The notes under the pieces: generated by a model | What the model saw: the letters and a program-made list of their open reading frames with translations, nothing else | What the model was told of the DNA's origin: nothing | Databases searched by the model: none | Made by a program: the position numbers and the translations under genes | Origin: Gemmatimonadota bacterium | GTDB taxonomy: Bacteria; Gemmatimonadota; Gemmatimonadetes; Longimicrobiales; Gaopeijiaceae | Assembly (NCBI GenBank): GCA_022823145.1 | Contig: JAJDXS010000058.1 | Span: forward strand, 1 to 64,000 | Direction of reading: 5' to 3' | DNA: 64,000 nucleotides | Shown here: piece after piece, positions 1-64,000 of the stretch | How positions within the stretch are numbered: position 1 is the stretch's first letter | How the letters are laid out: each line of letters starts with the position of its first letter

Positions 1-415
1 CCGGTACCCAGCCCGGCGGGGAGCGCTCACGGATGATCGAACCGGGCAAGAACGGGCGCCGAAGCAGAAGCGTCGCAAAGGGTCGCTGCGAGGCAGGTTG
101 CTTCGCGAAAAACGGGCGTCCGCTTGTGAGATGGATACTTAGGCACCACAAGGCCAGCCCACGGCGACGGAATCCTGGTTCGTCGAAACCTTCATATACC
201 CGTACACGGAGAAACCCGATTCCGGCTGTGTCAACACCGTGGATCGGCGCGATGTCCCAAGGGTTCCAGCACATTCGGACCGGCGCCGTCGACCGAGCCT
301 TCGACACCGACGAGATCCGGTTCTCGCCGCAGCGAGGACGGTTCGATATCAGAACGAGGCGGGCTCGGGCCCCCCGGACCGGATTGTACCCGGTCCAAGG
401 GGCATCCCCAGAGCC
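1..415. other. No supportable gene at the window start
   Basis: Open frames exist on both strands, but their translations are arginine/proline-rich and look like GC-driven noise. I saw no signal peptide, domain or tRNA-like fold. The stretch lies downstream of the minus-strand lipoprotein gene and may hold its transcription end, but I see no clear hairpin with a T-run. Confidence 0.5.
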
Positions 416-802
416 CTAACCTCCCGATGAACCGATCTCGACGTGGACGCTGTACCAGTCGAAGTTCTGGCCGGAAGCGTCGAGCGTGACTGGGCGGCTC
501 TCCTGTGCCTGGAGGTCGACTCTGGGCGTGGGGCCGAGTTCGGTTCCGTTGGAGAGGTGGATCTCGACGCGCACGTCGGTGACCGTCGAGCCCGTCGTGT
601 TGGTAACGGTGCCGTCGAACCGCTGAGTGGACGAGTTGTAACTGATGACCAGGTTTACGCCGCGACGCGTGTCGGTGGCAGTCTCGTTGGGATTCCAACG
701 CGTGCCGGACTCGCCCGCTTCGGTGGGGCTTTCGTTGCAGGCCGCGAGTGCGGCTACCAGAGTCAGGATCGCGGCGCGGGTGGCAAGTGCATGTCGTGTC
801 AT
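416..802 (-). CDS. Small lipoprotein, FxLYD-like beta-sandwich
   Basis: This 128-residue protein begins with a lipoprotein signal: basic start, hydrophobic stretch, then a lipobox ending in Cys at about residue 22 (ALAAC). The rest is one small beta domain with the pattern NTTGSTVTDVRVEIHLSNG followed by ELGPTPRVDL. The same pattern occurs in the protein encoded at 2565-3368, so the two are paralogues on either side of the BlaI/M56 pair. It is the last gene of the minus-strand BlaI-M56 block. The fold suggests an envelope-anchored binding or adaptor domain of the FxLYD kind, which is an inference. Its function is unknown, but co-transcription with a peptidase sensor makes a cell-envelope stress role plausible. 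Confidence 0.75.
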   Translation of the reverse strand: MTRHALATRAAILTLVAALAACNESPTEAGESGTRWNPNETATDTRRGVNLVISYNSSTQRFDGTVTNTTGSTVTDVRVEIHLSNGTELGPTPRVDLQAQESRPVTLDASGQNFDWYSVHVEIGSSGG

Positions 803-873
803 GGGGCTTCCCTTTGTTGTATCGGGTAGATGGCGAAGTGCCGAGCGTCGGCACCCCTTTTTGAAATCCTCTC

Positions 874-2097
874 CTATGTCCCATCGCGGTCGAGGTCCGC
901 GGAGAGGCTCGTGTTGGGCACGCCCAACTCGTCGTGGCTGAGCGGCCGCGCGCCCTGGGCGGACGAACCTCGACCGTGCTCCCGTCGCTCGCGGAGTTCA
1001 CGCTCCCGCGGCCGTTGGTGCTCCCCCGGCCACGAACCGTCGAGGCCGGCTCGCTCCTCGTGGGAGACGTCGGCTCCGGGAACCACGGCCGGAGCGAGCA
1101 AAGGGGCCAGTGCCACGAGGCCAACAGCGCTCATGCGCCGCCAAGAGCGGGGAGGCAACTGAAGCGAACAGTGGTCGTTCATGAGGCGCCGCACCCGCCG
1201 TTCCAACAGGGAACGGCGCCTGCCGATGCACGGGACGGGGCTGTAGCGGTCGCGCCGGACAACCCATCGGGCAACCTCCGTCAGGCAACTCGCCATGGCG
1301 AAGCGGTCACCGGACTGGTTGGCGGCCCAGTCGTCGCACAGTTCCTCGGCAGCGAGCCGTAGCTCGCGCACGGCGAGACGGAATAGCGGTTGGCAGAAGA
1401 AGACGGCCTGCGCCACCTGCAGGATGGCCAACCGGATCGTGTCACGGCGCAGGTGGTGCGCGACTTCGTGGCCGAGGAGGGCGTGAAGCTGGCCTTCGTC
1501 CAGTTCATGGAGCGCGCGCACGGGCACGCAGATCTCCCGGCGGGCACCCACGCCCAAGGCCACCGGAGAGCCCAGGTGGTGGCTCTGCGTCAGGCGCGGC
1601 GGTGGAGCCAGGTCTGCCCTCCCGCCAAGCGCGGCCAGCGCACGCGAGGCCCGCACATCTGTAACCGGTTCACGATCGCGAATTCCCCGCCGCAATTCCA
1701 TCAGTCGAACGAGGTAGAGGGCAAGCAGCGCAGCCGCCGGCAAGAGCCACAGGGTTCCGGCCAGGGCCTGCCGGCTCGGGTCGGCCGCGTGCGTCTCCCG
1801 GTGGGCTTCCCCGGCTGCCGGCCGCAGGGCGGAACCTGCCTCGTTTCTGTGGCCGGGCTCCGCTCTGGACTCGTGCTCCGCGCCGGCGATGAACGATGGC
1901 ATGGGAAGTCGCCAGGTGGCCACGTCCGGGGAGGTGACCAGGCGGACGGTCGGAGTGATCAGGCTCGCGGCCAGCGCCATGTACCAGACCGTTTCCCTCA
2001 GACGTGCATGGGTATTCGGGAAGGCCCTCAAGCCGAGCCAGGCGACGCCGCACCACAGGGTGCTGTGGATGAGGAACGTAAAGAGCCACACCATCAT
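874..2097 (-). CDS. M56 family metallopeptidase (BlaR1/MecR1-like)
   Basis: A 407-residue integral membrane zinc peptidase. Hydrophobic segments lie near residues 1-20, 38-55 and 112-130, with a fourth around 310-330. The zinc motif HEVAHH (H210, E211, H214) is followed by an EELCDDWA segment near 251 that supplies the third ligand. In the BlaR1/MecR1 family such proteins sense an external signal and cleave the BlaI repressor. Here the C-terminal tail after the last membrane segment is short and low-complexity, with no penicillin-binding domain, so the signal is probably not a beta-lactam. The start overlaps the blaI stop by 4 bp (ATGA), indicating translational coupling. Confidence 0.9.
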   Translation of the reverse strand: MMVWLFTFLIHSTLWCGVAWLGLRAFPNTHARLRETVWYMALAASLITPTVRLVTSPDVATWRLPMPSFIAGAEHESRAEPGHRNEAGSALRPAAGEAHRETHAADPSRQALAGTLWLLPAAALLALYLVRLMELRRGIRDREPVTDVRASRALAALGGRADLAPPPRLTQSHHLGSPVALGVGARREICVPVRALHELDEGQLHALLGHEVAHHLRRDTIRLAILQVAQAVFFCQPLFRLAVRELRLAAEELCDDWAANQSGDRFAMASCLTEVARWVVRRDRYSPVPCIGRRRSLLERRVRRLMNDHCSLQLPPRSWRRMSAVGLVALAPLLAPAVVPGADVSHEERAGLDGSWPGEHQRPRERELRERREHGRGSSAQGARPLSHDELGVPNTSLSADLDRDGT

Positions 2098-2480
2098 TGC
2101 ACGCTCCCCTTCCGCTTCCTGGACACGACCTCCCTGAGACCGTCCAGATCCTCCGCGCCGATCTCGCCTGATTGAACCAGGTGGTTGACCAGCGCCGCGC
2201 TGTCACCGGCGAACAATCGCTGTACGAGGGAGCCCACCATCCCCTTGCGCACATCCGCCTCTGTGATCGCGGGCCGGTAGATGAACTGCCGTCCGTTCGT
2301 CCGGTGCTTCACGCACCCGTACTCTTCAAGCTTGCGAAGCATCGTCTTGATCGTCGTGACGGCGAGGCCCCGCTCTTCGAGAAGCGCCTTGTGCACCTCG
2401 ATCGCCGGGGCCTCGCCGCGCTCCCAAAGGACGCGCATGATGGCGAACTGCAGGTCTCCGAGTTGTCGTTTCCGCTTCAT
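2094..2480 (-). CDS. BlaI/MecI/CopY family repressor
   Basis: A 128-residue winged-helix repressor. It opens MKRKRQLGDLQFAIMRVLWE, the usual N-terminus of the family, and the recognition helix region (LAVTTIKTMLRKLEEYG) and wing follow. The C-terminal half is the dimer domain that M56 peptidases cut. I chose the start at 2480 because family similarity begins exactly there; the frame stays open to 2561 but that extension is not family-like and would run through the operator. A BlaI-type dyad lies 45 bp upstream at 2525-2540, so autoregulation is likely. The gene overlaps the M56 gene by 4 bp. Confidence 0.93.
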   Translation of the reverse strand: MKRKRQLGDLQFAIMRVLWERGEAPAIEVHKALLEERGLAVTTIKTMLRKLEEYGCVKHRTNGRQFIYRPAITEADVRKGMVGSLVQRLFAGDSAALVNHLVQSGEIGAEDLDGLREVVSRKRKGSVQ

Positions 2481-2524
2481 CACGGCTCCTTCAGGATGTG
2501 GTCCGATGCGATTACTCAGGTAGT

Positions 2525-2540
2525 TACTACCCGGGTAGTC
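2525..2540. promoter_or_regulatory. BlaI-type operator upstream of blaI
   Basis: The dyad TACTAC-N4-GTAGTC sits 45 bp before the blaI start, inside a near-perfect 22-bp palindrome at 2522-2543. Known bla/mec operators have the form TACTAC-N4-GTAGTA, so this fits binding by the adjacent BlaI-family repressor. Binding itself is inferred. Confidence 0.75.
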
Positions 2541-2564
2541 ACTCGGAAGTTCCCTCACCACTCG

Positions 2565-3368
2565 CTACCTCGATTTCGCCGCCAGATCGAGCGCGAACGC
2601 ATGCATCTCGCCACGCAGGATCTGGAGCTGGTTGTACGCCGGGCGGTAGGCCGCGCCGCGCGGGCGCGCGCCCTCGCCGCCACCGTGCTCGCCAGTCTCC
2701 CCGCCGCGGCCTTCGCCGCCACCGTGCTCTCCGGCACCCTCGCCGCCCTCCTCGCCACCGCGGCCATGGCCCTCCTCGACGCCGGCTTCGGGGTGACTGA
2801 CCCAGGCTCCAAACTCATTCCCGAAGGCACCCAGCTCCACCGGCACGGTCTGGCCGGGACCGACGTCGATGCGCTTCGTCGGGCCAAGTTCGGTACCGTT
2901 GTCCAAGTGGACCTCGACGCGCACCTGTGCCAGGGTCCGTGCGGTGGTGTTCGTTACTGAACCGACAAACACCTGGGTCCTGGGGTCGAACTCAAGAGCC
3001 AGTCGAGCCCCGTTTCCGAACAGCCTGTTCTGCTTCGTCATCTTCGGGAGGTACCGACCCCCCTCCTCACCTCCGCGCTCTTCGCCGCCTTGCCGGCCGC
3101 CATGCTCACCAGCGCTCTCGCGTTCATGGCTTTCGCGCTGGCCTGCCTCCAGACCCGCTGAGTACGCCGGGAGCCCGGCCCCTGCGCGCATCTCCCGCAA
3201 GTCGGCACGCGCCTGCCTCACCAGATCATAAAGGACATCCGCGTCCGCTCTCTCCTGCGCTGGCTGATCCTCCTGAACGCCGGGCGGGAAAGACTCTCGA
3301 CCGGCTGCGTAGGCCGAGAGGCCAACCGCGGCAGCAAGCACTACCCGGGATATCAATGCGATCTTCAT
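2565..3368 (-). CDS. Secreted FxLYD-like protein with Gly/Glu/His-rich segments
   Basis: A 267-residue protein that starts at MKIALISRVVLAAAVGLSAY, a signal peptide; the frame is open further upstream to 3419 but that extension is not signal-like. Two low-complexity stretches rich in Gly, Glu, His and Arg (roughly residues 75-110 and 185-225) flank a beta domain containing NTTARTLAQVRVEVHLDNG and ELGPTKRIDV. That domain is a close relative of the one in the lipoprotein at 416-802. It is the first gene of the block and has its own pair of BlaI-type dyads at 3425-3456. The Gly/Glu/His segments could bind metal, but this is speculation. No enzymatic motif is visible. Confidence 0.75.
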   Translation of the reverse strand: MKIALISRVVLAAAVGLSAYAAGRESFPPGVQEDQPAQERADADVLYDLVRQARADLREMRAGAGLPAYSAGLEAGQRESHERESAGEHGGRQGGEERGGEEGGRYLPKMTKQNRLFGNGARLALEFDPRTQVFVGSVTNTTARTLAQVRVEVHLDNGTELGPTKRIDVGPGQTVPVELGAFGNEFGAWVSHPEAGVEEGHGRGGEEGGEGAGEHGGGEGRGGETGEHGGGEGARPRGAAYRPAYNQLQILRGEMHAFALDLAAKSR

Positions 3369-3424
3369 CGTCGGTCTCCTTTGGAGTCGGGTAGCGTCTG
3401 CGGGGTCACTCGCGCCCACATGAC

Positions 3425-3456
3425 AACTACCGCACTAGTCGACTACTCTAATAGTC
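3425..3456. promoter_or_regulatory. Two adjacent BlaI-type dyads
   Basis: Two 16-bp dyads lie head to tail: AACTAC-N4-CTAGTC at 3425-3440 and GACTAC-N4-ATAGTC at 3441-3456. Each differs from TACTAC/GACTAC-N4-GTAGTC by one base per half or less. They lie about 57 bp upstream of the gene ending at 3368, suggesting that gene is repressed by the BlaI protein encoded downstream. Confidence 0.65.
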
Positions 3457-4202
3457 TAAACGGGCCGCAAAAGTTCCGCAAGGCAAGCGAGTGTCACAAC
3501 CGCGATGATGGATGGGCCTGTTGCTGGTCGTTGGATGGTCCGTCGGAATTGAGTCGAATCCTCATCACACCAACCTGAACCCCGGTCACGAGGCCGCGCC
3601 AATGGATGCACCCGGCGTTTCCCCGACATTGTGGGCGCGTCCAGTAGCTTGCCCTTTACGGTACCTAGACCGCTGCGGCGATCGCCGGCCTCGCCGTTGG
3701 GCGCGGCGAGCAGAACCGACGGATCGCCTGCGATTGCAGGCACCTCCAACCTCGTTCGGATCCAGACCATCAACGGCCTAGCCGAACGGGGTCTCCGAAT
3801 GCTCACACTCCGAGAGCGTTCAAGAGCGTCGATCTACATCCCGTTCAGACAATATGAACTGATAGGGGGACCACATTGATAGGAGATAGTGTAACAGAAT
3901 CAATAGCAACACCTTACAAAATCTTGCCCATCGAGCCATGGATGCGCCCGCGATTCGGATCCACCTTGGTGCACCCGATCACCGAATGGAGATGATCAAG
4001 CCGACTGGGCATTGGGCCTCGTTCTGGTATGAGGACGGAGAAGAGAAGGGTATGATCGACTGCGACACGGCCGACGAGCTTCTCGCGCGGGTGGGCGACG
4101 GGGTACCAGCGGATTAGTCTGCCCCCCACGGCCTAAGGCAAGAACGCTTCCCGGTGTACGAGAAGCCCGGCGGCGGTCGCATTCGTTAGGCGTAGCGCCA
4201 CC
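3457..4202. other. Long intergenic region, mostly without genes
   Basis: About 750 bp between the BlaI-type block and the TRAP transporter. The base composition dips to AT-rich at 3840-3930. Apart from the small possible ORF at 3938-4117, the open frames here do not look like protein. No tRNA-like fold or clear terminator was seen. Confidence 0.5.
3938..4117 (+). CDS. Possible 59-residue small protein
   Basis: An ATG-initiated frame encoding 59 residues with balanced, globular-like composition: it opens MDAPAIRIHLGAP and ends near TADELLARVGDGVPAD, with aromatic residues and acidic clusters between. This contrasts with the Arg/Pro-rich noise frames around it. An in-frame stop lies upstream with no other start between, so the start is forced. 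No Shine-Dalgarno sequence is obvious. I do not recognise the family. It lies just after an AT-rich stretch that could hold a promoter. It may be a chance ORF. Confidence 0.35.
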   Translation: MDAPAIRIHLGAPDHRMEMIKPTGHWASFWYEDGEEKGMIDCDTADELLARVGDGVPAD

Positions 4203-5477
4203 TCAGTACCCCAGCACGCCCGGCAGCCACAGCACCACCCCCGGCACCAGCGCGATCACCACCGTCAGCGCCAGCATCAGCGCCAGGTAGGGCCACAGCG
4301 GCCGCGCGACCTCGGCCGGCTCGACCCCTCCCACGGAGCACGCCACCAGCAGGCTCACCCCCACGGGCGGCAGGAACACCGAGATGCCCTGGGTCGCGAC
4401 GATGACCACGCCGAAGTGCACCGGATCGATCCCCAGTTCCCCCGCCAGCGGCAGCAGGATCGGAGTCAGCAAAACGACCGCCGGCACGCCCTCCAGAATC
4501 GCGCCGAGGAGAAGGAAGATGAGGATGACAAGCATCAGGAAACCGGTCTGGCCACCACCCATCGCCACCAGCGACGCTGCCAGCGACTGCGGCGCCTGCA
4601 TGATTGCCAGCACCCAGCCCAGCAGGCGCGCGGCGCCTACGACAAACAGCACCATGCCCGATACCATCGCGGTCTGGACGATCCTCCTCCACAGCTCGAC
4701 CGCGGTGAGCGACCGATACACCGGCCCGGCGAGGAACAGCGCATAGGCGACGGCCACTGCGGCCGCCTCGGTGGGCGTGAAGATCCCGAACCGGATGCCG
4801 CCCAGGATCACCACGATCATGAACAGGGGCAATGCGGCGTCGAGCGCGGCGTGCCTGACCTCCGCCCACGATGCGCGCTCGGCGGCGGGCCACCCTTCCC
4901 GGCGCGCCTGCCACCCGATCTGCGTCATCAGCCCCACGGCGATGAGCAGCGCGGGCGCGATCGAGGCCACGAACAGGGCGCCGATCGAGACGTTGCCGAT
5001 GACGCCGTAGACCACCATCACGATCGCCGGCGGAATGAGGATCCCCATCCCGCACGCGGCCGAGACGATCGCGGTGGCGCGCGCGCGGCTATACCCGTTC
5101 GCGGTCAGCTGCGGCACCATGATGCCCCCGATCGCGGCCGCGTCGGCGGACGTCGAGCCCGACACGCCCGAGAAGAACATCTCGGCCATGACGACCACCT
5201 GCCCGAGCCCGCCCGGCAGGTGTCCCACGAGCGTCCGCGCGAGCGTCACCAGGCGGCGGCTGATCCCCCCGATGTCCATGAGGAAGCCGGCCAGAATGAA
5301 GAGCGGCACAGCGAGCATGGGGAAGGAATCCATCCCTGCGACGATCTGCTGCGGGATGATGACGAGCGGGACATCCGCCACCACGATCGCGACCACCGCC
5401 GTGATGGCGAGCGCGAAGCCTATCGGCACGGCGGCCATCACCAGCACGCCGAAGATTCCGACGAGGAAGCCGCCCAT
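4203..5477 (-). CDS. dctM: TRAP transporter large permease (DctM)
   Basis: A 424-residue membrane protein of the TRAP-T large subunit family, which carries the ion-coupled translocation pathway for organic acids. It opens MGGFLVGIFGVLVMAAVPIG and is hydrophobic throughout, with family features such as the conserved segment MDSFPMLAVPLFILAGFLMD and the repeated GILIPPAIVMVVYG and FLPPVGVSLLVACS loops, as expected for about 12 helices. The start at 5477 overlaps the DctQ stop (ATGA). The frame stays open to 5813, but that part is an out-of-frame copy of dctQ. It is the last gene of the dctP-dctQ-dctM order. Confidence 0.93.
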   Translation of the reverse strand: MGGFLVGIFGVLVMAAVPIGFALAITAVVAIVVADVPLVIIPQQIVAGMDSFPMLAVPLFILAGFLMDIGGISRRLVTLARTLVGHLPGGLGQVVVMAEMFFSGVSGSTSADAAAIGGIMVPQLTANGYSRARATAIVSAACGMGILIPPAIVMVVYGVIGNVSIGALFVASIAPALLIAVGLMTQIGWQARREGWPAAERASWAEVRHAALDAALPLFMIVVILGGIRFGIFTPTEAAAVAVAYALFLAGPVYRSLTAVELWRRIVQTAMVSGMVLFVVGAARLLGWVLAIMQAPQSLAASLVAMGGGQTGFLMLVILIFLLLGAILEGVPAVVLLTPILLPLAGELGIDPVHFGVVIVATQGISVFLPPVGVSLLVACSVGGVEPAEVARPLWPYLALMLALTVVIALVPGVVLWLPGVLGY

Positions 5478-5950
5478 CAGCGGGCGTCCTCCGTGACCCA
5501 CCCCGCCACCATGTGGACCACCATGAGCGCCCCGGACACGGGCGCCGCCGCGTAGACGAGCGCGATCGGGAGGTTGAGCGCCGGGGAGCGCTCTCCCGCG
5601 GTGAGGTCGATGAGGGCGATCCCGGCGCCGATCAGGAGGAGCGAGAAGACGAGCCCGGCCACCCTGGCGCCCGCTTCCACCACCCTCCTTGCACGTGGCG
5701 CCAGCGTCTCCGTGACCTGCTCGAAACGGAAATGGGCCCGGTGCTCCACCGCCAGCGAGGCGCCCAGCAGCGACAGCCAGATGAAGCAGAAGCGCGAGAC
5801 CTCCTCGCTCCACGGATTCGGCTGGGCGAAGAGGTAGCGCATCAGCACCTGGAGCAGAATCACGGCGCAGACGGTGATCAACAGGCCGCCCGCGGCGCAG
5901 GTCTCGAGCATGACGAGGGCCCGGTTGAGGGCGCGGAATCGCCGTATCAC
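5477..5950 (-). CDS. dctQ: TRAP transporter small permease (DctQ)
   Basis: A 157-residue membrane protein with four hydrophobic segments, about residues 18-38, 52-70, 92-112 and 130-150. The central motif PNPWSEEVSRFCFIWLSLLG is characteristic of DctQ. It forms the small membrane subunit of a TRAP transporter with the DctM protein encoded immediately downstream. It overlaps dctM by 4 bp and dctP by 4 bp, so the three genes form one translationally coupled unit. Confidence 0.92.
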   Translation of the reverse strand: MIRRFRALNRALVMLETCAAGGLLITVCAVILLQVLMRYLFAQPNPWSEEVSRFCFIWLSLLGASLAVEHRAHFRFEQVTETLAPRARRVVEAGARVAGLVFSLLLIGAGIALIDLTAGERSPALNLPIALVYAAAPVSGALMVVHMVAGWVTEDAR

Positions 5951-7038
5951 GGGCGCCCTCCCCGCCGGGTGCGCTCCGCCTCCGCCTCCAGGCGCGCGAT
6001 CAGCGCCTCCCCGTCGGGCAGCCGCTGGGCCAGTTCGTCCCGGATGCGCGGTCTCACGGCCGGACGGAACGGGGCCAGCTCCGGGCGGGAGATATCGACC
6101 CCGTTGGCGCGCATCTGCCCCAGGGCGTCCGCCTCCATGCGGCGCGCGACTTCGCTCTGGTAGGCGAGCGCGTCGGCGGCGGAGCGGTCGACCGTCTCCC
6201 GGATGTCGCGGGGAAGCGCCCGGTAGAACGGCTCGTTCACCAGGAGGGTGATCGGATTGTAGGTGATCGACGTGAAGCTGTAGAACTTCGCCACCTCGTG
6301 GAGCCGGCTGCTCACGAATCCGACCGCGTTCGCCTCGCCGCCGTCGATCACGCCCTGCTGCAGCGCCGAGTAGACCTCGCCGTAGTTCATCGGGGTCGCC
6401 TGGACGCCGAGCGCGGAATAGGCCGCCAGGTACGTCGGGTTCTGCAGGACCCGGAGCTTGAGTCCCGCGAGGTCCCCGGGTGCCTCGACCGGTCGGCGCC
6501 TGTTGTAGACGTGGCGGAACCCGTAGTCGAGGAAGCCGAGCGAGCGGACTCCGGTGCGCTCAAGAAGGAGGCCGCGCCACCAGTCCCCCATGCGGCCGTT
6601 CATCACCGTGAGCCCGTGGTCCCGGGTCTCGAAGAGAAATGGGAGATCGAAGATCTGCGTCTCGGGCACCCAGCCGGAAAGCACGGGCGTACCCGTGATG
6701 GCCATGTGCACCGCGCCGACCTGGATCAGTTCGAAGGCCACGCGCTCGCCGCCGAGTTGCCCCGACGGATAGATGACGACGCGGAATCGCCCGTCGGTGC
6801 GCTCGAGCATGAGGTCGCGGAAGCGCTCCGCCATGAGGTGGAATTCCGAGCCGGTCGACAGCACATGGGAGAAGCGGACCTCCCAGGTGGGCAGACCGGA
6901 ATCGGCGGATTCAGGGGCGCGGCAAGACGCCGCCAGAAGCGCCGCAACGATTGTCAGGCCGAATCCGCACCGGACCCGGACGACCCGGGCGACCCGCGTG
7001 GTCACGAGCTGTGGCGTTTCTCTATGTACTGTAAACAC
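5947..7038 (-). CDS. dctP: TRAP transporter solute-binding protein (DctP)
   Basis: A 363-residue extracytoplasmic solute receptor. It has a lipoprotein signal ending AALLAASC near residue 39, then the DctP domain: EVRFSHVLSTGSEFHLMAERF early, the substrate-anchoring region KLRVLQNPTYLAAYSALG near 195 and VYSALQQGVIDGGEAN near 225, all typical. It probably captures an organic acid anion. The ATG at 7038 lies inside the 42-bp repeat element at 7024-7065. A GTG at 7005 would give a better-shaped lipoprotein signal (MTTRVARVVRVRCG), so the true start may be there. The SDR gene lies just upstream. Confidence 0.92.
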   Translation of the reverse strand: MFTVHRETPQLVTTRVARVVRVRCGFGLTIVAALLAASCRAPESADSGLPTWEVRFSHVLSTGSEFHLMAERFRDLMLERTDGRFRVVIYPSGQLGGERVAFELIQVGAVHMAITGTPVLSGWVPETQIFDLPFLFETRDHGLTVMNGRMGDWWRGLLLERTGVRSLGFLDYGFRHVYNRRRPVEAPGDLAGLKLRVLQNPTYLAAYSALGVQATPMNYGEVYSALQQGVIDGGEANAVGFVSSRLHEVAKFYSFTSITYNPITLLVNEPFYRALPRDIRETVDRSAADALAYQSEVARRMEADALGQMRANGVDISRPELAPFRPAVRPRIRDELAQRLPDGEALIARLEAEAERTRRGGRP

Positions 7039-7065
7039 GACATAATGTAATGTCGACCTTACATA
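7024..7065 (-). promoter_or_regulatory. 42-bp element: two tandem 21-bp dyads, copy 1
   Basis: On the minus strand two 21-bp units follow each other (7065-7045, then 7044-7024). Each has ATGT at positions 2-5 and a terminal ACATTACAT or ACAGTACAT. It lies between the SDR stop and the dctP coding region and overlaps the upstream candidate dctP start. The same element occurs at 25039, 38758, 46811 and 56449. Confidence 0.6.
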
Positions 7066-7071
7066 TCACCT

Positions 7072-7830
7072 TCACCAGATCGTCTGGCCACCGTCGACAA
7101 ACACCGAAGCGCCCGTCATGAGTCGCGCCTCGCCGTTCGAAGCGAGGAACACCACCGCGCCCACCACGTCGTCCGGGGCGCCGATCAGCCCGAGCGGGAT
7201 GCGGGCCAGGCGCCCCTCGCGAAAGGCGTCCTCGGCGATGTCGGCCCGGTTGATATCGGTCTCGATCAGACCCGGGGCGACGGCGTTCACCCGGATGTTG
7301 TGGGAAGCGAGTTCGAGCGCCATCTCCTTGGTCAGCATCCCGACCCCGGCCTTCGACACACAGTAGTGGGCGAGGTTCGGGCCGGCCACCGCCTGCCCGG
7401 CCGACGACACGTTGACGATCGCACCCCGCGTCCCCGCCGCGACCATGCGGCGCGCCACCGCCTGTCCCACCAGGAAGTAGCCCTTCAGGTTCACGTCGAG
7501 GATCGCGTCCCACTCCTCCTCATCGATTTCCAGGAACGGCGTGCGCTTCAGGATCCCCGCGTTGTTCACGAGGATGTCGAGCCCGCCCAGAAAGTCGTCC
7601 GCTTCGGCGACCAGGCGCTCCACATCCGACCGCGAACTCGTGGAGCCCTGCACGGCAACCGCACGGCGCCCCATCCGCTCGATCTCGCGGACCGCGCTCC
7701 CGGCGTCGCCCCGGCTGCTGCGGTAGTTGACCGCCACGTCCGTCCCTTCGCGGGCCAGTCCCAGGGCGATGGCCCGGCCGATGCCCCGCGACCCGCCCGT
7801 GACGAGAGCGCGCTTGCCCTCAAGACGCAT
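7072..7830 (-). CDS. SDR family NAD(P)-dependent oxidoreductase
   Basis: A 252-residue classical short-chain dehydrogenase/reductase. The cofactor loop TGGSRGIG lies at residues 11-18, NNAG at 89-92, the catalytic serine region NVSSAG at 140-145 and the YxxxK pair at Y156 and K160. An Arg (R37) and Ser shortly after the second beta strand (NYRSSR) suggest NADP(H) preference. The C-terminus GASVFVDGGQTIW is typical of FabG-like members. The start is set two bases after the katG stop, which indicates one transcript with katG. Substrate unknown; with a TRAP transporter downstream it may act on an imported hydroxy acid or sugar acid. Confidence 0.92.
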   Translation of the reverse strand: MRLEGKRALVTGGSRGIGRAIALGLAREGTDVAVNYRSSRGDAGSAVREIERMGRRAVAVQGSTSSRSDVERLVAEADDFLGGLDILVNNAGILKRTPFLEIDEEEWDAILDVNLKGYFLVGQAVARRMVAAGTRGAIVNVSSAGQAVAGPNLAHYCVSKAGVGMLTKEMALELASHNIRVNAVAPGLIETDINRADIAEDAFREGRLARIPLGLIGAPDDVVGAVVFLASNGEARLMTGASVFVDGGQTIW

Positions 7831-7832
7831 GC

Positions 7833-9983
<2,151 letters not shown>

Positions 9984-10119
9984 TCACGGGTGAACGGAGC
10001 CTGTCGTCGTGGGGCGGCGTCCCACGTCCGGTGATTCCGGCGCGCTTGGACTCTAAAGTATCGCGCGCGACAGGTCCATTCCCGGCACGGAGCGACCTGC
10101 ATCGCCCTCACCCGCAACG

Positions 10120-10470
10120 TCAGTACGGGCCGTACCGCCCAGCGTCTGCCGGTCCCGCCGCTACAGCTACATCAGGCATTCTCGCGACGGCGGTCTGGCG
10201 AACCGGAGAGTCGTTGGGATCGGGCAACGAGTCCACATTGGAGCCCTCGGCGATGACCGAGAGCCGGCTTCCGCACCGATAGCACCGAGGCGCCATCGCC
10301 TTTCGGTCCAGCCGCTTCTTCAAGCACGAAATCCTGTTGGCGCATTCGGCATTTTCGCAGTGCCAGCGATCCAGGATTGCCTCTTCCTCGGGATGGTCCG
10401 AGCCGCCGATGCGCGGTGGAAGGGGATGGTCGGTTCTGTCTGTTTGGTGAATCACGATTCTATCATGCAT
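10120..10470 (-). CDS. Possible zinc-ribbon protein
   Basis: A 116-residue frame starting MHDRIVIHQTDRTDHPLPP. The middle carries two cysteine pairs, HCENAEC and CYRCG, about 25 residues apart, with a third single Cys in ISCLKK; this resembles a zinc ribbon. The last 40 residues are Pro/Ala/Asp-rich and probably disordered. The open frame continues upstream to 11070, but that part is antisense to the ABC transporter gene and not protein-like. Alternative starts at 10500 (MIIARSW) are possible. It ends about 150 bp before katG, on the same strand. Family not recognised. Confidence 0.45.
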   Translation of the reverse strand: MHDRIVIHQTDRTDHPLPPRIGGSDHPEEEAILDRWHCENAECANRISCLKKRLDRKAMAPRCYRCGSRLSVIAEGSNVDSLPDPNDSPVRQTAVARMPDVAVAAGPADAGRYGPY

Positions 10471-10539
10471 AGCGATCCATGATCGCGCAATGATCATGAT
10501 GACGAATCCCTGATGACGCAGCGAGATTCGGTCAGATCC

Positions 10540-10855
10540 GGATCGCCGGGGCCCCCGCTGAAACCTCGACGGCGCCACCACCGTAGCGTACGGTCTGTCC
10601 ACAGGTGGGACCTTCAACTCGGACACACGGCAAGCGATGAGACCAGGATCATTCAACGTCCCCACAGGCTGGATGTACCGGCGCGCGAAGCGCGGTACTC
10701 CGCCGGCCGGGAGCATTGCGTCCGTTGCCGTGGTCTTCGCGCAAGACCGGGTCGCGGCCGCGACCCGGGAGCGAGCGCCATAGAACGGTAGATCGACCTC
10801 GACGGATTCGAATCGGCCCGCCGGCGCTCTCGACGCCGGCGGGCCGATTCCTTTT
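10540..10855 (+). ncRNA. Candidate structured noncoding RNA or 5' leader
   Basis: Between the zinc-ribbon ORF and the ABC exporter the plus strand lacks a convincing gene but can form several strong hairpins: one with arms GTACC/GGTAC plus GCGC/GCGC at 10675-10698, a perfect 22-bp palindrome at 10747-10768 (CCGGGTCGCGG and its complement), and the terminator at 10811-10856. Ending in a terminator 26 bp before the exporter start, this could be a free-standing small RNA or an attenuating leader. No known RNA family was recognised; the 5' boundary is a guess. Confidence 0.35.
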
Positions 10856-10856
10856 T
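10811..10856 (+). terminator. Strong intrinsic terminator before the ABC exporter gene
   Basis: A perfect 16-bp GC-rich stem (AATCGGCCCGCCGGCG at 10811-10826 and its complement at 10834-10849) with a 7-base loop, followed by CCTTTTT on the plus strand. The exporter's ATG is at 10882, so transcripts arriving from upstream would stop here unless an attenuation mechanism allows read-through. Confidence 0.8.
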
Positions 10857-10881
10857 CCCTCCACCAACACGACCAGGAACC

Positions 10882-13167
10882 ATGTCCGAGAAATCGCAGG
10901 ATACACGAATCATCGAGCGCTACACGGACCAGCCCACGCGCATGCCGATCGAGCTGCGACGCCGGATCGAGGCCCGCTGGAATGGGGAACCGGTCCAGCT
11001 CTATGCCATGGCCGACCTGAACGAATCGCTGTCGCTCACCGAGCGGTGGTTCGCCATCGGTCCCTCGCATGCAGCGGTCGCGGGCCGCCGCGACGACGGG
11101 TCATGGCGGATCGACTCCTTCGAGCGCCGCGACATCGGGGCGGTGCGGGAGTTGCCGGGCTTGAGCAGCACCTCCCTCGTCGTCCTGGGAAGCCCGGGCG
11201 AGCCCCCTCTCGCCTCCCTCCGCTACACGCACCGGCAGCGGCGGGCCATGGAGAATGTGCGCTTCGTGCTCGAGGAGCATATCGAGGGGCGACAGCCGGC
11301 CGCCGGCGACGCCGACCTGGAATACGAGCACGCCATCGCCGGTCCCGTGCGCGAAGCGCAGGCCTTGGTCGGAGGCACGCCCCGGGCCGTGCTTTGGCGA
11401 CTTCTCGGATACCTGCGTCCCTACCGCAGACGCATGCTCGCTGGCTTCGGGGCCGCGATGACGATCACCGGTGTCAGCCTCGTGCCTCCATACCTGGCCG
11501 GTTACGTGATCGACGATGTGGTAAGGCCGTTCCGGGAGGGCTCGCTTCCGCTTTCGCAGGGGCTGCGCGCCGCGTGGACCGCGGTGATCCTGATGGCGGC
11601 CGCGTACCTGGTGCGCCAGATCGCCGCCCATGTGCGGCTCCGGCAGATGAGCGTGCTCGGCGAGTTCGTCGCCCGCGACCTCAGGACCGAACTGTACGAG
11701 CACCTGCAAAGGCTGAGCCTGAGCTTCTATTCACGCAAGAAGACGGGCGGCCTGATTACCCGGGTAAGCTCGGATACGGACCGGCTGTGGGAGTTCCTGG
11801 CGTTCGGCATCGTTGACGTGTCGCTCTCGGCCGTGATGCTCGTGGGGCTGAGTACCGTTCTGCTGAGCCTGGACTGGCGGCTCGGGCTGGTCATGATCCT
11901 GCCGGTTCCGCTGTTGTGCTGGTCCATCTTCAGGCACGGGGAGCGCATCCATCGGCTCTTCGCGCGCGCCTGGCGCAAGTGGTCCGGGCTGACCGACATC
12001 CTCTCGGACACGATACCCGGGATGCGGGTCGTCAAGGCCTTCAACCAGGAGGAGCGCGAGAAGCGGCGCTTCAACGCCAGCAACGACGCCGCGATGGGCG
12101 AATTCAACCGGATTCACCGTGTCTGGACCTTCTTCTGGCCGACGCTGATGCTCGGAGTGCACGTGATGACGGTGGCCGTCTGGGCCCTGGCGGTTCCCCG
12201 GCTGCTCGGTACCGCCGACGGGTCCGACAGCCTGACGGCGGGCACGTTCGTGTCGTTCCTGCTCTACATGACGATGTACGTGCAGCCGATCGAGGTGATC
12301 GGACAGATGGCGCGCGTGATGAACCGTGCAACCAGTTCGGCGCACCGTGTGTTCGAGGTCCTCGACACGGAGCCCGAGGTGCGCGACGTGGCTCGGCCGC
12401 AACGGCTTGACCGCATGCGCGGCGCGGTGGAGTTCGAGTCCGTGACGTTCGGCTATGACGGGGTCAAGCAGGTGCTGAAGGGGATCTCCTTCTCCGTGGC
12501 GCAGGGCGAGATGATCGGACTTGTGGGGCCGTCCGGCGGCGGCAAGACCACGGTCACAAATCTCATCGCCCGGTTCTACGATCCGACCGGCGGACGGGTC
12601 CTCGTCGACGGCAACGACCTGCGAACGCTCGAAGCGGGTCACTACCGCCAGCAGCTGGGGATCGTGCTTCAGGATCCCTACCTGTTCCAAGGGTCGATCC
12701 TGGAGAACATCCGCTACGGACACCCGGACGCATCGCTGGATTCGGTGGTGCAGGCGGCACGCGCGGCCAACGCCCACGACTTCGTGTGTCGGCTCCCCAT
12801 GGGGTACGAGACCGTGGTCGGCGAGCGTGGGCAGACGCTGTCGGGGGGTGAGCGCCAGCGCGTCTCCATCGCGAGGGCGATCCTGCACGACCCGAGGATC
12901 CTGATCCTGGACGAGGCCACCTCGGCCGTCGACACGGAGACGGAACGCAAGATCCAGGAAGCCATCGACAGGCTGGTGTCGGGACGGACGGTGTTCGCCA
13001 TCGCACACCGCCTGTCAACGCTGGCACGCGCCGACCGGATCTTCGTGATGAAGAGCGGCCACCTTGTCGAAGCCGGCACACAGGCCGATCTGCTGGCACT
13101 CGAAAACGGGGTCTACAGGAGGCTCTACGAGTTGCAGCGGCAACCGCTGGAAGGGGGGATGACATGA
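10882..13167 (+). CDS. ABC exporter with N-terminal extension, DUF1854 partner
   Basis: A 761-residue type I ABC half-transporter. Residues 1-165 form a soluble N-terminal region rich in acidic and Trp residues and not part of the usual exporter. Six transmembrane helices follow from about 175 to 480. The nucleotide-binding domain has Walker A GPSGGGKTT (Lys555), signature LSGGERQRVS near 653 and Walker B ILILDEATSAVD with Asp677-Glu678. It overlaps the next gene, a DUF1854 protein, by 4 bp. That pairing is known; as I recall, database families label such pairs cyanophycin metabolism-associated. No cyanophycin synthetase gene is in this window. Substrate unknown. Confidence 0.9.
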   Translation: MSEKSQDTRIIERYTDQPTRMPIELRRRIEARWNGEPVQLYAMADLNESLSLTERWFAIGPSHAAVAGRRDDGSWRIDSFERRDIGAVRELPGLSSTSLVVLGSPGEPPLASLRYTHRQRRAMENVRFVLEEHIEGRQPAAGDADLEYEHAIAGPVREAQALVGGTPRAVLWRLLGYLRPYRRRMLAGFGAAMTITGVSLVPPYLAGYVIDDVVRPFREGSLPLSQGLRAAWTAVILMAAAYLVRQIAAHVRLRQMSVLGEFVARDLRTELYEHLQRLSLSFYSRKKTGGLITRVSSDTDRLWEFLAFGIVDVSLSAVMLVGLSTVLLSLDWRLGLVMILPVPLLCWSIFRHGERIHRLFARAWRKWSGLTDILSDTIPGMRVVKAFNQEEREKRRFNASNDAAMGEFNRIHRVWTFFWPTLMLGVHVMTVAVWALAVPRLLGTADGSDSLTAGTFVSFLLYMTMYVQPIEVIGQMARVMNRATSSAHRVFEVLDTEPEVRDVARPQRLDRMRGAVEFESVTFGYDGVKQVLKGISFSVAQGEMIGLVGPSGGGKTTVTNLIARFYDPTGGRVLVDGNDLRTLEAGHYRQQLGIVLQDPYLFQGSILENIRYGHPDASLDSVVQAARAANAHDFVCRLPMGYETVVGERGQTLSGGERQRVSIARAILHDPRILILDEATSAVDTETERKIQEAIDRLVSGRTVFAIAHRLSTLARADRIFVMKSGHLVEAGTQADLLALENGVYRRLYELQRQPLEGGMT

Positions 13168-13637
13168 GCAGGAAGCCCGGACGTCTGAGGCTCTGGCATG
13201 GGCGCGACGGACAGCTGTGGGCGGAGCGGGGCGAGCGGACGTCGCCCGTCGTCGTTCACAGGTGTTTCCCGTGGTCGGCCCCATCGTGCCACATCTCGCT
13301 GAGGGATCCGGACGAAGAGGAGTTCGCCCATGTACGCGACCTGTCGCTGCTCGACGCGCGGTCGCGCACGGCGTTGCTCGAAACCCTGGCCGTCGCCGGG
13401 TTCGTTCTCGAGATCAAGGCCATCGAGGAGGTGGTCGAAGAGGTCGAGATACGACGCTGGGTGGTGCAGACCCGGCAAGGTCCCCGCCGATTCCAGACGC
13501 GCCTGGACGAGTGGCCGGCCGACGTTGCAGGTGGAGGTGTCCTCATTCGGGACGTGGCAGGCGATCTTTACCACGTGCCGGACCCTGCCGCGCTCGACGA
13601 GGCCAGCCGGGGTTGGCTGTGGACCTACGCGGGGTGA
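13164..13637 (+). CDS. DUF1854 domain protein
   Basis: A 157-residue protein covering the whole DUF1854 domain: FPWSAPSCHISLRDPDEEEF at about 33-52, then DLSLLDARSRTALLE, a middle IxxIxxV helix, a WVVQTRQGPRRFQ strand and the closing LYHVPDPAALDEASRGWL. DUF1854 genes regularly sit directly after an ABC exporter of the type found here, and the two overlap by 4 bp, so they almost certainly act together. It is soluble with no catalytic motif; it may be an accessory subunit of the exporter. The molecular role is not known to me. Confidence 0.85.
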   Translation: MSRKPGRLRLWHGRDGQLWAERGERTSPVVVHRCFPWSAPSCHISLRDPDEEEFAHVRDLSLLDARSRTALLETLAVAGFVLEIKAIEEVVEEVEIRRWVVQTRQGPRRFQTRLDEWPADVAGGGVLIRDVAGDLYHVPDPAALDEASRGWLWTYAG

Positions 13638-13701
13638 CGATTTCGGCGGCGGCCGCGATGTCTGCGATCACCCGGCCACGGGCTCCAACCGGGGGTTTCG
13701 G

Positions 13702-16071
13702 TCAGCCGGACAACGCCTGGCCGGGCATCCGGTAGCCCACGCCGCGCTCGTTGCAGATGTACCGCGGGTTGGCCGCGTCGTCACCCAGCTTGCGGCGCAA
13801 GCGCTTCACGACGGCTCGTACGAGCTTGGGGTCGGGGGACCCGCGATCCCGTCGACTCCAGGCCTGGCGCAGCAGAGACTCGTGGGTGAGCACACGTCCC
13901 GCGCTGAGCGAGAGCACGCGGAGCAGCTCGTACTCGATGGGCGTGAGCTGCACCGGCCGGCCGGCCACCGTGACCCGGCGCTGGTCGTACCGGATGGTCA
14001 GTTCTCCGAGCACGAACGGCTCGGGTCCGGCGCTTCGACGGAGAGCAGCCCGCACGCGAGCCGCCAGCTCTGGCAGAGAGAACGGCTTGACGATGTAGTC
14101 GGCCGCACCGGCATCGAGCGCTCTGACAATCGTCTCTTCCCTGCCGTAGGCGGAGATGAAGATCACGGGCAGGTCGGTCAGCTCGGGAACCTGTTCCATG
14201 AGCGCTATGCCGTCGCCACCCGGCAGGAGCAGGTCCAGCAGCACCAGTGCCGGCTCATGCATTCTGATCAGGTCGGCCACCTCCTCCGGATCGCCGGTCA
14301 GGATCGGGACGTAGCCCGCCTCGCTGAGCGCGTCCCGCGCGTAGTGCAGCATCTGCGGGTCATCGTCGACCACGAGGATGCGCGTCTTCCCGTCGCCCCC
14401 GCGAGCGAGCTTCCGAGCGGCCCGGGCCGGACCCGCGGCAACTGTTGCCAGTTCCTCGGCAACCGGTACCGTGAAGGTGAATCGGGTCCCTTGCCCGGGG
14501 CCGCCGCTCTCCGCCCAGATGCGGCCGCCGTGTGCCTCCACCAACCCCTTGCAGATGGCGAGACCCAGGCCGGCACCGCTGGAACCGCGGGCACGGTCGC
14601 CACCGGTCGGTGCGGAATACTTGCGGAACAGGTCCGGCAGCCGGTCCGGCGCCACGCCACGACCCTGGTCGATCACCGAGATCGCCACGTGCACCCCGTC
14701 CCGCGCCGCGCTGACGCGGATGGGTGACGTTTCGGGCGAGTTCTTGGCCGCGTTGGACAGGAGGTTGGTGAGGACCTGGACGATGCGCGCCCGGTCGGCC
14801 ATCACGCGCGGCAGGTCTTCCGGGAGATCGATGGTCATAGCGTGACCGCGCGCGCCGCTCACGAACGTGCTTCGCGCCTGGTCGACCAGGGAGAAAACCT
14901 CGACCGACTCGGGCGACACCGACAATGTGCCGGTCACGATGCGCCCATGATCGAGCAGGTCGGCGATCAGGCCCCGCATTCGGTCGGCCTGCTCGTCAAT
15001 GACCCGGAAGAACTGCAGCATCTCGGCCGGGCCCGGTGCCGGCGAAGCGCCGAGCACGGTGGCCGTGGAGCCCTTGATCGAGATGAGCGGCGTGCGCAGC
15101 TCATGGCTCACGATCCCGAGGAACTCGGCGCGCATCCGCTCGAGCTCCGCCAGCGGGGCCAGATCCTGAAGCGTTACAACCACCCGCTCGACGGTTCCGT
15201 CCGCGGCCAGGATCGGCGTTGAGTTGACCAGCGTCGTCACGCTCCGGCCGTCAGGGACCGAGAGTGTCATCTCCTCGGCACGCACCGTCTCGGCGCGACT
15301 CAGCAACTGCGCCAGGGGGATCTCCGCCAGGGCGACCTCACGCCCGTCGGCGCGGTGGCAGGTGATCAGCGCCAGCAGTTCCTCGGTGGAGTGTCCGGGC
15401 ATGCTCAGCCCCTCGACGATCCGCCGCGCTTCACGATTGAAGGACAGGGGCTCCCCGCTCCCGCCGTCGAAGACGACGACTCCCACCGGCGAGGTCTCGA
15501 TTAGCGTCTCCAGATCGGCTCGCGCCCGCTGCTCGTCGCGGTGCGCGCGGGCGTTGGCAATTGCGGTCGCGGCCTGGGATGCGAAGAGCATCAGCACCTC
15601 TTCGTCGGCACCCGTGAACTCGCGGCCGCCTCCCTTCTCGGCGAGAAAGAAGTTCCCGACCAGGACGTCCCCATGCTTCATCGGCGCTGCCTGAAGCGTC
15701 CTCGACCGCATCAGGTCTGTCGAAAACCCCAGCGCCCGGACGTAAGCCGGCAGGTCCGCGAGTCGAAGGGGCGCGGCCAGATCCCGGAAATGCGCGAAGA
15801 GTCGGGGTCCGTCCGGCCAGGCCATCATCTCGTTCTTTTCGGCAGGTGTGAAGCCGGAACTGACGAAATCCTCAACACTCGCGGTGCCATCGACGGTGAC
15901 GATAAGGCCGAAGCGCGCCCCGGTCAGTGCGCGGGCGCTGTCCACGACCTCCTGCAGGACAGTCTCGAGGTCCAGGCTGCCGCTGATGCGCAGCACGGCA
16001 TCACTGAGCCTCGTGACTCGCTCTTCCAGCGCCTCGATCTGTCGTTGCAACCCGGTCGAACTGTCGTTCAT
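13702..16071 (-). CDS. GAF-PAS histidine kinase fused to OmpR-type response regulator
   Basis: A 789-residue single-chain two-component system. Order: coiled coil about 8-30, GAF domain 30-175, PAS-like 185-300, HisKA with phosphoacceptor His323 (SHELRTP), HATPase_c with N-box NLLSNAAKNS at 437-446 and G-box GAGLGLAICKG near 499-509, receiver domain 563-680 with acidic pocket D569-D571, phosphoacceptor D613 and K662, and a winged-helix DNA-binding domain 685-785 ending in NERGVGYRMPG. There is no membrane segment, so it senses a cytoplasmic signal. Kinase, receiver and DNA-binding output are usually on separate proteins; here one protein could sense and bind DNA. Convergent with the DUF1854 gene. 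Confidence 0.92.
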   Translation of the reverse strand: MNDSSTGLQRQIEALEERVTRLSDAVLRISGSLDLETVLQEVVDSARALTGARFGLIVTVDGTASVEDFVSSGFTPAEKNEMMAWPDGPRLFAHFRDLAAPLRLADLPAYVRALGFSTDLMRSRTLQAAPMKHGDVLVGNFFLAEKGGGREFTGADEEVLMLFASQAATAIANARAHRDEQRARADLETLIETSPVGVVVFDGGSGEPLSFNREARRIVEGLSMPGHSTEELLALITCHRADGREVALAEIPLAQLLSRAETVRAEEMTLSVPDGRSVTTLVNSTPILAADGTVERVVVTLQDLAPLAELERMRAEFLGIVSHELRTPLISIKGSTATVLGASPAPGPAEMLQFFRVIDEQADRMRGLIADLLDHGRIVTGTLSVSPESVEVFSLVDQARSTFVSGARGHAMTIDLPEDLPRVMADRARIVQVLTNLLSNAAKNSPETSPIRVSAARDGVHVAISVIDQGRGVAPDRLPDLFRKYSAPTGGDRARGSSGAGLGLAICKGLVEAHGGRIWAESGGPGQGTRFTFTVPVAEELATVAAGPARAARKLARGGDGKTRILVVDDDPQMLHYARDALSEAGYVPILTGDPEEVADLIRMHEPALVLLDLLLPGGDGIALMEQVPELTDLPVIFISAYGREETIVRALDAGAADYIVKPFSLPELAARVRAALRRSAGPEPFVLGELTIRYDQRRVTVAGRPVQLTPIEYELLRVLSLSAGRVLTHESLLRQAWSRRDRGSPDPKLVRAVVKRLRRKLGDDAANPRYICNERGVGYRMPGQALSG

Positions 16072-16515
16072 TGCTCCACTTCCCGTCGGCGATCATGCGG
16101 GCGGCCAAACAATGTATAGCACGGGAGTGATCGCCCAGGTAGCGCGGATCGGACGTGACGAGCAGCCGCGAGCCCGGCGCTGCCGCGCTGGCGCCCAGGT
16201 GCTGCGCGCCGGAACCCATGGACCGGAGTCGGGGCATGTGGCCGGTGGTCGGCGCGAGGTGGCGGTCTCAGGCGGTGGCAGAGCCCGCTTATAGCGGTAT
16301 TGTCGTACTGACAGACTCACCAGGCCCTTGAGCTATCGCTCCGATGAATCGCAGGACGATATTGTTATCGTGCTCTCGTGGGATCGGATCCGGCGCGAGG
16401 TCCACGCTCTGAACGGAATCGCTCGATCTTCGAGGTGCGGCAGCTTGCGGGACGCCGAAAACTCCCGTGGCGCTACCGCCGTGGCCCCGTACGGCTCAGG
16501 TCGCGGTGATGCCCG
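16072..16515. other. Intergenic region upstream of the fused kinase gene
   Basis: About 440 bp between the kinase start (minus strand) and the stop of the FGE-type gene. It must contain the kinase promoter. The short open frames on both strands do not resemble proteins. No repeat, RNA gene or terminator was identified. Confidence 0.5.
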
Positions 16516-17424
16516 TCACTCGATCGTCCGGGCGACACGGAATCCGGCGTCGAATCGGTCCGGGCCCCACCTGCTGAAGCGGAGCGCGGAACGGAAGGTC
16601 ACCGGAAAGTTGCGCCAGGAACCGCCGCGCAGGACACGATAGACGCAGTCTTCGACATCTGAGGCCCTGCCGTCCCAGGCGCTGCCGTCCGTCGGGGCGT
16701 CGACGTAGCTCCCGTAGTAGCAATCGTCCACCCACTCCCACACATTGCCGACCATGTCGTACAGGCCGAACCCGTTCGGCCGATACGAGCCAACAACCGC
16801 CGGACGATCACCTGCCGGGCGATTCGGCTGGTCTCGGCAGCTGGCATACCAGGCCGTCACCTCGCTCAGGTGCGCGTGCTCGCACAGGGTGCGCGGTGCC
16901 CCGAATCGTCCCGGCCGCCCCTCGACCGAATAGGGCGTGGTGGTTCCTGCCCGCGCTGCGTATTCCCACTCCGCTTCGCTCAGCAAGCGGTAGTGCTCCC
17001 CGGTCTGCGCCGACAGCCAGTCCGCATAGGCCCAGGCGTCCTTCCAGCTGACATTGACGATCGGGAACCTTCCGCCGCCCCATCCGTCGCCGTCCGGCTC
17101 GTATGCGTCACATCCGCCCGCCCGCACGCACTCGTCCCATTCATCGAACGTGACTTCGTACACTCCGACAGCGAACGAGTAGTCGATGGTAACCCGGTGC
17201 TGCGGCTTCTCGTCCACATGCGCGGCCGCTTCAGACTCTGGCGCGCCCATCATGAAGCTGCCAGCCGGAACGACGACCATCTGGGGGCAGGCATCGCAGT
17301 CACGGAAAACCTCGCCCGGCTCCTGCGCCTTGAGCGCGAGTGTTCCCCCGCAGATCGGGACGGCCAACGCGAGCGCCAAGGCCATGAAGGCACTACCTCG
17401 GCTACGCTGCAAGGCTCTCTTCAT
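16516..17424 (-). CDS. Secreted formylglycine-generating-enzyme-like (SUMF1) protein
   Basis: A 302-residue protein with a signal peptide (hydrophobic 12-32) and one complete FGE-sulfatase/SUMF1 domain. Family marks include VVVPAGSFMMGAPESE near 50, PIVNVSWKDAWAYADWLSAQ, LLSEAEWEYAARAG, NGFGLYDMVGNVWEWVDDCY and the closing RVLRGGSWRN with FRSALR and GFRVAR. Several Cys are present, but I could not identify the paired catalytic cysteines of true FGE, so it may be a non-catalytic or differently acting family member, as with many bacterial homologues. No sulfatase gene is nearby. The site of action is the periplasm or cell exterior. Confidence 0.88.
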   Translation of the reverse strand: MKRALQRSRGSAFMALALALAVPICGGTLALKAQEPGEVFRDCDACPQMVVVPAGSFMMGAPESEAAAHVDEKPQHRVTIDYSFAVGVYEVTFDEWDECVRAGGCDAYEPDGDGWGGGRFPIVNVSWKDAWAYADWLSAQTGEHYRLLSEAEWEYAARAGTTTPYSVEGRPGRFGAPRTLCEHAHLSEVTAWYASCRDQPNRPAGDRPAVVGSYRPNGFGLYDMVGNVWEWVDDCYYGSYVDAPTDGSAWDGRASDVEDCVYRVLRGGSWRNFPVTFRSALRFSRWGPDRFDAGFRVARTIE

Positions 17425-17727
17425 GCGCCGTTCGCACCATCTTGCACACTATTGTCATCAATTCTGCACATCGTGTCGTGCCAATGTGTCGTATCCTCGG
17501 CATCACTGTGTCCGCCTAACGTCACAATCAGTGTACCGATGTGGAGAGCTCGTTGGCAAGAGACCGGGAGGCGAGTGGCTTAGCGGGGCCGGAATGGTCG
17601 GTGCTGCACCGTGATACTCCCATGAAAAGGCTCACCCCCCGCCCGGTTTCCCGGACGGGGGGTGAGCCGTCCTGCGACCCGTCAGCCTGACTGGTGGCTA
17701 GTCAGCCAGACTGATGGGGTTGAAAGG
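17425..17727. other. Intergenic region holding the repeat-protein terminator
   Basis: About 300 bp between the FGE-type gene start and the stop of the large repeat protein. It contains the terminator at 17625-17668 and, next to the stop codon, partly symmetrical copies of GTCAGCC/GGCTGAC (17681-17713). It should also hold the FGE-type promoter, which I could not place. Confidence 0.5.
17625..17668 (-). terminator. Intrinsic terminator for the large repeat protein gene
   Basis: Read on the minus strand, an 18-bp stem (GGCTCACCCCCCGTCCGG and its partner with one G-U pair) closes a GAAA tetraloop and is followed by TTTTC. It lies 60 bp after the stop codon of the minus-strand gene ending at 17728. 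Confidence 0.8.
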
Positions 17728-20700
17728 TTATGAGGACGACCTCGCGGCGAGGCTGACGGCCGAGGAGCGCTTCCACTTCGGCCCGTCATCCGTGGCGTCC
17801 GCGGTACCCTGCACCGACTCGACGGCAATCATGATGGCGGCTGCGAGTTCCGCTTCGGTGACGGTGATGGCAGCTGCCGCACCGTCGGCCCGCGCCACAT
17901 TCGTTGTCAAGCCGCCGGTGATATCCGCTGATTCGATTGCCCTGTCGTTGGCAGTGACAGTGGGCTGCAGGACCACCCATGTGGAACCAAAGCTGGCGGA
18001 CTCAACCAGGGCCACGACCCGGAAGTTGGAGTTGGCATTCGTCACGGCGTCCCAGGTGGTCCGGATGATGTTACCGGTCGCGGCTGCGTCAGTATCTCCG
18101 GTTGCTGCAATCCGGATCGCGGCCACACCAGTGGCCGACGGATCGACCGCAGTAACCGTAGCCGGCTCGGAGTTGATGACCAGCGCATCAAGAGCAGGCG
18201 TGTTCGTACCATCGTCGCTGGCCGTAGCTACGACCCGAACCATGAACTCGCCGTCGCCACCCTCGGTAGCGCCCGGAGTCGGGATCGTGAAGCGGTTCGC
18301 GATCGGGTTGCCGTCGCTATCGTTCACCGGGGTTCCCGTTGCGTCCGTCCACGCACCGGCAGTGCCGGTGTTGGTCTGGAACGTGAACACGGCGTCGCCA
18401 TACCCATCAGGCACGTTTGTGGAGTCGGCCGTGAAGGTCACAAGGATGGTTGTACCCCAGCGCTGCTCGGACTCGTCGACGTCCTCGGTGCTGGCGTCGT
18501 CATCAGCGCGCTCACGCACCGCGTTGACGTTCAGCGCCCCGGCCGTCTTGGCCATGATGCGGCCGTAGCTGACGGTCTGTCCGGGACCGGCGAACACGGA
18601 CTGGTTGTTGTTCGGGTAGTCGAAGATATGACCCGTCAACGACGCGTCGATCCGGTAGGTGCTGACCGGCGGTACGTTGAGCGTGAACTGACCCACCGAA
18701 TTGGTGGTCGCCTCATCAGCGGCGTCGGTTACGCCTGTGGCCGTGGATGTCGCGGTGATCGTGACACCACCCAGAGCCCGGCCGTCCGGACCTTGCACGG
18801 TACCGGTGATGTTGCCGTTCTCGTAGCCCTGGAAGTTCACCACCGCCGGCGAGTTCCCGTCCGCCAGGACAGGCGACTCGTCGACCGGGAAGTGATAGCC
18901 GTCCTTCGCCACGGACACTGCGGCGGTCTGACCTCGTGCCTTGGTATCGATCTGCGCCGAGTAGGTGCCGTCGGCGGCCGTCAGCAGCTTGCCGAAGTCC
19001 GGATGCCAGCTGCGGCGTTCCCGGTTGAGCGGCGCTGCGCCGTCGACCATGACTTCCACACGCCCGATCCCGTCACCGGACAGAATGTTCGTGACCCGAC
19101 CGGTGATGAAGATCCTGTTGGCCGAACCCGCAAGCATGACGTCATGCGTCTCGGTATCCGCCGTCGCGTTGTTCACGGTGCCGGCGAACATCATGGTGTC
19201 GGCCTCCGCGTCGAACTTGTCCATCGAAACGGTCACGGCGATGATCCGCTCGTTCCGGTACATGGGATTCGTCGGGCGGCCGTCGATACCGATCACGGGC
19301 TCGATCCCTTCGAGGATATAGCGGCCCTTCGAGTCGGTTGTGGTCGACACGTTGTTCGCGGTGACGGTCGCGCTGTCCATGGCAAAGCCGTTGCTGTCGG
19401 TGACCTTGCCGAAGAGGACGCCCGTCGCCGGCGTCACGTCGATGCGGTAATCCATGTTGAGGTTGATTTCCGAACCGAGCGCGTCACGCTCCTCGCCCAC
19501 GTGGTTCGGGTCACCCATCGTCGCTCGCCATCCGTCCGGAACGTTGAGCGCGTAGGCGCCCGCGGCGAGCCGGCCGAAGCGGAACTCCTTGCGGTCGTCC
19601 CACGACGTCGACCGGCTGTTGGTGGATGCGGCCGTGAAGGACTTGGACTCACCGGCCAGGCTCTTCCCGGCAACCGGATCCACGCCGAACATGGTTCCGG
19701 GCACCTGGTATAGCCCATCGAACCTGAAGCCGTCGGTCGCGGGATTGGTCCGGACGCGGTTCTTCCACACCTGTCCGAGGACGTTGTGGGTATTCACGTA
19801 GGCGAACGAACCGCACTCGCCGTAGTCCTGGCCCGTGGGATCGGTGGCCATGAGCGGACAGAGCGATACCGTGTGGCTGAAGCCGCCCATATCGCCGAAG
19901 GCGCCGCCCATCACGCCGTTGTCGTCCATGTTCCGGAACGTTGCGAGTTCGTCCGGATCGAGCACCATGATGGTGTTGTCGGTCGGGTCGGCCTTGCTCG
20001 CGCTGACGATCACGTTGTTGCCCGCGGGCAGGTGGCTGAAGACCACGAGGCCGGCCTTGCCGTGACCCCTGATGATCGCACCGTTGGACAGCGTGTTGTC
20101 TTCCTCGAACTGCGTGTTCGCTCCGGCATTCCACTGTGCACCCGTGAAGGAACGGGAGCGTCCCGCATCGTCGATGTAGCGGATCGACAGGTCCAGCACG
20201 CCGGACATCCTCACGTCGCCGCCGACGACGTTGCCGGTGTAGCCCATGGCCTGGTCACGCTCGTGGTGCACGTAGACGTTCAGCGTCTGGGTCGTGTACG
20301 ATACCTCGATCGTGCCGGCGTCCATCGTGCCCGCCAGCGCGAGACCGGTGTGCGTGTACTCGATATCGGTGCCTTCGTAGCTCTCACCGCCGTCCATGCC
20401 GTCGTCCTGGTCCCCGGCAACCGAGAACGTGTAGGTCACCGGCAGGGCACCGGCGGAATCGACGGTCGCCATGAACGCCGCCATCCCGTCGCCGTCCAGC
20501 ATGTCGGGCACATCGTCGCCCTCAACGGCGGCGTCGCCGATCATGACATCGATGGCCCAGCCGGCGAGCGCGTCGCCGCCACCGTACTCGGTGGTGACCG
20601 TCGCGCCGCTGACCGTCACGTCGACGTTCAGGTTGACGATGTCGTTGTCGTTCGTGCCCTGGGTCATCGTGAGCTGCGGATCCCACATCACGGCCGTCAT

Positions 20701-22065
20701 GCCATCGCCGGAGTAGTCGTCGTGGCCGACCGAGGCGTAGACCATGTTGCCGCTCGTGCCCTCACGCGCGAAGCGGATCGCGGTCATGCCCATCTCGTCG
20801 GTCTCGCCCGCACCGACCATGTCGTCACCGTCCATGTCCGAGTACAGCGTGACGCTGGCGCCCGGAATCGCGTCGCCCCTGTCGTCGCCGGCCTTCAGCG
20901 TGGCGGTAAAGTTGACCGTCGTGTGTGTGATGTCGATCGGCAGATTCTGCGTGACCGCCTCGCCGACTCCAACGGAGAGCGCGTAGCCGGTTGCGGAACC
21001 GCCAAAGGCGAAGTCGCCCATCGGCTCGGTGACCGGAACCACCAGCTGGTAACCGCCCGCGCGCAGACCCGTGAACGAGTACGCGCCCGTCGAGTCCGTC
21101 GCGCTCGGGACCTGGTCGTTGACGCCGGGGCCCACCAGCACCACCGGAACGCCGGCGTGCGGGAGCGCATTCTCGCCCTCGTCCATCATGTCGTTCTTCA
21201 TCAGTTCGTCGATGAAGAGCATGCCGGAGACGCTCGCCGTCCTGGCGTGCATGCCCTCGAAGTTCACGATCTGCGTCTCGTCGTCGCCGACCGTCACGTC
21301 CATGCTCATCGACTCGAAGACGTACGCGTCGCTCTCGACCGCGATGCCGACCGTGTACATGCCGGCGGCGAGGCCGGCGAAGGCGTACAGGCCGCCCGCG
21401 TCGGTCATGGCCGTCATGTCGTCCGCGTCGGCCATCGACAGCGTCACCGTGATGCCCTCGAGACCCATGCCCTCGACGCTCACCCGGCCGCTGATGCCGG
21501 AGGTGCGGAGCAGGACGCCCTCGAAGGGAACGTTCGCGGTCTCGCCCAGCGCGACCGTCACGCTCTGCGAGGTGACCTCGAACTCGTAGTCGTCGGTGTC
21601 GTAGCCCGAGATGCCGACCTGGTAGTCGCCGGCGCGGAGCCGCGCGAACGAGTACTGGCCACTCGCGTCGGTGGTGGCGGTCTCGTCGACCGCGTCCGGC
21701 CCGCCACTCAGGCTGACCGTGACGCCCTCGAGGCCCTCACCCTCCACGCTCACGCGGCCCTGAATGCCGGCGGTGCGGAGATAGGTCCCGTCGAAGCTGA
21801 CGATCTTGCTCTCGCCCACGCCGAGCGTCACTGCCGAAGCGGTGCTCGAGAAGCCGATCTCCTCACTGTCGAAGCCGGAGATCTCGACCGAGTAGCTGCC
21901 CATCCGGAGACCGGTAAAGGCGTACTGGCCGTTGTCGTCCGTGGTCGCCGTGGCGCTGGACAGGCCCGAAAGGGCAACCGTCACGCCGCCGAGACCCATG
22001 TTCTCGACCGTTACCGTCCCCGCCGTGGAAAAGATGATGGTTTCCTGATGAAGCCACCTTGCCAA
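17728..22065 (-). CDS. Large CnaB/carboxypeptidase-regulatory-like repeat protein, apparently 5'-truncated
   Basis: A 1445-residue protein built from Ig-like CnaB / carboxypeptidase-regulatory-like repeats. Four N-terminal repeats of about 90 residues share TxxGQYxFxxLRxGxYxVxI and begin GLEGVTVxLSG. More diverged repeats and Asp/Met-rich stretches follow, with further GRVT and GTVQGPDGRALGG units at 1020-1140 and a fibronectin-like C-terminus. Such proteins act at the cell surface, yet this frame has no signal peptide: it starts at a TTG (22065) and enters the middle of a repeat after about 16 non-repeat residues. The 5' end is therefore probably missing or replaced. A tyrosine recombinase gene starts 75 bp away on the other strand. 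Confidence 0.8.
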   Translation of the reverse strand: MARWLHQETIIFSTAGTVTVENMGLGGVTVALSGLSSATATTDDNGQYAFTGLRMGSYSVEISGFDSEEIGFSSTASAVTLGVGESKIVSFDGTYLRTAGIQGRVSVEGEGLEGVTVSLSGGPDAVDETATTDASGQYSFARLRAGDYQVGISGYDTDDYEFEVTSQSVTVALGETANVPFEGVLLRTSGISGRVSVEGMGLEGITVTLSMADADDMTAMTDAGGLYAFAGLAAGMYTVGIAVESDAYVFESMSMDVTVGDDETQIVNFEGMHARTASVSGMLFIDELMKNDMMDEGENALPHAGVPVVLVGPGVNDQVPSATDSTGAYSFTGLRAGGYQLVVPVTEPMGDFAFGGSATGYALSVGVGEAVTQNLPIDITHTTVNFTATLKAGDDRGDAIPGASVTLYSDMDGDDMVGAGETDEMGMTAIRFAREGTSGNMVYASVGHDDYSGDGMTAVMWDPQLTMTQGTNDNDIVNLNVDVTVSGATVTTEYGGGDALAGWAIDVMIGDAAVEGDDVPDMLDGDGMAAFMATVDSAGALPVTYTFSVAGDQDDGMDGGESYEGTDIEYTHTGLALAGTMDAGTIEVSYTTQTLNVYVHHERDQAMGYTGNVVGGDVRMSGVLDLSIRYIDDAGRSRSFTGAQWNAGANTQFEEDNTLSNGAIIRGHGKAGLVVFSHLPAGNNVIVSASKADPTDNTIMVLDPDELATFRNMDDNGVMGGAFGDMGGFSHTVSLCPLMATDPTGQDYGECGSFAYVNTHNVLGQVWKNRVRTNPATDGFRFDGLYQVPGTMFGVDPVAGKSLAGESKSFTAASTNSRSTSWDDRKEFRFGRLAAGAYALNVPDGWRATMGDPNHVGEERDALGSEINLNMDYRIDVTPATGVLFGKVTDSNGFAMDSATVTANNVSTTTDSKGRYILEGIEPVIGIDGRPTNPMYRNERIIAVTVSMDKFDAEADTMMFAGTVNNATADTETHDVMLAGSANRIFITGRVTNILSGDGIGRVEVMVDGAAPLNRERRSWHPDFGKLLTAADGTYSAQIDTKARGQTAAVSVAKDGYHFPVDESPVLADGNSPAVVNFQGYENGNITGTVQGPDGRALGGVTITATSTATGVTDAADEATTNSVGQFTLNVPPVSTYRIDASLTGHIFDYPNNNQSVFAGPGQTVSYGRIMAKTAGALNVNAVRERADDDASTEDVDESEQRWGTTILVTFTADSTNVPDGYGDAVFTFQTNTGTAGAWTDATGTPVNDSDGNPIANRFTIPTPGATEGGDGEFMVRVVATASDDGTNTPALDALVINSEPATVTAVDPSATGVAAIRIAATGDTDAAATGNIIRTTWDAVTNANSNFRVVALVESASFGSTWVVLQPTVTANDRAIESADITGGLTTNVARADGAAAAITVTEAELAAAIMIAVESVQGTADATDDGPKWKRSSAVSLAARSSS

Positions 22066-22140
22066 GTGCCTTCGTAGTCTCCGATGATAGCGCCGGCTTT
22101 CTGCGGCTCAGACTGCCAGTTTGAACTTGAGGACACCCGA

Positions 22141-23151
22141 ATGCCACATCGCACCATCCACCGCCAGCAGGGCCCCGGCGCACTTCGTTCACGCTATCTC
22201 GATGCGATCCTCAGCGCCGTGGAGGACAGCCGCCGCCCCGCCACGCGCCGCGTCTACAACAGCGCGTGGAAACGCTTCCGAAGCTGGGCAAAAGCCGAAG
22301 GGCTGCAATCACTTCCCGCCGATCCCATGACCGTTGCCGCCTACCTCATCAATCGCGCCGAGCAGGGACTGTCGGCCTCCACCCTCTCCCTTGACCGCAA
22401 GGCGATCAGCCATTTCCATCGGGCCGAGGGCCTGCCTACCCCGACCACGTCCGAAGGCGTCAAGCTCACCCTCGCCGGACTCCGCAACCAGGCCGCCGAG
22501 CAGGGGCGCGGCGAGCCGAGCCAGGCCAGGGGACTTACCGCCGAGGACCTGAAGTCGATTGTCAGGACAGCACGACTTCGCCGCTCCGGCAAGAGCGGTC
22601 GCACCGAGTCCAGGGAATCCGCCCGGCGGCGGGGGGATGTCGACATCGCCATCGCGGCGGTCATGCGGGATGCCCTGCTGCGTCGCAGCGAAGCCGCCGA
22701 ACTTCGCTGGCTCGATGTCGAGTTCTCACACGACGGATCGTCGCTCGTCACCATCCGCCGCTCGAAGACCAGCAACTTCTCGGCGGTGCAGTACGTGGGC
22801 GTCCAGGCCACCGCCGCGCTGCAGCGCATCCGCCCGCTCAACGCGCGGCCCGAATCGCGGGTGTTCGGCCTGCGGTCCGGCCGCTCGATCTCGAATCGCA
22901 TCGCCGCCATGGCCCGCGCCGCCGGACTCGGCGAGGGCTACAGGGGGCACTCGCCGCGGGTGGGGATGGCCCAGGACCTGACCGCCGCCGGCGTCGGTCT
23001 CGCTGCTCTCATGGTGGCGGGCCGCTGGCGTTCCGAGCGCATGCCGGCGCACTACGCGCGAGGCGAGTCGGCGCGCCGCGGGGCGGTGGCGAAGCTGTAT
23101 CGAGAGGGGAGTTGGCGCGAGCAAGCCCGCGGAGGCCGACAGGCGGGTTGA
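22141..23151 (+). CDS. Tyrosine recombinase/integrase
   Basis: A 336-residue site-specific recombinase. The N-terminal core-binding (SAM-like) domain spans 17-125 and the catalytic domain 130-325. All catalytic residues are visible: Arg181 or Arg182 (DALLRRSEAAELRW), Lys209 (RRSKTS), His270 and Arg273 (GHSPRVGM), Trp296 (AGRWRSERMPAHY) and nucleophile Tyr305. The protein should therefore be active. I placed the start at 22141; an ATG at 22084 is in frame but the extra residues are not family-like. No phage or transposon genes surround it. It stands head to head with the large repeat protein gene, which looks truncated at that end. Confidence 0.93.
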   Translation: MPHRTIHRQQGPGALRSRYLDAILSAVEDSRRPATRRVYNSAWKRFRSWAKAEGLQSLPADPMTVAAYLINRAEQGLSASTLSLDRKAISHFHRAEGLPTPTTSEGVKLTLAGLRNQAAEQGRGEPSQARGLTAEDLKSIVRTARLRRSGKSGRTESRESARRRGDVDIAIAAVMRDALLRRSEAAELRWLDVEFSHDGSSLVTIRRSKTSNFSAVQYVGVQATAALQRIRPLNARPESRVFGLRSGRSISNRIAAMARAAGLGEGYRGHSPRVGMAQDLTAAGVGLAALMVAGRWRSERMPAHYARGESARRGAVAKLYREGSWREQARGGRQAG

Positions 23152-23415
23152 TCCGAGAATGGCAGGGCTGGCGCTCGTGGCAGGGGCGCGGCTCTTCCGT
23201 AAAGTGCTGGAATCCTTCACGCACCACTTCCGTCGGGCGGCATGCCTGTGCGGTTACGGTCGGACCCATGGAGTTCCGCTCGGGCGGCACCTCCAGTGAG
23301 TCGCTGGTGCGGCACTCGCAGTGGATGGGGGATTCCGCCACCGTGGGTGCGGCCATCGCAGCCGCCGCCGATCCGCTGCCCAGCAATCGCCTGCGCGACC
23401 AGACAGGTGTCGAGC
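23152..23415. other. Intergenic region after the recombinase
   Basis: No gene is supportable here. The open frames on both strands are Arg/Pro-rich and lie partly opposite the recombinase. I looked for a repeat matching the 22066-22140 region, which could be a recombination site pair, and found none by eye. Confidence 0.4.
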
Positions 23416-25014
23416 TCATCCGCCCCCCAGATCCGCGTCCCGAATCGCCCTGAACTCGTTCCCCTCCCGCCAGTTCGGCCACTCCACGCCGGCCGCGATC
23501 CGATAGCCCACCCGGAACAGCAGCTCCAGATCGTCCAGCGCCCCCGTCAGATCCCACGTCGGATCGAATTCGTCCGACGGCTTGTGATACCGATTAGCGA
23601 TGTAGTCCGCCCGCCGCGCCAGCGTCCACTCTGCGCCGTGCTCCATGTGGCCGATCCCCGAGTCTGTGTACAGCGAGGGAACCCCCACCTTCGCGAAGCT
23701 GAAGTGGTCCGACCGTGACGTCGCTCATGGGCCCGTCGACGTTCATCCCGTCGATGTTGATCGTCGCCACCGTGCTCGCGGTCGGGTAGACCGGGTTGGC
23801 GGCGTAGTAGGTGGACCCGATCAGCCCCTGCTCCTCGGCGGTCACGGCCAGGAAGAGCACGGACCGGGCCGGACGCTCGGGCAGCGCCGCAAACGCCCGC
23901 GCCAGCTCGATCAGCCCGGCGGTGCCGGTCGCGTTGTCGAAGGCGCCGTTAAAGATCGGATCGTCCATGGCGGGGTCGGCGCTCTTCCCGAAATGGTCCC
24001 AGTGGGCGGTGTAGATCACGTACTCGTCCGGCCGCTCGCTCCCCGGCAGCAGCGCGAGCACGTTCTTCGACTCGGATCGCTGGATGTCGTTGCTGACTGT
24101 CACCGACGCCGAGGCCTCCAGCGGCACCGCGCGGAAACCGGGTTGGGCCGCCGCTTCCGCCAGCGCGTCGAAGTCGTGCCCGCTCGCCTCGAAGATCTCC
24201 CGCGCCACGCCCTGCCGCATCCAGCCCTCGACCGCAACCCGCCCCATGTTGCCGTCCGCCGCGGCCTGACCGAACTGCGGCCCCGTCCAACTCCCCGTGA
24301 CGACCTCCCACGGATACCCCGCCGCCGCTTCCTCGTGCACGACGATCGCGCCCGCCGCCCCCTGCCGCGCCGCCTCCTCGAACTTGTATGTCCAGCGGCC
24401 GTAGTAGGTCATCGAATTGCCGCGGAAGACCGCATCGTCCTGCGTCGCGAAGCCGGGATCGTTGACCAGTATGACCATGGTTTTGCCCGCCGCGTCGACA
24501 CCCTCGTAGTCGTTCCACCCGTACTCCGGCGCGACGATCCCGTAGCCGACGAAGACGAGCTCCGAGTCGCTGATCGACTCGCTCTCGACGACGCGCTTCG
24601 TCCACGCGACGTAGTCGGTGGTCCAGTCGTACGCCAGCTCGGTGCCCTCGGCCCGAACCGTGAGCGTGGGCTCGTCCTGCTCGGTCAACGCCACGAGCGG
24701 GACGTCCTGGAGAAGGAGTCGCCGTTGCCGGGCCCCACCCCCGCCGCCTCGAACTGCTCGACGAGGTATGCGACCGTGAGTTCCTCGCCGGGGCTGGAGG
24801 GCGCCCGTCCCTCGAATTCGTCGCTGGAGAGGGCCTCGATCGCGGCCGCGTAGCGGTCGATGGACATCGCCGGGTCGAGCGCGGCGGATGGGGATGAGGG
24901 GTTGAGGGCGGACGGGTCCTCGCAGGAGGGAAGCCTGGCGCCGAGCAGCAGGGTGGTCAGCGCGGTGAGCCTGCGGGAGGGGAGGGGGGCGGGGTGGGGG
25001 CGGCGTGTGTTCAT
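23416..25014 (-). pseudogene. M28 family zinc peptidase, frameshifted with internal deletion
   Basis: Three reading-frame pieces together make an M28 aminopeptidase. Piece 1 (25014 to about 24715) holds the N-terminus and ends when the frame is lost at GNGDSF; one base is missing before [12 protein letters not shown]. Piece 2 (to about 23720) holds the PA-type insert and the peptidase core with ligands in YTAHWDHFG, FNGAFDNATG and TAEEQGLIGS. Piece 3 resumes at RSDHFSFAKVGVPSLYTDSG, with the last zinc-ligand His, and runs to the stop at 23416. Between MSDVT and RSDHFS roughly 40 family residues are gone and the frame changes. A 42-bp regulatory element survives upstream. Assembly error could explain the first shift but not the deletion. 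Confidence 0.82.
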
Positions 25015-25038
25015 GGGGAAGGGGTCTCGCGAGGAAGA

Positions 25039-25080
25039 AATGTCAACTATCCTTTACATCTTGACAACCGTGGTTTACAG
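25039..25080. promoter_or_regulatory. 42-bp element: two tandem 21-bp dyads, copy 2
   Basis: Units 25039-25059 and 25060-25080. Each has TG at positions 3-4 and ends TTTACAT or TTTACAG. The first ten bases, AATGTCAACT, are identical to the start of the copy at 56449. It lies 24 bp upstream of the M28 pseudogene start. Confidence 0.6.
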
Positions 25081-25106
25081 TTTGCCGCAGGTTCGGCGCC
25101 AATCGG

Positions 25107-26837
25107 TCACCCCCGTGCGTTGGCACTCTTGGCGATCTGACCGATAACGTCCAGCGTCTCGATCACCTCCGCGTCAATCTCGTCCTTCGGGACGTGGCTG
25201 GCCAGCACGTAGTAGCTCTTCTTTGGCATCACGTTGGGCAGGCCCAGGCGCTTGAAGTAGTCCGCGAAGAGCGGGTTGAGGAAATCGCCGCTGGCCTTGA
25301 TGTGCGGATCCCAGGGAGAACCCTTCCCAAGCCTCTTGAGAGCCTCCTCGATGACTTCGATGGATTGGCGCATGGCTTTGATCCGCCGGGCTTGCTCCGT
25401 TCCTGCGAAGAGCGGCCCCGGGGTGGCTTCCTGAGCCGTAGCGGCCGCATATCGCTCCAGCGTGCGTCTGGTAGCCACGTAGTTCTCGATCTCATTCCGC
25501 CCCCACATGCGCTGTTCCAGCGGAGGTGAGTTCGCCAACTGCTGCCCCAGGTTGTCGAAGACGGCAATCCCGCGGAGCCCGGGAAGCGCCTCCCGCAAGG
25601 CGTGGAAGTGGTTCGCCGCCGCTGACGGCTGGTTGCGAACATAGTGAACAAACGGGCGCTCCAGAGCGCCAAGGGCGGGCCCGTGATCAAGGCGCGCGGC
25701 CAAAGCTCGCAAGATCGACAGGTCGGTCGATCCCTCCAGATAGAGGACCCAGCCGGTCTGCTCGGCCTGGTAGTAGTGCTCGAACCCGAATTCCCTGAGG
25801 GCTTTCTGGACCTGACTGCCACGGTTGTCCAACCGGTGGGGATCACCCACGAAGGCAATCACCAGATCGCGGCCCGCGGCCTCGTTGAGAAGTACTTCGG
25901 AGTGACTGGCGGCGATGATCTGGCTGCCCGTCCCCTCGGCCGTGTCGGTCAGCATCTGGTAGGTCTGCCGCTGGCGAAGGATCTCGAGATGGGCGTCCGG
26001 CTCGTCCAGCAGCAGCACCGCCCCAGGGTTTGCGTACATGTAGGCCAGCAGGAGCAGCGTCTGCTGGAGGCCCCGTCCGGCCGAGGAAAGGTCGAGTTCG
26101 ATGTCGCGCTCCACATAGCTCATCGCGATCTCGCCACGCTCCGGGATGTAGCGCGGCGGTCGCAGTTCGGCCCCGAACAGACTGTGGATGCGCCCGACCA
26201 GGTCGGCCCAACGGGTCCCCTCCTCGTGGACGCGGTGGCAAAGATTGCGCAGCACCTCGGCCGTGCGGCCCTCCCCGACCCGGACGTTGACGGCGCCATG
26301 GTCGAGTCGTGTTTCCGTGGCGGCAAGGCCCGACATCGGGGGGAGAAACGCGATCGGAACCTTCCCGGCGGCGTCCGGCACGGCCATCCGTCGAGGGTTC
26401 CGGTCCTCCGAGAGTCTCAGCGGTCGGCAGTAGAAGGACTCTTCGTTGGCGTAGTCGAACTCGAGCCCACAGACCCATTCTCTGTCCTCACCGACTCCGC
26501 TGACCGTGATGTCGATCCGGATGTTGCTGGTCGTCTGCTTGCCGTCGACGCTGTGCACGTTGCGAACCTTGAGTCCGCGCCACAGCAGATTGGCGTGCGG
26601 AACCGGAATTGCCACCAGGTCCCGGCGGTTGACCGCCACGCCGGGCCGCTTCTCGGGCGCCTTCTGCCCCGACCGCTTCTCATTCCAGCGTCGCAGGCCG
26701 ATGTCCCACAACGCGAGTGCCTGCATCGCCGAGGTCTTGCCCGAGTTGTTGGGCCCAATGAAGACCACGGGGCTCCCCAGCTCGACGTCGACCGAGCCGA
26801 AGCGCTTGAAGTTGCGGATCGTGAGGTTGGTCAGCAT
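25107..26837 (-). CDS. OLD-family-like AAA ATPase with TOPRIM-type domain
   Basis: A 576-residue ATPase of the overcoming-lysogenization-defect (OLD) type. Walker A is GPNNSGKT at residues 28-35, right after the ABC-like start MLTNLTIRNFKRFGSVDVEL; the ABC signature region is ELDLSSAGRGLQQTLLLL and Walker B LLLDEPDAHLE. A C-terminal TOPRIM-like part begins VLYLEGSTDLSIL with the conserved Glu. OLD proteins are nucleases often found in anti-phage systems (Gabija GajA is one class), but no UvrD-like GajB partner is adjacent, so this looks like a solitary class. I set the start at 26837 rather than 26885 because family similarity begins there. It lies 208 bp from a DUF4143 ATPase on the same strand. 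Confidence 0.85.
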   Translation of the reverse strand: MLTNLTIRNFKRFGSVDVELGSPVVFIGPNNSGKTSAMQALALWDIGLRRWNEKRSGQKAPEKRPGVAVNRRDLVAIPVPHANLLWRGLKVRNVHSVDGKQTTSNIRIDITVSGVGEDREWVCGLEFDYANEESFYCRPLRLSEDRNPRRMAVPDAAGKVPIAFLPPMSGLAATETRLDHGAVNVRVGEGRTAEVLRNLCHRVHEEGTRWADLVGRIHSLFGAELRPPRYIPERGEIAMSYVERDIELDLSSAGRGLQQTLLLLAYMYANPGAVLLLDEPDAHLEILRQRQTYQMLTDTAEGTGSQIIAASHSEVLLNEAAGRDLVIAFVGDPHRLDNRGSQVQKALREFGFEHYYQAEQTGWVLYLEGSTDLSILRALAARLDHGPALGALERPFVHYVRNQPSAAANHFHALREALPGLRGIAVFDNLGQQLANSPPLEQRMWGRNEIENYVATRRTLERYAAATAQEATPGPLFAGTEQARRIKAMRQSIEVIEEALKRLGKGSPWDPHIKASGDFLNPLFADYFKRLGLPNVMPKKSYYVLASHVPKDEIDAEVIETLDVIGQIAKSANARG

Positions 26838-27045
26838 GGGGCCGGGTGAAGACGAGAGCGAGAGGCGGCGTGCCGGTTGCCGCAAACGATGGCGAGTTCG
26901 CAGAGGGGGAGCAACCCGCTGCTCCTGCCGCTTGCGAGCATCCGGGAGTACGGAGACGCCGGAGGGATCGGCAGACTGCGCCGCCGAGCGCGGACGCCCC
27001 GCCGGTCAGTGCCTGATCTCGCTCCGCCCGACGCCGCCCAAACCC

Positions 27046-28209
27046 TCAGCCCAACTCGTCACAAATCCCCTTCAGCGAAACAGCCTCGATGCCGCGACCG
27101 AGTGGAAACCTGTCCCGGCCGGGATGGACGACGAGCTTCCTCACGGGCTGAAGGTCCTCGCACGCGCTGTGGAAGCCGCGCGTAACACTCGGCGCGGTGC
27201 TCCGCTTGATTTCGACCGCCCACGTCTCGCCGCCCCCGAACTCGATCACAAGATCGATCTCCGCCCCACCCGCGCTGCGATAGTATCCGGCCGAGGCGTG
27301 CGCCGGCAGACGCCCCGCGATGTTCTCGATCACCAGGCCTTCCCAGCTGCCCCCGGCCACCGGATGACCCAGGAGCGCGTCCAGCGAGCCGATGCCGAGC
27401 AAAGCGTGACAGATGCCACTGTCCCGCAGGTAGGTCTTGGGGGCTTTCACGAGTCGTCGACCCAGGTTTCCCTGCCATGAGACGAGCCGCCTGACGAGCA
27501 ACAGGTCGACCATCAGATCGAGGTAGCGGCCTACCGTCACGCCGCTGAGCCCCAGCGACTTGCCCAGGCCCGCGGCATTGAACGCCTGCCCTTGATTGTG
27601 GGCGAGCATGGTCCAGAAACGCCGCAGCGTCTCGCTCGGTATCCGCGGTCCCAGGGCAGGGATGTCGCGCTCGAGATAGGTCTGGATGAAGTCGAGCCGC
27701 CACTCGAAGCTGGCCTCGTCTTCACCGGCCTGCAGGCTCTCCGGGAATCCGCCGCGGTGCCAGAGATCATCGAGACGAGCCTCGCCCACCTCCCGCACAT
27801 TCAGCGGCTGCATTTCGCAGAGCGCCACGCGCCCCGCAAGCGTCTCTCCCGACTGCCGGAGAAGATCGATCGAAGCCGAGCCGAGGAAGAGAAAGTGACC
27901 CGTGCGGAGGCCGCCTCGCCGCCGCCGGTCGATCACCCCGCGGAGTGGCTCGAAGAGGCCGGGGACGCGCTGAATCTCGTCGAAGACGATCAGCCGGTCC
28001 GCGTTGCGTCGGCAGTAGGCGTCCACATCCGTGAGCCTGGCGCGATCGGATGGGCGCTCCAGGTCGAGATAGGTGGCCTTCCGCTCGCCGGCGATCTCGA
28101 TGGCCAGCGTCGTCTTCCCAACCTGCCGGGGTCCGGTCAGCACGACAGCCGGAGCCCGTGCCAGCAGGTGTTCGACCCGCAACTTGCTCTCGCGTGGGAT
28201 CATCTGCAT
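27046..28209 (-). CDS. AAA+ ATPase with DUF4143 (COG1373)
   Basis: A 387-residue protein with an N-terminal AAA_14 ATPase: Walker A GPRQVGKTT at residues 26-34, Walker B LIVFDEIQRVP near 73 and sensor FLFLGSASIDLLRQSGE. The C-terminal DUF4143 domain contains a winged-helix-like GLSGVTVGRYLDLM segment and ends with a restriction-fold-like EIDLVIEFGGGETWAVEIKRS (D..ExK arrangement). The family is widespread, often in several copies per genome, and its role is unknown; the last motif suggests DNA binding or cleavage. A second member lies at 34650-35900. The start ATG overlaps a TATAAT-like sequence (28207-28215), so the start a few codons downstream (Met3) is possible. Confidence 0.88.
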   Translation of the reverse strand: MQMIPRESKLRVEHLLARAPAVVLTGPRQVGKTTLAIEIAGERKATYLDLERPSDRARLTDVDAYCRRNADRLIVFDEIQRVPGLFEPLRGVIDRRRRGGLRTGHFLFLGSASIDLLRQSGETLAGRVALCEMQPLNVREVGEARLDDLWHRGGFPESLQAGEDEASFEWRLDFIQTYLERDIPALGPRIPSETLRRFWTMLAHNQGQAFNAAGLGKSLGLSGVTVGRYLDLMVDLLLVRRLVSWQGNLGRRLVKAPKTYLRDSGICHALLGIGSLDALLGHPVAGGSWEGLVIENIAGRLPAHASAGYYRSAGGAEIDLVIEFGGGETWAVEIKRSTAPSVTRGFHSACEDLQPVRKLVVHPGRDRFPLGRGIEAVSLKGICDELG

Positions 28210-28251
28210 TATAACAATGCAAATGTAACGTGGCGTGTAAGATTTGTCAGG

Positions 28252-29475
28252 TTATGAGGACTGACTTTGTTCCGGCACCGCCAGTTCATACACGACGACC
28301 GTCTCCACACCCAGCTCGTCGGTGTGGACGCCCAGCCAGTAATCGGCCCCGAACTCGTAGATGGTGAGCCCGTCGTGGGGGTTGTCGAGATGACAGAGGA
28401 ACCGGCCGTCCGTATCGAAACCCATCCAGCGCTGCGGCTCCGACCGTGGCCGTTGGTAGGGCAGAATCCACACCCGCCCATCCCGACCGATCTCCACAGC
28501 GGAAAACGCCGGGAAGACATCGGCGGCGGGAACCTCGTTTCTTTCGACGGCAATGGCGGTTTCGTCCTGAAAGGGCGAGCCCGCCGCGCGCTCGAGATAG
28601 TCATCGCGCCACGCCCGCACATCGGCCCGAGCGACATCCCGGTCGGAAACGGACCACCTCATTATGCGACGCAACCGTAGCTCGTCATCCAGCAGGCGTA
28701 CCTCCGCATCGGTCGTCCGGCCCAGCGCAATCGTGCGACCCTGGGCTTCGATCACGCCGTAGGGGGTGAAGATCAGGTACATGCCGATTGGCCCATACAC
28801 GGTGTGGAGAAGGCGATCGAGTGTCGCGAGCCGCCGGCCATCGCGCCCGTGAACTTCGACCTCCACGGTATCCGGCACCTGGTAGTCCCGCGTCTCGGCC
28901 CTCTTGTCGATCGTGGTGATCGAGACCCCGGTGTCCAGCACGCCGCCACGCCTGGACGGGTCGATGTAGGGCGGCTGCATCTCCACGGCCCGCACCCATT
29001 CGCCGTCGGCGGTGAAAACGTTGTAGCGCCACGGGCGGTAATCGCCGGCCCACAACGTGTCGCCCGGGAGCACCCAGAGCTTCCAGGCGCTGCGGAACTC
29101 ACCGGGGCCCTCTCCGCGCCTTCCCGTTGAACGCACATGCCGACCGTTCGCGTCGAAGATCCGGATCTCGGCACTCAGGCGATCGAGCACGGCCACCGAG
29201 CCGTCCGAGAGACGTCCGACGCCCCTGACCGTGCTGAACCAGGTAGCTTCGTCACCTTCGTCGTTGCCGACGCGGAAGATGGGCTCGTCCCCAAGGGTGC
29301 ACGTGGCATCCGAACGCGAGGGATCGGTGGTCAGGATCTCGATCCCCGCACTGTCGCGCCTGATCGTGACCTCCTGGGACTCGGCGGGATCGTGCGCGCC
29401 GGCCAGGGCCGCGGCCAGACAGGCCACGACGGCTGCGGTGGGAGCACGAAGACGATTTGAGGCCGGCGCGGTCAA
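28252..29475 (-). CDS. Exported 6-bladed beta-propeller protein (copy 1)
   Basis: A 407-residue protein with a signal peptide (hydrophobic 12-27) and a 6-bladed beta-propeller of the NHL-like type. Blades recur as VGRLSDGSVAVLDRLSAEIR, DTLWAGDYRPWRYNVFTADG and so on, with the family's GRRGEGPGEFRSAW loop near 120. It is one of six such proteins in this window, each about 400 residues and exported. No enzymatic motif is visible; the function of the family is not known. Its start overlaps by 4 bp the stop of the membrane-anchored protein gene at 29472-30173, so the two are probably translated together. Confidence 0.88.
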   Translation of the reverse strand: MTAPASNRLRAPTAAVVACLAAALAGAHDPAESQEVTIRRDSAGIEILTTDPSRSDATCTLGDEPIFRVGNDEGDEATWFSTVRGVGRLSDGSVAVLDRLSAEIRIFDANGRHVRSTGRRGEGPGEFRSAWKLWVLPGDTLWAGDYRPWRYNVFTADGEWVRAVEMQPPYIDPSRRGGVLDTGVSITTIDKRAETRDYQVPDTVEVEVHGRDGRRLATLDRLLHTVYGPIGMYLIFTPYGVIEAQGRTIALGRTTDAEVRLLDDELRLRRIMRWSVSDRDVARADVRAWRDDYLERAAGSPFQDETAIAVERNEVPAADVFPAFSAVEIGRDGRVWILPYQRPRSEPQRWMGFDTDGRFLCHLDNPHDGLTIYEFGADYWLGVHTDELGVETVVVYELAVPEQSQSS

Positions 29476-30173
29476 TTCCCCTCCAGGACATTCAGATTGT
29501 GGACTACCTCGCCATCTCGCCTGACCGCGAGGCCAAGGAATGGCTCGTCAGGACCCTGATAGTAGCCATTGGGTGCTTTGCCGATAAAGATCCTGTCTTC
29601 CCCTTCGGCCACCGAGATTCCCACTCGGTCATTGTCGTGGAGCATCAGCATGAGGCTCTCCTGGCTGCGATTCGAGTCGATGCCCAAGCCGACTCGATAC
29701 CGGCCTTCCACATCGATCAGGCCGTACCCCGACCGCTCGAATCCCTCGGGGTCATTGACCAGCAGCCCGGTGTTCGGCCCGATGCGCCTGCCGATGTTCG
29801 GATCGGGCACCGGGTCGCCGAGGATCAGCCGGTCGAAGCCGTCCTCGCTGAGGATGAGGATCCCGTTGGTCGAGTGCTGGTAGTCCCGGTACCAACCCAT
29901 GTACTGCTCCAGATCCGGGAACCGAGGTCCCCAGAGCTCCCGGACGCGCGCCTCGTCCGTGCGAACGCGATTGGCCGCCTCGGGGATCGGCGCGCCGATG
30001 AGGATGCGTTCGCGTCCGGCCTCGTCCTCGATGATCAGCCCACGTACCCGCAGTACCCCGTCCGTCACGGTCGCGCTCCTGATGAAGAGGACGACGATGG
30101 CGATTGTCATCAGTCCGGCGTAGGCCTTGAGCCAGCGGATGGTGCGATTTACCTGCCGGGTTTCCGTGCTCAT
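29472..30173 (-). CDS. Membrane-anchored protein of unknown function
   Basis: A 233-residue protein with one N-terminal transmembrane helix (about 17-32, AGLMTIAIVVLFI) and a periplasmic domain of repeating short beta units, such as GLIIEDEAGRERILIGAP, GILILSEDGFDRLILGDP and GLIDVEGRYRVGLGID. The repeated D/EGRxRxxLG pattern suggests a beta-solenoid or propeller-like fold. I do not recognise a family. It is translationally coupled to the beta-propeller gene downstream, so the two products may form a complex. The 5' region carries a TTGTCTACC...TGACA dyad (30212-30226 on the minus strand) that weakly resembles the 21-bp unit seen elsewhere. Confidence 0.75.
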   Translation of the reverse strand: MSTETRQVNRTIRWLKAYAGLMTIAIVVLFIRSATVTDGVLRVRGLIIEDEAGRERILIGAPIPEAANRVRTDEARVRELWGPRFPDLEQYMGWYRDYQHSTNGILILSEDGFDRLILGDPVPDPNIGRRIGPNTGLLVNDPEGFERSGYGLIDVEGRYRVGLGIDSNRSQESLMLMLHDNDRVGISVAEGEDRIFIGKAPNGYYQGPDEPFLGLAVRRDGEVVHNLNVLEGN

Positions 30174-30436
30174 GAAGAGGCCTCCGTGGGTTCATATGCA
30201 ACGTGTGACTTTGTCATTGGTAGACAACGGGGGATGGCTCGAGGTTGCATCTCGCGGCGGTCCTCTCTTGGAAGAACGCGACGAGGAGAAATCGCACTGG
30301 CCGGAACTTGACAAGGCGGGCCTGCCGTCCGATGGTGCGAGCACATTCCAAAGAAGGCCCCTGGGCCACGTCGATGATCCAGGCGGGTTTCGGCCCTACG
30401 TGGTGCAGGGGCCGATTCCCTTTCCCGGAGGGATCA

Positions 30437-31012
30437 ATGGCCGAGCGTTCGAATCGCCAGCCGTCCCTGGCCCTGCCGAGCTTCGGCTTCGGGCTTGCCA
30501 CAGTCGTCACCATTGCCCTGGCGAACGCGGAAGTCCGAGCGTTCTGGCTGATCCTCTGCGGCCTCGCGATGGGTGCCATCGCCACCGAGATCATCGGGGT
30601 GGAACTGAAGCGCTACCTGAGCGCCGACGCGGAGCCGACCGCACTCTCGGAGCGTATCCGCCTTGTGCTCACGACGGGCTTTCTCTTCGGGGTCGCCGTC
30701 ATGACCGCGATCATTGTGGTGGACGGCCTGGACGGAGCCGGAGCCCTGTTCTTCGTCGTCGCCCTCTTGATGGGCAGGCACGCCGCCAATGGCTTGCGCA
30801 AGGGCTGGAAACGATGGGCCGCCGCAGAGTCCGACCCCCCGGAGGAGGACGAGCCCGAGTCCTGGACAGATCAGGCGTCACGAGTGGCGGCCGCCAACGA
30901 TACGACCGGCAAGCAGTTGATGAACGGGTTGTGGCTCGTGCTTGGCTTCTTGCTCGGTGCCGGGGTGACGCTTGGGTGCGAGGTGGTTGTCAGGACGCAA
31001 TTCGGGGGGTAG
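30437..31012 (+). CDS. Membrane protein of unknown function, four to five helices
   Basis: A 191-residue membrane protein. Hydrophobic segments lie near residues 13-27, 33-50, 78-97, 99-116 and 165-183; an acidic linker with DPPEEDEPE sits between the last two. The start at 30437 has a good Shine-Dalgarno sequence (GGAGGG) 6 bases before it; the open frame further upstream (to 30245) is not protein-like. I do not recognise the family. It stands alone, divergent from the membrane-anchored protein gene at 29472-30173. Confidence 0.75.
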   Translation: MAERSNRQPSLALPSFGFGLATVVTIALANAEVRAFWLILCGLAMGAIATEIIGVELKRYLSADAEPTALSERIRLVLTTGFLFGVAVMTAIIVVDGLDGAGALFFVVALLMGRHAANGLRKGWKRWAAAESDPPEEDEPESWTDQASRVAAANDTTGKQLMNGLWLVLGFLLGAGVTLGCEVVVRTQFGG

Positions 31013-31320
31013 GTGGGGCGATGTCCGTGTCTATTCCCCGCCCGTTCTCTGATATGCGATCGCTCGCTCTGACTGTTGTGATAGGCGACGATGCTCGCGA
31101 GGCCTTCGGCTGACAGATCGGCGATGTGGGTACGCCAGCCCTGGGCGCACGCTCGGGCGAAGGGCGACGGGTTCGGTGAGGTCGGGTGTTGAATACCTGA
31201 AAACTCTGCGAGACGATCAGGCGCATCAACCTCTCGGGACCGACGCGAGTTCTCGCCGTTCGCCGACAGCGCTGGACCGCGCCCGCGGCTCTTGGGCTGT
31301 TCAGTTGCTGGGCCTTCTTC
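31013..31320. other. Intergenic region, possible 5' part of the next gene
   Basis: From 31201 the plus strand is open in the frame of the next gene and reads like protein (ETIRRINLSGPTRVLAVRRQ and on), but it contains no ATG, GTG or TTG before 31321. Stops lie at 31177 and 31198. Either the next gene has lost its 5' end or a rare start codon is used. Confidence 0.45.
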
Positions 31321-31551
31321 ATGGCACTGATCTGGCTGTACCTCGCTGGAGTACAGACTTTCTTCACAGGCACCTACACACCGGTCGAAATCGTGTTGAC
31401 GGTCATGATCAGTGGGTTCTCGATCGTTGGCATCGTTGCTTGCCGGGGCGCCGAAGCGAACATTGGGCGCGTGCGGCGGATACTGCTATCGATGACGTCC
31501 GCCGCGCTCCAGTTGGCTGTCATGTGGCTGAGTCTGTTTGGCGCTACCTGA
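31321..31551 (+). CDS. Small membrane protein, possibly 5'-truncated
   Basis: 76 residues from the first ATG, with three hydrophobic segments (about 1-15, 23-41 and 55-72) and a short basic loop GRVRRIL. The first hydrophobic stretch looks cut: the in-frame sequence before the ATG (APAALGLFSCWAFF) would complete a transmembrane helix, preceded by a basic, cytosolic-looking segment. No standard start codon exists there, so the gene may be a fragment. Family not recognised; function unknown. Confidence 0.5.
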   Translation: MALIWLYLAGVQTFFTGTYTPVEIVLTVMISGFSIVGIVACRGAEANIGRVRRILLSMTSAALQLAVMWLSLFGAT

Positions 31552-31572
31552 TAACTCTCGGGCGCCGTGCGA

Positions 31573-32859
31573 TCACGGGCGAACCGGCGGGCCCCTGCTG
31601 ACGACCTCGTTGTTGCACGCCTCAAGCAGGGTGCCGTCGAGTTCGTACAACCGCACGTATTCCAATTCCATCTCGTCCTTCCACATTCCGGCCAACCTGC
31701 CACTCCTGACATCCATCAACCAGAATGCCCCCGGGAGCGAGAGGGAACCGCAATACCTGCCGTCGGCGCCCGCCACTATGTGCCAGAGAACGTCCCGATC
31801 GGAGTCTCCGTCAAACTCCTTGATCCACAGGTCGCCCGCATCCGAGACGACCAGTGCTTCGAATGCGGGTCGCTTTGTTGGCGGTTCGGCCTGAGCCATG
31901 GCGCGCAGGAAGGCACCCTGCGCCACTGGACTGCGCAGTTGTGCGGCGTAGTTGTCGATCCATGCCTCGACTTCCCGCTCATCGAGGGCCAGATCGAGCG
32001 GTCCGAGCCGCATGATCGCGACGGGCGTGGCGTCAAGGCGGGTCACGAGTATCTCGAACTGCTCCGCCGTTCCCAGATACAGGTGCTGCCCCGCCACCCC
32101 GATGGTGGTTTGGTGTGCGAACGGCGCAATTCCCATTGACAGCAGTCCGCCTGATTCACCAACGACGACTTCAGTGCCGGGAAGGGGGCCAACGACATCC
32201 AATAGCCTGCCGGTCCGCTCGTAGCGAAATGCCCGATAGGGGAGGCGCCGCCGTCCGGTACTACGGTCTGCCCCGAGCAAGCGACCAGACATCGCCGTTC
32301 CCACCACAACCGTGCGGTCATCGGCCGCATACAGACGCCAGAGCCGTTCGCCGCCGTCCGTCTCGAGCCGGGTCATGTGGCCCAGTGCTCCCGCAGCATC
32401 AAACGCGGACAGACGCATCAAGTCGCCGTCGAGAACGAGAACGCTGTCACCCGGAAGTCGCACGATCCCAGCAATATCCCGAAACTCTCCAGGCCCTTCT
32501 CCGTCCCTCCCGACCGAGACAACGTCGCTCCCGGTCAGCGTCATTATCTGGACGCGCGTTTCCTCCGCAACTGCCATCCGGTTGTCATCCAGCAGGGCAA
32601 TGCCCCGAAGTCCAAAGAAGGGCCCGCTACCGTCGGGCGTGCCGATGTTGACGGCTTCCCGTGGATCGGCCAGGAATCTCCACCGGATGGGACGAGAGGA
32701 GTAATGGTTGTCATAAACGCGCACGCCTGCACTATCGGACTCCGTGTATGCCCAACCATCGTTCTCGGTCTGAGCGCATCCAACGATGCTGATCCATGCA
32801 ACGAACGCCGTCACACGACCCGCGCCGGCGATCAGGGCTGTACGAATCCGAGTCGTCAT
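31573..32859 (-). CDS. Lipoprotein 6-bladed beta-propeller (copy 2)
   Basis: A 428-residue lipoprotein; the signal ends at Cys28 (WISIVGC). The body is a 6-bladed propeller with the family loop VGRDGEGPGEFRDIAG near 118 and blades such as LPGDSVLVLDGDLMRLSAFD. The C-terminal blade ends LYELDGTLLEACNNEVV. It overlaps the upstream higA-type gene by 4 bp (ATGA), an unusual pairing that suggests the propeller gene is now driven from the antitoxin's promoter. Function unknown, as for the other five copies. Confidence 0.88.
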   Translation of the reverse strand: MTTRIRTALIAGAGRVTAFVAWISIVGCAQTENDGWAYTESDSAGVRVYDNHYSSRPIRWRFLADPREAVNIGTPDGSGPFFGLRGIALLDDNRMAVAEETRVQIMTLTGSDVVSVGRDGEGPGEFRDIAGIVRLPGDSVLVLDGDLMRLSAFDAAGALGHMTRLETDGGERLWRLYAADDRTVVVGTAMSGRLLGADRSTGRRRLPYRAFRYERTGRLLDVVGPLPGTEVVVGESGGLLSMGIAPFAHQTTIGVAGQHLYLGTAEQFEILVTRLDATPVAIMRLGPLDLALDEREVEAWIDNYAAQLRSPVAQGAFLRAMAQAEPPTKRPAFEALVVSDAGDLWIKEFDGDSDRDVLWHIVAGADGRYCGSLSLPGAFWLMDVRSGRLAGMWKDEMELEYVRLYELDGTLLEACNNEVVSRGPPVRP

Positions 32860-33149
32860 TGGACATCCCGAGGCTGAATCGCGGCCAAAGCGTCGCCCAC
32901 CTTCCGCTCTGCCACCGCGAGTTCGTACCGATCCTGCAGGTTCATCCAGCTCTGGGCGTCCGTACTGAAATACCTGGCGAGGCGCAGAGCGGTCTCCGCG
33001 GTAATACCCCGCCGACCCCGCACGATCTCGTTGATTCGCGCAGGCGTGACCCCGAGCGCCCGGGCAAGAGCGTTGGAAGAAAGCGCAAACGTCTCCATGA
33101 AATCGTGCTTCAACACTTCGCCGGGGTGCACCGGATCGAGTCGCGTCAT
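32856..33149 (-). CDS. HigA-type antitoxin (VapI/XRE family)
   Basis: A 97-residue HTH_XRE antitoxin of the HigA/VapI type. It opens MTRLDPVHPGEVLKHDFMET, the standard N-terminus, and has the helix-turn-helix ALARALGVTPARINEIVRGRRG near 28-49, followed by ITAETALRLARYFSTDAQSWMNLQ. In the family the toxin gene higB lies immediately upstream. Here only the last codons of a higB-like gene remain (33162-33218) before the propeller gene interrupts. The antitoxin is therefore probably an orphan and may act as a plain repressor. It is coupled to the propeller gene downstream. Confidence 0.88.
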   Translation of the reverse strand: MTRLDPVHPGEVLKHDFMETFALSSNALARALGVTPARINEIVRGRRGITAETALRLARYFSTDAQSWMNLQDRYELAVAERKVGDALAAIQPRDVQ

Positions 33150-33161
33150 GGTTTTCTCTCC

Positions 33162-33218
33162 TCAGTGATGGTCGACGATCTCAGCTTCGTCGATATGCGA
33201 CAAGTAGAGGCAGCCCCC
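33162..33218 (-). pseudogene. Vestige of a HigB toxin C-terminus
   Basis: Directly before the higA-type gene the minus strand reads CLYLSHIDEAEIVDHH then a stop. HigB/RelE-type toxins end in a closely similar way (a D-x-x-V/I-E-I-x-D-Y-H pattern). Upstream the frame is closed by the stop of the propeller gene at 33219. The rest of the toxin is absent. The match is short, so the call rests on position plus these few residues. Confidence 0.5.
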
Positions 33219-34466
33219 TCACAACCCCTCCATCTCAAGCGCCACGATCGAGGATTCACCGAGTTCGCCTGTGTGAAGCGTCCACACCCTGCGCCCTCTC
33301 GCTTCCAGCAATCGCTGTTTGTCCGGAAGGCGGATCGAGCCGAGAAACCGACCGGACGGGAGGAACACGTCATATGTGGCGCCCGCCCCGTGCCCGTCGA
33401 ATGCACCAGGCAACGGGCGGTCGCGCTGAACCCAGATCCGTCCGTCCAGGTCGACAACGATTCGGGAGATGATGGCCGGATTCGGCGGTTCACCGAGTTC
33501 ACGGAGGGCGTCCCGCCAGGCGTCCGGCATTTCTGCATCGGCGTCCTCCCCGCGCTCGGCAGGCGAGAGCGGAAGCGCCGCCCCGACATGGCAGAACCGA
33601 ACGAGCCTGGTTCCCTCCCGGTCGAAGACCTCCAGTTCGTAGTTCCCGACCGGGTTGGAGACGACCCAGGTTTCCGGACCGACACCCAGCAACGACCGCG
33701 GCCATGCGGCCAGTGTCGCACCCGCAAACCCTCTGGCACGGGACCACAGGACCGTATCGTTCACGGGATTGTCGGGAGACCAACGGACAAATGACCGCTC
33801 CTCCCAGCCATCCTCGATCGGGCCGGGGAATTCCAGCCACACCGTGCCGTCCGGCTGCAGCTCCACGAACCTGACCTGCCCAGCTGCGAACACCGGCGAC
33901 ATGAATGCCGGATCGACCGGAGTGACGCTGGCGGAACCGGACCCAAGGTCCAGCGTGACCAGCCGGAATGCGCTCACGTCAAGGATGAGCAGGGTGTGGG
34001 CATTCACCCAGGCCACTGCTACGGGTGCCTGGACCTCGCCCGGACCTTCGCCGTGTGCCGTCACCGTCCTCCGCCACTCTCCACCGGGGCCCAGCACGAC
34101 GACTTCGGCCAGGCCCCAGTCCGCGATAGCGACCGATCCGTCGGGACTCACGGCGACGCCAGCCGGCCGAACCAGTACTTCGGCTTCATTGAGTCCGCCG
34201 GCACGCCAGACCTCGCGCCAGGAGAGTTCCGCGGGCCAGTCCCCGACGCTCGTGTTCGTTACAGCGTGATCATTGGGGTCGGTGATTTCGCAACCAGCCG
34301 ATGCCGATTCGGGCGAGGCGCAACCGACGATCAAGCCGGTCAAGAACGACGCCAGTGTCAGTCGTGCTTCGAGTCGTCTGATGATGCGCTCCGGCTGGTA
34401 GTCGGGACGGGTGTTGGCAATACCCACAGGTCGAAGAACGTACGGCTGTTCCGGATCCTGAACCAC
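33219..34466 (-). CDS. Lipoprotein 6-bladed beta-propeller (copy 3)
   Basis: A 415-residue propeller with a lipoprotein-like signal ending at Cys49 (LTGLIVGC); the start codon at 34466 gives a long N-region, and a later start near the hydrophobic stretch cannot be excluded. Blades include VAVSPDGSVAIADWGLAEVV and the family loop AHGEGPGEVQAPV near 140, with Val replacing the usual Phe. The C-terminus ends WTLHTGELGESSIVALEMEGL. Its stop directly abuts the HigB vestige, so it probably moved into the toxin-antitoxin locus. A 23-bp-period repeat array begins 25 bp upstream of its start. Confidence 0.85.
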   Translation of the reverse strand: MVQDPEQPYVLRPVGIANTRPDYQPERIIRRLEARLTLASFLTGLIVGCASPESASAGCEITDPNDHAVTNTSVGDWPAELSWREVWRAGGLNEAEVLVRPAGVAVSPDGSVAIADWGLAEVVVLGPGGEWRRTVTAHGEGPGEVQAPVAVAWVNAHTLLILDVSAFRLVTLDLGSGSASVTPVDPAFMSPVFAAGQVRFVELQPDGTVWLEFPGPIEDGWEERSFVRWSPDNPVNDTVLWSRARGFAGATLAAWPRSLLGVGPETWVVSNPVGNYELEVFDREGTRLVRFCHVGAALPLSPAERGEDADAEMPDAWRDALRELGEPPNPAIISRIVVDLDGRIWVQRDRPLPGAFDGHGAGATYDVFLPSGRFLGSIRLPDKQRLLEARGRRVWTLHTGELGESSIVALEMEGL

Positions 34467-34490
34467 TCACAGTTACGTGGCTGTCAGGCC

Positions 34491-34582
34491 GAATCTGTTA
34501 TTGCGCTTGTACCATTCCTGCTAGTGTGACATATCCATTCCTGTTATCAACTTGATGCCGAATCTGCTATTACGTCCTTTTC
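34491..34582 (+). repeat. Four-unit array with a 23-bp period
   Basis: Four 12-bp cores start at 34491, 34514, 34537 and 34560, exactly 23 bp apart: GAATCTGTTATT, ATTCCTGCTAGT, ATTCCTGTTATC and GAATCTGCTATT. The nine bases after each core vary, and CC precedes each core. It lies between the divergent propeller (minus) and DUF4143 ATPase (plus) genes. A second array at 36979-37035 starts with almost the same two units. It is too short and too variable for a CRISPR array; a multi-site operator is more likely. Confidence 0.65.
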
Positions 34583-34649
34583 AGCGATCTTCCATCCGGT
34601 TATCATCCCCTGCATCATCCGACACAATCAAGTCGATGCAGGCAGCACC

Positions 34650-35900
34650 ATGACCTACCACCCCAGAATCGTCGACCGCGATCTAACCGAGCGCCTGGCA
34701 GCGACTGGAGCTGTGTTGATCGAGGGCCCCCAAGCGTGTGGAAAGACCACCGCCGCGCGGCAGATCGCCGCGAGTGAAACGAGGCTCGATGTCGACGACG
34801 TCGCACGTCGCCTCGCCGGCCTCGAGCCCGCCCGCGTGCTGATCGGTGACGTGCCCCGGCTGATCGACGAATGGCAACTGGAGCCGGCGATCTGGAACCA
34901 CGTGAGGCGGGCCGTGGACGATCGACGCCTGCCCGGCCAGTTCATCCTGACCGGGTCCGCCGTGCCGGCTGACGACGCGACGCGGCACACGGGGGCCGGA
35001 CGCTTGACGCGACTCCGCATGCGCCCGCTTTCACTCTTCGAACTCGGCCGTTCTTCAGGCGAGGTTTCGCTGACAGGCCTCCTGGACGGTATCCGTGCCA
35101 CGGCTGGCAGGTCGGTCATCCCCCTTGATGAACTGGCGGAACTCATCTGCGTTGGCGGATGGCCGGTCAACCTCGGGCGCTCCACTCAACTGGCCCTGCG
35201 CGCCAACCAGGATCACCTGGACGCGATCCGCCGCCTGGACATCGGCAACGGAGACGGAAAGAGGAGAGATCCGGTGAGGGTGGGCATGCTCCTTCGGTCC
35301 CTGGCGCGGAACGTCGCAACCCCGGCCGCGACCGCGACCCTCGCCTCCGACACCGGCGAAGGCGTGTCAGCCATCAACGTGCACACCGCTGCCGACTATC
35401 TGAGGGCGCTGGAACGGATCATGATCGTGGAGAACCAGCCCGCCTGGCCCACGCACCTGAGGTCGAGATCGGTCCTGCGGAGCAAACCGGTCCGGCACCT
35501 TGCGGATCCGTCACTCGCCGTGGCAGCGGTCCGCGCGACCCCCGCCCGGCTGCTCCGGGACCTCGGATTTCTGGGCCTCCTCTTCGAGTCGATGGTCGTG
35601 CGGGATCTGCGCGTCTACGCCCAGGCGGCGGACGCTGACGTGTTTCACTACCGCGAGAAGGGTGGTCTGGAGGTGGACGCGATCGTGCAAACCAATGATG
35701 GCCGCTGGGCGGCTTTCGAGGTCAACCTCGGCGAGGGCCGGGCGGACAGGGGTGCTCGCAACCTGCTCCGGCTGGCGGAGCGGGTGGATCCGGAGCGAAT
35801 GGGGGAGCCGGCGGTGCTGGGGGTGATTGTCAGCAGCGGCTACGGATACACCCGGGACGACGGGGTGAGCGTGATTCCCTTGGGGGCGCTGGGGCCGTGA
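34650..35900 (+). CDS. AAA+ ATPase with DUF4143 (second copy)
   Basis: A 416-residue COG1373-type protein. Walker A is EGPQACGKTTAARQ at residues 25-38, a Walker B-like DVPRLIDEWQLEP lies near 67, and FILTGSAVPADD is the sensor region. The C-terminal DUF4143 part ends with a nuclease-like YREKGGLEVDAIVQTNDGRWAAFEVNLG, where ExN replaces the ExK of the copy at 27046-28209; that change could abolish cutting. It shares only family-level similarity with that copy. The 23-bp repeat array lies directly upstream. Family role unknown. Confidence 0.87.
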   Translation: MTYHPRIVDRDLTERLAATGAVLIEGPQACGKTTAARQIAASETRLDVDDVARRLAGLEPARVLIGDVPRLIDEWQLEPAIWNHVRRAVDDRRLPGQFILTGSAVPADDATRHTGAGRLTRLRMRPLSLFELGRSSGEVSLTGLLDGIRATAGRSVIPLDELAELICVGGWPVNLGRSTQLALRANQDHLDAIRRLDIGNGDGKRRDPVRVGMLLRSLARNVATPAATATLASDTGEGVSAINVHTAADYLRALERIMIVENQPAWPTHLRSRSVLRSKPVRHLADPSLAVAAVRATPARLLRDLGFLGLLFESMVVRDLRVYAQAADADVFHYREKGGLEVDAIVQTNDGRWAAFEVNLGEGRADRGARNLLRLAERVDPERMGEPAVLGVIVSSGYGYTRDDGVSVIPLGALGP

Positions 35901-35994
35901 GGGGTGGCGTCGCTCCTGACCCCCTCCCGTGTGCACGCCACACTATACTGTCGGGAGAGGGAATCCATCTTCGCATTCCAATCTGGAGAACTCC

Positions 35995-36957
35995 ATGATG
36001 GACCATATGCCAGGATCATCTCTTTCCCGCGTTGCCTTGCCGGGAATCTTCTTCGCCCTCGCCACTTTCGGCGGAGAGGCCGCCGCCCAGTCGCAGCGCG
36101 GCTTCTATTACTCCACAAGCGTCGGCGTTGCGTCGGGCGCTTCCACAGTGGCCCGTGTGACGGGTCCCAACCACCCGACACGGTGTGACCGGCTGCTCTA
36201 CGCCGACCCAAACGACGCTCCCACGGGCCCGGAATGCCAGAGCACCGCGCTTGACTTCGTTTTCACTTTCGAGCCCGAAAGCGGGCTTGGCGGCAGCGCT
36301 GTCGTCGGCTATGCCCTGGGCCCACTGGCTCTGGAACTTGAGGCCGTCCAGCGGCACCAGATCGTTCACGAGGCGCCGCTCACGCTGGGTACCGGGGCAG
36401 GGGCCGCCATCACGGGCAAGGACACCGAATGGAGCACCGGGTTGCCGCCCTGGGGCGACCTGTCGGAGTTCAGGAGCCGCCAACTGTTCGTCAACGCGCA
36501 CTACCGGCTGGCCAACGGAAGCCGGTTCACCCCCTACCTTGGTGTCGGAGGCGGACTCGCGCGCACGGACTATCGCTTCTATCTCGGGCTTCTCCGCAAG
36601 TCGGTCGCCGAAGGATACCTCGAGGTGTTCGGCGGCTCCAGGCAGAACCCGGAGGCCTCTCCGGAATGGCAGCGCCGCGCGGCGGGAAGCCTCAGCCAGC
36701 TCGACGCCAGTGTGTCGGAGACCGGAATCGGTCTTCAGGTGCTCGGCGGCATCGAGATCGGCTACTCGCAGCGCGTGTCGTTCGATCTGCGGGCCCGCTG
36801 GGTGCGGGTCCCGGAGGTGGACATGGACCAGCGATGGCTCACTATTCGCAGCCACGTGCCCGTGCACTCGGACGGGACGACACCGTTCGTGTCCCAGATC
36901 AACTTCTCCGAACTGGGGTACATCGGGATCACGGCCGGGGTGTTGTTTCGTCCGTAG
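35995..36957 (+). CDS. Outer membrane beta-barrel protein
   Basis: A 320-residue protein with a signal peptide ending GGEAAAQSQ near residue 33, followed by alternating strands typical of an outer membrane barrel (RGFYYSTSVGVASG, SAVVGYALGPLALELEAVQR, FVNAHYRLANGSRFTPYLGV, GLQVLGGIEIGYSQRVSFDL), and a last strand IGITAGVLFRP. One Cys pair may form a disulphide near residues 62-80. The start at 35995 has a GGAG sequence 8 bases upstream. It looks like an OmpA- or OMP_b-brl-type barrel without a plug or peptidoglycan-binding domain. Function unknown. Confidence 0.82.
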   Translation: MMDHMPGSSLSRVALPGIFFALATFGGEAAAQSQRGFYYSTSVGVASGASTVARVTGPNHPTRCDRLLYADPNDAPTGPECQSTALDFVFTFEPESGLGGSAVVGYALGPLALELEAVQRHQIVHEAPLTLGTGAGAAITGKDTEWSTGLPPWGDLSEFRSRQLFVNAHYRLANGSRFTPYLGVGGGLARTDYRFYLGLLRKSVAEGYLEVFGGSRQNPEASPEWQRRAAGSLSQLDASVSETGIGLQVLGGIEIGYSQRVSFDLRARWVRVPEVDMDQRWLTIRSHVPVHSDGTTPFVSQINFSELGYIGITAGVLFRP

Positions 36958-36978
36958 GGGGAGGGCGGTCCTTCGTCC

Positions 36979-37035
36979 GAATCTGTTACTGCGTTGACGC
37001 CATTCCTGCTATTGAACGGTGTCCGTTTCTGCGCC
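36979..37035 (+). repeat. Second array with a 23-bp period
   Basis: Cores start at 36979 (GAATCTGTTACT), 37002 (ATTCCTGCTATT) and, degenerate, 37025 (GTTTCTG). The first 35 bases match the start of the array at 34491 closely. It lies between the barrel gene stop and an orphan HigA-type gene, 47 bp before the latter. Confidence 0.6.
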
Positions 37036-37081
37036 GAGTACGAATCGAATCGATGCCTCCCAAGTGTAGGAGGAATTCAGA

Positions 37082-37453
37082 ATGACAATCAGGCCGATCA
37101 GAAACGAGACGGACTACGACGCGGCGCTGGGGGAGATCGACCGCTTGATGGGCGTGGCCCCGGACACGGTGGAATCCGACAGGTTGGAGGTGTTGGTAAC
37201 CCTGGTTGAGAAGTACGAGTCAGCCCGGTGGAACATCGCTGCCCCGGATCCCATTGCTGCGATCCATCACGTCATGGAGGCTCGCGGACTACGACAAAAG
37301 GACTTGGCCGTTCTGATCGGTTCCCAGTCCCACGCTTCGGAAGTCCTGCGCCGACGGCGCCCACTTTCCCTGGCCATGATTCGGGTTTTGGCTACGGAAT
37401 GGAGCGTTCCGGCCGAAGTACTGGTGCGGGAGTACGAACTCGCGACGGCATGA
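37082..37453 (+). CDS. HigA-type HTH antitoxin, orphan
   Basis: A 123-residue protein of the HigA family with a long N-terminal helical part (COG5499-like). It opens MTIRPIRNETDYDAALGEID, typical of this branch, then LEVLVTLVEKYE, and the helix-turn-helix ARGLRQKDLAVLIGSQSHASEVL near 69-91. In the family a HigB toxin gene normally lies just upstream; here the 125 bp upstream hold a 23-bp repeat array and no ORF. It has a good Shine-Dalgarno sequence (AGGAGG). It could regulate itself or other genes carrying the same array. Confidence 0.88.
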   Translation: MTIRPIRNETDYDAALGEIDRLMGVAPDTVESDRLEVLVTLVEKYESARWNIAAPDPIAAIHHVMEARGLRQKDLAVLIGSQSHASEVLRRRRPLSLAMIRVLATEWSVPAEVLVREYELATA

Positions 37454-37496
37454 CGTACCGCGCCGAACCCGGTTCAATCTCGCTGAGTCGCATTCC

Positions 37497-38669
37497 TCAC
37501 CGCCCAATCCTCAGCCGGGTCACGTAGGGCGTGCCGACTTCATCCTCGCCCGCGAAGAGGAGGTAGTCACCCCTCGCATGGGCCTTGGAGGCGTCGATCC
37601 TGACCTCTTCCGGAACCGCGACCCGTCCCAGAAAGACGCCGTCTTCGCGGAATACGTCGATGACCGTGCCCGCGTCGACCCGTGAGGTTTCCGGAGCCAC
37701 GAAGACGTGGCCGGCGCCATCCACGAAGAGCCCGACGATGACCGGTTTGTTCTCCGGCAGGGCCTGCAGGTAGTCTCTCAACAGCGCGGGGGCGCCGTAG
37801 CGTTCGAACGTGGCGCGCAGTTCGTCGCGGTCGGCTTCGTCGACAGGCGCCGGCCTGACTCTTGCCAGCGTGAACACCACGGTCGTGTCACCGGCCAGGG
37901 AACGCCTGTAGACCCGGTACTCCCCGCTGGATGCGAACCAGACGTCGTCTCTGCAGCCCAGGGCCCTCTTGAGCCGCGGTCCGAACTGGGCCGGTCGCCG
38001 CAAGCCCACCGACGGCAGATCGGCCAGCTGGAGGACGAACTCCAGGTGAGGCAGCGTGTCCAGCCTTTCCGCATCGGGTGACACCCGGACCGGATAGTAG
38101 TGGACAAGGTCGACGTCCGACGGGTCGTCGCTCCTCTCCCTGTTCGGATAGCGCACCCCCCACTCCATGTAGCTGCCGTCCGGCGCGATCGTGCAACGGT
38201 CCGTGATCATGCCCCAGGTGGCCTTGCGGACCCGCGTCCCGATCAGCGTGCCGTCGGGTCCGAAGATCGAATAGCGCGGCGCCCCCTGATCGGCCACCCA
38301 CAGTGTGTCTCCCGGTGCGATGGCGGGTCCCAGCGCTTCGCGAAACTCTCCGGCTCCCTGCCCCTGTCCGCCGAGCGTGTGCAGGAAGCCGCCCCCGGCG
38401 TCGAAGACGTGGATCTCCTGCGTCAGGCCGTCCAGGATGTAGATGTTGTCCCGGGAATCCGCGGCCACCGCGATGATGTCGCCCAGGTATCCGTCGGGCG
38501 GGCCCCAGACACGCAGATCCTCGTGGAGGGTCCATTCGGCGGTGGTCGTCCAGGCCGAGGCCAACGTGTTCTCGACGACGGTTTGCGCGCGTGCGCCCAT
38601 CGGTGCTGCGCCGGTGGCCAGGAAGGCGGCCATGGTGACTGCGCCGGGGTGTTTGGTCATCGAGAACAT
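37497..38669 (-). CDS. Exported 6-bladed beta-propeller protein (copy 4)
   Basis: A 390-residue propeller. From the start at 38669 (MFSMTKHPGAVTMAAFLATG) a signal peptide ends near AQTVVEN; the in-frame extension to 38747 is not signal-like, and 38660 is an alternative. Blades include IAVAADSRDNIYILDGLTQE and IAPGDTLWVADQGAPRYSIF, with the family loop in the variant GGQGQGAGEFREAL. Soluble, with no catalytic motif. It is divergent from the small operon starting at 38793, and the 42-bp element at 38758-38799 lies between them. Confidence 0.86.
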   Translation of the reverse strand: MFSMTKHPGAVTMAAFLATGAAPMGARAQTVVENTLASAWTTTAEWTLHEDLRVWGPPDGYLGDIIAVAADSRDNIYILDGLTQEIHVFDAGGGFLHTLGGQGQGAGEFREALGPAIAPGDTLWVADQGAPRYSIFGPDGTLIGTRVRKATWGMITDRCTIAPDGSYMEWGVRYPNRERSDDPSDVDLVHYYPVRVSPDAERLDTLPHLEFVLQLADLPSVGLRRPAQFGPRLKRALGCRDDVWFASSGEYRVYRRSLAGDTTVVFTLARVRPAPVDEADRDELRATFERYGAPALLRDYLQALPENKPVIVGLFVDGAGHVFVAPETSRVDAGTVIDVFREDGVFLGRVAVPEEVRIDASKAHARGDYLLFAGEDEVGTPYVTRLRIGR

Positions 38670-38757
38670 CCTGTGGCGTGGAATCGTTCGATCAGCCCTG
38701 TGACACGGCGAGGGGTGGAACGGTTGCGCGGCGCGCGAGAGCGTCAATACCGTCGGA

Positions 38758-38799
38758 ATTGTCTACTTTGGTTTACATTCTGGCAACCGCAGGTGACAT
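38758..38799. promoter_or_regulatory. 42-bp element: two tandem 21-bp dyads, copy 3
   Basis: Units 38758-38778 (starts ATTGTCTACT, ends TTTACAT) and 38779-38799 (starts TCTGGCAACC, ends GTGACAT). It is the most diverged of the five copies but keeps TG at positions 3-4 and ACA at 18-20 in both units. It lies between a minus-strand propeller gene and a plus-strand small operon. Confidence 0.5.
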
Positions 38800-38879
38800 T
38801 CCCCATCACCAAGGCGCAGATCGACGAAGCCGTACGACGGATTATCCGCGACCGCGTGCCGGCGAAGAGAAACAGATGA
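38793..38879 (+). CDS. Possible 28-residue leader or remnant ORF
   Basis: A GTG-initiated frame reading VTFPITKAQIDEAVRRIIRD then VPAKRNR. It is helix-like and basic, and its stop overlaps the start of the following gene (ATGA), as in coupled operons. The GTG lies inside the second half of the 42-bp element, so either the real start differs or this is the surviving end of a longer gene. Family not recognised. Confidence 0.3.
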   Translation: MTFPITKAQIDEAVRRIIRDRVPAKRNR

Positions 38880-39781
38880 ATCCACCGACTCCGGGAATCC
38901 GCTTCACAACCATCCCATCGGGCCAATCTGCCGACCTTGTCGACTCCCTACGCTGGTACGTCGCGAGCCGCCTCGTCATCGAGGGTGGATTCGACCCCGA
39001 CTGGGTACGGCCACGTCCGCCGATTACCGTGAACCGAAACCGGCATGGATCGCTCCTCTCGCATGATCCAGATGCCGCCAAGTCGGGTCGACGGGCGCTC
39101 CTGGGCGCACTGAGGGCCGCAACACCGGACGTGAGCGTCACGATTCCCGCCATCGGGCCCGTGCTCGCATTGTCATTGGAGGGAATGGAGGGTGGAGAGG
39201 TCACGCACGGTCGAGTCCCCGAAATGACCGGCGGGCTGGAGCGTATCGCCGGATCCTGCGTGAATCTGCACATGGTCTACCCGGCGCTCGTGTACGGCTG
39301 CTGGCACGTGATCGCCGCAGCTGGGACCCAGGACCTTGTTCCATCCGCGCTGTCCGACCCGGACGCCGGCCCCGGCGATCACGGCGATCATTCCCTGCGG
39401 AACCGCGCACGTGCGGCGACGATCCGGCGCTACCACGACGCCCTGGTCCGCCTCTCGGAGCGTGAAGACATCCGCGACGACCCGTCCCGCTACGAAGCCT
39501 GCGCCTTGACACTGGTCGAGCACGGTGCCGGGCACCACGAAGGCACCCTTAATGCTGACTACCCGCCACCCGGGTCGCTACTCGACTACAACCGCATGTT
39601 CGAGCGGATGTACGCGGTCTACGACCACCGCTTCGTGAACAGCACGACGGCCTTGCGGCGGACGACCGAACGCAGGGTTTGGCATCGCGACTCACCGTTG
39701 TTGGCGGAGGCTGGTGTGGATTGGGGGGTAACTTTCGCCCGTCGCTGCGCGGCTGGGCCGCGTGACAGAAAGCGGCATTGA
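38876..39781 (+). CDS. Hypothetical protein, possible nuclease of unknown family
   Basis: A 301-residue soluble protein that I do not recognise. Central conserved-looking segments are PAIGPVLALSLEGMEGG, EMTGGLERIAGSCVNLHMVY and PALVYGCWHVIAAAGTQD; the second half is charged, with many Arg, His and Asp. The Glu/Asp distribution (EGMEGGE followed by E-x-T-G-G) is compatible with a restriction-type nuclease, but that is only an impression. The ATG overlaps the stop of a 28-residue ORF. It lies upstream of the AlbA_2-type gene on the same strand, in a stretch with several nuclease-like genes. Confidence 0.6.
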   Translation: MNPPTPGIRFTTIPSGQSADLVDSLRWYVASRLVIEGGFDPDWVRPRPPITVNRNRHGSLLSHDPDAAKSGRRALLGALRAATPDVSVTIPAIGPVLALSLEGMEGGEVTHGRVPEMTGGLERIAGSCVNLHMVYPALVYGCWHVIAAAGTQDLVPSALSDPDAGPGDHGDHSLRNRARAATIRRYHDALVRLSEREDIRDDPSRYEACALTLVEHGAGHHEGTLNADYPPPGSLLDYNRMFERMYAVYDHRFVNSTTALRRTTERRVWHRDSPLLAEAGVDWGVTFARRCAAGPRDRKRH

Positions 39782-39914
39782 TGAGGTTCGGACCCGGATG
39801 CCGTAGCTTGGTTTGGTGAACCGGGGACGCCCGACAGGAGCTGGTCCGGCACATGATCTGGACCATCGGTTGTGGTCCCAGCACCGTCGAAGCCACCAAC
39901 AGGGAGCGAGCGCC

Positions 39915-41144
39915 GTGTCAGCGCACCTTACAGACGCCGAGATCCCAAGAGCACTCCGTCAGGGGGAGGGGCAGTTCCGCGAGTTCAAGTCGGCTTGGGA
40001 CAGGGGTGCGGACCCACCCCGGAAGCTGAATTGGAAGAGGCTGCGGGACAAGATCGCCGATGCGGTTGCGGCCTTCGCCAACACGGACGGGGGTCTCCTC
40101 TTCGTGGGAGTGGAGGACGACGGCCGCCCGAGCGGGCACGGCTACTCCGACGAGGCGGTGGAGGAACTGTGCGCGGTGCCCGACAGTCGGCTCCGGCCGA
40201 CGGTCCGCTGTAGAACCTCCCGCGTCGAGATCGATGGCAACGAGATTCTGGTCTTCGAGGTGCCGCAGTCCGCAGAAGCCATCATGGTGGTTGCCGACGG
40301 TTTTCCGTTCCGGGTCGGCGCCCGGATTCAGCGGGAGCCGCAGGAGATGATCAACCAACGGAAACAGGCGTTGCGGGTGGTGGGGTACGAGCAGCGGTTC
40401 CGGGCAGAGGCCACACTTGACGCCCTCGACCTGGAGCTGGCACACCGGTTCCTCGACCGTACACCGGTGGGCGCGAGGCCCGCCACGGAGGCGCTGGAAT
40501 ACTACGGCTTGATCGAGAGACACATCGACCGTTGGATGATCACCAACGCCGCACTCCTCCTCTTCGCTCGCCGGCCCGCGCTCAAGTGGCACCCGAGGGC
40601 CGGAGTCAGGGTCTTCAAGGTCGCGGGGCGGCAGCGGCTTCACGGACGGAAGCGCAACGTGACCCAGGTCGGGCGCGCCGATCCTCCCTTGGCGATCGCC
40701 CTGGAGGAGAGCATGGCTTTCGCCGGGGCTCAGGTGCGCCAAAGTGAACAGCTGAACGGGCTCTACTTCGAGGGGGTGCCGGAGTATCCGGAGTTCGCGT
40801 GGAAGGAGGCGCTGGTCAACGCGATCGCCCATCGCGATTACGAGGTGACAAGCCGGGAGACCGAAGTCTGGTTCTACGACGACCGGGTCGAGATTTCCAA
40901 TCCGGGAGACCTGATCGCCCCCGTGACACTGGAGCGCCTCCGGGAGGGTGGCCCCGCCCATGGAACCCGGAATCCGATGCTCGTCAGGGTGCTGGCCGAC
41001 ATCGGTGCAATGCGGGATGAGGGCGAAGGCATCGCTCGCATTTTCGACGAGATGGCCGATCGTCAGCTGCCGGGGCCGGACATCGCGTGCGATGGTGGTC
41101 TGTTCACCATCAAGCTCTTTGGCGGGGGGGACCGATTCGCATAG
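39915..41144 (+). CDS. AlbA_2/Schlafen-like ATP-binding protein
   Basis: A 409-residue protein from the GTG at 39915, preceded by AGGGAG 8 bases upstream. The N-terminal AlbA_2 (Schlafen-core-like) domain covers about 1-130: EGQFREFKSAWDRG, AVAAFANTDGGLLFVGVEDDG and the FRVGARIQREP end. The C-terminal half has a divergent GHKL-type ATPase segment, FAWKEALVNAIAHRDYEVTS, followed by VEISNPGDLIAPVTLERL and RNPMLVRVLADIGAMRDEGEGI, as in the HATPase_c_4/RecG-C family. Such proteins are common near mobile genes and are annotated as transcriptional regulators or ATP-dependent DNA-binding proteins. The next gene is convergent and starts only 7 bp beyond the stop. Confidence 0.88.
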   Translation: MSAHLTDAEIPRALRQGEGQFREFKSAWDRGADPPRKLNWKRLRDKIADAVAAFANTDGGLLFVGVEDDGRPSGHGYSDEAVEELCAVPDSRLRPTVRCRTSRVEIDGNEILVFEVPQSAEAIMVVADGFPFRVGARIQREPQEMINQRKQALRVVGYEQRFRAEATLDALDLELAHRFLDRTPVGARPATEALEYYGLIERHIDRWMITNAALLLFARRPALKWHPRAGVRVFKVAGRQRLHGRKRNVTQVGRADPPLAIALEESMAFAGAQVRQSEQLNGLYFEGVPEYPEFAWKEALVNAIAHRDYEVTSRETEVWFYDDRVEISNPGDLIAPVTLERLREGGPAHGTRNPMLVRVLADIGAMRDEGEGIARIFDEMADRQLPGPDIACDGGLFTIKLFGGGDRFA

Positions 41145-41150
41145 GTCCCG

Positions 41151-43085
41151 CTACCAGGGGCCACCAGCCCGCTCCCTCAGCAACGCCATCATGCGCTCGC
41201 CGAGTTCCCTGAACCTTTCTCGCAGCCGCCGATTACGGCGGAGGACATGGCGCATACCCTTTGCCAGGAGATAGTTCTTCATGGTACCGTCGCGGTACGT
41301 TCCGTTCTCGATTCGTTCCAGAAGCAGGTCGGCAAGGCTGCCGCCCTCCGCCATATACTCTTCCAGCTGCTCGAGTTCCGACACTGCAAGCACCTGTAGA
41401 GGGCGCGCCTTGGCGTGGCTCAGCGCATTCCGTTCCGCGAGGACCTCTTCGATGGTCTGATGGAAGAATGGCTCGACCGGGATCATGTCCAAGGTGACCA
41501 CCACCGGCAGGTAACGGGTCACGGTACCAGGCCGGACCCATTCTCCCAGCGATCCGTTTTCAATGGCCAGAATCGTGTCGTCGAACTGGTCCGCCGCCTT
41601 GCCGAAAACGTGGGCAACCTTGCTCCGCAGCATGTCTAGGTTCCCCTCGGCCCGGACTCCGTAGGGGAGAAGCGTGGCCTTGCATTCGAGTAGCAGAACC
41701 GTGTCCCCATAGAGAACGGCGCCGTCACAGGCCTTCATGTCCGAAGGGACGCTCTGCCGAAGTGACTCCTCGTCCACGTAGCGACGGACCTCGTCTGGAA
41801 AGACACGTCGGAACAGGGCCGCAACGTAGTTCTCGAACACACGGCCGGCGTAGTTGAAATACTCAAGGCGCCGGGCGTCGTCGTTGCGCTCGCTGGGCTG
41901 GAGAAAAGCATGGTGGAGCCCGGTGGTTAGCTTCCAGCGGAGGAGCCGGACGGAAGGGCAGTATAAGCGTCCCTCAAGGCTGACAAGGGGCGAGCGGTCC
42001 AGTGGCTGAATGTCATAGGGCCGCAAAGAGCCCGGTCCGCATCCACGTTCGAGCAGTGTCTCCCTCGCTTCTCCCGCGTCCACTACGAACAGGCTGGTCA
42101 ACGCGTTGATCTCATCATGAGAGATGTTGAGTGCTTGCACGTAGGCTTCGAGGCTGAGCGGGCCGGGTGGTTGATCGGACTTCGGGTCAACAGTCCGCCA
42201 GTTCGCAAGCAGGGCAAGCCCCATTCCCCAGGCGAACTCGGGATCAAGTCCCGTGATCTCTCGGAAACGCGTCCGAAGGTCGACGGCACCGATTTGGTCG
42301 GCGGGCCCATGTTCCGGCAGGTAAAGGTCGTGCGTTCGGGCAAGTGAACATGCGAAGTCGTCCGAGGAGTTGAAGGTGCCGTTCATCACGATGAATCTGA
42401 GCCAAGCATCCCGTTTGGCGGGTGACCGGAAGTCGGGTTCGCCTGCCAAGTCCTCTTCCCGGTCGATCAGATCAGCGGCCATGATCAGCGCCTCACCGAT
42501 CGGTTCAAAAGTACCGCCGGACCTCTCCGTCACGTGCGGGCAGACCAGCAGTGCGATCTTTGCGATTGCGACCACTTGCTGCTCACTGAAGAACCACACC
42601 AAGTCGGTTACCCCCTCGAGCTTCAACCGATCCCAGTAATCCTGGAAGGCCCGCCCGACCCTGTCGGGGTTCCGAAACAGTGCCTGGATGACCCGGCGCT
42701 GCCCGTTCAGCGGCTCGTAGGAGTTGAGCACGGCGCTGACCCCGCCCAGCACGAGCAACACCTGCCCAAGGCCGAACCCCGACAGACGGTGTGCCACGTC
42801 CTCCCAGGAAGGCTCCACGCCATAGATGTCGCGCCATGTGCCACGGACCTGAAACCACTCCCTTCCGGAGGGCTGGCCCGGGCCCGCAAGGCGATCGGGC
42901 AGATAGAGACCTGTCTCGGTGGAGCGCGTGAATCCACGTGCAACGCCCCAGTCGGGAACGCCCCAGTCGGGGCCGGAATCTCTGCTTGTCTTCTGTCGTC
43001 TCATGCGTCCCGCATGGTTGCCAGCCACATGGGGGCTGTAGCCCTTGTTCCTGTCTCTACCATCCGAAAAATAGTATGATCCCAT
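41151..43085 (-). CDS. PD-(D/E)xK-type nuclease protein
   Basis: A large protein of about 644 residues (start uncertain: 43085 MGSYYF or 43004 MRRQKT; the open frame to 43286 would overlap the divergent gene). The N-terminal two thirds are helical and unrecognised. The C-terminal third has a restriction-endonuclease fold signature: FENYVAALFRR, then SDMKACDGAVLYGDTVLLLECKAT, giving the E-x(n)-D-x(n)-ExK arrangement. A short duplication, PDWGVPDWGV, occurs near the N-terminus and corresponds to a tandem repeat in the DNA (42950-42976). It is divergent from the pPIWI-nuclease-like gene, with overlapping upstream regions, so the two may be co-regulated parts of one defence-type unit. Confidence 0.7.
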   Translation of the reverse strand: MGSYYFSDGRDRNKGYSPHVAGNHAGRMRRQKTSRDSGPDWGVPDWGVARGFTRSTETGLYLPDRLAGPGQPSGREWFQVRGTWRDIYGVEPSWEDVAHRLSGFGLGQVLLVLGGVSAVLNSYEPLNGQRRVIQALFRNPDRVGRAFQDYWDRLKLEGVTDLVWFFSEQQVVAIAKIALLVCPHVTERSGGTFEPIGEALIMAADLIDREEDLAGEPDFRSPAKRDAWLRFIVMNGTFNSSDDFACSLARTHDLYLPEHGPADQIGAVDLRTRFREITGLDPEFAWGMGLALLANWRTVDPKSDQPPGPLSLEAYVQALNISHDEINALTSLFVVDAGEARETLLERGCGPGSLRPYDIQPLDRSPLVSLEGRLYCPSVRLLRWKLTTGLHHAFLQPSERNDDARRLEYFNYAGRVFENYVAALFRRVFPDEVRRYVDEESLRQSVPSDMKACDGAVLYGDTVLLLECKATLLPYGVRAEGNLDMLRSKVAHVFGKAADQFDDTILAIENGSLGEWVRPGTVTRYLPVVVTLDMIPVEPFFHQTIEEVLAERNALSHAKARPLQVLAVSELEQLEEYMAEGGSLADLLLERIENGTYRDGTMKNYLLAKGMRHVLRRNRRLRERFRELGERMMALLRERAGGPW

Positions 43086-43261
43086 GCCAGTGACCGGACC
43101 GGGCTCTTGCAGATTACTGCTGGTCACAGCGTTCAGAGCGCTACGTTCTTCGTGATCCAGGTATTCCCCGCTGCATGCTGCTAGATTGCGCGACTTGCTG
43201 CTGGTAGAACGCGCCGAGTGGCTGCCGAAAACAGCTCTCAAACGTACGAGATTGACCAGGT

Positions 43262-44284
43262 ATGAACCGATATGACGACATCGCACGAGGTTTGGAACAG
43301 GCGCGGGAATTCTCCAGATCCTTGCGCTTGCTTGACTCGAAAGAAGTAGCCCGGCAATTGGAGGCCATCAGCAGCAGCTGGCAGCGCATGACCGACTACG
43401 CTACAGCTTCATCCGGCCTGATCGACCGTATCCATGCGCATTCCGCAGGGAGCGCTAGCGCTATGCGGGACCGACTCGCTCAGCTGCAGATTCCAGAGTC
43501 GATGTTGAGGGCGATGGCCAGTAGGTTGACCGTCGCCGCACGCCTGTATGAAGAGATCGATTTCCAGTTGATGGGAGAGTCTGTCGGGTTGGCTCGAGTC
43601 GAGCTCCAGAATCTCCAAACGTCTTTCCGTCGCATGACGGCTGGGTACGCGAAGATCGCCGAGTCGGTGACAAGCCCTTCCGACATCGCACACCTGCCTA
43701 GCTTCGCGTTGCCCGACGCTACACGGGAGCTATTCGTGACGGGGCACGCTGCGAAGGTGCTCCGCATCTCCGAGAAGGCGGAACCAGAGCAGGATCCGTC
43801 AGAGCTTCAGTTGGTTGCTGAAATCGAAGACGAGACTTCCGAGTGTATTGCACTTCTAGAAGCTGTCGATCCCGGTCTGGCGAGGCCGTACTTGGGTGCT
43901 CGCCATGCCTTGCGTGGGGCAAACCCCGATCGGGGGCGTCACGTTCTCGCATCCCTCCGCGAGCTATGGAATCATCTGCTTCGGCGCATCGCTCCCGACG
44001 AAGAGGTCCTGGAATGGGTTCTCAAAGAGGACGACGAGCTTCTCCACAACGGGAAGCCAACTAGGAGAGCCCGCATTCTCTTCGTCTGCCGGGACCTGAA
44101 CCACGGGCCGCTGTCCGAATTCGTCGCTCAAGATGCTCAGGCCTTGGTAGCACTCTTCAACCTGCTGAACCGCATGCATCAGCTTGAGCCGAGTGCGTCG
44201 GACGCTCAGTTGCGGGCAGTGCTGCTCCGGACGGATTCGTGGCTCACATACATCCTTCAGATCTGGAACGAAACGCAGGGGTGA
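43262..44284 (+). CDS. Protein resembling pPIWI-associated nuclease (pP_pnuc) families
   Basis: A 340-residue protein. Residues 1-140 are helical and probably form coiled coils (LEQAREFSRSLRLLDSKEVA and on). The C-terminal half holds ARPYLGARHALRGANPDRG, HVLASLRELWNHLLRRIAPD, EEVLEWVLKEDD and NGKPTRRARILFVCRDL. From memory this combination (NPDxxRH, SLREL, LAPD..W, GrPTRRARxxxxCR) matches Pfam's predicted pPIWI-associating nuclease groups, described from conflict-system loci; I cannot check it here. It is divergent from the PD-(D/E)xK gene. No PIWI-like gene is in the window. Confidence 0.6.
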   Translation: MNRYDDIARGLEQAREFSRSLRLLDSKEVARQLEAISSSWQRMTDYATASSGLIDRIHAHSAGSASAMRDRLAQLQIPESMLRAMASRLTVAARLYEEIDFQLMGESVGLARVELQNLQTSFRRMTAGYAKIAESVTSPSDIAHLPSFALPDATRELFVTGHAAKVLRISEKAEPEQDPSELQLVAEIEDETSECIALLEAVDPGLARPYLGARHALRGANPDRGRHVLASLRELWNHLLRRIAPDEEVLEWVLKEDDELLHNGKPTRRARILFVCRDLNHGPLSEFVAQDAQALVALFNLLNRMHQLEPSASDAQLRAVLLRTDSWLTYILQIWNETQG

Positions 44285-44314
44285 GTTGCCTTCACGGGCT
44301 TGCGTGCCCCCCCC

Positions 44315-46744
44315 TCAACTCACCGGCCTCCCCCGCGGCCTGAGCACAAACAGCCCCTCGCCCCAGCTCGACACCACCACCACCCCGCTCTCAAAGAACG
44401 GGTAGTTGCTCCACGCCCCCCCGAACGCCGGCAACCCCGCATCATCCGGCACCGTATCAAAGAACCCGATCTCCACAGGATTCTCGACATCGCTGATGTC
44501 CAGGACCCTCAATCCACTCATCAGATTCGCCTGGTAGAGACGGTTGCCACGGATGTACTGGTTGTGGTCGATGGTTCCCGTTTCGGCGAAGTGCTCCTTG
44601 AGCAGCAGGGGGTCGTCCAGGTCGGCCACGTCCCAGATGAGTGTGCGGGTGCGGTCGACGCCGCCCTGCGCCTCGTCGGCTTCGTCGCCCATGAAGAAAT
44701 GGCGCTGGTCCTCGGTCAGCCAGCCCTGGTGCGCGTAGGCGACGTTGGGGTACTCGCCGCGGGCGATGGCGACAGGGTTGTCGCGGTCGGTCACGTCGGC
44801 GATGCTGAGCGCGGTCTCGTTGGCGCCGAAGCAGATCTCGCGGCCCTGGTAGTCCTCGTCGGGGCCCCGGTAGATGACGCACTGGGCGTCGTGGGAGTAG
44901 CCGGTGCGCTGGCGTCCGGTAGTGGCGTCGGAGAAGCAGCCCAGGAAGACGGGCTCGGCGGGCGTGCGCACGTCGATCATGTGCAGGCCGCCGCCGCAGG
45001 TCTGGCCGCCCATGCTGCTGCCGACCGCGTAGGCCATCCCCGTCTCCTCGTTGATGACGATGTTGTGGGCGCTGGCGATGCCGTCGTAGCGCGCGGTCTC
45101 GGCGAAGGTTACCGGCGGGCCCGTGGCGTCCCGAAGTTGCGTGAGGTCGAAGATCTGCACGCCGTGCGCCCCGGCGCCGTCCGCCACGATGAACGCGTGG
45201 TCCGCATACACCTTGATGTCGCGCCACAGGTTCTCGGTGGCCCCCTCGGTCAGCGGCAGCTCGCCGGCGTACCGCGGGTTCGCGGCGTCGCTGACGTCGA
45301 CGAAGGCCGTGGCGTCCGAGCGCCCCACCAGCGCCCAGTCCCGGCCGGTCACGGGATCCGTCCAGCCCCAGATGTCGTTGAGGATCGTGCCCGGATCGGC
45401 TCCCAGCGACGCCAGCGGCACAAACGCGACCAGATCGACCTGCGAGCAGTCGAAGGGCCCGGTGGCGCCATCGGTGCAGGGGGCCTCCTCGCCCGTCACT
45501 GCAGTGAGTGTTCGAGTGGATTCTCTGAGGGTTGAGCCCTCGGCCCAGCCACCGTCCCCGCGCTCGAACACGACGGCCGCACCCAGCCGCATGTCAGCGT
45601 TCGAGGCGGCCACGACGGCAACATCCTCACGCAGGGCGACATGCGAGCCAAACAGAGCGCCGCGGGAGAATCCGGGCGCCGGGATGGTGGATTGGGGATC
45701 GAGGGTGATGGTGCCCGGCCCGCCTGCCTCCGCAACCCGGTAGACCTGCGCGCCGCCCGCCCCCTGGCTCACCCCGCTCGCGCCCACCCACGCGCTGCGG
45801 CCGTCGAAGGCCACCGCCGAACCGTAGCCTGCCGGGCCTAACTCGGGGAAGGAGAGGCGAGCCGACTGCTGCCACTCACCATCGCCGTTCCGGGTGAAGA
45901 GGACCGCTGCGCCCGCTCCTTCGTCCGCGCCGGGTGCCCCGACCAGCACGGAAGTGCCCGAGGCGGCGAGGCTCGTACCGAAGGCGTCGCCGCCGCGGCC
46001 GTCGGGGAGCGCCAGGATCGTGGTGGGAGAAGGGCCGGTGGCCGGAAAGCCGGCGTCGAAGGCGTAGGCCGCCCCGCGGTCGCCGCGCGTCCCGGGCGCG
46101 CCAACGTAGACGAGGTCGCCCGTCAACGAGAGCGCTGCGCCGAAACGGTCGATGGCGGAGACGACGGGGGATGCGAGGAGAGTGGCGGCTCCGCCGGCCG
46201 GGGAAAACCGCAGGATCGCTCCAGGGCCCACCTCCGATGGCGCCCCGAGATAGACGGCGTCACCCGACAGTGCGACGGAGGCTCCCGCGCCCCGGATCTC
46301 CCGATCGGCTGGAGGCACGAACTCGGCCGTCTGCGTCCACTCGCCATCGTTGCCGCGCTCGAAGATGTAGGCTCCACCGATGCCATCGGCCCGCCCCGGC
46401 GATCCCACCAGCAGCCGGTCGCCGTCAACCGCCAGCGCCGCCCCGAACTCGTCGCCGATCTCGACATCGTCGCCGGTGATGATGTAGGCGAAATCCCACC
46501 CGTCATCGGCGCGCTCGAAGACGTAGATTCTGCCGGGCGAAGGATAGATCGCACCCGCTACGCCGCCACCCGTGCGCCCCACGAAAATCTCGTCCTCGCC
46601 GATGGCGATCGCGGCACCGAAGCCGGCAGCGGCCCAGAGGGATTCGAGGCCGGGCGAACGGGATTGGGCGCTGAGAGGCGGGTGTAACAGGAGTCCGAAC
46701 ACCAGCGACACGCTGGCGACGATTGCCTTGGCACGGAACTTCAT
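44315..46744 (-). CDS. Choice-of-anchor-B protein with FG-GAP repeats
   Basis: An 809-residue exported protein with a signal peptide ending PPLSAQS near 27. Residues 30-390 carry seven FG-GAP/integrin-alpha-like repeats, each with DxFGxxLAxxGDxxxVGAPG and a following AAYVFxR strand. Residues 400-800 form the LVIVD-type propeller of the choice-of-anchor-B family: DIWGWTDPVTGRDWALVGRS, AHNIVINEETGMAYAVGSS, GYSHDAQCVIYRGPDEDYQG, ANETALSIADVTDRDNPVAI and DHNQYIRGNRLYQANLMSGL. The family is secreted; its function is unknown, possibly calcium-dependent adhesion. It is preceded by the 42-bp element at 46811-46852, 66 bp before the start. Confidence 0.88.
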   Translation of the reverse strand: MKFRAKAIVASVSLVFGLLLHPPLSAQSRSPGLESLWAAAGFGAAIAIGEDEIFVGRTGGGVAGAIYPSPGRIYVFERADDGWDFAYIITGDDVEIGDEFGAALAVDGDRLLVGSPGRADGIGGAYIFERGNDGEWTQTAEFVPPADREIRGAGASVALSGDAVYLGAPSEVGPGAILRFSPAGGAATLLASPVVSAIDRFGAALSLTGDLVYVGAPGTRGDRGAAYAFDAGFPATGPSPTTILALPDGRGGDAFGTSLAASGTSVLVGAPGADEGAGAAVLFTRNGDGEWQQSARLSFPELGPAGYGSAVAFDGRSAWVGASGVSQGAGGAQVYRVAEAGGPGTITLDPQSTIPAPGFSRGALFGSHVALREDVAVVAASNADMRLGAAVVFERGDGGWAEGSTLRESTRTLTAVTGEEAPCTDGATGPFDCSQVDLVAFVPLASLGADPGTILNDIWGWTDPVTGRDWALVGRSDATAFVDVSDAANPRYAGELPLTEGATENLWRDIKVYADHAFIVADGAGAHGVQIFDLTQLRDATGPPVTFAETARYDGIASAHNIVINEETGMAYAVGSSMGGQTCGGGLHMIDVRTPAEPVFLGCFSDATTGRQRTGYSHDAQCVIYRGPDEDYQGREICFGANETALSIADVTDRDNPVAIARGEYPNVAYAHQGWLTEDQRHFFMGDEADEAQGGVDRTRTLIWDVADLDDPLLLKEHFAETGTIDHNQYIRGNRLYQANLMSGLRVLDISDVENPVEIGFFDTVPDDAGLPAFGGAWSNYPFFESGVVVVSSWGEGLFVLRPRGRPVS

Positions 46745-46810
46745 GGTTGTCCTCCTCCTTCGAGATCGTGTCTGTAGTCACCAAGATCCGTCCTCCGGGG
46801 CGTATGGCGC

Positions 46811-46852
46811 AATGTAAAATACACATTACATATTGTCATCTACACATTACAT
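46811..46852. promoter_or_regulatory. 42-bp element: two tandem 21-bp dyads, copy 4
   Basis: Units 46811-46831 and 46832-46852, both ending ACACATTACAT and starting AATGTAAAAT or ATTGTCATCT. It is one of the two best-preserved copies. It lies 66 bp upstream of the minus-strand choice-of-anchor-B gene and beyond the end of the methyltransferase pseudogene. Confidence 0.65.
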
Positions 46853-46901
46853 TCGTGCATCGTTGAAGGTGCCTTTCCCGGGTGCGACGGATCGCACTCG
46901 C

Positions 46902-47502
46902 CTAATCCATCCATGAGAGACCGGCAGAGGCCATCGGCTTGCCCCACACAACCGAGCCCGCCACCTCTCCCAGCAACCGCCCATCCTCCATTCTCACCGA
47001 TCCCTCTTTGACCTGCTCCGAGATCCTTTCCCTCACAGCGCCGTCGAAGTCGGCAGCCTGATCCCGCGGCATCCGATCCCTGGAGAATCCGTTCTGCGAG
47101 TGCCGTCGCTCTACGTACTCGTCTACCGTCGGCGTCCACGGGACCGGGCCTGTCACCTCCTGGCCGAGACGCTCGAACAGGCCCGCCTGCTCAAGCGCCG
47201 GCGCGCAGATCCAGCGGATGCGTGGGTCGTTGCCCCCGGGAAGCGCACGTGCAGCTCTGATCATTCCGCGCGAGAAGTCGACCGCGTCCACACGGTCGCA
47301 ATCCGGCGCGAGCCCACGCGCGATGTCGCCGGGTCCGGTGCCGGCGTCCAGCAACGACCTCGGCCGGTCCACGATCAGCCTGCGGAGGACCTCGAACGTG
47401 CCTGGGCGGATGCGGTGGGCGGTGCCGATAGGCGGCCACCACGCTCGGATCCCTGAAGGTCTCGGCAAACTCGACACTCCGGCAGGCGGGCCGGGTCACC
47501 AT
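46902..47502 (-). pseudogene. SAM-dependent methyltransferase, frameshifted with internal deletion
   Basis: A class I methyltransferase in two frames. The first piece starts at 47502 (MVTRPACRSVEFAETF) and runs through DPSVVAAYRHRPPHP; an extra C in a C-run near 47405 shifts the frame. The second piece resumes PGTFEVLRRLIVDRP and contains the SAM-binding motif LLDAGTGPGDIARGL with VDAVDFSRGMI, then RIRWICAP. Family proteins then need about 90 residues (motifs IV-VI); here the sequence jumps to EQAGLFERLGQEVTG and the usual C-terminal VDEYVERRHSQNGFSRDRM. Both lesions together make it inactive. The first could be a sequencing error; the deletion is unlikely to be. Confidence 0.78.
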
Positions 47503-47650
47503 GTCCCCGTTTCCTTTGCGATGCCGCTGCCGGGCAACTTGCCGCGGGGCTTCCTGAACAACATCCTCAATCCCCGCCAGCGGTCTTGCTGGCCGACCAT
47601 GTGGGCGCCCGCTCCGGTTGGCGTGGGCGGGCTGATCGAAGGAAGGTATC

Positions 47651-48589
47651 ATGGCGATCCCGGACGATACGACACGCCGCGACTTCCTACTGCGGATGGC
47701 GGGCGTCGGAGCGGTCCTGGCAACCCCGCGCGCCGTGCCTGGTGAACGGCCGCAACAGCAGGCGACGCTCCCCACCCGGCACATCCCCGGCACCGACGGG
47801 ACCCTGCCGATCGTCGGCTTCGGCTCGTCGAAGCCCGTGCTCGAGATCCCGACCGAGGGAACCGAGCCAGTGGCGGCTGTGATCCGCGTGCTGCTGGAAC
47901 ACGGGGGGCGGGTCGTCGACACCTCGCCGCGCACGCCGGAGATCGACGCCGAGTTCGGCCGGGTCCTGACGGCGCCGGAGTTCCAGGGCCGCCTCTTCGT
48001 CGCGACCAAGATCAACACGGACGGGAGGATCGCGGGGATCACGCAAATGCGGCAGAACCAGCGGCTGGTGGGACGGCGGACGCTGGACCTGCTTCAGGTC
48101 GAGAGCATGCGCGATCTGGACGTGCACTGGCCGAGCGTGCTGCGGTGGAAGGACTCGGGCGAGGCGCGCTACATCGGCGTCACGGTGTCGAGCAACGGCC
48201 AGCACGACGACTTCGAGGCGGTGATGAGGTCCGAGCCCCTCGACTTCGTGCAGATCAACTATTCGGTCATGGAGCCGGGTGCGGAGGATCGGCTGCTGCC
48301 GCTCGCGCAGGACCTCGGGATGGCCGTGCTCATCAACCGCCCGTTCATGAACGGGAGCTACTTCGGGCGGGTGAGCGGGCGGACGCTGCCCGACTGGGCG
48401 GCCGAGTTCGACTGCACGACCTGGGCGCAGTTCTCGCTCAAGTACATCCTCGCGCATCCCGCGGTCACGTGCGCGCTCACCGAGACGACCAATCCCGAGC
48501 ACATGGCGGACAACATCGGGGCCGGGTTCGGCCGCTTGCCGGACGAGGCGACGAAGCGGCGCATGCGGGAGCTGGTTCGGGATTTCTGA
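47651..48589 (+). CDS. Exported aldo/keto reductase-like protein (Tat signal)
   Basis: A 312-residue protein with a twin-arginine signal (TTRRDFLLRMAGVGAVLATP) and an aldo/keto-reductase TIM barrel: IPGTDGTLPIVGFGSSKPV, VLLEHGGRVVDTSPR, LFVATKINTDG, DLLQVESMRDLDVHWPSVLR, EARYIGVTVSS and VQINYSVMEPGAEDRLLPLA. The usual catalytic Tyr is not evident: where AKRs have D-x-x-x-x-Y the sequence reads DTSPRTPEID, so activity is doubtful even though the Lys (ATKIN) is present. Export with a folded cofactor would explain the Tat signal. It is divergent from the decayed methyltransferase gene. Confidence 0.85.
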   Translation: MAIPDDTTRRDFLLRMAGVGAVLATPRAVPGERPQQQATLPTRHIPGTDGTLPIVGFGSSKPVLEIPTEGTEPVAAVIRVLLEHGGRVVDTSPRTPEIDAEFGRVLTAPEFQGRLFVATKINTDGRIAGITQMRQNQRLVGRRTLDLLQVESMRDLDVHWPSVLRWKDSGEARYIGVTVSSNGQHDDFEAVMRSEPLDFVQINYSVMEPGAEDRLLPLAQDLGMAVLINRPFMNGSYFGRVSGRTLPDWAAEFDCTTWAQFSLKYILAHPAVTCALTETTNPEHMADNIGAGFGRLPDEATKRRMRELVRDF

Positions 48590-48611
48590 GGGATTGCATG
48601 GTACGATGTGA

Positions 48612-48628
48612 GTGTGTATTATACACAC
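48612..48628. promoter_or_regulatory. Palindromic operator abutting hicA
   Basis: GTGTGTAT-T-ATACACAC, a perfect 8+1+8 palindrome ending two bases before the hicA ATG. HicB antitoxins carry a DNA-binding C-terminus and repress their own operon, so this is the likely HicB/HicAB operator. Confidence 0.65.
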
Positions 48629-48629
48629 C

Positions 48630-48824
48630 ATGTCGAGCCGACAGATCATTCGACGGCTGCTGGAGGATGGCTGGTCACTTCGGAGCACCCGCGGGAGCCA
48701 CCATCAATTCGTTCACCCTGACAAGCCCGGCCGAGTGACGGTAAAGCATCCCAGCAAGGACATCCCCATCGGGACGCTTCGCAGCATCTACCGGCAGGCC
48801 GACTGGGAATGGGAGAATCGCTGA
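48630..48824 (+). CDS. hicA: HicA toxin
   Basis: A 64-residue mRNA interferase of the HicA family: MSSRQIIRRLLEDGWSLRST opens the double-stranded-RNA-binding-like fold, followed by the catalytic-His segment RGSHHQFVHP, then GRVTVKHPSKDIPIGTLRSI and the family's C-terminal helix. The His in GSHHQF is the expected active residue. The start at 48630 directly follows the palindromic operator. The stop overlaps the hicB start by one base (TGATG), typical of this operon. Intact, so probably functional. Confidence 0.93.
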   Translation: MSSRQIIRRLLEDGWSLRSTRGSHHQFVHPDKPGRVTVKHPSKDIPIGTLRSIYRQADWEWENR

Positions 48825-49327
48825 TGCGCTTTCCAATCGTGATTCACAAGGACGCCAACAGCGGATACGGAGTCACCGTGCCCGATCTGCCTGGTTGTTT
48901 TTCGGCTGGCGATACTCTTGACGAGGCGATCGAGTCCGCCCACGAAGCAATCGCCTGCCATATCGAAGGATTACTGATGGACGGCGAACCGATCCCTGCC
49001 AGGGCCTCGCTCGAAGTCCATCAGGTCAAGGACGACTTTCGCGAGGGCGTCTGGGCGATTGTCGCGGTGGATGTGTCGAAACTCTCCAGCAAGACCACGC
49101 GGATCAACGTCACCTTGCCTGAGCGGGTGCTGGCGATTGTGGACCGGGCGGCGGTGCGCGAAGGGCAATCGCGCTCGGGACTGCTGGCCCAGGCGGCGCT
49201 GAGCTACATCCGACGCCGGGCGGAGAGCGATCTTCCCTTGCTCCTGACGGATGAGCCCGTATCAGGTTCTTCGTACCAGGCAGGCTCCCCGCGTCCGGGC
49301 CGTCGCCGCTTCACTGGCGGCGAATAG
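48824..49327 (+). CDS. hicB: HicB antitoxin
   Basis: A 167-residue antitoxin. The N-terminal HicB_lk domain reads YGVTVPDLPGCFSAGDTLDE and AIESAHEAIACHIEGLL. The C-terminal half, after a linker, has a ribbon-helix-helix DNA-binding segment TRINVTLPERVLAIVDRAAV with GQSRSGLLAQAALSYI, so it should bind the operator at 48612-48628 as a dimer and neutralise HicA. The last 25 residues are a basic, Ser/Gly-rich tail not common in the family, perhaps read-through past an older stop. Confidence 0.92.
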   Translation: MRFPIVIHKDANSGYGVTVPDLPGCFSAGDTLDEAIESAHEAIACHIEGLLMDGEPIPARASLEVHQVKDDFREGVWAIVAVDVSKLSSKTTRINVTLPERVLAIVDRAAVREGQSRSGLLAQAALSYIRRRAESDLPLLLTDEPVSGSSYQAGSPRPGRRRFTGGE

Positions 49328-49362
49328 GCTCAGGCCGCATGTATCTGCGAGGAGGACTCTCA

Positions 49363-50391
49363 ATGACTCGTCACACAACCACCGCGCTACTGCTGCTGGC
49401 CACCGCCTGCACACCGGCGTCAGACCAGGCTGCGCGGGGCGCCGACGCACCCGCCCAGCCCGCCACCATCGACAAGGCCAAACTCCACGGCGTGTGGCAG
49501 ATCATGACGGTCAGGAACCTGGAGACCTGCGAGGTCGACTCGATCGCGAACCACCGCACGATCTGGACTCACTACACCGACTCGCACTGGACCTACGTCT
49601 GGATGGACGCCGGCCGCGAAGGCAGCACCCCCGCCGGGTTCGCCGCGCTCACACCCGAGGCCCGGTACGCCGAGAACCGCGCCAAGATGCTCGACGACCA
49701 GGGCGAGTGGCGCTTCTGGGGCAGCGGCGGCGAGTGGTGGCTCGACGGCGACATGATGGGCTACACCAACGTCGTCTCCATCGAGCCCTACCAGGTCCAG
49801 ATGGGCGGCGTGGAGAAGGTCGTCTACGTCAACGACACGGCCTACGCGTACCACACCGTGCCCGCCGACGGCGAGGCGGTCCAGGAGTACACGCACCGCC
49901 GGCTCGACACGATGGGCGAGTTGGCCGTAACCCGTCAGGGCGACATCGATCCGGCGGACCTGCGGGGCAATTGGCAGATCACGTCGACGCGCAACCTGGC
50001 GACAGGAGAGGTGGATGAGGTCTGGCAGCACCGCACGGCGTGGTTCCACGTCACGGACACCCACTGGACATATGTCTGGATGAAGAAGGGTCGGCCGGTC
50101 GTCACTCCCGGCGAACTCGGGCGCATGGCGCCGGAGGAGCGCGTCACCACCCGTTATGCGCAGATCTGGGACGATCGGAACGAGCCTGTGTTCTGGGCGA
50201 GCGGGGGCACCTACAGCATTGTCGACTCGATGTTCGTGGTCGGCCCGCGCGTCCTGTCGATCGAGCCGTTCTGGATCGGGGTCGAGGGCGAGGAGCCGAT
50301 CACGCGGCTCGACCGCGAGGCGTACGTCTACCTGTCACCGCCTCGCGCCGACGGGACGGTCATCGAGACGACGCACCGGCGGATCGACTGA
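49363..50391 (+). CDS. Lipoprotein with two homologous lipocalin-like domains
   Basis: A 342-residue lipoprotein; the signal ends at Cys16 (TALLLLATAC). Two domains of about 145 residues share the same order: LHGVWQIMTVRNLETCEVDS and LRGNWQITSTRNLATGEVDE; DSHWTYVWMDAGRE and DTHWTYVWMKKGRP; then ALTPEARYAENRAK and RMAPEERVTTRYAQ; and a shared closing THRRLD or THRRID. This is a clear internal duplication of a beta-barrel-like domain. The W-Q-I-x-S/T-x-R-N start resembles lipocalin-like DUFs. Family not identified; function unknown. The start at 49363 follows an AGGAGG sequence. Confidence 0.8.
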   Translation: MTRHTTTALLLLATACTPASDQAARGADAPAQPATIDKAKLHGVWQIMTVRNLETCEVDSIANHRTIWTHYTDSHWTYVWMDAGREGSTPAGFAALTPEARYAENRAKMLDDQGEWRFWGSGGEWWLDGDMMGYTNVVSIEPYQVQMGGVEKVVYVNDTAYAYHTVPADGEAVQEYTHRRLDTMGELAVTRQGDIDPADLRGNWQITSTRNLATGEVDEVWQHRTAWFHVTDTHWTYVWMKKGRPVVTPGELGRMAPEERVTTRYAQIWDDRNEPVFWASGGTYSIVDSMFVVGPRVLSIEPFWIGVEGEEPITRLDREAYVYLSPPRADGTVIETTHRRID

Positions 50392-50407
50392 GGGGGGGCG
50401 GAGCGGC

Positions 50408-51658
50408 TCAGTGGCGGTCTCCCACCACACGATGCACGCTGACAAACTCGACGCCCAGCTCGTCCCGATAGACCCCCGCCAGCAGCCCATCGCGAATCGC
50501 CAGCACCGTCAGGGCGCCGGGAGTCGATACGGGTCCCAGGTAGACGCCGGTCAGGTCGAATACATCCCACGTCGGGGGCTCGCGCGACAGCGGATCGGCC
50601 TTGAAGTGACGTGCCCAGATGGTCCCATCCGGTTCGGTCAGCAGCTGCTCGAACGCGGGCTCGTAGCGGGGGACTTCCATGCGGCCCCCCCATTCCCGCC
50701 AGACCGCCGCGTCGGCACCTGACTGGCCGATCTCGACGAGGCCCTCGATCGCCTGTGTGATGTCTTCCCCTGATACCGGCTGGCGGTCGCGCACGATCCG
50801 GTGGCGAGCCACGAGCGAACCGGCCGCGTCATGGAGCGATACCTGGGCGTCGGGGCCGCTGGCCACCGCGAGCCGGGTGCCATCGATGGCCCGCAGCGGT
50901 CGCGGGCTGAACGGCACGGGCAACATGTGGCGGCCCGTCCAGATCCACCGCTGGCCGAGAATCGTTGCCAGCCGGACCCGATCCTGCCGCACCGGATCGT
51001 AGCGCCACAGCCCGATCGTGTCGGCCCAGGTGGTCCCGGCGTCGGGCGCCGAAATGGATACCGGGAAGGTGACGAGCCAGGCGCCATCGGCGAACAGGCC
51101 CTGAGCCACGAACTGCGAACCGCCGAAGGACGGACGCTCCGTAGCGATCAGGTCTCCCTGTTCTCCCACGACGGAGAGGCGAGACAAGGAGCGGTCCCAG
51201 ATGAGGAACGCCCCGTCCTCGCGCCGGCCCAGATACCGCGGACTATGGAACTCTCCCGGACCCTCACCGCTGCCGCCAGCCGACCAGAGGTGGCGGCCGC
51301 CTGCATCGTAGCGGCGCACCTCGGATGTTCCGCCGTCCACGACAATGACGTCGCCGCCGGCCAGCAACGCGACATCCAGAACGCGGAAGAACTTCGAGGC
51401 GTCGTCGTCTTCGTCATCGCCCAGACGGAAGACCGGCTCCAGTTCGACGCGCCATTCCTCTCCCGGCGGCCATGACGCGGACGTGCTTTCCACGATCCCC
51501 ACACCGGCGCTGTCGACGTGGATGGCGGTGTCGGGTTCCTGCTGGGCGCACGCCGTCGTGCAGAGCATGAACAGCGCTGGTGCCAGGTGCCCGATCCGCG
51601 TCAGGCGCCGACCCCCCCGACCATCACCTCGTGCCGGTGAGGTCCGCTTCCAGTTCAT
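50408..51658 (-). CDS. Lipoprotein 6-bladed beta-propeller (copy 5)
   Basis: A 416-residue propeller with a lipoprotein signal ending LFMLCTTAC near residue 37. Blades include DVALLAGGDVIVVDGGTSEV and the family loop AGGSGEGPGEFHSPRYL near 128. The last blade ends AGVYRDELGVEFVSVHRV, close in form to the ends of copies 1 and 2 (the former with HTDELGVETVVVYELAV). Its start overlaps the 3' end of the M16 peptidase gene by 35 bp, so it belongs to that transcript. Function unknown. Confidence 0.88.
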   Translation of the reverse strand: MNWKRTSPARGDGRGGRRLTRIGHLAPALFMLCTTACAQQEPDTAIHVDSAGVGIVESTSASWPPGEEWRVELEPVFRLGDDEDDDASKFFRVLDVALLAGGDVIVVDGGTSEVRRYDAGGRHLWSAGGSGEGPGEFHSPRYLGRREDGAFLIWDRSLSRLSVVGEQGDLIATERPSFGGSQFVAQGLFADGAWLVTFPVSISAPDAGTTWADTIGLWRYDPVRQDRVRLATILGQRWIWTGRHMLPVPFSPRPLRAIDGTRLAVASGPDAQVSLHDAAGSLVARHRIVRDRQPVSGEDITQAIEGLVEIGQSGADAAVWREWGGRMEVPRYEPAFEQLLTEPDGTIWARHFKADPLSREPPTWDVFDLTGVYLGPVSTPGALTVLAIRDGLLAGVYRDELGVEFVSVHRVVGDRH

Positions 51659-53132
51659 CCAGGGCTACCGGCCAGCGTGGGTGTCGCGCGGCTCTTATCC
51701 TCTCCAACGGTCCGGCCACGACTGTCACGAAGGCCCCGGGGTCCAGGTACGCCTGCGCGACTGTCTTGACGTCGTCGGGTGTGACGGACTGAACGGCTGC
51801 AGGCCACGCCACCAACTCGGCGGTGCCGCCGCGGCGGACATGCTCCACCGCGAAGGTCACGCTTGCGGTCGTAGCGAGTTCGAGCGACCGCCGCCAGACC
51901 GCGTCGACCAGCCAGCCCTGGGCGCGCGTGACCTCGGACTCGGTGACGGGCTCGTCGGGATCGTGCATGCGCGCGATTTCGTCCAGGCTGTAGCGGACGA
52001 GGGGCGCCACGGCCTCGGGACGGCCCCCCGTGCGCACGAGGAGGAGACCCGTGCCCGACCCCGTCTCGGGTATCTCGAAGTCGTCGCGGTTGGCCAGGCC
52101 ACGCACTTCGCGCGCGGCGATGTTGAGGCGCTCGGCGAGAATAAAGCGGAGAACGGCCAACGGGGCCCGGTCCGATTCCGGCACGGCGCCCATGGGGCGG
52201 CCGATGGCGATCCAGCCCTCCAGGCTCGGGACGTCCACGGCGTGAAAGCGGGTCGAGGGCTCGCGGGGGGTGATCGCGGCGGGTTGCGGTGCGGGCTGGC
52301 CGCTGGGAGCCCAGCCGCGGGTTGCGGCTTCCAGGGTCGCCACCACCTCATCGTGGGGCGCCGGGCCGCCGACGCCGAACACGACGCGATCGGCTGCCAG
52401 GGCCCGGGAGGCCAGCGCTCGCGCCGCAGCTGGCGAGACCATCGTGCCCGGGTCGGGAGGCGCCAGCGGATACCCCTGAATCCGCCGCTCGAGCTCGACC
52501 TTGGGGCGGTAGCCGGCGCCGCCAATTCCGGCCATCGGCATGGTGTAGCCGGGGTCCGCGCGGTGTTCCCGGATCGCACCGGCGTCCAGGTCGGGGTTGC
52601 GGACGAGTGCGATGAGCAGTTCGAGACCCGCCTGCCAGTCCTCGGGCAACACGTGGAGGGAGATGTGGACGGCGTCGAGGGTTTCCACGGTGGTCAGCGA
52701 CGTCCCCAGCTCGGCCAGGAGAAGCGACAGCGGGCGGGTGGCTCCGATCGGAGTTCGGGTCGTGAGGAGTCGCGTCAGGAGCGTGGACGCGCCAGCTTCG
52801 CCCTCGGCTTCGTACAGACGGCCCAGGGGGAGCGCGGCGGTGAGGCGCACAAGTGGGTCGGAATCGGCCCCCGGCACGATGTAGGCTCGGACGCCGCTCG
52901 ATGTCTCGACTAGGGCTTCGGCCGGATCGGGCGGGGTGAACGCAGCGGGCCCGAGCGCGAGTTCGCCCGGGTGGGGCCAGTCGTGCTCCAGGATCGCCCG
53001 TGAGCGGCCGGGGAGGGTGTCGCCGCCGCTGTCACATCCGGCGAGTGCGGCAGCCGCGAGCACCGACGAGGCCGCCACGGCCCGCGCATTCGGCCTCCGC
53101 CACGCGCGCATCCCGCGCACCGCGCCCCTCAT
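51624..53132 (-). CDS. M16 family peptidase-like lipoprotein (second subunit)
   Basis: A 502-residue exported M16-type protein. A lipoprotein signal ends at Cys (VLAAAALAGC) near residue 33. The fold marks of two M16 halves are present, but the zinc motif HxxEH is absent: the expected region reads ASTLLTRLLTTRTPIGATRP. It is therefore the non-catalytic partner, as in two-subunit M16 systems. A conserved R/Y-rich end (EVTRAQGWLVDAVWRRSLEL) is seen. The start overlaps the catalytic subunit's stop by 4 bp. The long open frame upstream of 53132 is an out-of-frame copy of that gene. Confidence 0.85.
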   Translation of the reverse strand: MRGAVRGMRAWRRPNARAVAASSVLAAAALAGCDSGGDTLPGRSRAILEHDWPHPGELALGPAAFTPPDPAEALVETSSGVRAYIVPGADSDPLVRLTAALPLGRLYEAEGEAGASTLLTRLLTTRTPIGATRPLSLLLAELGTSLTTVETLDAVHISLHVLPEDWQAGLELLIALVRNPDLDAGAIREHRADPGYTMPMAGIGGAGYRPKVELERRIQGYPLAPPDPGTMVSPAAARALASRALAADRVVFGVGGPAPHDEVVATLEAATRGWAPSGQPAPQPAAITPREPSTRFHAVDVPSLEGWIAIGRPMGAVPESDRAPLAVLRFILAERLNIAAREVRGLANRDDFEIPETGSGTGLLLVRTGGRPEAVAPLVRYSLDEIARMHDPDEPVTESEVTRAQGWLVDAVWRRSLELATTASVTFAVEHVRRGGTAELVAWPAAVQSVTPDDVKTVAQAYLDPGAFVTVVAGPLERIRAARHPRWPVALDELEADLTGTR

Positions 53133-54793
53133 CGCCCGTCTCCCGGCAGGTCCGCCCACAAGAAGTCGAGCCAGCTGGGCCCGCTTCCCTCCGGGGGCTC
53201 GGCGCGCGCGGTGGCGATCACCCGGTTGGACGGCACGAAATACGTCGCCGCGACACGCTGCACGTCCGCCACCGTCGCCGCGTCCCTCGCCGCGATCAGG
53301 TCGGGCAGCACGCTCCAGTGGTTCATCGTGTGGTGGTGCCCGATCAGGAACGCGAGCTCCTGGGGATTGTCGAGGAACTCCGCCCACTCGACCCGCAGCC
53401 GCTTCCGCGCCCGCTCCAGCGCGCCCGCGTCGATCCGCCCCTCGCGGAGGTCGGCCACCACATCCAGCAGCGCGCGCTCGACGGCTGCGAGGTCCCCGTC
53501 CGACTGCGCCTGCGCCACCAGGTTGAACGCGCCGGGCGCACCGAAGCGGTAGGTGTGGATGACGCGGAAGTCGGCCGATACCGCGGCCGCGGTGCCGGCG
53601 GCCACCAGCGTCTGGCTCGCCATGCCGTGAGGACCGCCGGCGAGCGCCGCGATGAGGTCGAGCACCGGCCTGTCCGGATGCCCCATCCCCGGAATCCGAT
53701 ACCGCACATGCACCTGTGGCGACAGCGGTTCCGTCCAGTCGAGCCGAACCGATCCGCCCGGCACCTGCTCCGACTCGATGTCCAGATCGGCCGGGGGCTC
53801 CGGTCCCCTGGGCAGGGCCCCGAAGTAGCGCTCGGCTAGCGGGACGATTCCATCCAGCGTCGCGTCGCCCACCAGCACGAGCGTCGCGTTGTTGGGCACG
53901 AAGTAGTCGTCGTAGATCCGCCACATCGCGGCCCGCGTGAAGTTCGCAAAGTCGGGCAGGTGTCCGCCGTCCGGCGTATAGACCGGGTGCGACTGTGCCG
54001 TGACGCCGTCGATCGCCTCGTTGAAGCGCGTCTGCGGCCGGCTCAGTCCTCCCAGCACCTGCTCCAGCACCGTGAAGCGCTGCGCCTCCCAACCGCGCAT
54101 GACCGCGTTGACCATCCGTTCCGCTTCGAACCGGAAGAAGAGTTCCATGCGCTCCGGCGGGAGCGCCATGTTCATCTCCATGTAGTCCTGCTCGGTACTG
54201 GCCGGCACCGGATCGGTGTGGCGCACGTATCCGCCGTGCTGCATGTACCACTTGTAGGTGGTCCAGAAGTCCCGGTACTCGTTGTCCCGGTCCTCCAGTT
54301 CGTAGAGCCGCTCCCTCAGCGCGTCCATCTCGGGCGTGGTCGGCCAGCCCAGCTCGTCGAAGAAGACCGCCCGCTCCCGCAGCCGGTTGCGCTCCCGGTT
54401 CCGAACCGCGATCAGCTCCTGCTCGGTGTCGTGAATCTCCTGCAGAATGGGCAGCTCGGCGGCCAGATCGCGGGTGCCGAGCGTCGTCGTCCCCTGGTGG
54501 ATGACGTGCTCAAGGAAGTGCACGATGCCGTGGAGCCCCTCGGGCTCCAGCATCGACCCGACGCGAACCCAAAGGTTGGCGGCCACCCGTGGCGCCCGGT
54601 GATCCTCGACGAGCAGGATCGTGAAGCCATTGTCGAGGACGTGTTCCTGGACCTCGAGTGGCGGGGAAGGGGATTGGGGGATGAGGGCGGCCCCCGGCGG
54701 GCCCCCGGGCGGCCCCGCCTCCGATTCAGGCGCCGTTTGCCACGCAAGCGCGGCGAATGTGCCCACGGAAGCGATGAGAAGGAGCGTCTTCAT
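53129..54793 (-). CDS. M16 family zinc peptidase (catalytic subunit)
   Basis: A 554-residue exported insulinase/pitrilysin-type peptidase. The signal peptide starts MKTLLLIASVGTFAALAWQT (start at 54793; the frame is open to 54934 but not signal-like there). The active site is HFLEH with ligands His92 and His96 and the catalytic Glu95, followed by a second ligand region near FRFEAERMVNAVM. A charged helical insertion rich in Glu/Arg (about 115-180) follows the active site and is longer than usual. The C-terminal M16C half is complete. It probably degrades peptides in the periplasm together with the non-catalytic partner encoded downstream. Confidence 0.93.
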   Translation of the reverse strand: MKTLLLIASVGTFAALAWQTAPESEAGPPGGPPGAALIPQSPSPPLEVQEHVLDNGFTILLVEDHRAPRVAANLWVRVGSMLEPEGLHGIVHFLEHVIHQGTTTLGTRDLAAELPILQEIHDTEQELIAVRNRERNRLRERAVFFDELGWPTTPEMDALRERLYELEDRDNEYRDFWTTYKWYMQHGGYVRHTDPVPASTEQDYMEMNMALPPERMELFFRFEAERMVNAVMRGWEAQRFTVLEQVLGGLSRPQTRFNEAIDGVTAQSHPVYTPDGGHLPDFANFTRAAMWRIYDDYFVPNNATLVLVGDATLDGIVPLAERYFGALPRGPEPPADLDIESEQVPGGSVRLDWTEPLSPQVHVRYRIPGMGHPDRPVLDLIAALAGGPHGMASQTLVAAGTAAAVSADFRVIHTYRFGAPGAFNLVAQAQSDGDLAAVERALLDVVADLREGRIDAGALERARKRLRVEWAEFLDNPQELAFLIGHHHTMNHWSVLPDLIAARDAATVADVQRVAATYFVPSNRVIATARAEPPEGSGPSWLDFLWADLPGDGR

Positions 54794-55127
54794 AACTGCC
54801 ACCCCTCTGATGACGTGATGCCGATCGATGCTCCCTCCAGAATGCGGCACGGCTCTGCCTCCGGCCAGTCGGCCAGGCTGGGTCACGTGGGTCGAGTAAT
54901 CTCCTAATGTCTTAGTTGACGTCGTGCGCCGCACGCCCTAGCCTCAACGTCCTGGAGCCCTCCGCGTACGACCTGGCCCAGGCTCGGAAAAACGAGGACC
55001 AGATCAAGGTGGAGCGATGCTGGTCGCCTGGCGACCCGGCTGACCGGTGACCGCAGCATACCTTGGTTTGCAGGAATCGCCACCCACCCGATTCAGAAGT
55101 TCGGTCCAGAAACCAGGAAGACGTAAC
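54794..55127. other. Divergent promoter region between M16 operon and propeller copy 6
   Basis: About 330 bp. A sigma70-like pair for the plus strand, TTGACG at 54916-54921 and TAGCCT at 54939-54944 with a 17-bp spacer, could drive the propeller gene. The minus-strand promoter for the M16 genes was not located. No gene or repeat was seen. Confidence 0.4.
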
Positions 55128-56390
55128 GTGACAAGAGCCACCTACCCAATCTTGGCAACGCTGCTCGCAACCCCGGCCGTCGCGCAGGACCATCCGCTGA
55201 CCCTGGACATGACCGAGCTTTACCGCGTGGGTGGTTTGAACACCCAGGAGTGGGCCTTTTTCGGGCCTCGCCTGGAGATGGGCTTCGATGGAGCTGGCAA
55301 CCTGCTGGTGCTGGATGTGGTGAACCAGCGCGTCCTTGTAATCGGACCCGACGGTCAACTTGTGCGTGTCGTCGGGCGCGAGGGCGAAGGGCCGGGCGAG
55401 TTCCAGATGAGTTTGGTAATCGCGGTGTGGCGCGATGGCCGCTTTGCGGTGCCCGACATGGGCCATTCCGCAATCCAGGTGTTCAACCCCGACGGCGAAC
55501 TTGAGCGTTTTGTCAGGCTGGCCGACGAGAACGTTCCGCTGGCCGCCACCGTCGGTTTCAGAGAAAGGATCCGGGCCGATCCACTGGGCGGCGGGATCAT
55601 CGCCCAGGGGGTCGGCGGCGTGCTGGCCCAAATGGCGAACTTTGCCAATCGCCGCATGGGACAACCGGAAGACGAGAATCCGCCGGGGGTCGATGACCGC
55701 GCGCTTGAAATGTTGGACCTCTCCGGGGATGTCATGACATCGAGCCCGATCCTGCACGGATGGAGGGCACCTCGCCCCGACGTCAGCCTGTCATCGGCCG
55801 ACGCTGCAGACTGGTCGAGGGTGGTCGCAACGACGGAAGACCGGCACTTCGAGCCGGGGTTTCACTGGGATGTGCTACCCGACGGCACCATCGCCTACTC
55901 CGACTCCTCCGCGTACGCCATCAAGCTTGCCCGTCCAGATGGATCAGTCATCAACGTTCTGACACGGCCGTCCTCGCCAGAGGCGGTGTCCGAACGGATC
56001 CAGCAAGAGATGGTCGCATCGCGACTTCAGCTCCTCGAGGCACGGTTGGCGCGAGGTTCGTTTTCGGCTGCGGCCCTTCCGCCGCAGGATCCCGAAGCGG
56101 GTCGCCGGAGGATTCGGGATCGCGGATTCTACCACGAAGTCCCCGTGGTACGAGGGGTCGCGATCACCTGGGAAGGCGGGCTGTGGATCCAGCGTCGTGG
56201 AGAGGATCCTTGGGATGACAATGGACCGATCGATGTCTTCAGCGCGGATCGCGAGTACCTGGGCACGCTCCCCGTCGGCCAACCGGAGATGCCAGCTGCT
56301 TTTGGACCCGATGGTCTCGTAGTCCATTTGGAACGGGATGCACTGGACGTGCCAACGCTCGTCGTGAGCCAGCTGGGGGAAGCCAGGTAG
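55128..56390 (+). CDS. Exported 6-bladed beta-propeller protein (copy 6)
   Basis: A 420-residue propeller from the GTG at 55128 (AGGAAG about 10 bases upstream). The signal peptide ends ATPAVAQDH near 20. Blades include MGFDGAGNLLVLDVVNQRVL with the family loop GREGEGPGEFQMSLV near 88 and FDGELERFVRLADEN-like later strands. A helical stretch near 290-330 (RIQQEMVASRLQLLEARLAR) interrupts the propeller, a feature of this copy only. Earlier ATG codons (55047) give a non-signal N-terminus. Function unknown. Confidence 0.86.
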   Translation: MTRATYPILATLLATPAVAQDHPLTLDMTELYRVGGLNTQEWAFFGPRLEMGFDGAGNLLVLDVVNQRVLVIGPDGQLVRVVGREGEGPGEFQMSLVIAVWRDGRFAVPDMGHSAIQVFNPDGELERFVRLADENVPLAATVGFRERIRADPLGGGIIAQGVGGVLAQMANFANRRMGQPEDENPPGVDDRALEMLDLSGDVMTSSPILHGWRAPRPDVSLSSADAADWSRVVATTEDRHFEPGFHWDVLPDGTIAYSDSSAYAIKLARPDGSVINVLTRPSSPEAVSERIQQEMVASRLQLLEARLARGSFSAAALPPQDPEAGRRRIRDRGFYHEVPVVRGVAITWEGGLWIQRRGEDPWDDNGPIDVFSADREYLGTLPVGQPEMPAAFGPDGLVVHLERDALDVPTLVVSQLGEAR

Positions 56391-56448
56391 GTGGACAATC
56401 GCCCGGACGGTGGCGGATGGGGCTGAAGTGGGTTAACTTCTGGATCAG

Positions 56449-56490
56449 AATGTCAACTGCACATTACATAATGTAAACCGCACATTACAT
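56449..56490. promoter_or_regulatory. 42-bp element: two tandem 21-bp dyads, copy 5
   Basis: Units 56449-56469 and 56470-56490 are nearly identical: they start AATGTCAACT and AATGTAAACC and both end GCACATTACAT. This copy lies between the 3' ends of two convergent genes, so it has no obvious gene to control. Confidence 0.65.
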
Positions 56491-56526
56491 CATCTTGATC
56501 CGGATTGTCGTGCGCGATGCCCGGCT

Positions 56527-57534
56527 TCAGTCCGGTTGACCGGTGACCCACGCGGTCCAGGCCTCGACATCCGTTCCATGGTCCTCGCCGCTCACGGCTC
56601 TAAGGAAAGCCAGAGCCTGCGCCCGTGTGGGTTCATGTTCGGCCCGGGCATGCGCGAGGAGCAGGTCCGGGCTTTCGCGCACCAGTTGTCGTCCGAACTG
56701 CGGGTCAATACCCGTAGCGACCAGCATTTGCAGAATACCGTCGAAATGGGATGGGTTCGTGCCGTCGAGGAGCGCCCACAAATGCACGCGGGCGCCAGTC
56801 CATTCGACCGGGTCCTTCCTTCGCTTGGACATACCCACGAGCATGGCCCTGGCCACCGAGCTGACTGCACTACGGGGATCGATCGCCGCACTCGCCAAAG
56901 CGTGCCAGGACGTGTCGTCGGCCACGGAATTGCCGAGCACCAGGACCGCAACCACCCGGGCCGACCACGATGAATCACTGGCAAGCACTCCGTGGGCGAG
57001 TTGGCGATCCTCTTCGCTGTCAGCGTTATCGACGAAGTCCCAGACCTGATCGAGGATTTCGGGATTGCCGCCCATCTCCCGCGCGCGTCGCCACGAACGA
57101 TTGAAGACTCTGTCAAGGAAGCCGCCGCGCCAGGGGAGCGCACCCTCGATCGCGCTCACCGTGAGCAGGTCGTCGCCGACGGCAGTTGCGACTTCCCGCC
57201 AGGCCTCCGGGAGGGCCACCGCTTCGTTTCCTACCGGGCGGTAGCGGACTCGTGCGCTGTCCTCCACCCCGACCACGATCGTGTACTGGTCGCCTGTTTC
57301 GTTGGTCAGCTTGGCGGCCGCATCGGCGAATCCCAGTACTTCCTTCATGGTGCGGGCACAGGCGTGGAACGGTTGGCCGGGAGCAGTCGCTTGAATGGCG
57401 TCGAACAGCTCCTGGGCACTCCAGTCCTGCAACCCGATGAATTCGACCGGGCCGTCGGGCCCGGCGATGACCTGACCGGTGCCTGGCGGGGCCGAGACCG
57501 CCAGCAGCACGACCACTCCAACGATCGCGCGCAT
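56527..57534 (-). CDS. Exported protein of unknown function, possibly HEAT-like
   Basis: A 335-residue protein with a signal peptide (MRAIVGVVVLLAVSAPPGTG). Residues 20-130 form a mixed domain ending near VGDDLLTVSAIEG; from about 150 on the sequence is helical with Ala/Leu/Arg repeats (EEDRQLAHGVLASDSSWSAR, VVAVLVLGNSVADDTSWHAL and so on), suggesting HEAT-like repeats. I do not recognise a family. It begins two bases after the stop of the tricorn gene, so it is co-transcribed with it and may assist that protease. The C-terminus ends EAWTAWVTGQPD. Confidence 0.75.
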   Translation of the reverse strand: MRAIVGVVVLLAVSAPPGTGQVIAGPDGPVEFIGLQDWSAQELFDAIQATAPGQPFHACARTMKEVLGFADAAAKLTNETGDQYTIVVGVEDSARVRYRPVGNEAVALPEAWREVATAVGDDLLTVSAIEGALPWRGGFLDRVFNRSWRRAREMGGNPEILDQVWDFVDNADSEEDRQLAHGVLASDSSWSARVVAVLVLGNSVADDTSWHALASAAIDPRSAVSSVARAMLVGMSKRRKDPVEWTGARVHLWALLDGTNPSHFDGILQMLVATGIDPQFGRQLVRESPDLLLAHARAEHEPTRAQALAFLRAVSGEDHGTDVEAWTAWVTGQPD

Positions 57535-57535
57535 C

Positions 57536-60500
57536 CTACAACCCCCCCGGCCTTCTCGCCCGCACCGGCGGATCCGGCTCCGCAAGGATCTCCACCGCCT
57601 CCGTCTCCAGCAGCCGCAGCGCCTCGGCCACCGCGGCCTCCAGCTGCGGATCCCGCCCCGCAATGACGTCGGCCGGGATCTGCCGCACCTCGATATCCGG
57701 CGCGACGCCCTCGTTCTCGACCTTCCATTCGCCGGCCAGGTCGAAGAACCCGCCGCGCGGCGCGGTCACCAGCCCGCCGTCGATGAGCGGGGGCACGTCC
57801 CAGATGCCCACCAGGCCGCCCCAGGTGCGCGTTCCCACCAGCGGCCCGACCCCGCGCAGGCGGAACATGTATGGAAGCAGGTCGCCGCCCGATCCCGCGG
57901 CGTCGTTGATGATCATGACCTTCGGGCCCCAGATCCCCGCGGCCGGAAGACGGAACGGCTCGCGGTCGCCCGCGGGGTTGTTGAAGTAGCCCATCAGCGG
58001 GCGGGCCATCAGATCGACGATGTAGTCCGCCGCCGAACCGCCGCCGTTGTACCGCTCGTCCACGACCGCGCCCTGCCTGTCCTGCTGGGCGAAGTAGTAG
58101 CGGTTGAAGTAGGTGTAGCCGCCCTGGCCGGTGTTGGGGAGCCAGACGTAGGCAAGCCGGCCGCCCGACATCTCGTCGACCTTGCGGCGATTGTCCTCGA
58201 CCCACTCGCGACTCCTCAGCGCCCCCTCGTTGCCCACCGGGACGACCTGCACGACCCTCGACCCCTCACCGTCCGCCGTCGCTCCCACACGCAGCGCCAC
58301 CTGCCGCCCGACCGTGCCCTCGAACAAGCTGTACGGGTTGGTCGGCGCGCGCAGATCGACCCCGTCGACCGCGATGATGTAGTCGCCCTCTGCGACATCG
58401 ATCCCGGGGGCGCTCAGCGGCGACTCGAGCCCCGGGTTCCAGTTTTCGCCGGTGTAGATGTGGGCGATCCGGTAGCGCCCCGCGTCCTCCTCCAGGTCGG
58501 CGCCCAGGAGCCCGACGGGCACCGCATCGACGTCGGGAGTGTCGCCGCCGAACACGTACGAATGCCCGATCGCGACCTCCCCGGCGAGCACGTCCAGGAG
58601 GTAGTTCATGTCGGAGCGGTGCGCGACGTGCTCGATCCAGGGCTCGTACATGTCATGGACGGCCGGCCAGTCGGCGCCGTGGACGTTCTCGACGTAGAGG
58701 AAGTCGCGCTGGTAGCGCCACGCCTCGCGGAAGAGCTGCCGCCACTCCTCGCGCGGGTCCACGCGCATGCGCACCGCGGTGTCGAGGCGGCCGTCGCCGA
58801 CGCTCGGGCTCCCGGAGGTGCCGACCACCCCCCACGACGGGCCGCTGCGGTAGAGCAGCTTCTGCCCGTCCGCCGAGACGCTGAACTGCTGCACCGGCGT
58901 CAGGAACGGCGTCGCCTCGTCGTCGTCCAGCGAATAGCGGTAGAGCGTGCCTGCGCCGGGTCCCGTCAGGGCCGCGGTGGCCGACTCGCCGCCCGCGCCC
59001 GGTCCCGTGAAGAACACGACACCGGCGGGCCCCGCCGCGAGGCCCGAGTAGTTGCGCGCGGGGATCCCGGCCGCGAGGATGCGCTGCCCCATCCCCTCGA
59101 AGTCGATGCGGATGTCGTCCCCGCCCGTGTCGGCAGCGTCGCCGCCGCCCATGTCTTCGCCCTCATCCCCCTCATCCTCGTCCGCCGTGTCGTCCGCCTC
59201 CTCTTCGTCGCTTACCGGCAGGAAGGGCGATGGCTCGTCGGCCTGGAGCACGGCCAGGTAGAGCGCGCGGCGAACCGGACGCTCGTAGGAGGTCATGTCG
59301 AGCCAGCCGCTGCTCAGCGCGTAGTCGGTGCTGGCGAGGAAGTAGAGGTATTTGCCGCCCGCGTCCCAGGCGGGGGCGAGCGCGTCGGATAGGCCGTCGG
59401 TGAGCTGGCGGGTGGTGCCGTCGGCGAGCGAGTGGACCATGACCACGTGGAACTGGCTGTCGAGGCGCTTGGCGTAGGCCAGCCAGCGGGAGTCGGGGGA
59501 CCACACGGGGTCGATCGTGCGCAGCGGGTGCGCGTACCGGTCGGTGTCGACGAGGGTGACGTCGCCGCTCGCGACCTCGACGCGCCAGAGGTTGAGGTCG
59601 GTGTCGGTGAAGGCGAGGTGCTCGGAGTCGGGGGACCAGGTGGGGGTGAAGAAGAAGGTCGGGTTCGGGATGACGATTTCCCGGGGCTCGCCGAGGCCGT
59701 CCTGCGAGCCGATCATGAGCCGGTACTCGCCCGACGCGTCCGAGAACCAGGAAACGTGGCGGCCGTCGGGGGACCACGCGGGGCTGCGGTCGGCCACGCC
59801 CGAGGTGCGGGTCAGGTTGCGCCAGTCGCCGTCTTCCGTGGGCACGGTGAAGATGTCGCCGCGGGCCTCGAAGAGCGCGCGCACGCCGGTGGGGGAGAGC
59901 GACGCGTTCTGGAGCGCACCGCCGACATCCTCCCAGTGGGCGCGCAGCCAGGGGAAGTCGCCGCGCACGGTGATGTCGACCTGCTCGGCCGTGCCGCTGG
60001 CCGGGTCGAGGAGGTGGATGTAGCCGCCCTGCTCGTAGACGAGAGCGCCGCCGCCCGCGTCGAGGCCCTTGACGTCGAAATCGGCGTGGCGGGTGACCTG
60101 CCGGACGGTGCGCGTGCCGGTGTCGTAGGCCCAGATGTTGGTCGCCCAGTCGCGGTCGGAGAGGAAGAAGACCTCGTCGCCGAGCCAGACGGGATCGAGG
60201 TCGTTGCTATCCTCCCACGGAACCTCCTCGAGCGCCCAGTCGTCCGTGTCGACGATCCACACCGGGTTGACCTGGCCGCCGCGGTAGCCCCGCCACTCGG
60301 CGTCGTTGAGCTGCCGCTGCTGGTAGGCGAAGCGCGACCCGTCGGAGGAGAAGTCGCCGGTCTTCCCACGCGGAATCGGCATCTCCTCGGGCAGCCCGCC
60401 GTCGAGCCCGACCGCGAAGAACCGGGGGTACGCGATCGGCGCGCTGGTGCGCCCGGAGTTGAAGACGACGCGGGCACCGTCGTGGGTCCAGCCGACGACC

Positions 60501-60874
60501 TGATCGGCTCCGGGGTGCCAGGTAAGGCGTTTGGGGTTCCCTCCTTCGGAGGGCAGGACGTAGACATCGACATTCCCGTCGTACTGGGCGCTGAAGGCGA
60601 TGTGCCGGCCGTCAGGGGAGAAGTGAGGGTCGGTCTCCTGGCCCTGGAAGGTGGTGAGGCGCCTGGCCTCGCCGCCGGCCCGGTCCACGATCCACAGGTC
60701 GTTGGCGTACGCGAACGCGATGTGCGTCGCGCTGACCGTGGGCTGGCGCAGGAGGCGGGTGGACTCCTGGGCGGTGGAGGAGGGTGCGGTGAGGGCGAGC
60801 GCTGCCGTTGCGAGCAGCGCGGAGACGAGGGTGGCGACGCGCCCGATCGGCGCGGAGACGTTTCGTGTGGTCAC
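57536..60874 (-). CDS. Tricorn-type S41 protease
   Basis: A 1112-residue exported homologue of tricorn protease. A signal peptide ends SSTAQEST near 37. Two beta-propellers follow with PD40-type repeats (FSPDGRHIAFSAQYDG, WTHDGARVVFNSGR, WSPDGRHVSWFSDASG, WSPDSRWLAYAKRL). An acidic Asp/Glu linker at about 550-590 separates them from the catalytic part: a helical C1 domain, a PDZ domain (SAPGIDVAEGDYIIAVDGVD) and the S41 domain with catalytic Ser in NDAAGSGGDLLPYMFR and the WGGLVG loop. It should trim peptides to short products outside the cytoplasm. The gene downstream starts immediately after. Confidence 0.93.
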   Translation of the reverse strand: MTTRNVSAPIGRVATLVSALLATAALALTAPSSTAQESTRLLRQPTVSATHIAFAYANDLWIVDRAGGEARRLTTFQGQETDPHFSPDGRHIAFSAQYDGNVDVYVLPSEGGNPKRLTWHPGADQVVGWTHDGARVVFNSGRTSAPIAYPRFFAVGLDGGLPEEMPIPRGKTGDFSSDGSRFAYQQRQLNDAEWRGYRGGQVNPVWIVDTDDWALEEVPWEDSNDLDPVWLGDEVFFLSDRDWATNIWAYDTGTRTVRQVTRHADFDVKGLDAGGGALVYEQGGYIHLLDPASGTAEQVDITVRGDFPWLRAHWEDVGGALQNASLSPTGVRALFEARGDIFTVPTEDGDWRNLTRTSGVADRSPAWSPDGRHVSWFSDASGEYRLMIGSQDGLGEPREIVIPNPTFFFTPTWSPDSEHLAFTDTDLNLWRVEVASGDVTLVDTDRYAHPLRTIDPVWSPDSRWLAYAKRLDSQFHVVMVHSLADGTTRQLTDGLSDALAPAWDAGGKYLYFLASTDYALSSGWLDMTSYERPVRRALYLAVLQADEPSPFLPVSDEEEADDTADEDEGDEGEDMGGGDAADTGGDDIRIDFEGMGQRILAAGIPARNYSGLAAGPAGVVFFTGPGAGGESATAALTGPGAGTLYRYSLDDDEATPFLTPVQQFSVSADGQKLLYRSGPSWGVVGTSGSPSVGDGRLDTAVRMRVDPREEWRQLFREAWRYQRDFLYVENVHGADWPAVHDMYEPWIEHVAHRSDMNYLLDVLAGEVAIGHSYVFGGDTPDVDAVPVGLLGADLEEDAGRYRIAHIYTGENWNPGLESPLSAPGIDVAEGDYIIAVDGVDLRAPTNPYSLFEGTVGRQVALRVGATADGEGSRVVQVVPVGNEGALRSREWVEDNRRKVDEMSGGRLAYVWLPNTGQGGYTYFNRYYFAQQDRQGAVVDERYNGGGSAADYIVDLMARPLMGYFNNPAGDREPFRLPAAGIWGPKVMIINDAAGSGGDLLPYMFRLRGVGPLVGTRTWGGLVGIWDVPPLIDGGLVTAPRGGFFDLAGEWKVENEGVAPDIEVRQIPADVIAGRDPQLEAAVAEALRLLETEAVEILAEPDPPVRARRPGGL

Positions 60875-61022
60875 GGCTGGGACTCCCTTGAGCGCGACTG
60901 TTGTCGAGATGTCCTGCCTCGCGAGGTGGAGGCGGGCAGTTTACGATAGTCGCTTCCGGTGCTCAGCGCAGTGTGGCCTCACTCCTCCACGCGGGAATGT
61001 CCCTTCGGCCATTCGGTGCGGC

Positions 61023-62852
61023 CTACCGATCCCTTCGGATCACCGGCAGCACGATGTGCGACGCCCTTTCACCCCCGTGGAACACGCGCTGTGTGGCCAC
61101 CACCGCCTCATCGGCTGTCACCATCGCCACATTGTCCGCGCCGGTGTTGAGATTCGGCAGGTAGTACGGATACCAGCTCGACGAGATCTCGATGCCGATC
61201 CGGTGGCCTTCCTGAAAGAGGTTGCCGGTGCCGCGCCAGAATCGGAGGGTGTACTCGTAGACCTCGTCCGGCTCGATGGCGCTGAGCTGCGCGCTGTTGA
61301 AGCGGCCGTCGTTGTCGGGGTCGCGGTTGCGGGCGCGCATGACGGCCTCGGTGAGGAGGGCGGAGTAGCCGTCGGGGCCGATGTCGACGAGGCGGATGAA
61401 CCAGTCGGTGTCGCGGGCGGAGGTGGAGGCGTAGAGCCTGGCTTCGATCGGGCCGGTGACCTCGACCGCTTCTTCAAGGGGTGGCGTGCGGAAGACGAGG
61501 ACTTCGTCGCCGGCTGCCGAGGCGCGGGTGTCGAGGGCGCCGTCGATGTGGCCGTTCTTGTTGGGCCAGGTGTCGAAGGGATCGCGGGTGGGGTTGAGGG
61601 GGTCGTAGGCGTAGGTGTCGTGGCCTTCCGCGGCAGGGGCGTCGGTGGTGAGGAGGCCGTCGCCGGCGGAGGAGTTCGCTCCGGTGGTGCTGGTCAGGTA
61701 GTAGTTGGTCCACTCGGTCTGGGGCAGCGGCCAGTCGTCCTCGGCGTACCACCTGTTTTCGCCCATGACGAAGACATGGACGGGCGGGTCGTTCTCTACG
61801 CCGTTGTCTTCGCCCTTGAGGAAGTGGTCGAACCAGCGGACGACGTAGCCGTCGACGTCGATCACGGCGTCGGGGCCGTAGTCGATTCCGCCGGACGACT
61901 GCGTGTTGATGCCGTGCACCCAGGGGCCGATGATCAGGCTGGGGCGCCTTGCTTCGGGGGTGGCGCCGTACTGCTTCATCCCCAGGTAGTTCATGGGCGA
62001 ACCGGGGTAGTTGGCGTCGAACCATCCCGTGAACGACAGCGAGGGGACGGTGATGTTGGCGTACGATTCCGGCGTCTGATAGGCGATGCCTTCCCACAAC
62101 GGTGCGGTCGAGAGGTTGCTGCGGTACCAGTCCTCGAACCAGGGGCCGGAACGCAGGCCGCGTGACTCGTTGATCTCGATGTACGGGGTGTGGGGTGGAT
62201 CCTGGCGGTTTTCCGACCACCCGAGGTAACCTCCGGCACCTGCGATCTGCGCGGTCCGGCCCGACATCATGGCAGCCCAGTCGAGCATCCAGCCGGCGAT
62301 GAGGACGCCGTTCTGGTAGGGCAGATTCTCGAAGTGATCGGGAGGCGCCACCTTCGGCGCGATGGCGGCTAGGTGGGGCGGGGCGGTGCTGGCCGTCCAC
62401 CACTGCGTCCATCCCAGGTAGGATCCGCCGATCATGCCGACCTTGCAGGTACACCACGGCTGGGTCGCGATCCACTCCACCAGGTCGTACCCGTCGGTCT
62501 TGTGAAGCGGGTTGAAGGGTCGCCATTCGCCCTCCGAGTCGTAGCGCCCGCGTACGTCCGCCGCGACCACGACGTACCCGCGCTGCGCGAACCAGATGGC
62601 GGATTCGCGCGATCCGTTGTTGTCGTAAGGGGTTGACGTGAGGATGGCAGGAAACGGACCGGACTCCCCCCGGGGGGTATATACGTCCACGGAAAGGCGC
62701 ACTCCGTCCCGCATGGGCACGAGGATGCCGCGGGTCACGTCGACCTGGTGATCCGCTCCCGAGTAGTCGCCCGCGTCGGGCATCTGGGCGCCGATGTCGC
62801 ACGATGCCGTGGCGGCAACGAGCAGGATCAGGGGGGCGAGTTTCCTGGTCAT
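61023..62852 (-). CDS. S15/CocE family hydrolase (copy A)
   Basis: A 609-residue lipoprotein-type hydrolase (signal ending LLVAATASC near 18). It is an alpha/beta hydrolase of the X-Pro dipeptidyl-peptidase S15/CocE class: MRDGVRLSVDVYTPRG, the oxyanion segment TSTPYDNNG, the nucleophile elbow GMIGGSYLGWTQW (Ser in GGSYLG), the acid in FTGWFDANYPG and the His in GPWVHGINTQ. The C-terminal jelly-roll (X-Pro_dipeptidyl-peptidase C) domain ends HRIGIEISSSWYPYYLPNL. Start set at 62852 (MTRKLAPLIL); the frame continues upstream without a stop into a SusD-like remnant. A close paralogue follows upstream at the window edge. Confidence 0.93.
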   Translation of the reverse strand: MTRKLAPLILLVAATASCDIGAQMPDAGDYSGADHQVDVTRGILVPMRDGVRLSVDVYTPRGESGPFPAILTSTPYDNNGSRESAIWFAQRGYVVVAADVRGRYDSEGEWRPFNPLHKTDGYDLVEWIATQPWCTCKVGMIGGSYLGWTQWWTASTAPPHLAAIAPKVAPPDHFENLPYQNGVLIAGWMLDWAAMMSGRTAQIAGAGGYLGWSENRQDPPHTPYIEINESRGLRSGPWFEDWYRSNLSTAPLWEGIAYQTPESYANITVPSLSFTGWFDANYPGSPMNYLGMKQYGATPEARRPSLIIGPWVHGINTQSSGGIDYGPDAVIDVDGYVVRWFDHFLKGEDNGVENDPPVHVFVMGENRWYAEDDWPLPQTEWTNYYLTSTTGANSSAGDGLLTTDAPAAEGHDTYAYDPLNPTRDPFDTWPNKNGHIDGALDTRASAAGDEVLVFRTPPLEEAVEVTGPIEARLYASTSARDTDWFIRLVDIGPDGYSALLTEAVMRARNRDPDNDGRFNSAQLSAIEPDEVYEYTLRFWRGTGNLFQEGHRIGIEISSSWYPYYLPNLNTGADNVAMVTADEAVVATQRVFHGGERASHIVLPVIRRDR

Positions 62853-63095
62853 TGGTGTCTCCCGTTGATGGGCGGGGCCACCCCGTGATGGGGGTGACCC
62901 CGCTCTGAGTGTGTTGTCGTTGACATTCGCCGGTTCGTATGCCGGCAGTCCGGCGGCTGCGTGGAATCCATTGATGATGTCCACCGCGGTCTGCCCCAGT
63001 TCGATCTCGGCCATGATCAGCTTGGCTTCCGCCCCGTTCGCGATCGCGATCGGGCTGAACTCGGGCGAGAGAAACCCTGCGTCCTGCCGGAGCCG
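62853..63095 (-). pseudogene. Remnant of a SusD/RagB-like gene C-terminus
   Basis: Between the two S15 genes the minus strand reads, in one open frame, DAGFLSPEFSPIAIANGAEA, KLIMAEIELGQTAVDIINGF and HAAAGLPAYEP. SusD/RagB-family proteins end this way (..NGAEARLIxAEAxLRxGD..xLNxLRAxAGLPxL..). Everything before is missing: the piece begins right at the stop of the upstream S15 gene. It has no stop of its own before the next S15 start. A SusCD-type nutrient-uptake gene was probably lost from here. Confidence 0.6.
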
Positions 63096-64000
63096 CTACC
63101 TCGCTCTCCGAATCACGGGCAGCACGATGTGCGACGCCCTCTCACCCCCATGGTACACGCGCTGCGTGGCCACCACCGCCTGGTCCCTCGTGACCATCGC
63201 CACGTTGTCGGCCCCCGTGTTGAGGTTGGGGAGGTAGTACGAGTACCAGCTCGACGAGATCTCGATGCCGATGCGGTGGCCCTCCCGGAAGAGGTTCCCG
63301 GTGCCGCGCCAGAACCGGATCGTGTACTCGTAGATCTCGCCGGGCTCGATCGTGCTGAGCTGCGCGCCGTTGAAGCGCCCCTCGTCGTCGGGGTCGCGGT
63401 TGCGAGCCCGCATGACGCCCTCGGTCAGCAGCGCCGAATGGCCGTCGGGGTGCACGTCGACGAGGCGCACGAACCAGTCGGTGTCGCGGGCCGAGGTCGA
63501 AGCGTACAGTTTGGCCTCGATCGGGCCGGTGACTTCGACCGCCTCTGCAAGCGGTGGCGTGCGGTAGACCAGGACCTCGTCGCCCGACGCCGAGACGCGG
63601 GTGTCCAGCGCCCCGTCGATGTGCCCGTTCGTGTTGGGCCAGCTGTCGAAGGGAGTGCGGGTGGGGTTCAGCGGGTCGTAGACGTAGGTGTCGTGGCCCT
63701 CGGTCACGGGGGGTGTGGTCGTGAGCAGGCCGTCGCCGTTCAGGGAGTTGGCTCCGGACTGGGAGCTGAGGTAGAAGCGGGTCCACTCGGTCCCCGGCAG
63801 GGGCCAGTCGTCCTCTGCATACCACCTGTTTTCGCCCATGACGAAGACATGGACCGGCGGGTCGTCCTCAACCCCGTTGTCGATGCCCTTCAGGAAGTGG
63901 TCGAACCAGCGCATCACGTACCCGTCGATGTCGATCACCGCGCCGGGGCCGTAATCGATTCCACCGAGATGGCGGGTGTTGATCCCGTGCGTCCACGGTC
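63096..64000 (-). CDS. S15/CocE family hydrolase (copy B), cut by the window edge
   Basis: The C-terminal 301 codons of a second S15/CocE hydrolase; the 5' end lies beyond base 64000. It matches copy A almost residue for residue in GENRWYAEDDWPLP, LLTT..AEGHDTYVYDPLNPTR, NGHIDGALDTR, TGPIEAKLYASTSARDTDWF and RIGIEISSSWYSYYLPNLN, and retains the catalytic-His segment (PWTHGINTR). The pair is a tandem duplication with later divergence. At its stop a SusD-like fragment begins in the same frame. Confidence 0.93.
   Translation of the reverse strand, partial: PWTHGINTRHLGGIDYGPGAVIDIDGYVMRWFDHFLKGIDNGVEDDPPVHVFVMGENRWYAEDDWPLPGTEWTRFYLSSQSGANSLNGDGLLTTTPPVTEGHDTYVYDPLNPTRTPFDSWPNTNGHIDGALDTRVSASGDEVLVYRTPPLAEAVEVTGPIEAKLYASTSARDTDWFVRLVDVHPDGHSALLTEGVMRARNRDPDDEGRFNGAQLSTIEPGEIYEYTIRFWRGTGNLFREGHRIGIEISSSWYSYYLPNLNTGADNVAMVTRDQAVVATQRVYHGGERASHIVLPVIRRAR

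What the first reader, a model, noticed from the sequence alone, without database searches (positions are those of the whole stretch)
46811..46852. A 42-bp element of two tandem 21-bp dyads occurs five times in the window
Intergenic copies at 7024-7065 (minus orientation), 25039-25080, 38758-38799, 46811-46852 and 56449-56490 share two 21-bp units placed head to tail. In all ten units TG is at positions 3-4 and ACA at 18-20; most read A(A/T)TGTCAAC at the left and CATTACAT at the right. Each unit is a rough inverted repeat (TGTnA ... TnACA), and 21 bp is two helical turns, so two dimers would sit on the same DNA face. Four copies lie just before genes: dctP, an M28 peptidase, a small operon and a choice-of-anchor-B protein. 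This looks like the operator of a global regulator, or an unusual promoter class, of this lineage.
Basis: seen in the sequence. Interest (0 to 1): 0.75.

Follow-up and report, generated by a model that had tools for sequence, protein, structure and literature searches.

The report
Multiplied operator of a molybdate-operon regulator
The 42-bp element is very probably the DNA binding site of one identifiable regulator, which heads its own molybdate-uptake operon; in a single genus of Gemmatimonadota this site has multiplied to 30-270 copies, most of them just after the ends of genes, and a relative that lost the regulator has lost the sites too.

Summary
All five copies are present, and the genome has about 120-160 (controls 0-19). 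Each is two tandem 21-bp dyads, TGTMATGTnnACATKACA. In the class sample only this genus carries many copies (30-270 per genome); one member, G009, has none intact.

I identified a very likely trans factor: a 384-aa XRE regulator with a PBP_like ligand domain that heads a modABC operon. It occurs in each of the 22 element-bearing genomes of the genus. An element lies just upstream of its gene in all 20 genomes resolved. G009 keeps the locus (GPP34-modA-modB-modC) but lacks precisely the regulator. Other genera carry similar tandem dyads upstream of this gene but almost nowhere else, so an ancestral operator proliferated here. Motif flavour follows the recognition helix.

'Operator of a global regulator' is thus supported in identity. 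'Just before genes' is not the rule: sites avoid divergent promoters and cluster 0-60 bp after stop codons, sometimes with the TAA stop inside the element. Orthologous sites keep the core (2% change) while dyad centres change faster than four-fold sites. Some copies ride in a ~250-bp MITE. What the gene-end copies do (roadblock/insulator, decoy or passenger) is unresolved.

The parts
7024..7065 (-). element copy 1 (two 21-bp dyads); 7 bp after the stop of an SDR gene and 17 bp before dctP
   Evidence: (score 46.0)
25039..25080 (+). element copy 2; 26 bp after the stop of an AAA ATPase gene, 24 bp before a 110-aa ORF that precedes an M28 peptidase
   Evidence: (score 37.8)
38758..38799 (+). element copy 3, the most degenerate of the 58; between divergent genes (beta-propeller protein 88 bp, small gene 331 bp)
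   Evidence: (score 25.6)
46811..46852 (+). element copy 4, the copy named in the finding; 49 bp after the stop of a methyltransferase-domain gene and 66 bp before an FG-GAP gene; a site is also present at the orthologous place in G002, G015, G001, G010 and G006
   Evidence: (score 57.0)
56449..56490 (+). element copy 5, between two convergent genes (58 and 36 bp from their stops)
   Evidence: (score 51.6)

Best explanation
The 42-bp element is a double operator for two dimers of one Cro/CI-type (XRE) regulator that carries a C-terminal periplasmic-binding-protein-like (PBP_like) domain and heads a modABC operon. In this genome it is G000:C23:63972-65123, outside the window. Shown: element sequence and spacing; co-occurrence with the regulator; an element at the regulator's own promoter across the genus, and similar tandem dyads upstream of it in other genera; joint absence in G009; conservation of the core. 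Inferred: that this protein binds the element; that it senses molybdate (or a related oxyanion); that it represses its own modABC operon, since the operator lies at the promoter position. Also inferred: in this genus the operator multiplied by insertion of short segments and partly inside a MITE, and selection tied to the regulator keeps the copies. The likeliest role of the many copies at gene ends is that the bound protein is a roadblock or insulator between neighbouring transcription units, responsive to the regulator's ligand. This last step is the weakest (about 0.35); titration (decoy) and passenger copies are the alternatives. The confidence given is for the identity of element and regulator, not for the gene-end role.
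For: Genome-wide enrichment. Restriction to one genus: 30-270 copies in 22 of the 23 genus genomes including G000 (G009 zero), against 0-2 in all other genera of the class sample. Regulator found in each of the 22, absent in G009 (G005 has a second hit of 65 residues at a contig end). Element just upstream of the regulator in 20/20 resolved genus genomes; about 0.7% chance per genome. modA/modB hits above curated cut-offs in the same operon, and regulator next to modA across the family. G009 keeps DAO-GPP34-modA-modB-modC-OMP with no room for the regulator and nests inside the genus with the clade of G000 (support 0.989). Tandem dyads upstream of the orthologous regulator in G033, G066, G047 and G062. 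Motif flavour differs between clades with different recognition helices: QAIH...Q with TGTMATG, QAIL...RN with TGTMAAC. In close pairs the core changes 2.1% against 11.4% at four-fold sites. No base-pair covariation between arms, as expected of a duplex DNA site.
Against: No binding data. The helix-motif association rests on two or three clades and is not phylogenetically independent. Only one regulator-less genus member exists in the sample. Sister genera have the regulator without proliferated sites, so it is not sufficient. Genes flanking the copies show no molybdenum theme among the families listed. About a quarter of copies are nearer a gene start than a gene end, so some may be ordinary operators. 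Terminator-like hairpins are no rarer at element-bearing gene ends than elsewhere (15% against 11-14%), which gives no support to a terminator-replacement role. Dyad centres change faster than four-fold sites (interior 21.5%, centres 30-43%), which simple operator drift does not explain.
Confidence: 0.82

Rival explanations
1. The element is a mobile or REP-like extragenic repeat whose gene-end bias only reflects where insertion is tolerated; the regulator link concerns only its own promoter copy and the rest are passengers.
For: Intergenic placement avoiding promoters; copy number 30-270 within one genus; a ~250-bp MITE with terminal inverted repeats carries the element in its middle in many loci; G000 has a ~55-bp insertion containing the element between convergent stops that abut in G012.
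Against: No Y1/RAYT transposase in 23 genomes; only a minority of copies have recognisable MITE flanks (L045 and partly L020 among 58 in G000); the core is conserved at 2% change while centres vary; all close-pair comparisons retain the copy (29 of 29 at 93-99.9% identity); G009 lacks the copies along with the regulator.
Confidence: 0.3
2. Classical promoter operators: a large regulon in which each copy controls the gene downstream.
For: The copy at the regulator's own promoter; four window copies lie 17-88 bp before starts; some codirectional and divergent sites.
Against: Divergent regions depleted (22/175 against 29% expected, p=6e-7) and convergent regions enriched (52/175 against 18%, p=1.5e-4); 24 of about 205 neighbouring gene 3' ends have the stop codon exactly inside the outer arm; adjacent genes have no common theme.
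Confidence: 0.15
3. Decoy reservoir: the many copies titrate the regulator and set the threshold for the modABC operon.
For: One regulator gene against 30-270 sites; unrelated neighbouring genes.
Against: Titration does not by itself explain the gene-end preference or the conservation of individual copies at orthologous places.
Confidence: 0.15
4. RNA-level element: tandem hairpins in 3' untranslated regions acting as terminators or mRNA stabilisers.
For: Location just after stop codons; palindromic units could fold.
Against: No compensatory covariation (unit 1: 327 observed pairs against 328 expected; unit 2: 342 against 336); AT-rich arms with conserved base identity; no Rfam match in the window; the same arrangement sits at the regulator's promoter.
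Confidence: 0.04

Closest known systems
ModE molybdate regulon (for example Geobacter; loss in G. metallireducens, PMC2700814)
   Same: Regulator next to modABC; a lineage that lost the regulator retains only vestiges of its sites (PMC2700814).
   Different: Here the protein is XRE HTH + PBP_like, not the ModE/MopI architecture; sites are tandem 21-bp dyads, number 30-270 and sit mostly at gene ends.
Cro/CI-type (XRE) phage repressor operators
   Same: Tandem dyads with TGTAA...TTACA arms, 21 bp apart, next to HTH repressor genes (L149).
   Different: Chromosomal, one regulator gene with 30-270 sites per genome, no divergent lytic/lysogenic promoter pair.
REP/BIME repeats with RAYT (Y1) transposases
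   Same: Palindromic, extragenic, gene-end-biased, tens to hundreds of copies.
   Different: No Y1_Tnp in any of 23 genomes; conserved core and variable centre.
Correia-type MITEs carrying an IHF site (PMC10969869)
   Same: A MITE that spreads a protein-binding site; such a site can regulate the neighbouring operon.
   Different: Most copies here have no MITE flanks, and the bound factor would be a one-operon regulator rather than a nucleoid protein.

Membership tests
Operator of the XRE-PBP_like (modABC-linked) regulator | element at the regulator's own promoter | tested here: met
   20/20 resolved genus orthologues, PWM scores 35-54
Operator of the XRE-PBP_like (modABC-linked) regulator | within the genus, regulator present wherever proliferated elements are, absent where they are absent | tested here: met
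   22/22 and 0/1; regulator missing from the syntenic locus in G009
Operator of the XRE-PBP_like (modABC-linked) regulator | direct binding of the protein | not testable with these tools
   needs EMSA/DAP-seq
Operator of the XRE-PBP_like (modABC-linked) regulator | motif covaries with recognition helix | tested here: inconclusive
   two motif flavours match two helix types, but only two or three clades
ModE regulon (strict membership) | ModE-type HTH plus molybdate-binding Mop/TOBE domains | tested here: not met
   Pfam: HTH_3 + PBP_like; no ModE or TOBE domain
ModE regulon (strict membership) | linked to modABC | tested here: met
   modA 147.9 against cut-off 62.5, modB 209.5 against 182.6; ATPase best hit is modC but below its cut-off
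REP/RAYT | Y1 (RAYT) transposase in the genome | tested here: not met
   0 of 23 genomes; 5 control genomes ring
REP/RAYT | extragenic palindromes biased to gene 3' ends | tested here: met
MITE | terminal inverted repeats around the element | tested here: inconclusive
   met for a subset (~250-bp repeat); most copies have no such flanks
Promoter operator regulon | sites concentrated upstream of starts and in divergent regions | tested here: not met
   divergent 13% against 29% expected
RNA terminator / 3' UTR hairpin | compensatory base-pair changes | tested here: not met
   observed equals expected pairing

The most novel reading that the evidence does not exclude
A metal-operon repressor has been turned, within one bacterial genus, into a genome-wide system that marks gene ends: its double operator multiplied (partly inside a MITE), sits next to stop codons and between convergent genes, and works as a ligand-responsive roadblock or insulator. 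It depends on the regulator so strictly that a lineage which lost the regulator lost practically all copies.
Probability: 0.33. Interest if true: 0.87.

Novelty: new variant of a known kind. Interest (0 to 1): 0.72.

Why it matters
It gives a natural experiment for how a regulator acquires hundreds of sites: an ancestral operator at one operon, proliferation in one genus, and a relative in which regulator and sites are missing together. It links a named protein to a named DNA element in uncultured bacteria without any binding data. It also raises a testable question that is rarely accessible in bacteria, namely what transcription-factor sites placed at gene ends do.

Tried and rejected
REP/RAYT origin: no Y1_Tnp in the genus. 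RNA hairpin: no covariation, no Rfam hit in the window. Replacement of intrinsic terminators: no difference in terminator-like frequency. Wider distribution: the Zixiibacteriota hit is isolated (8 against 4 control hits in that genome); the one viral locus examined (L149) is a phage repressor operator. Drifted motif in G009 or two other genera: a de novo tandem-dyad scan found only one vestige-like site in 180 kb of G009 and nothing clearly above background in G051 or G042. An apparent unit inversion between species (note) was dropped because those loci did not pair as orthologues. The G009 vestige could not be matched to an orthologous intact site in the sequences held. No paper describing an XRE-PBP_like modABC regulator came up in two searches.

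Full report
Observation. Searching the whole genome gave 160 and 165 strand matches at up to three mismatches against 9 and 19 for the reversed control, and 121 against 0 at up to two mismatches with a palindromic pattern. From 58 copies in ~670 kb fetched mostly around hits I fitted a symmetric matrix. The unit is TGTMATGTnnACATKACA with AA before and TT after the pair; all 58 scored well above the cut-off. The inner half-sites are better conserved than the outer ones.

Where it occurs. In 148 genomes of the same class, only the genus of the window carries many copies: 22 of 23 genus genomes including G000 have 30-270, with controls of 0 or 1; G009 has none at two mismatches; the other genera have 0-2. 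Public contigs with the element are Gemmatimonadota MAGs, among them one complete chromosome (OX639991.1, Longimicrobiales), plus one isolated Zixiibacteriota hit. That many of these bins come from sponges is my reading of the bin names and was not checked.

Where it sits. With a simple codon-model gene caller, 9 of 206 copies are inside genes (random positions 86%). Of 175 classified copies 30% lie between convergent genes (random non-coding 18%) and 13% between divergent genes (random 29%). 73% are nearer a gene end than a start (random 42%) and 68% are within 60 bp of a 3' end (random 41%). In 24 of ~205 cases the stop codon is precisely the TAA of the outer TGTAA arm. Most loci were chosen because they hold a site, so densities are biased; class proportions should be less so. 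Contiguous, less selected stretches hold too few sites to test separately.

How it evolves. Orthologous places in relatives at 93-99.9% flank identity always retain the element (29 of 29); retention falls with divergence. In 30 close pairs the core TGT.A/T.ACA changed 2.1%, dyad interiors 21.5% and some central positions 30-43%, while four-fold sites changed 11.4%, codon positions 1+2 2.1% and aligned intergenic DNA 6.4%. The pairs share genomes, so p-values overstate the evidence. The excess at dyad centres is unexplained. Gains and losses look like insertion or deletion of short segments: G000 has about 55 bp with the element between convergent stops that abut in G012, and G018 keeps only the first part of an element that is intact in G021 and G007. 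Some copies lie in the middle of a ~250-bp repeat with terminal inverted repeats, with a deleted version in L218; in G000 only L045 and partly L020 among 58 show these flanks.

The trans factor. A survey of HTH_3 proteins in the genus showed several next to elements. A 384-aa protein, HTH_3 plus PBP_like, has an element immediately upstream in each of the first five genomes examined and in all 20 genus genomes in which the upstream region could be read. A protein search of 148 relatives finds it in all 22 element-bearing genus genomes and not in G009. The G011 match is partial (residues 8-243) and the G005 match carries one stop and is split over contigs; neither was examined further. The gene heads an operon with modA and modB above curated cut-offs and a modC-like ATPase below its cut-off, and lies next to modA in many other genera of the family. 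In G009 the syntenic locus runs DAO-GPP34-modA-modB-modC-OMP with the regulator and its operator missing. On a tree of GPP34, ModA and ModB, G009 groups with the clade of G000 (support 0.989 for the split from the other genus clade and the outgroups), so its lack of elements is most simply a loss; with one such genome the formal test is weak (Fisher p=0.04). Independent proliferation in the two clades is not excluded, but a site is present at the place orthologous to window 46811 in both clades (G010/G006 and G001).

Ancestral operator. Upstream of the orthologous regulator in other genera there are tandem dyads with the same arms: clear in G033 (spacing 22), fair in G066 (22) and G047 (21), weaker in G062, G036, G068 and G077, although those genomes hold 0-1 further copies. 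Within the genus the motif is mainly TGTMATG in G000, G006, G010 and G008, whose helix reads QAIHAIE[TNS]G[SA]Q, and mainly TGTMAAC in G001, G021, G017 and G013, whose helix reads QAILA[IV]EAGRN. This is suggestive but rests on few clades.

Mechanism. Shown: the element and its regulator occur, and are missing, together; the core is conserved. Inferred: binding by two dimers; oxyanion sensing; repression of the modABC operon. Proposed for gene-end copies: protein roadblock or insulator. I could not separate this from titration or from passenger copies kept by the regulator in some other way. Flanking gene functions are diverse, and terminator-like hairpins are equally uncommon at gene ends with and without the element.

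Comparison. It works like a CI-type tandem operator (the phage locus in L149) and like the ModE regulon in its link to modABC. Geobacter metallireducens shows the parallel of a lost ModE with vestigial sites (PMC2700814). It is not a ModE member by domains and not REP/RAYT. MITEs that carry an IHF site are a precedent for spreading a binding site (PMC10969869), and simulations show that sites can also arise by drift (PMC6397444), though hardly at 121 against 0 in the control.

Noticed in passing
L045:10498-10744, L106:3450-3695, L109:1818-2063, L127:494-739, L120:2719-2964: A ~250-bp MITE-like repeat (ends AGCAGTCCGTGGATAAA...TTTTGTCCACGGGCT) dispersed in the genus, carrying the 42-bp element at its centre; its transposase was not sought.
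   Followed up: partly
G021 C1:207279, 207528, 207777: Three identical elements 249 bp apart, apparently a tandem array of a MITE-sized unit.
   Followed up: no
dyad centres of the elements, e.g. L058:11752 against L175 and L177: Dyad centres change faster than four-fold degenerate sites, often several neighbouring bases at once, while the arms stay fixed; cause unknown.
   Followed up: partly
G052 (same family, genus g31, 1.0 Mb bin): Five element-like matches at <=3 mismatches (control 0) in a 60% complete genome of another genus; regulator not found in the bin.
   Followed up: no
L061:1501-1539 (G066, genus g12): A single strong element overlapping the stop codon of a 496-aa protein gene, in a genus with hardly any others.
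   Followed up: partly
L135, L143, L147, L149, L152, L174: Phage contigs with tandem TGTAA...TTACA dyads 21 bp apart; in L149 they lie next to HTH repressor genes.
   Followed up: partly
L257:5087-5413 (G021), L262:5658-6002 and L040:5721-6008 (G000): Small HTH_3 proteins with elements 105-203 bp upstream; could be further targets or coincidence.
   Followed up: no
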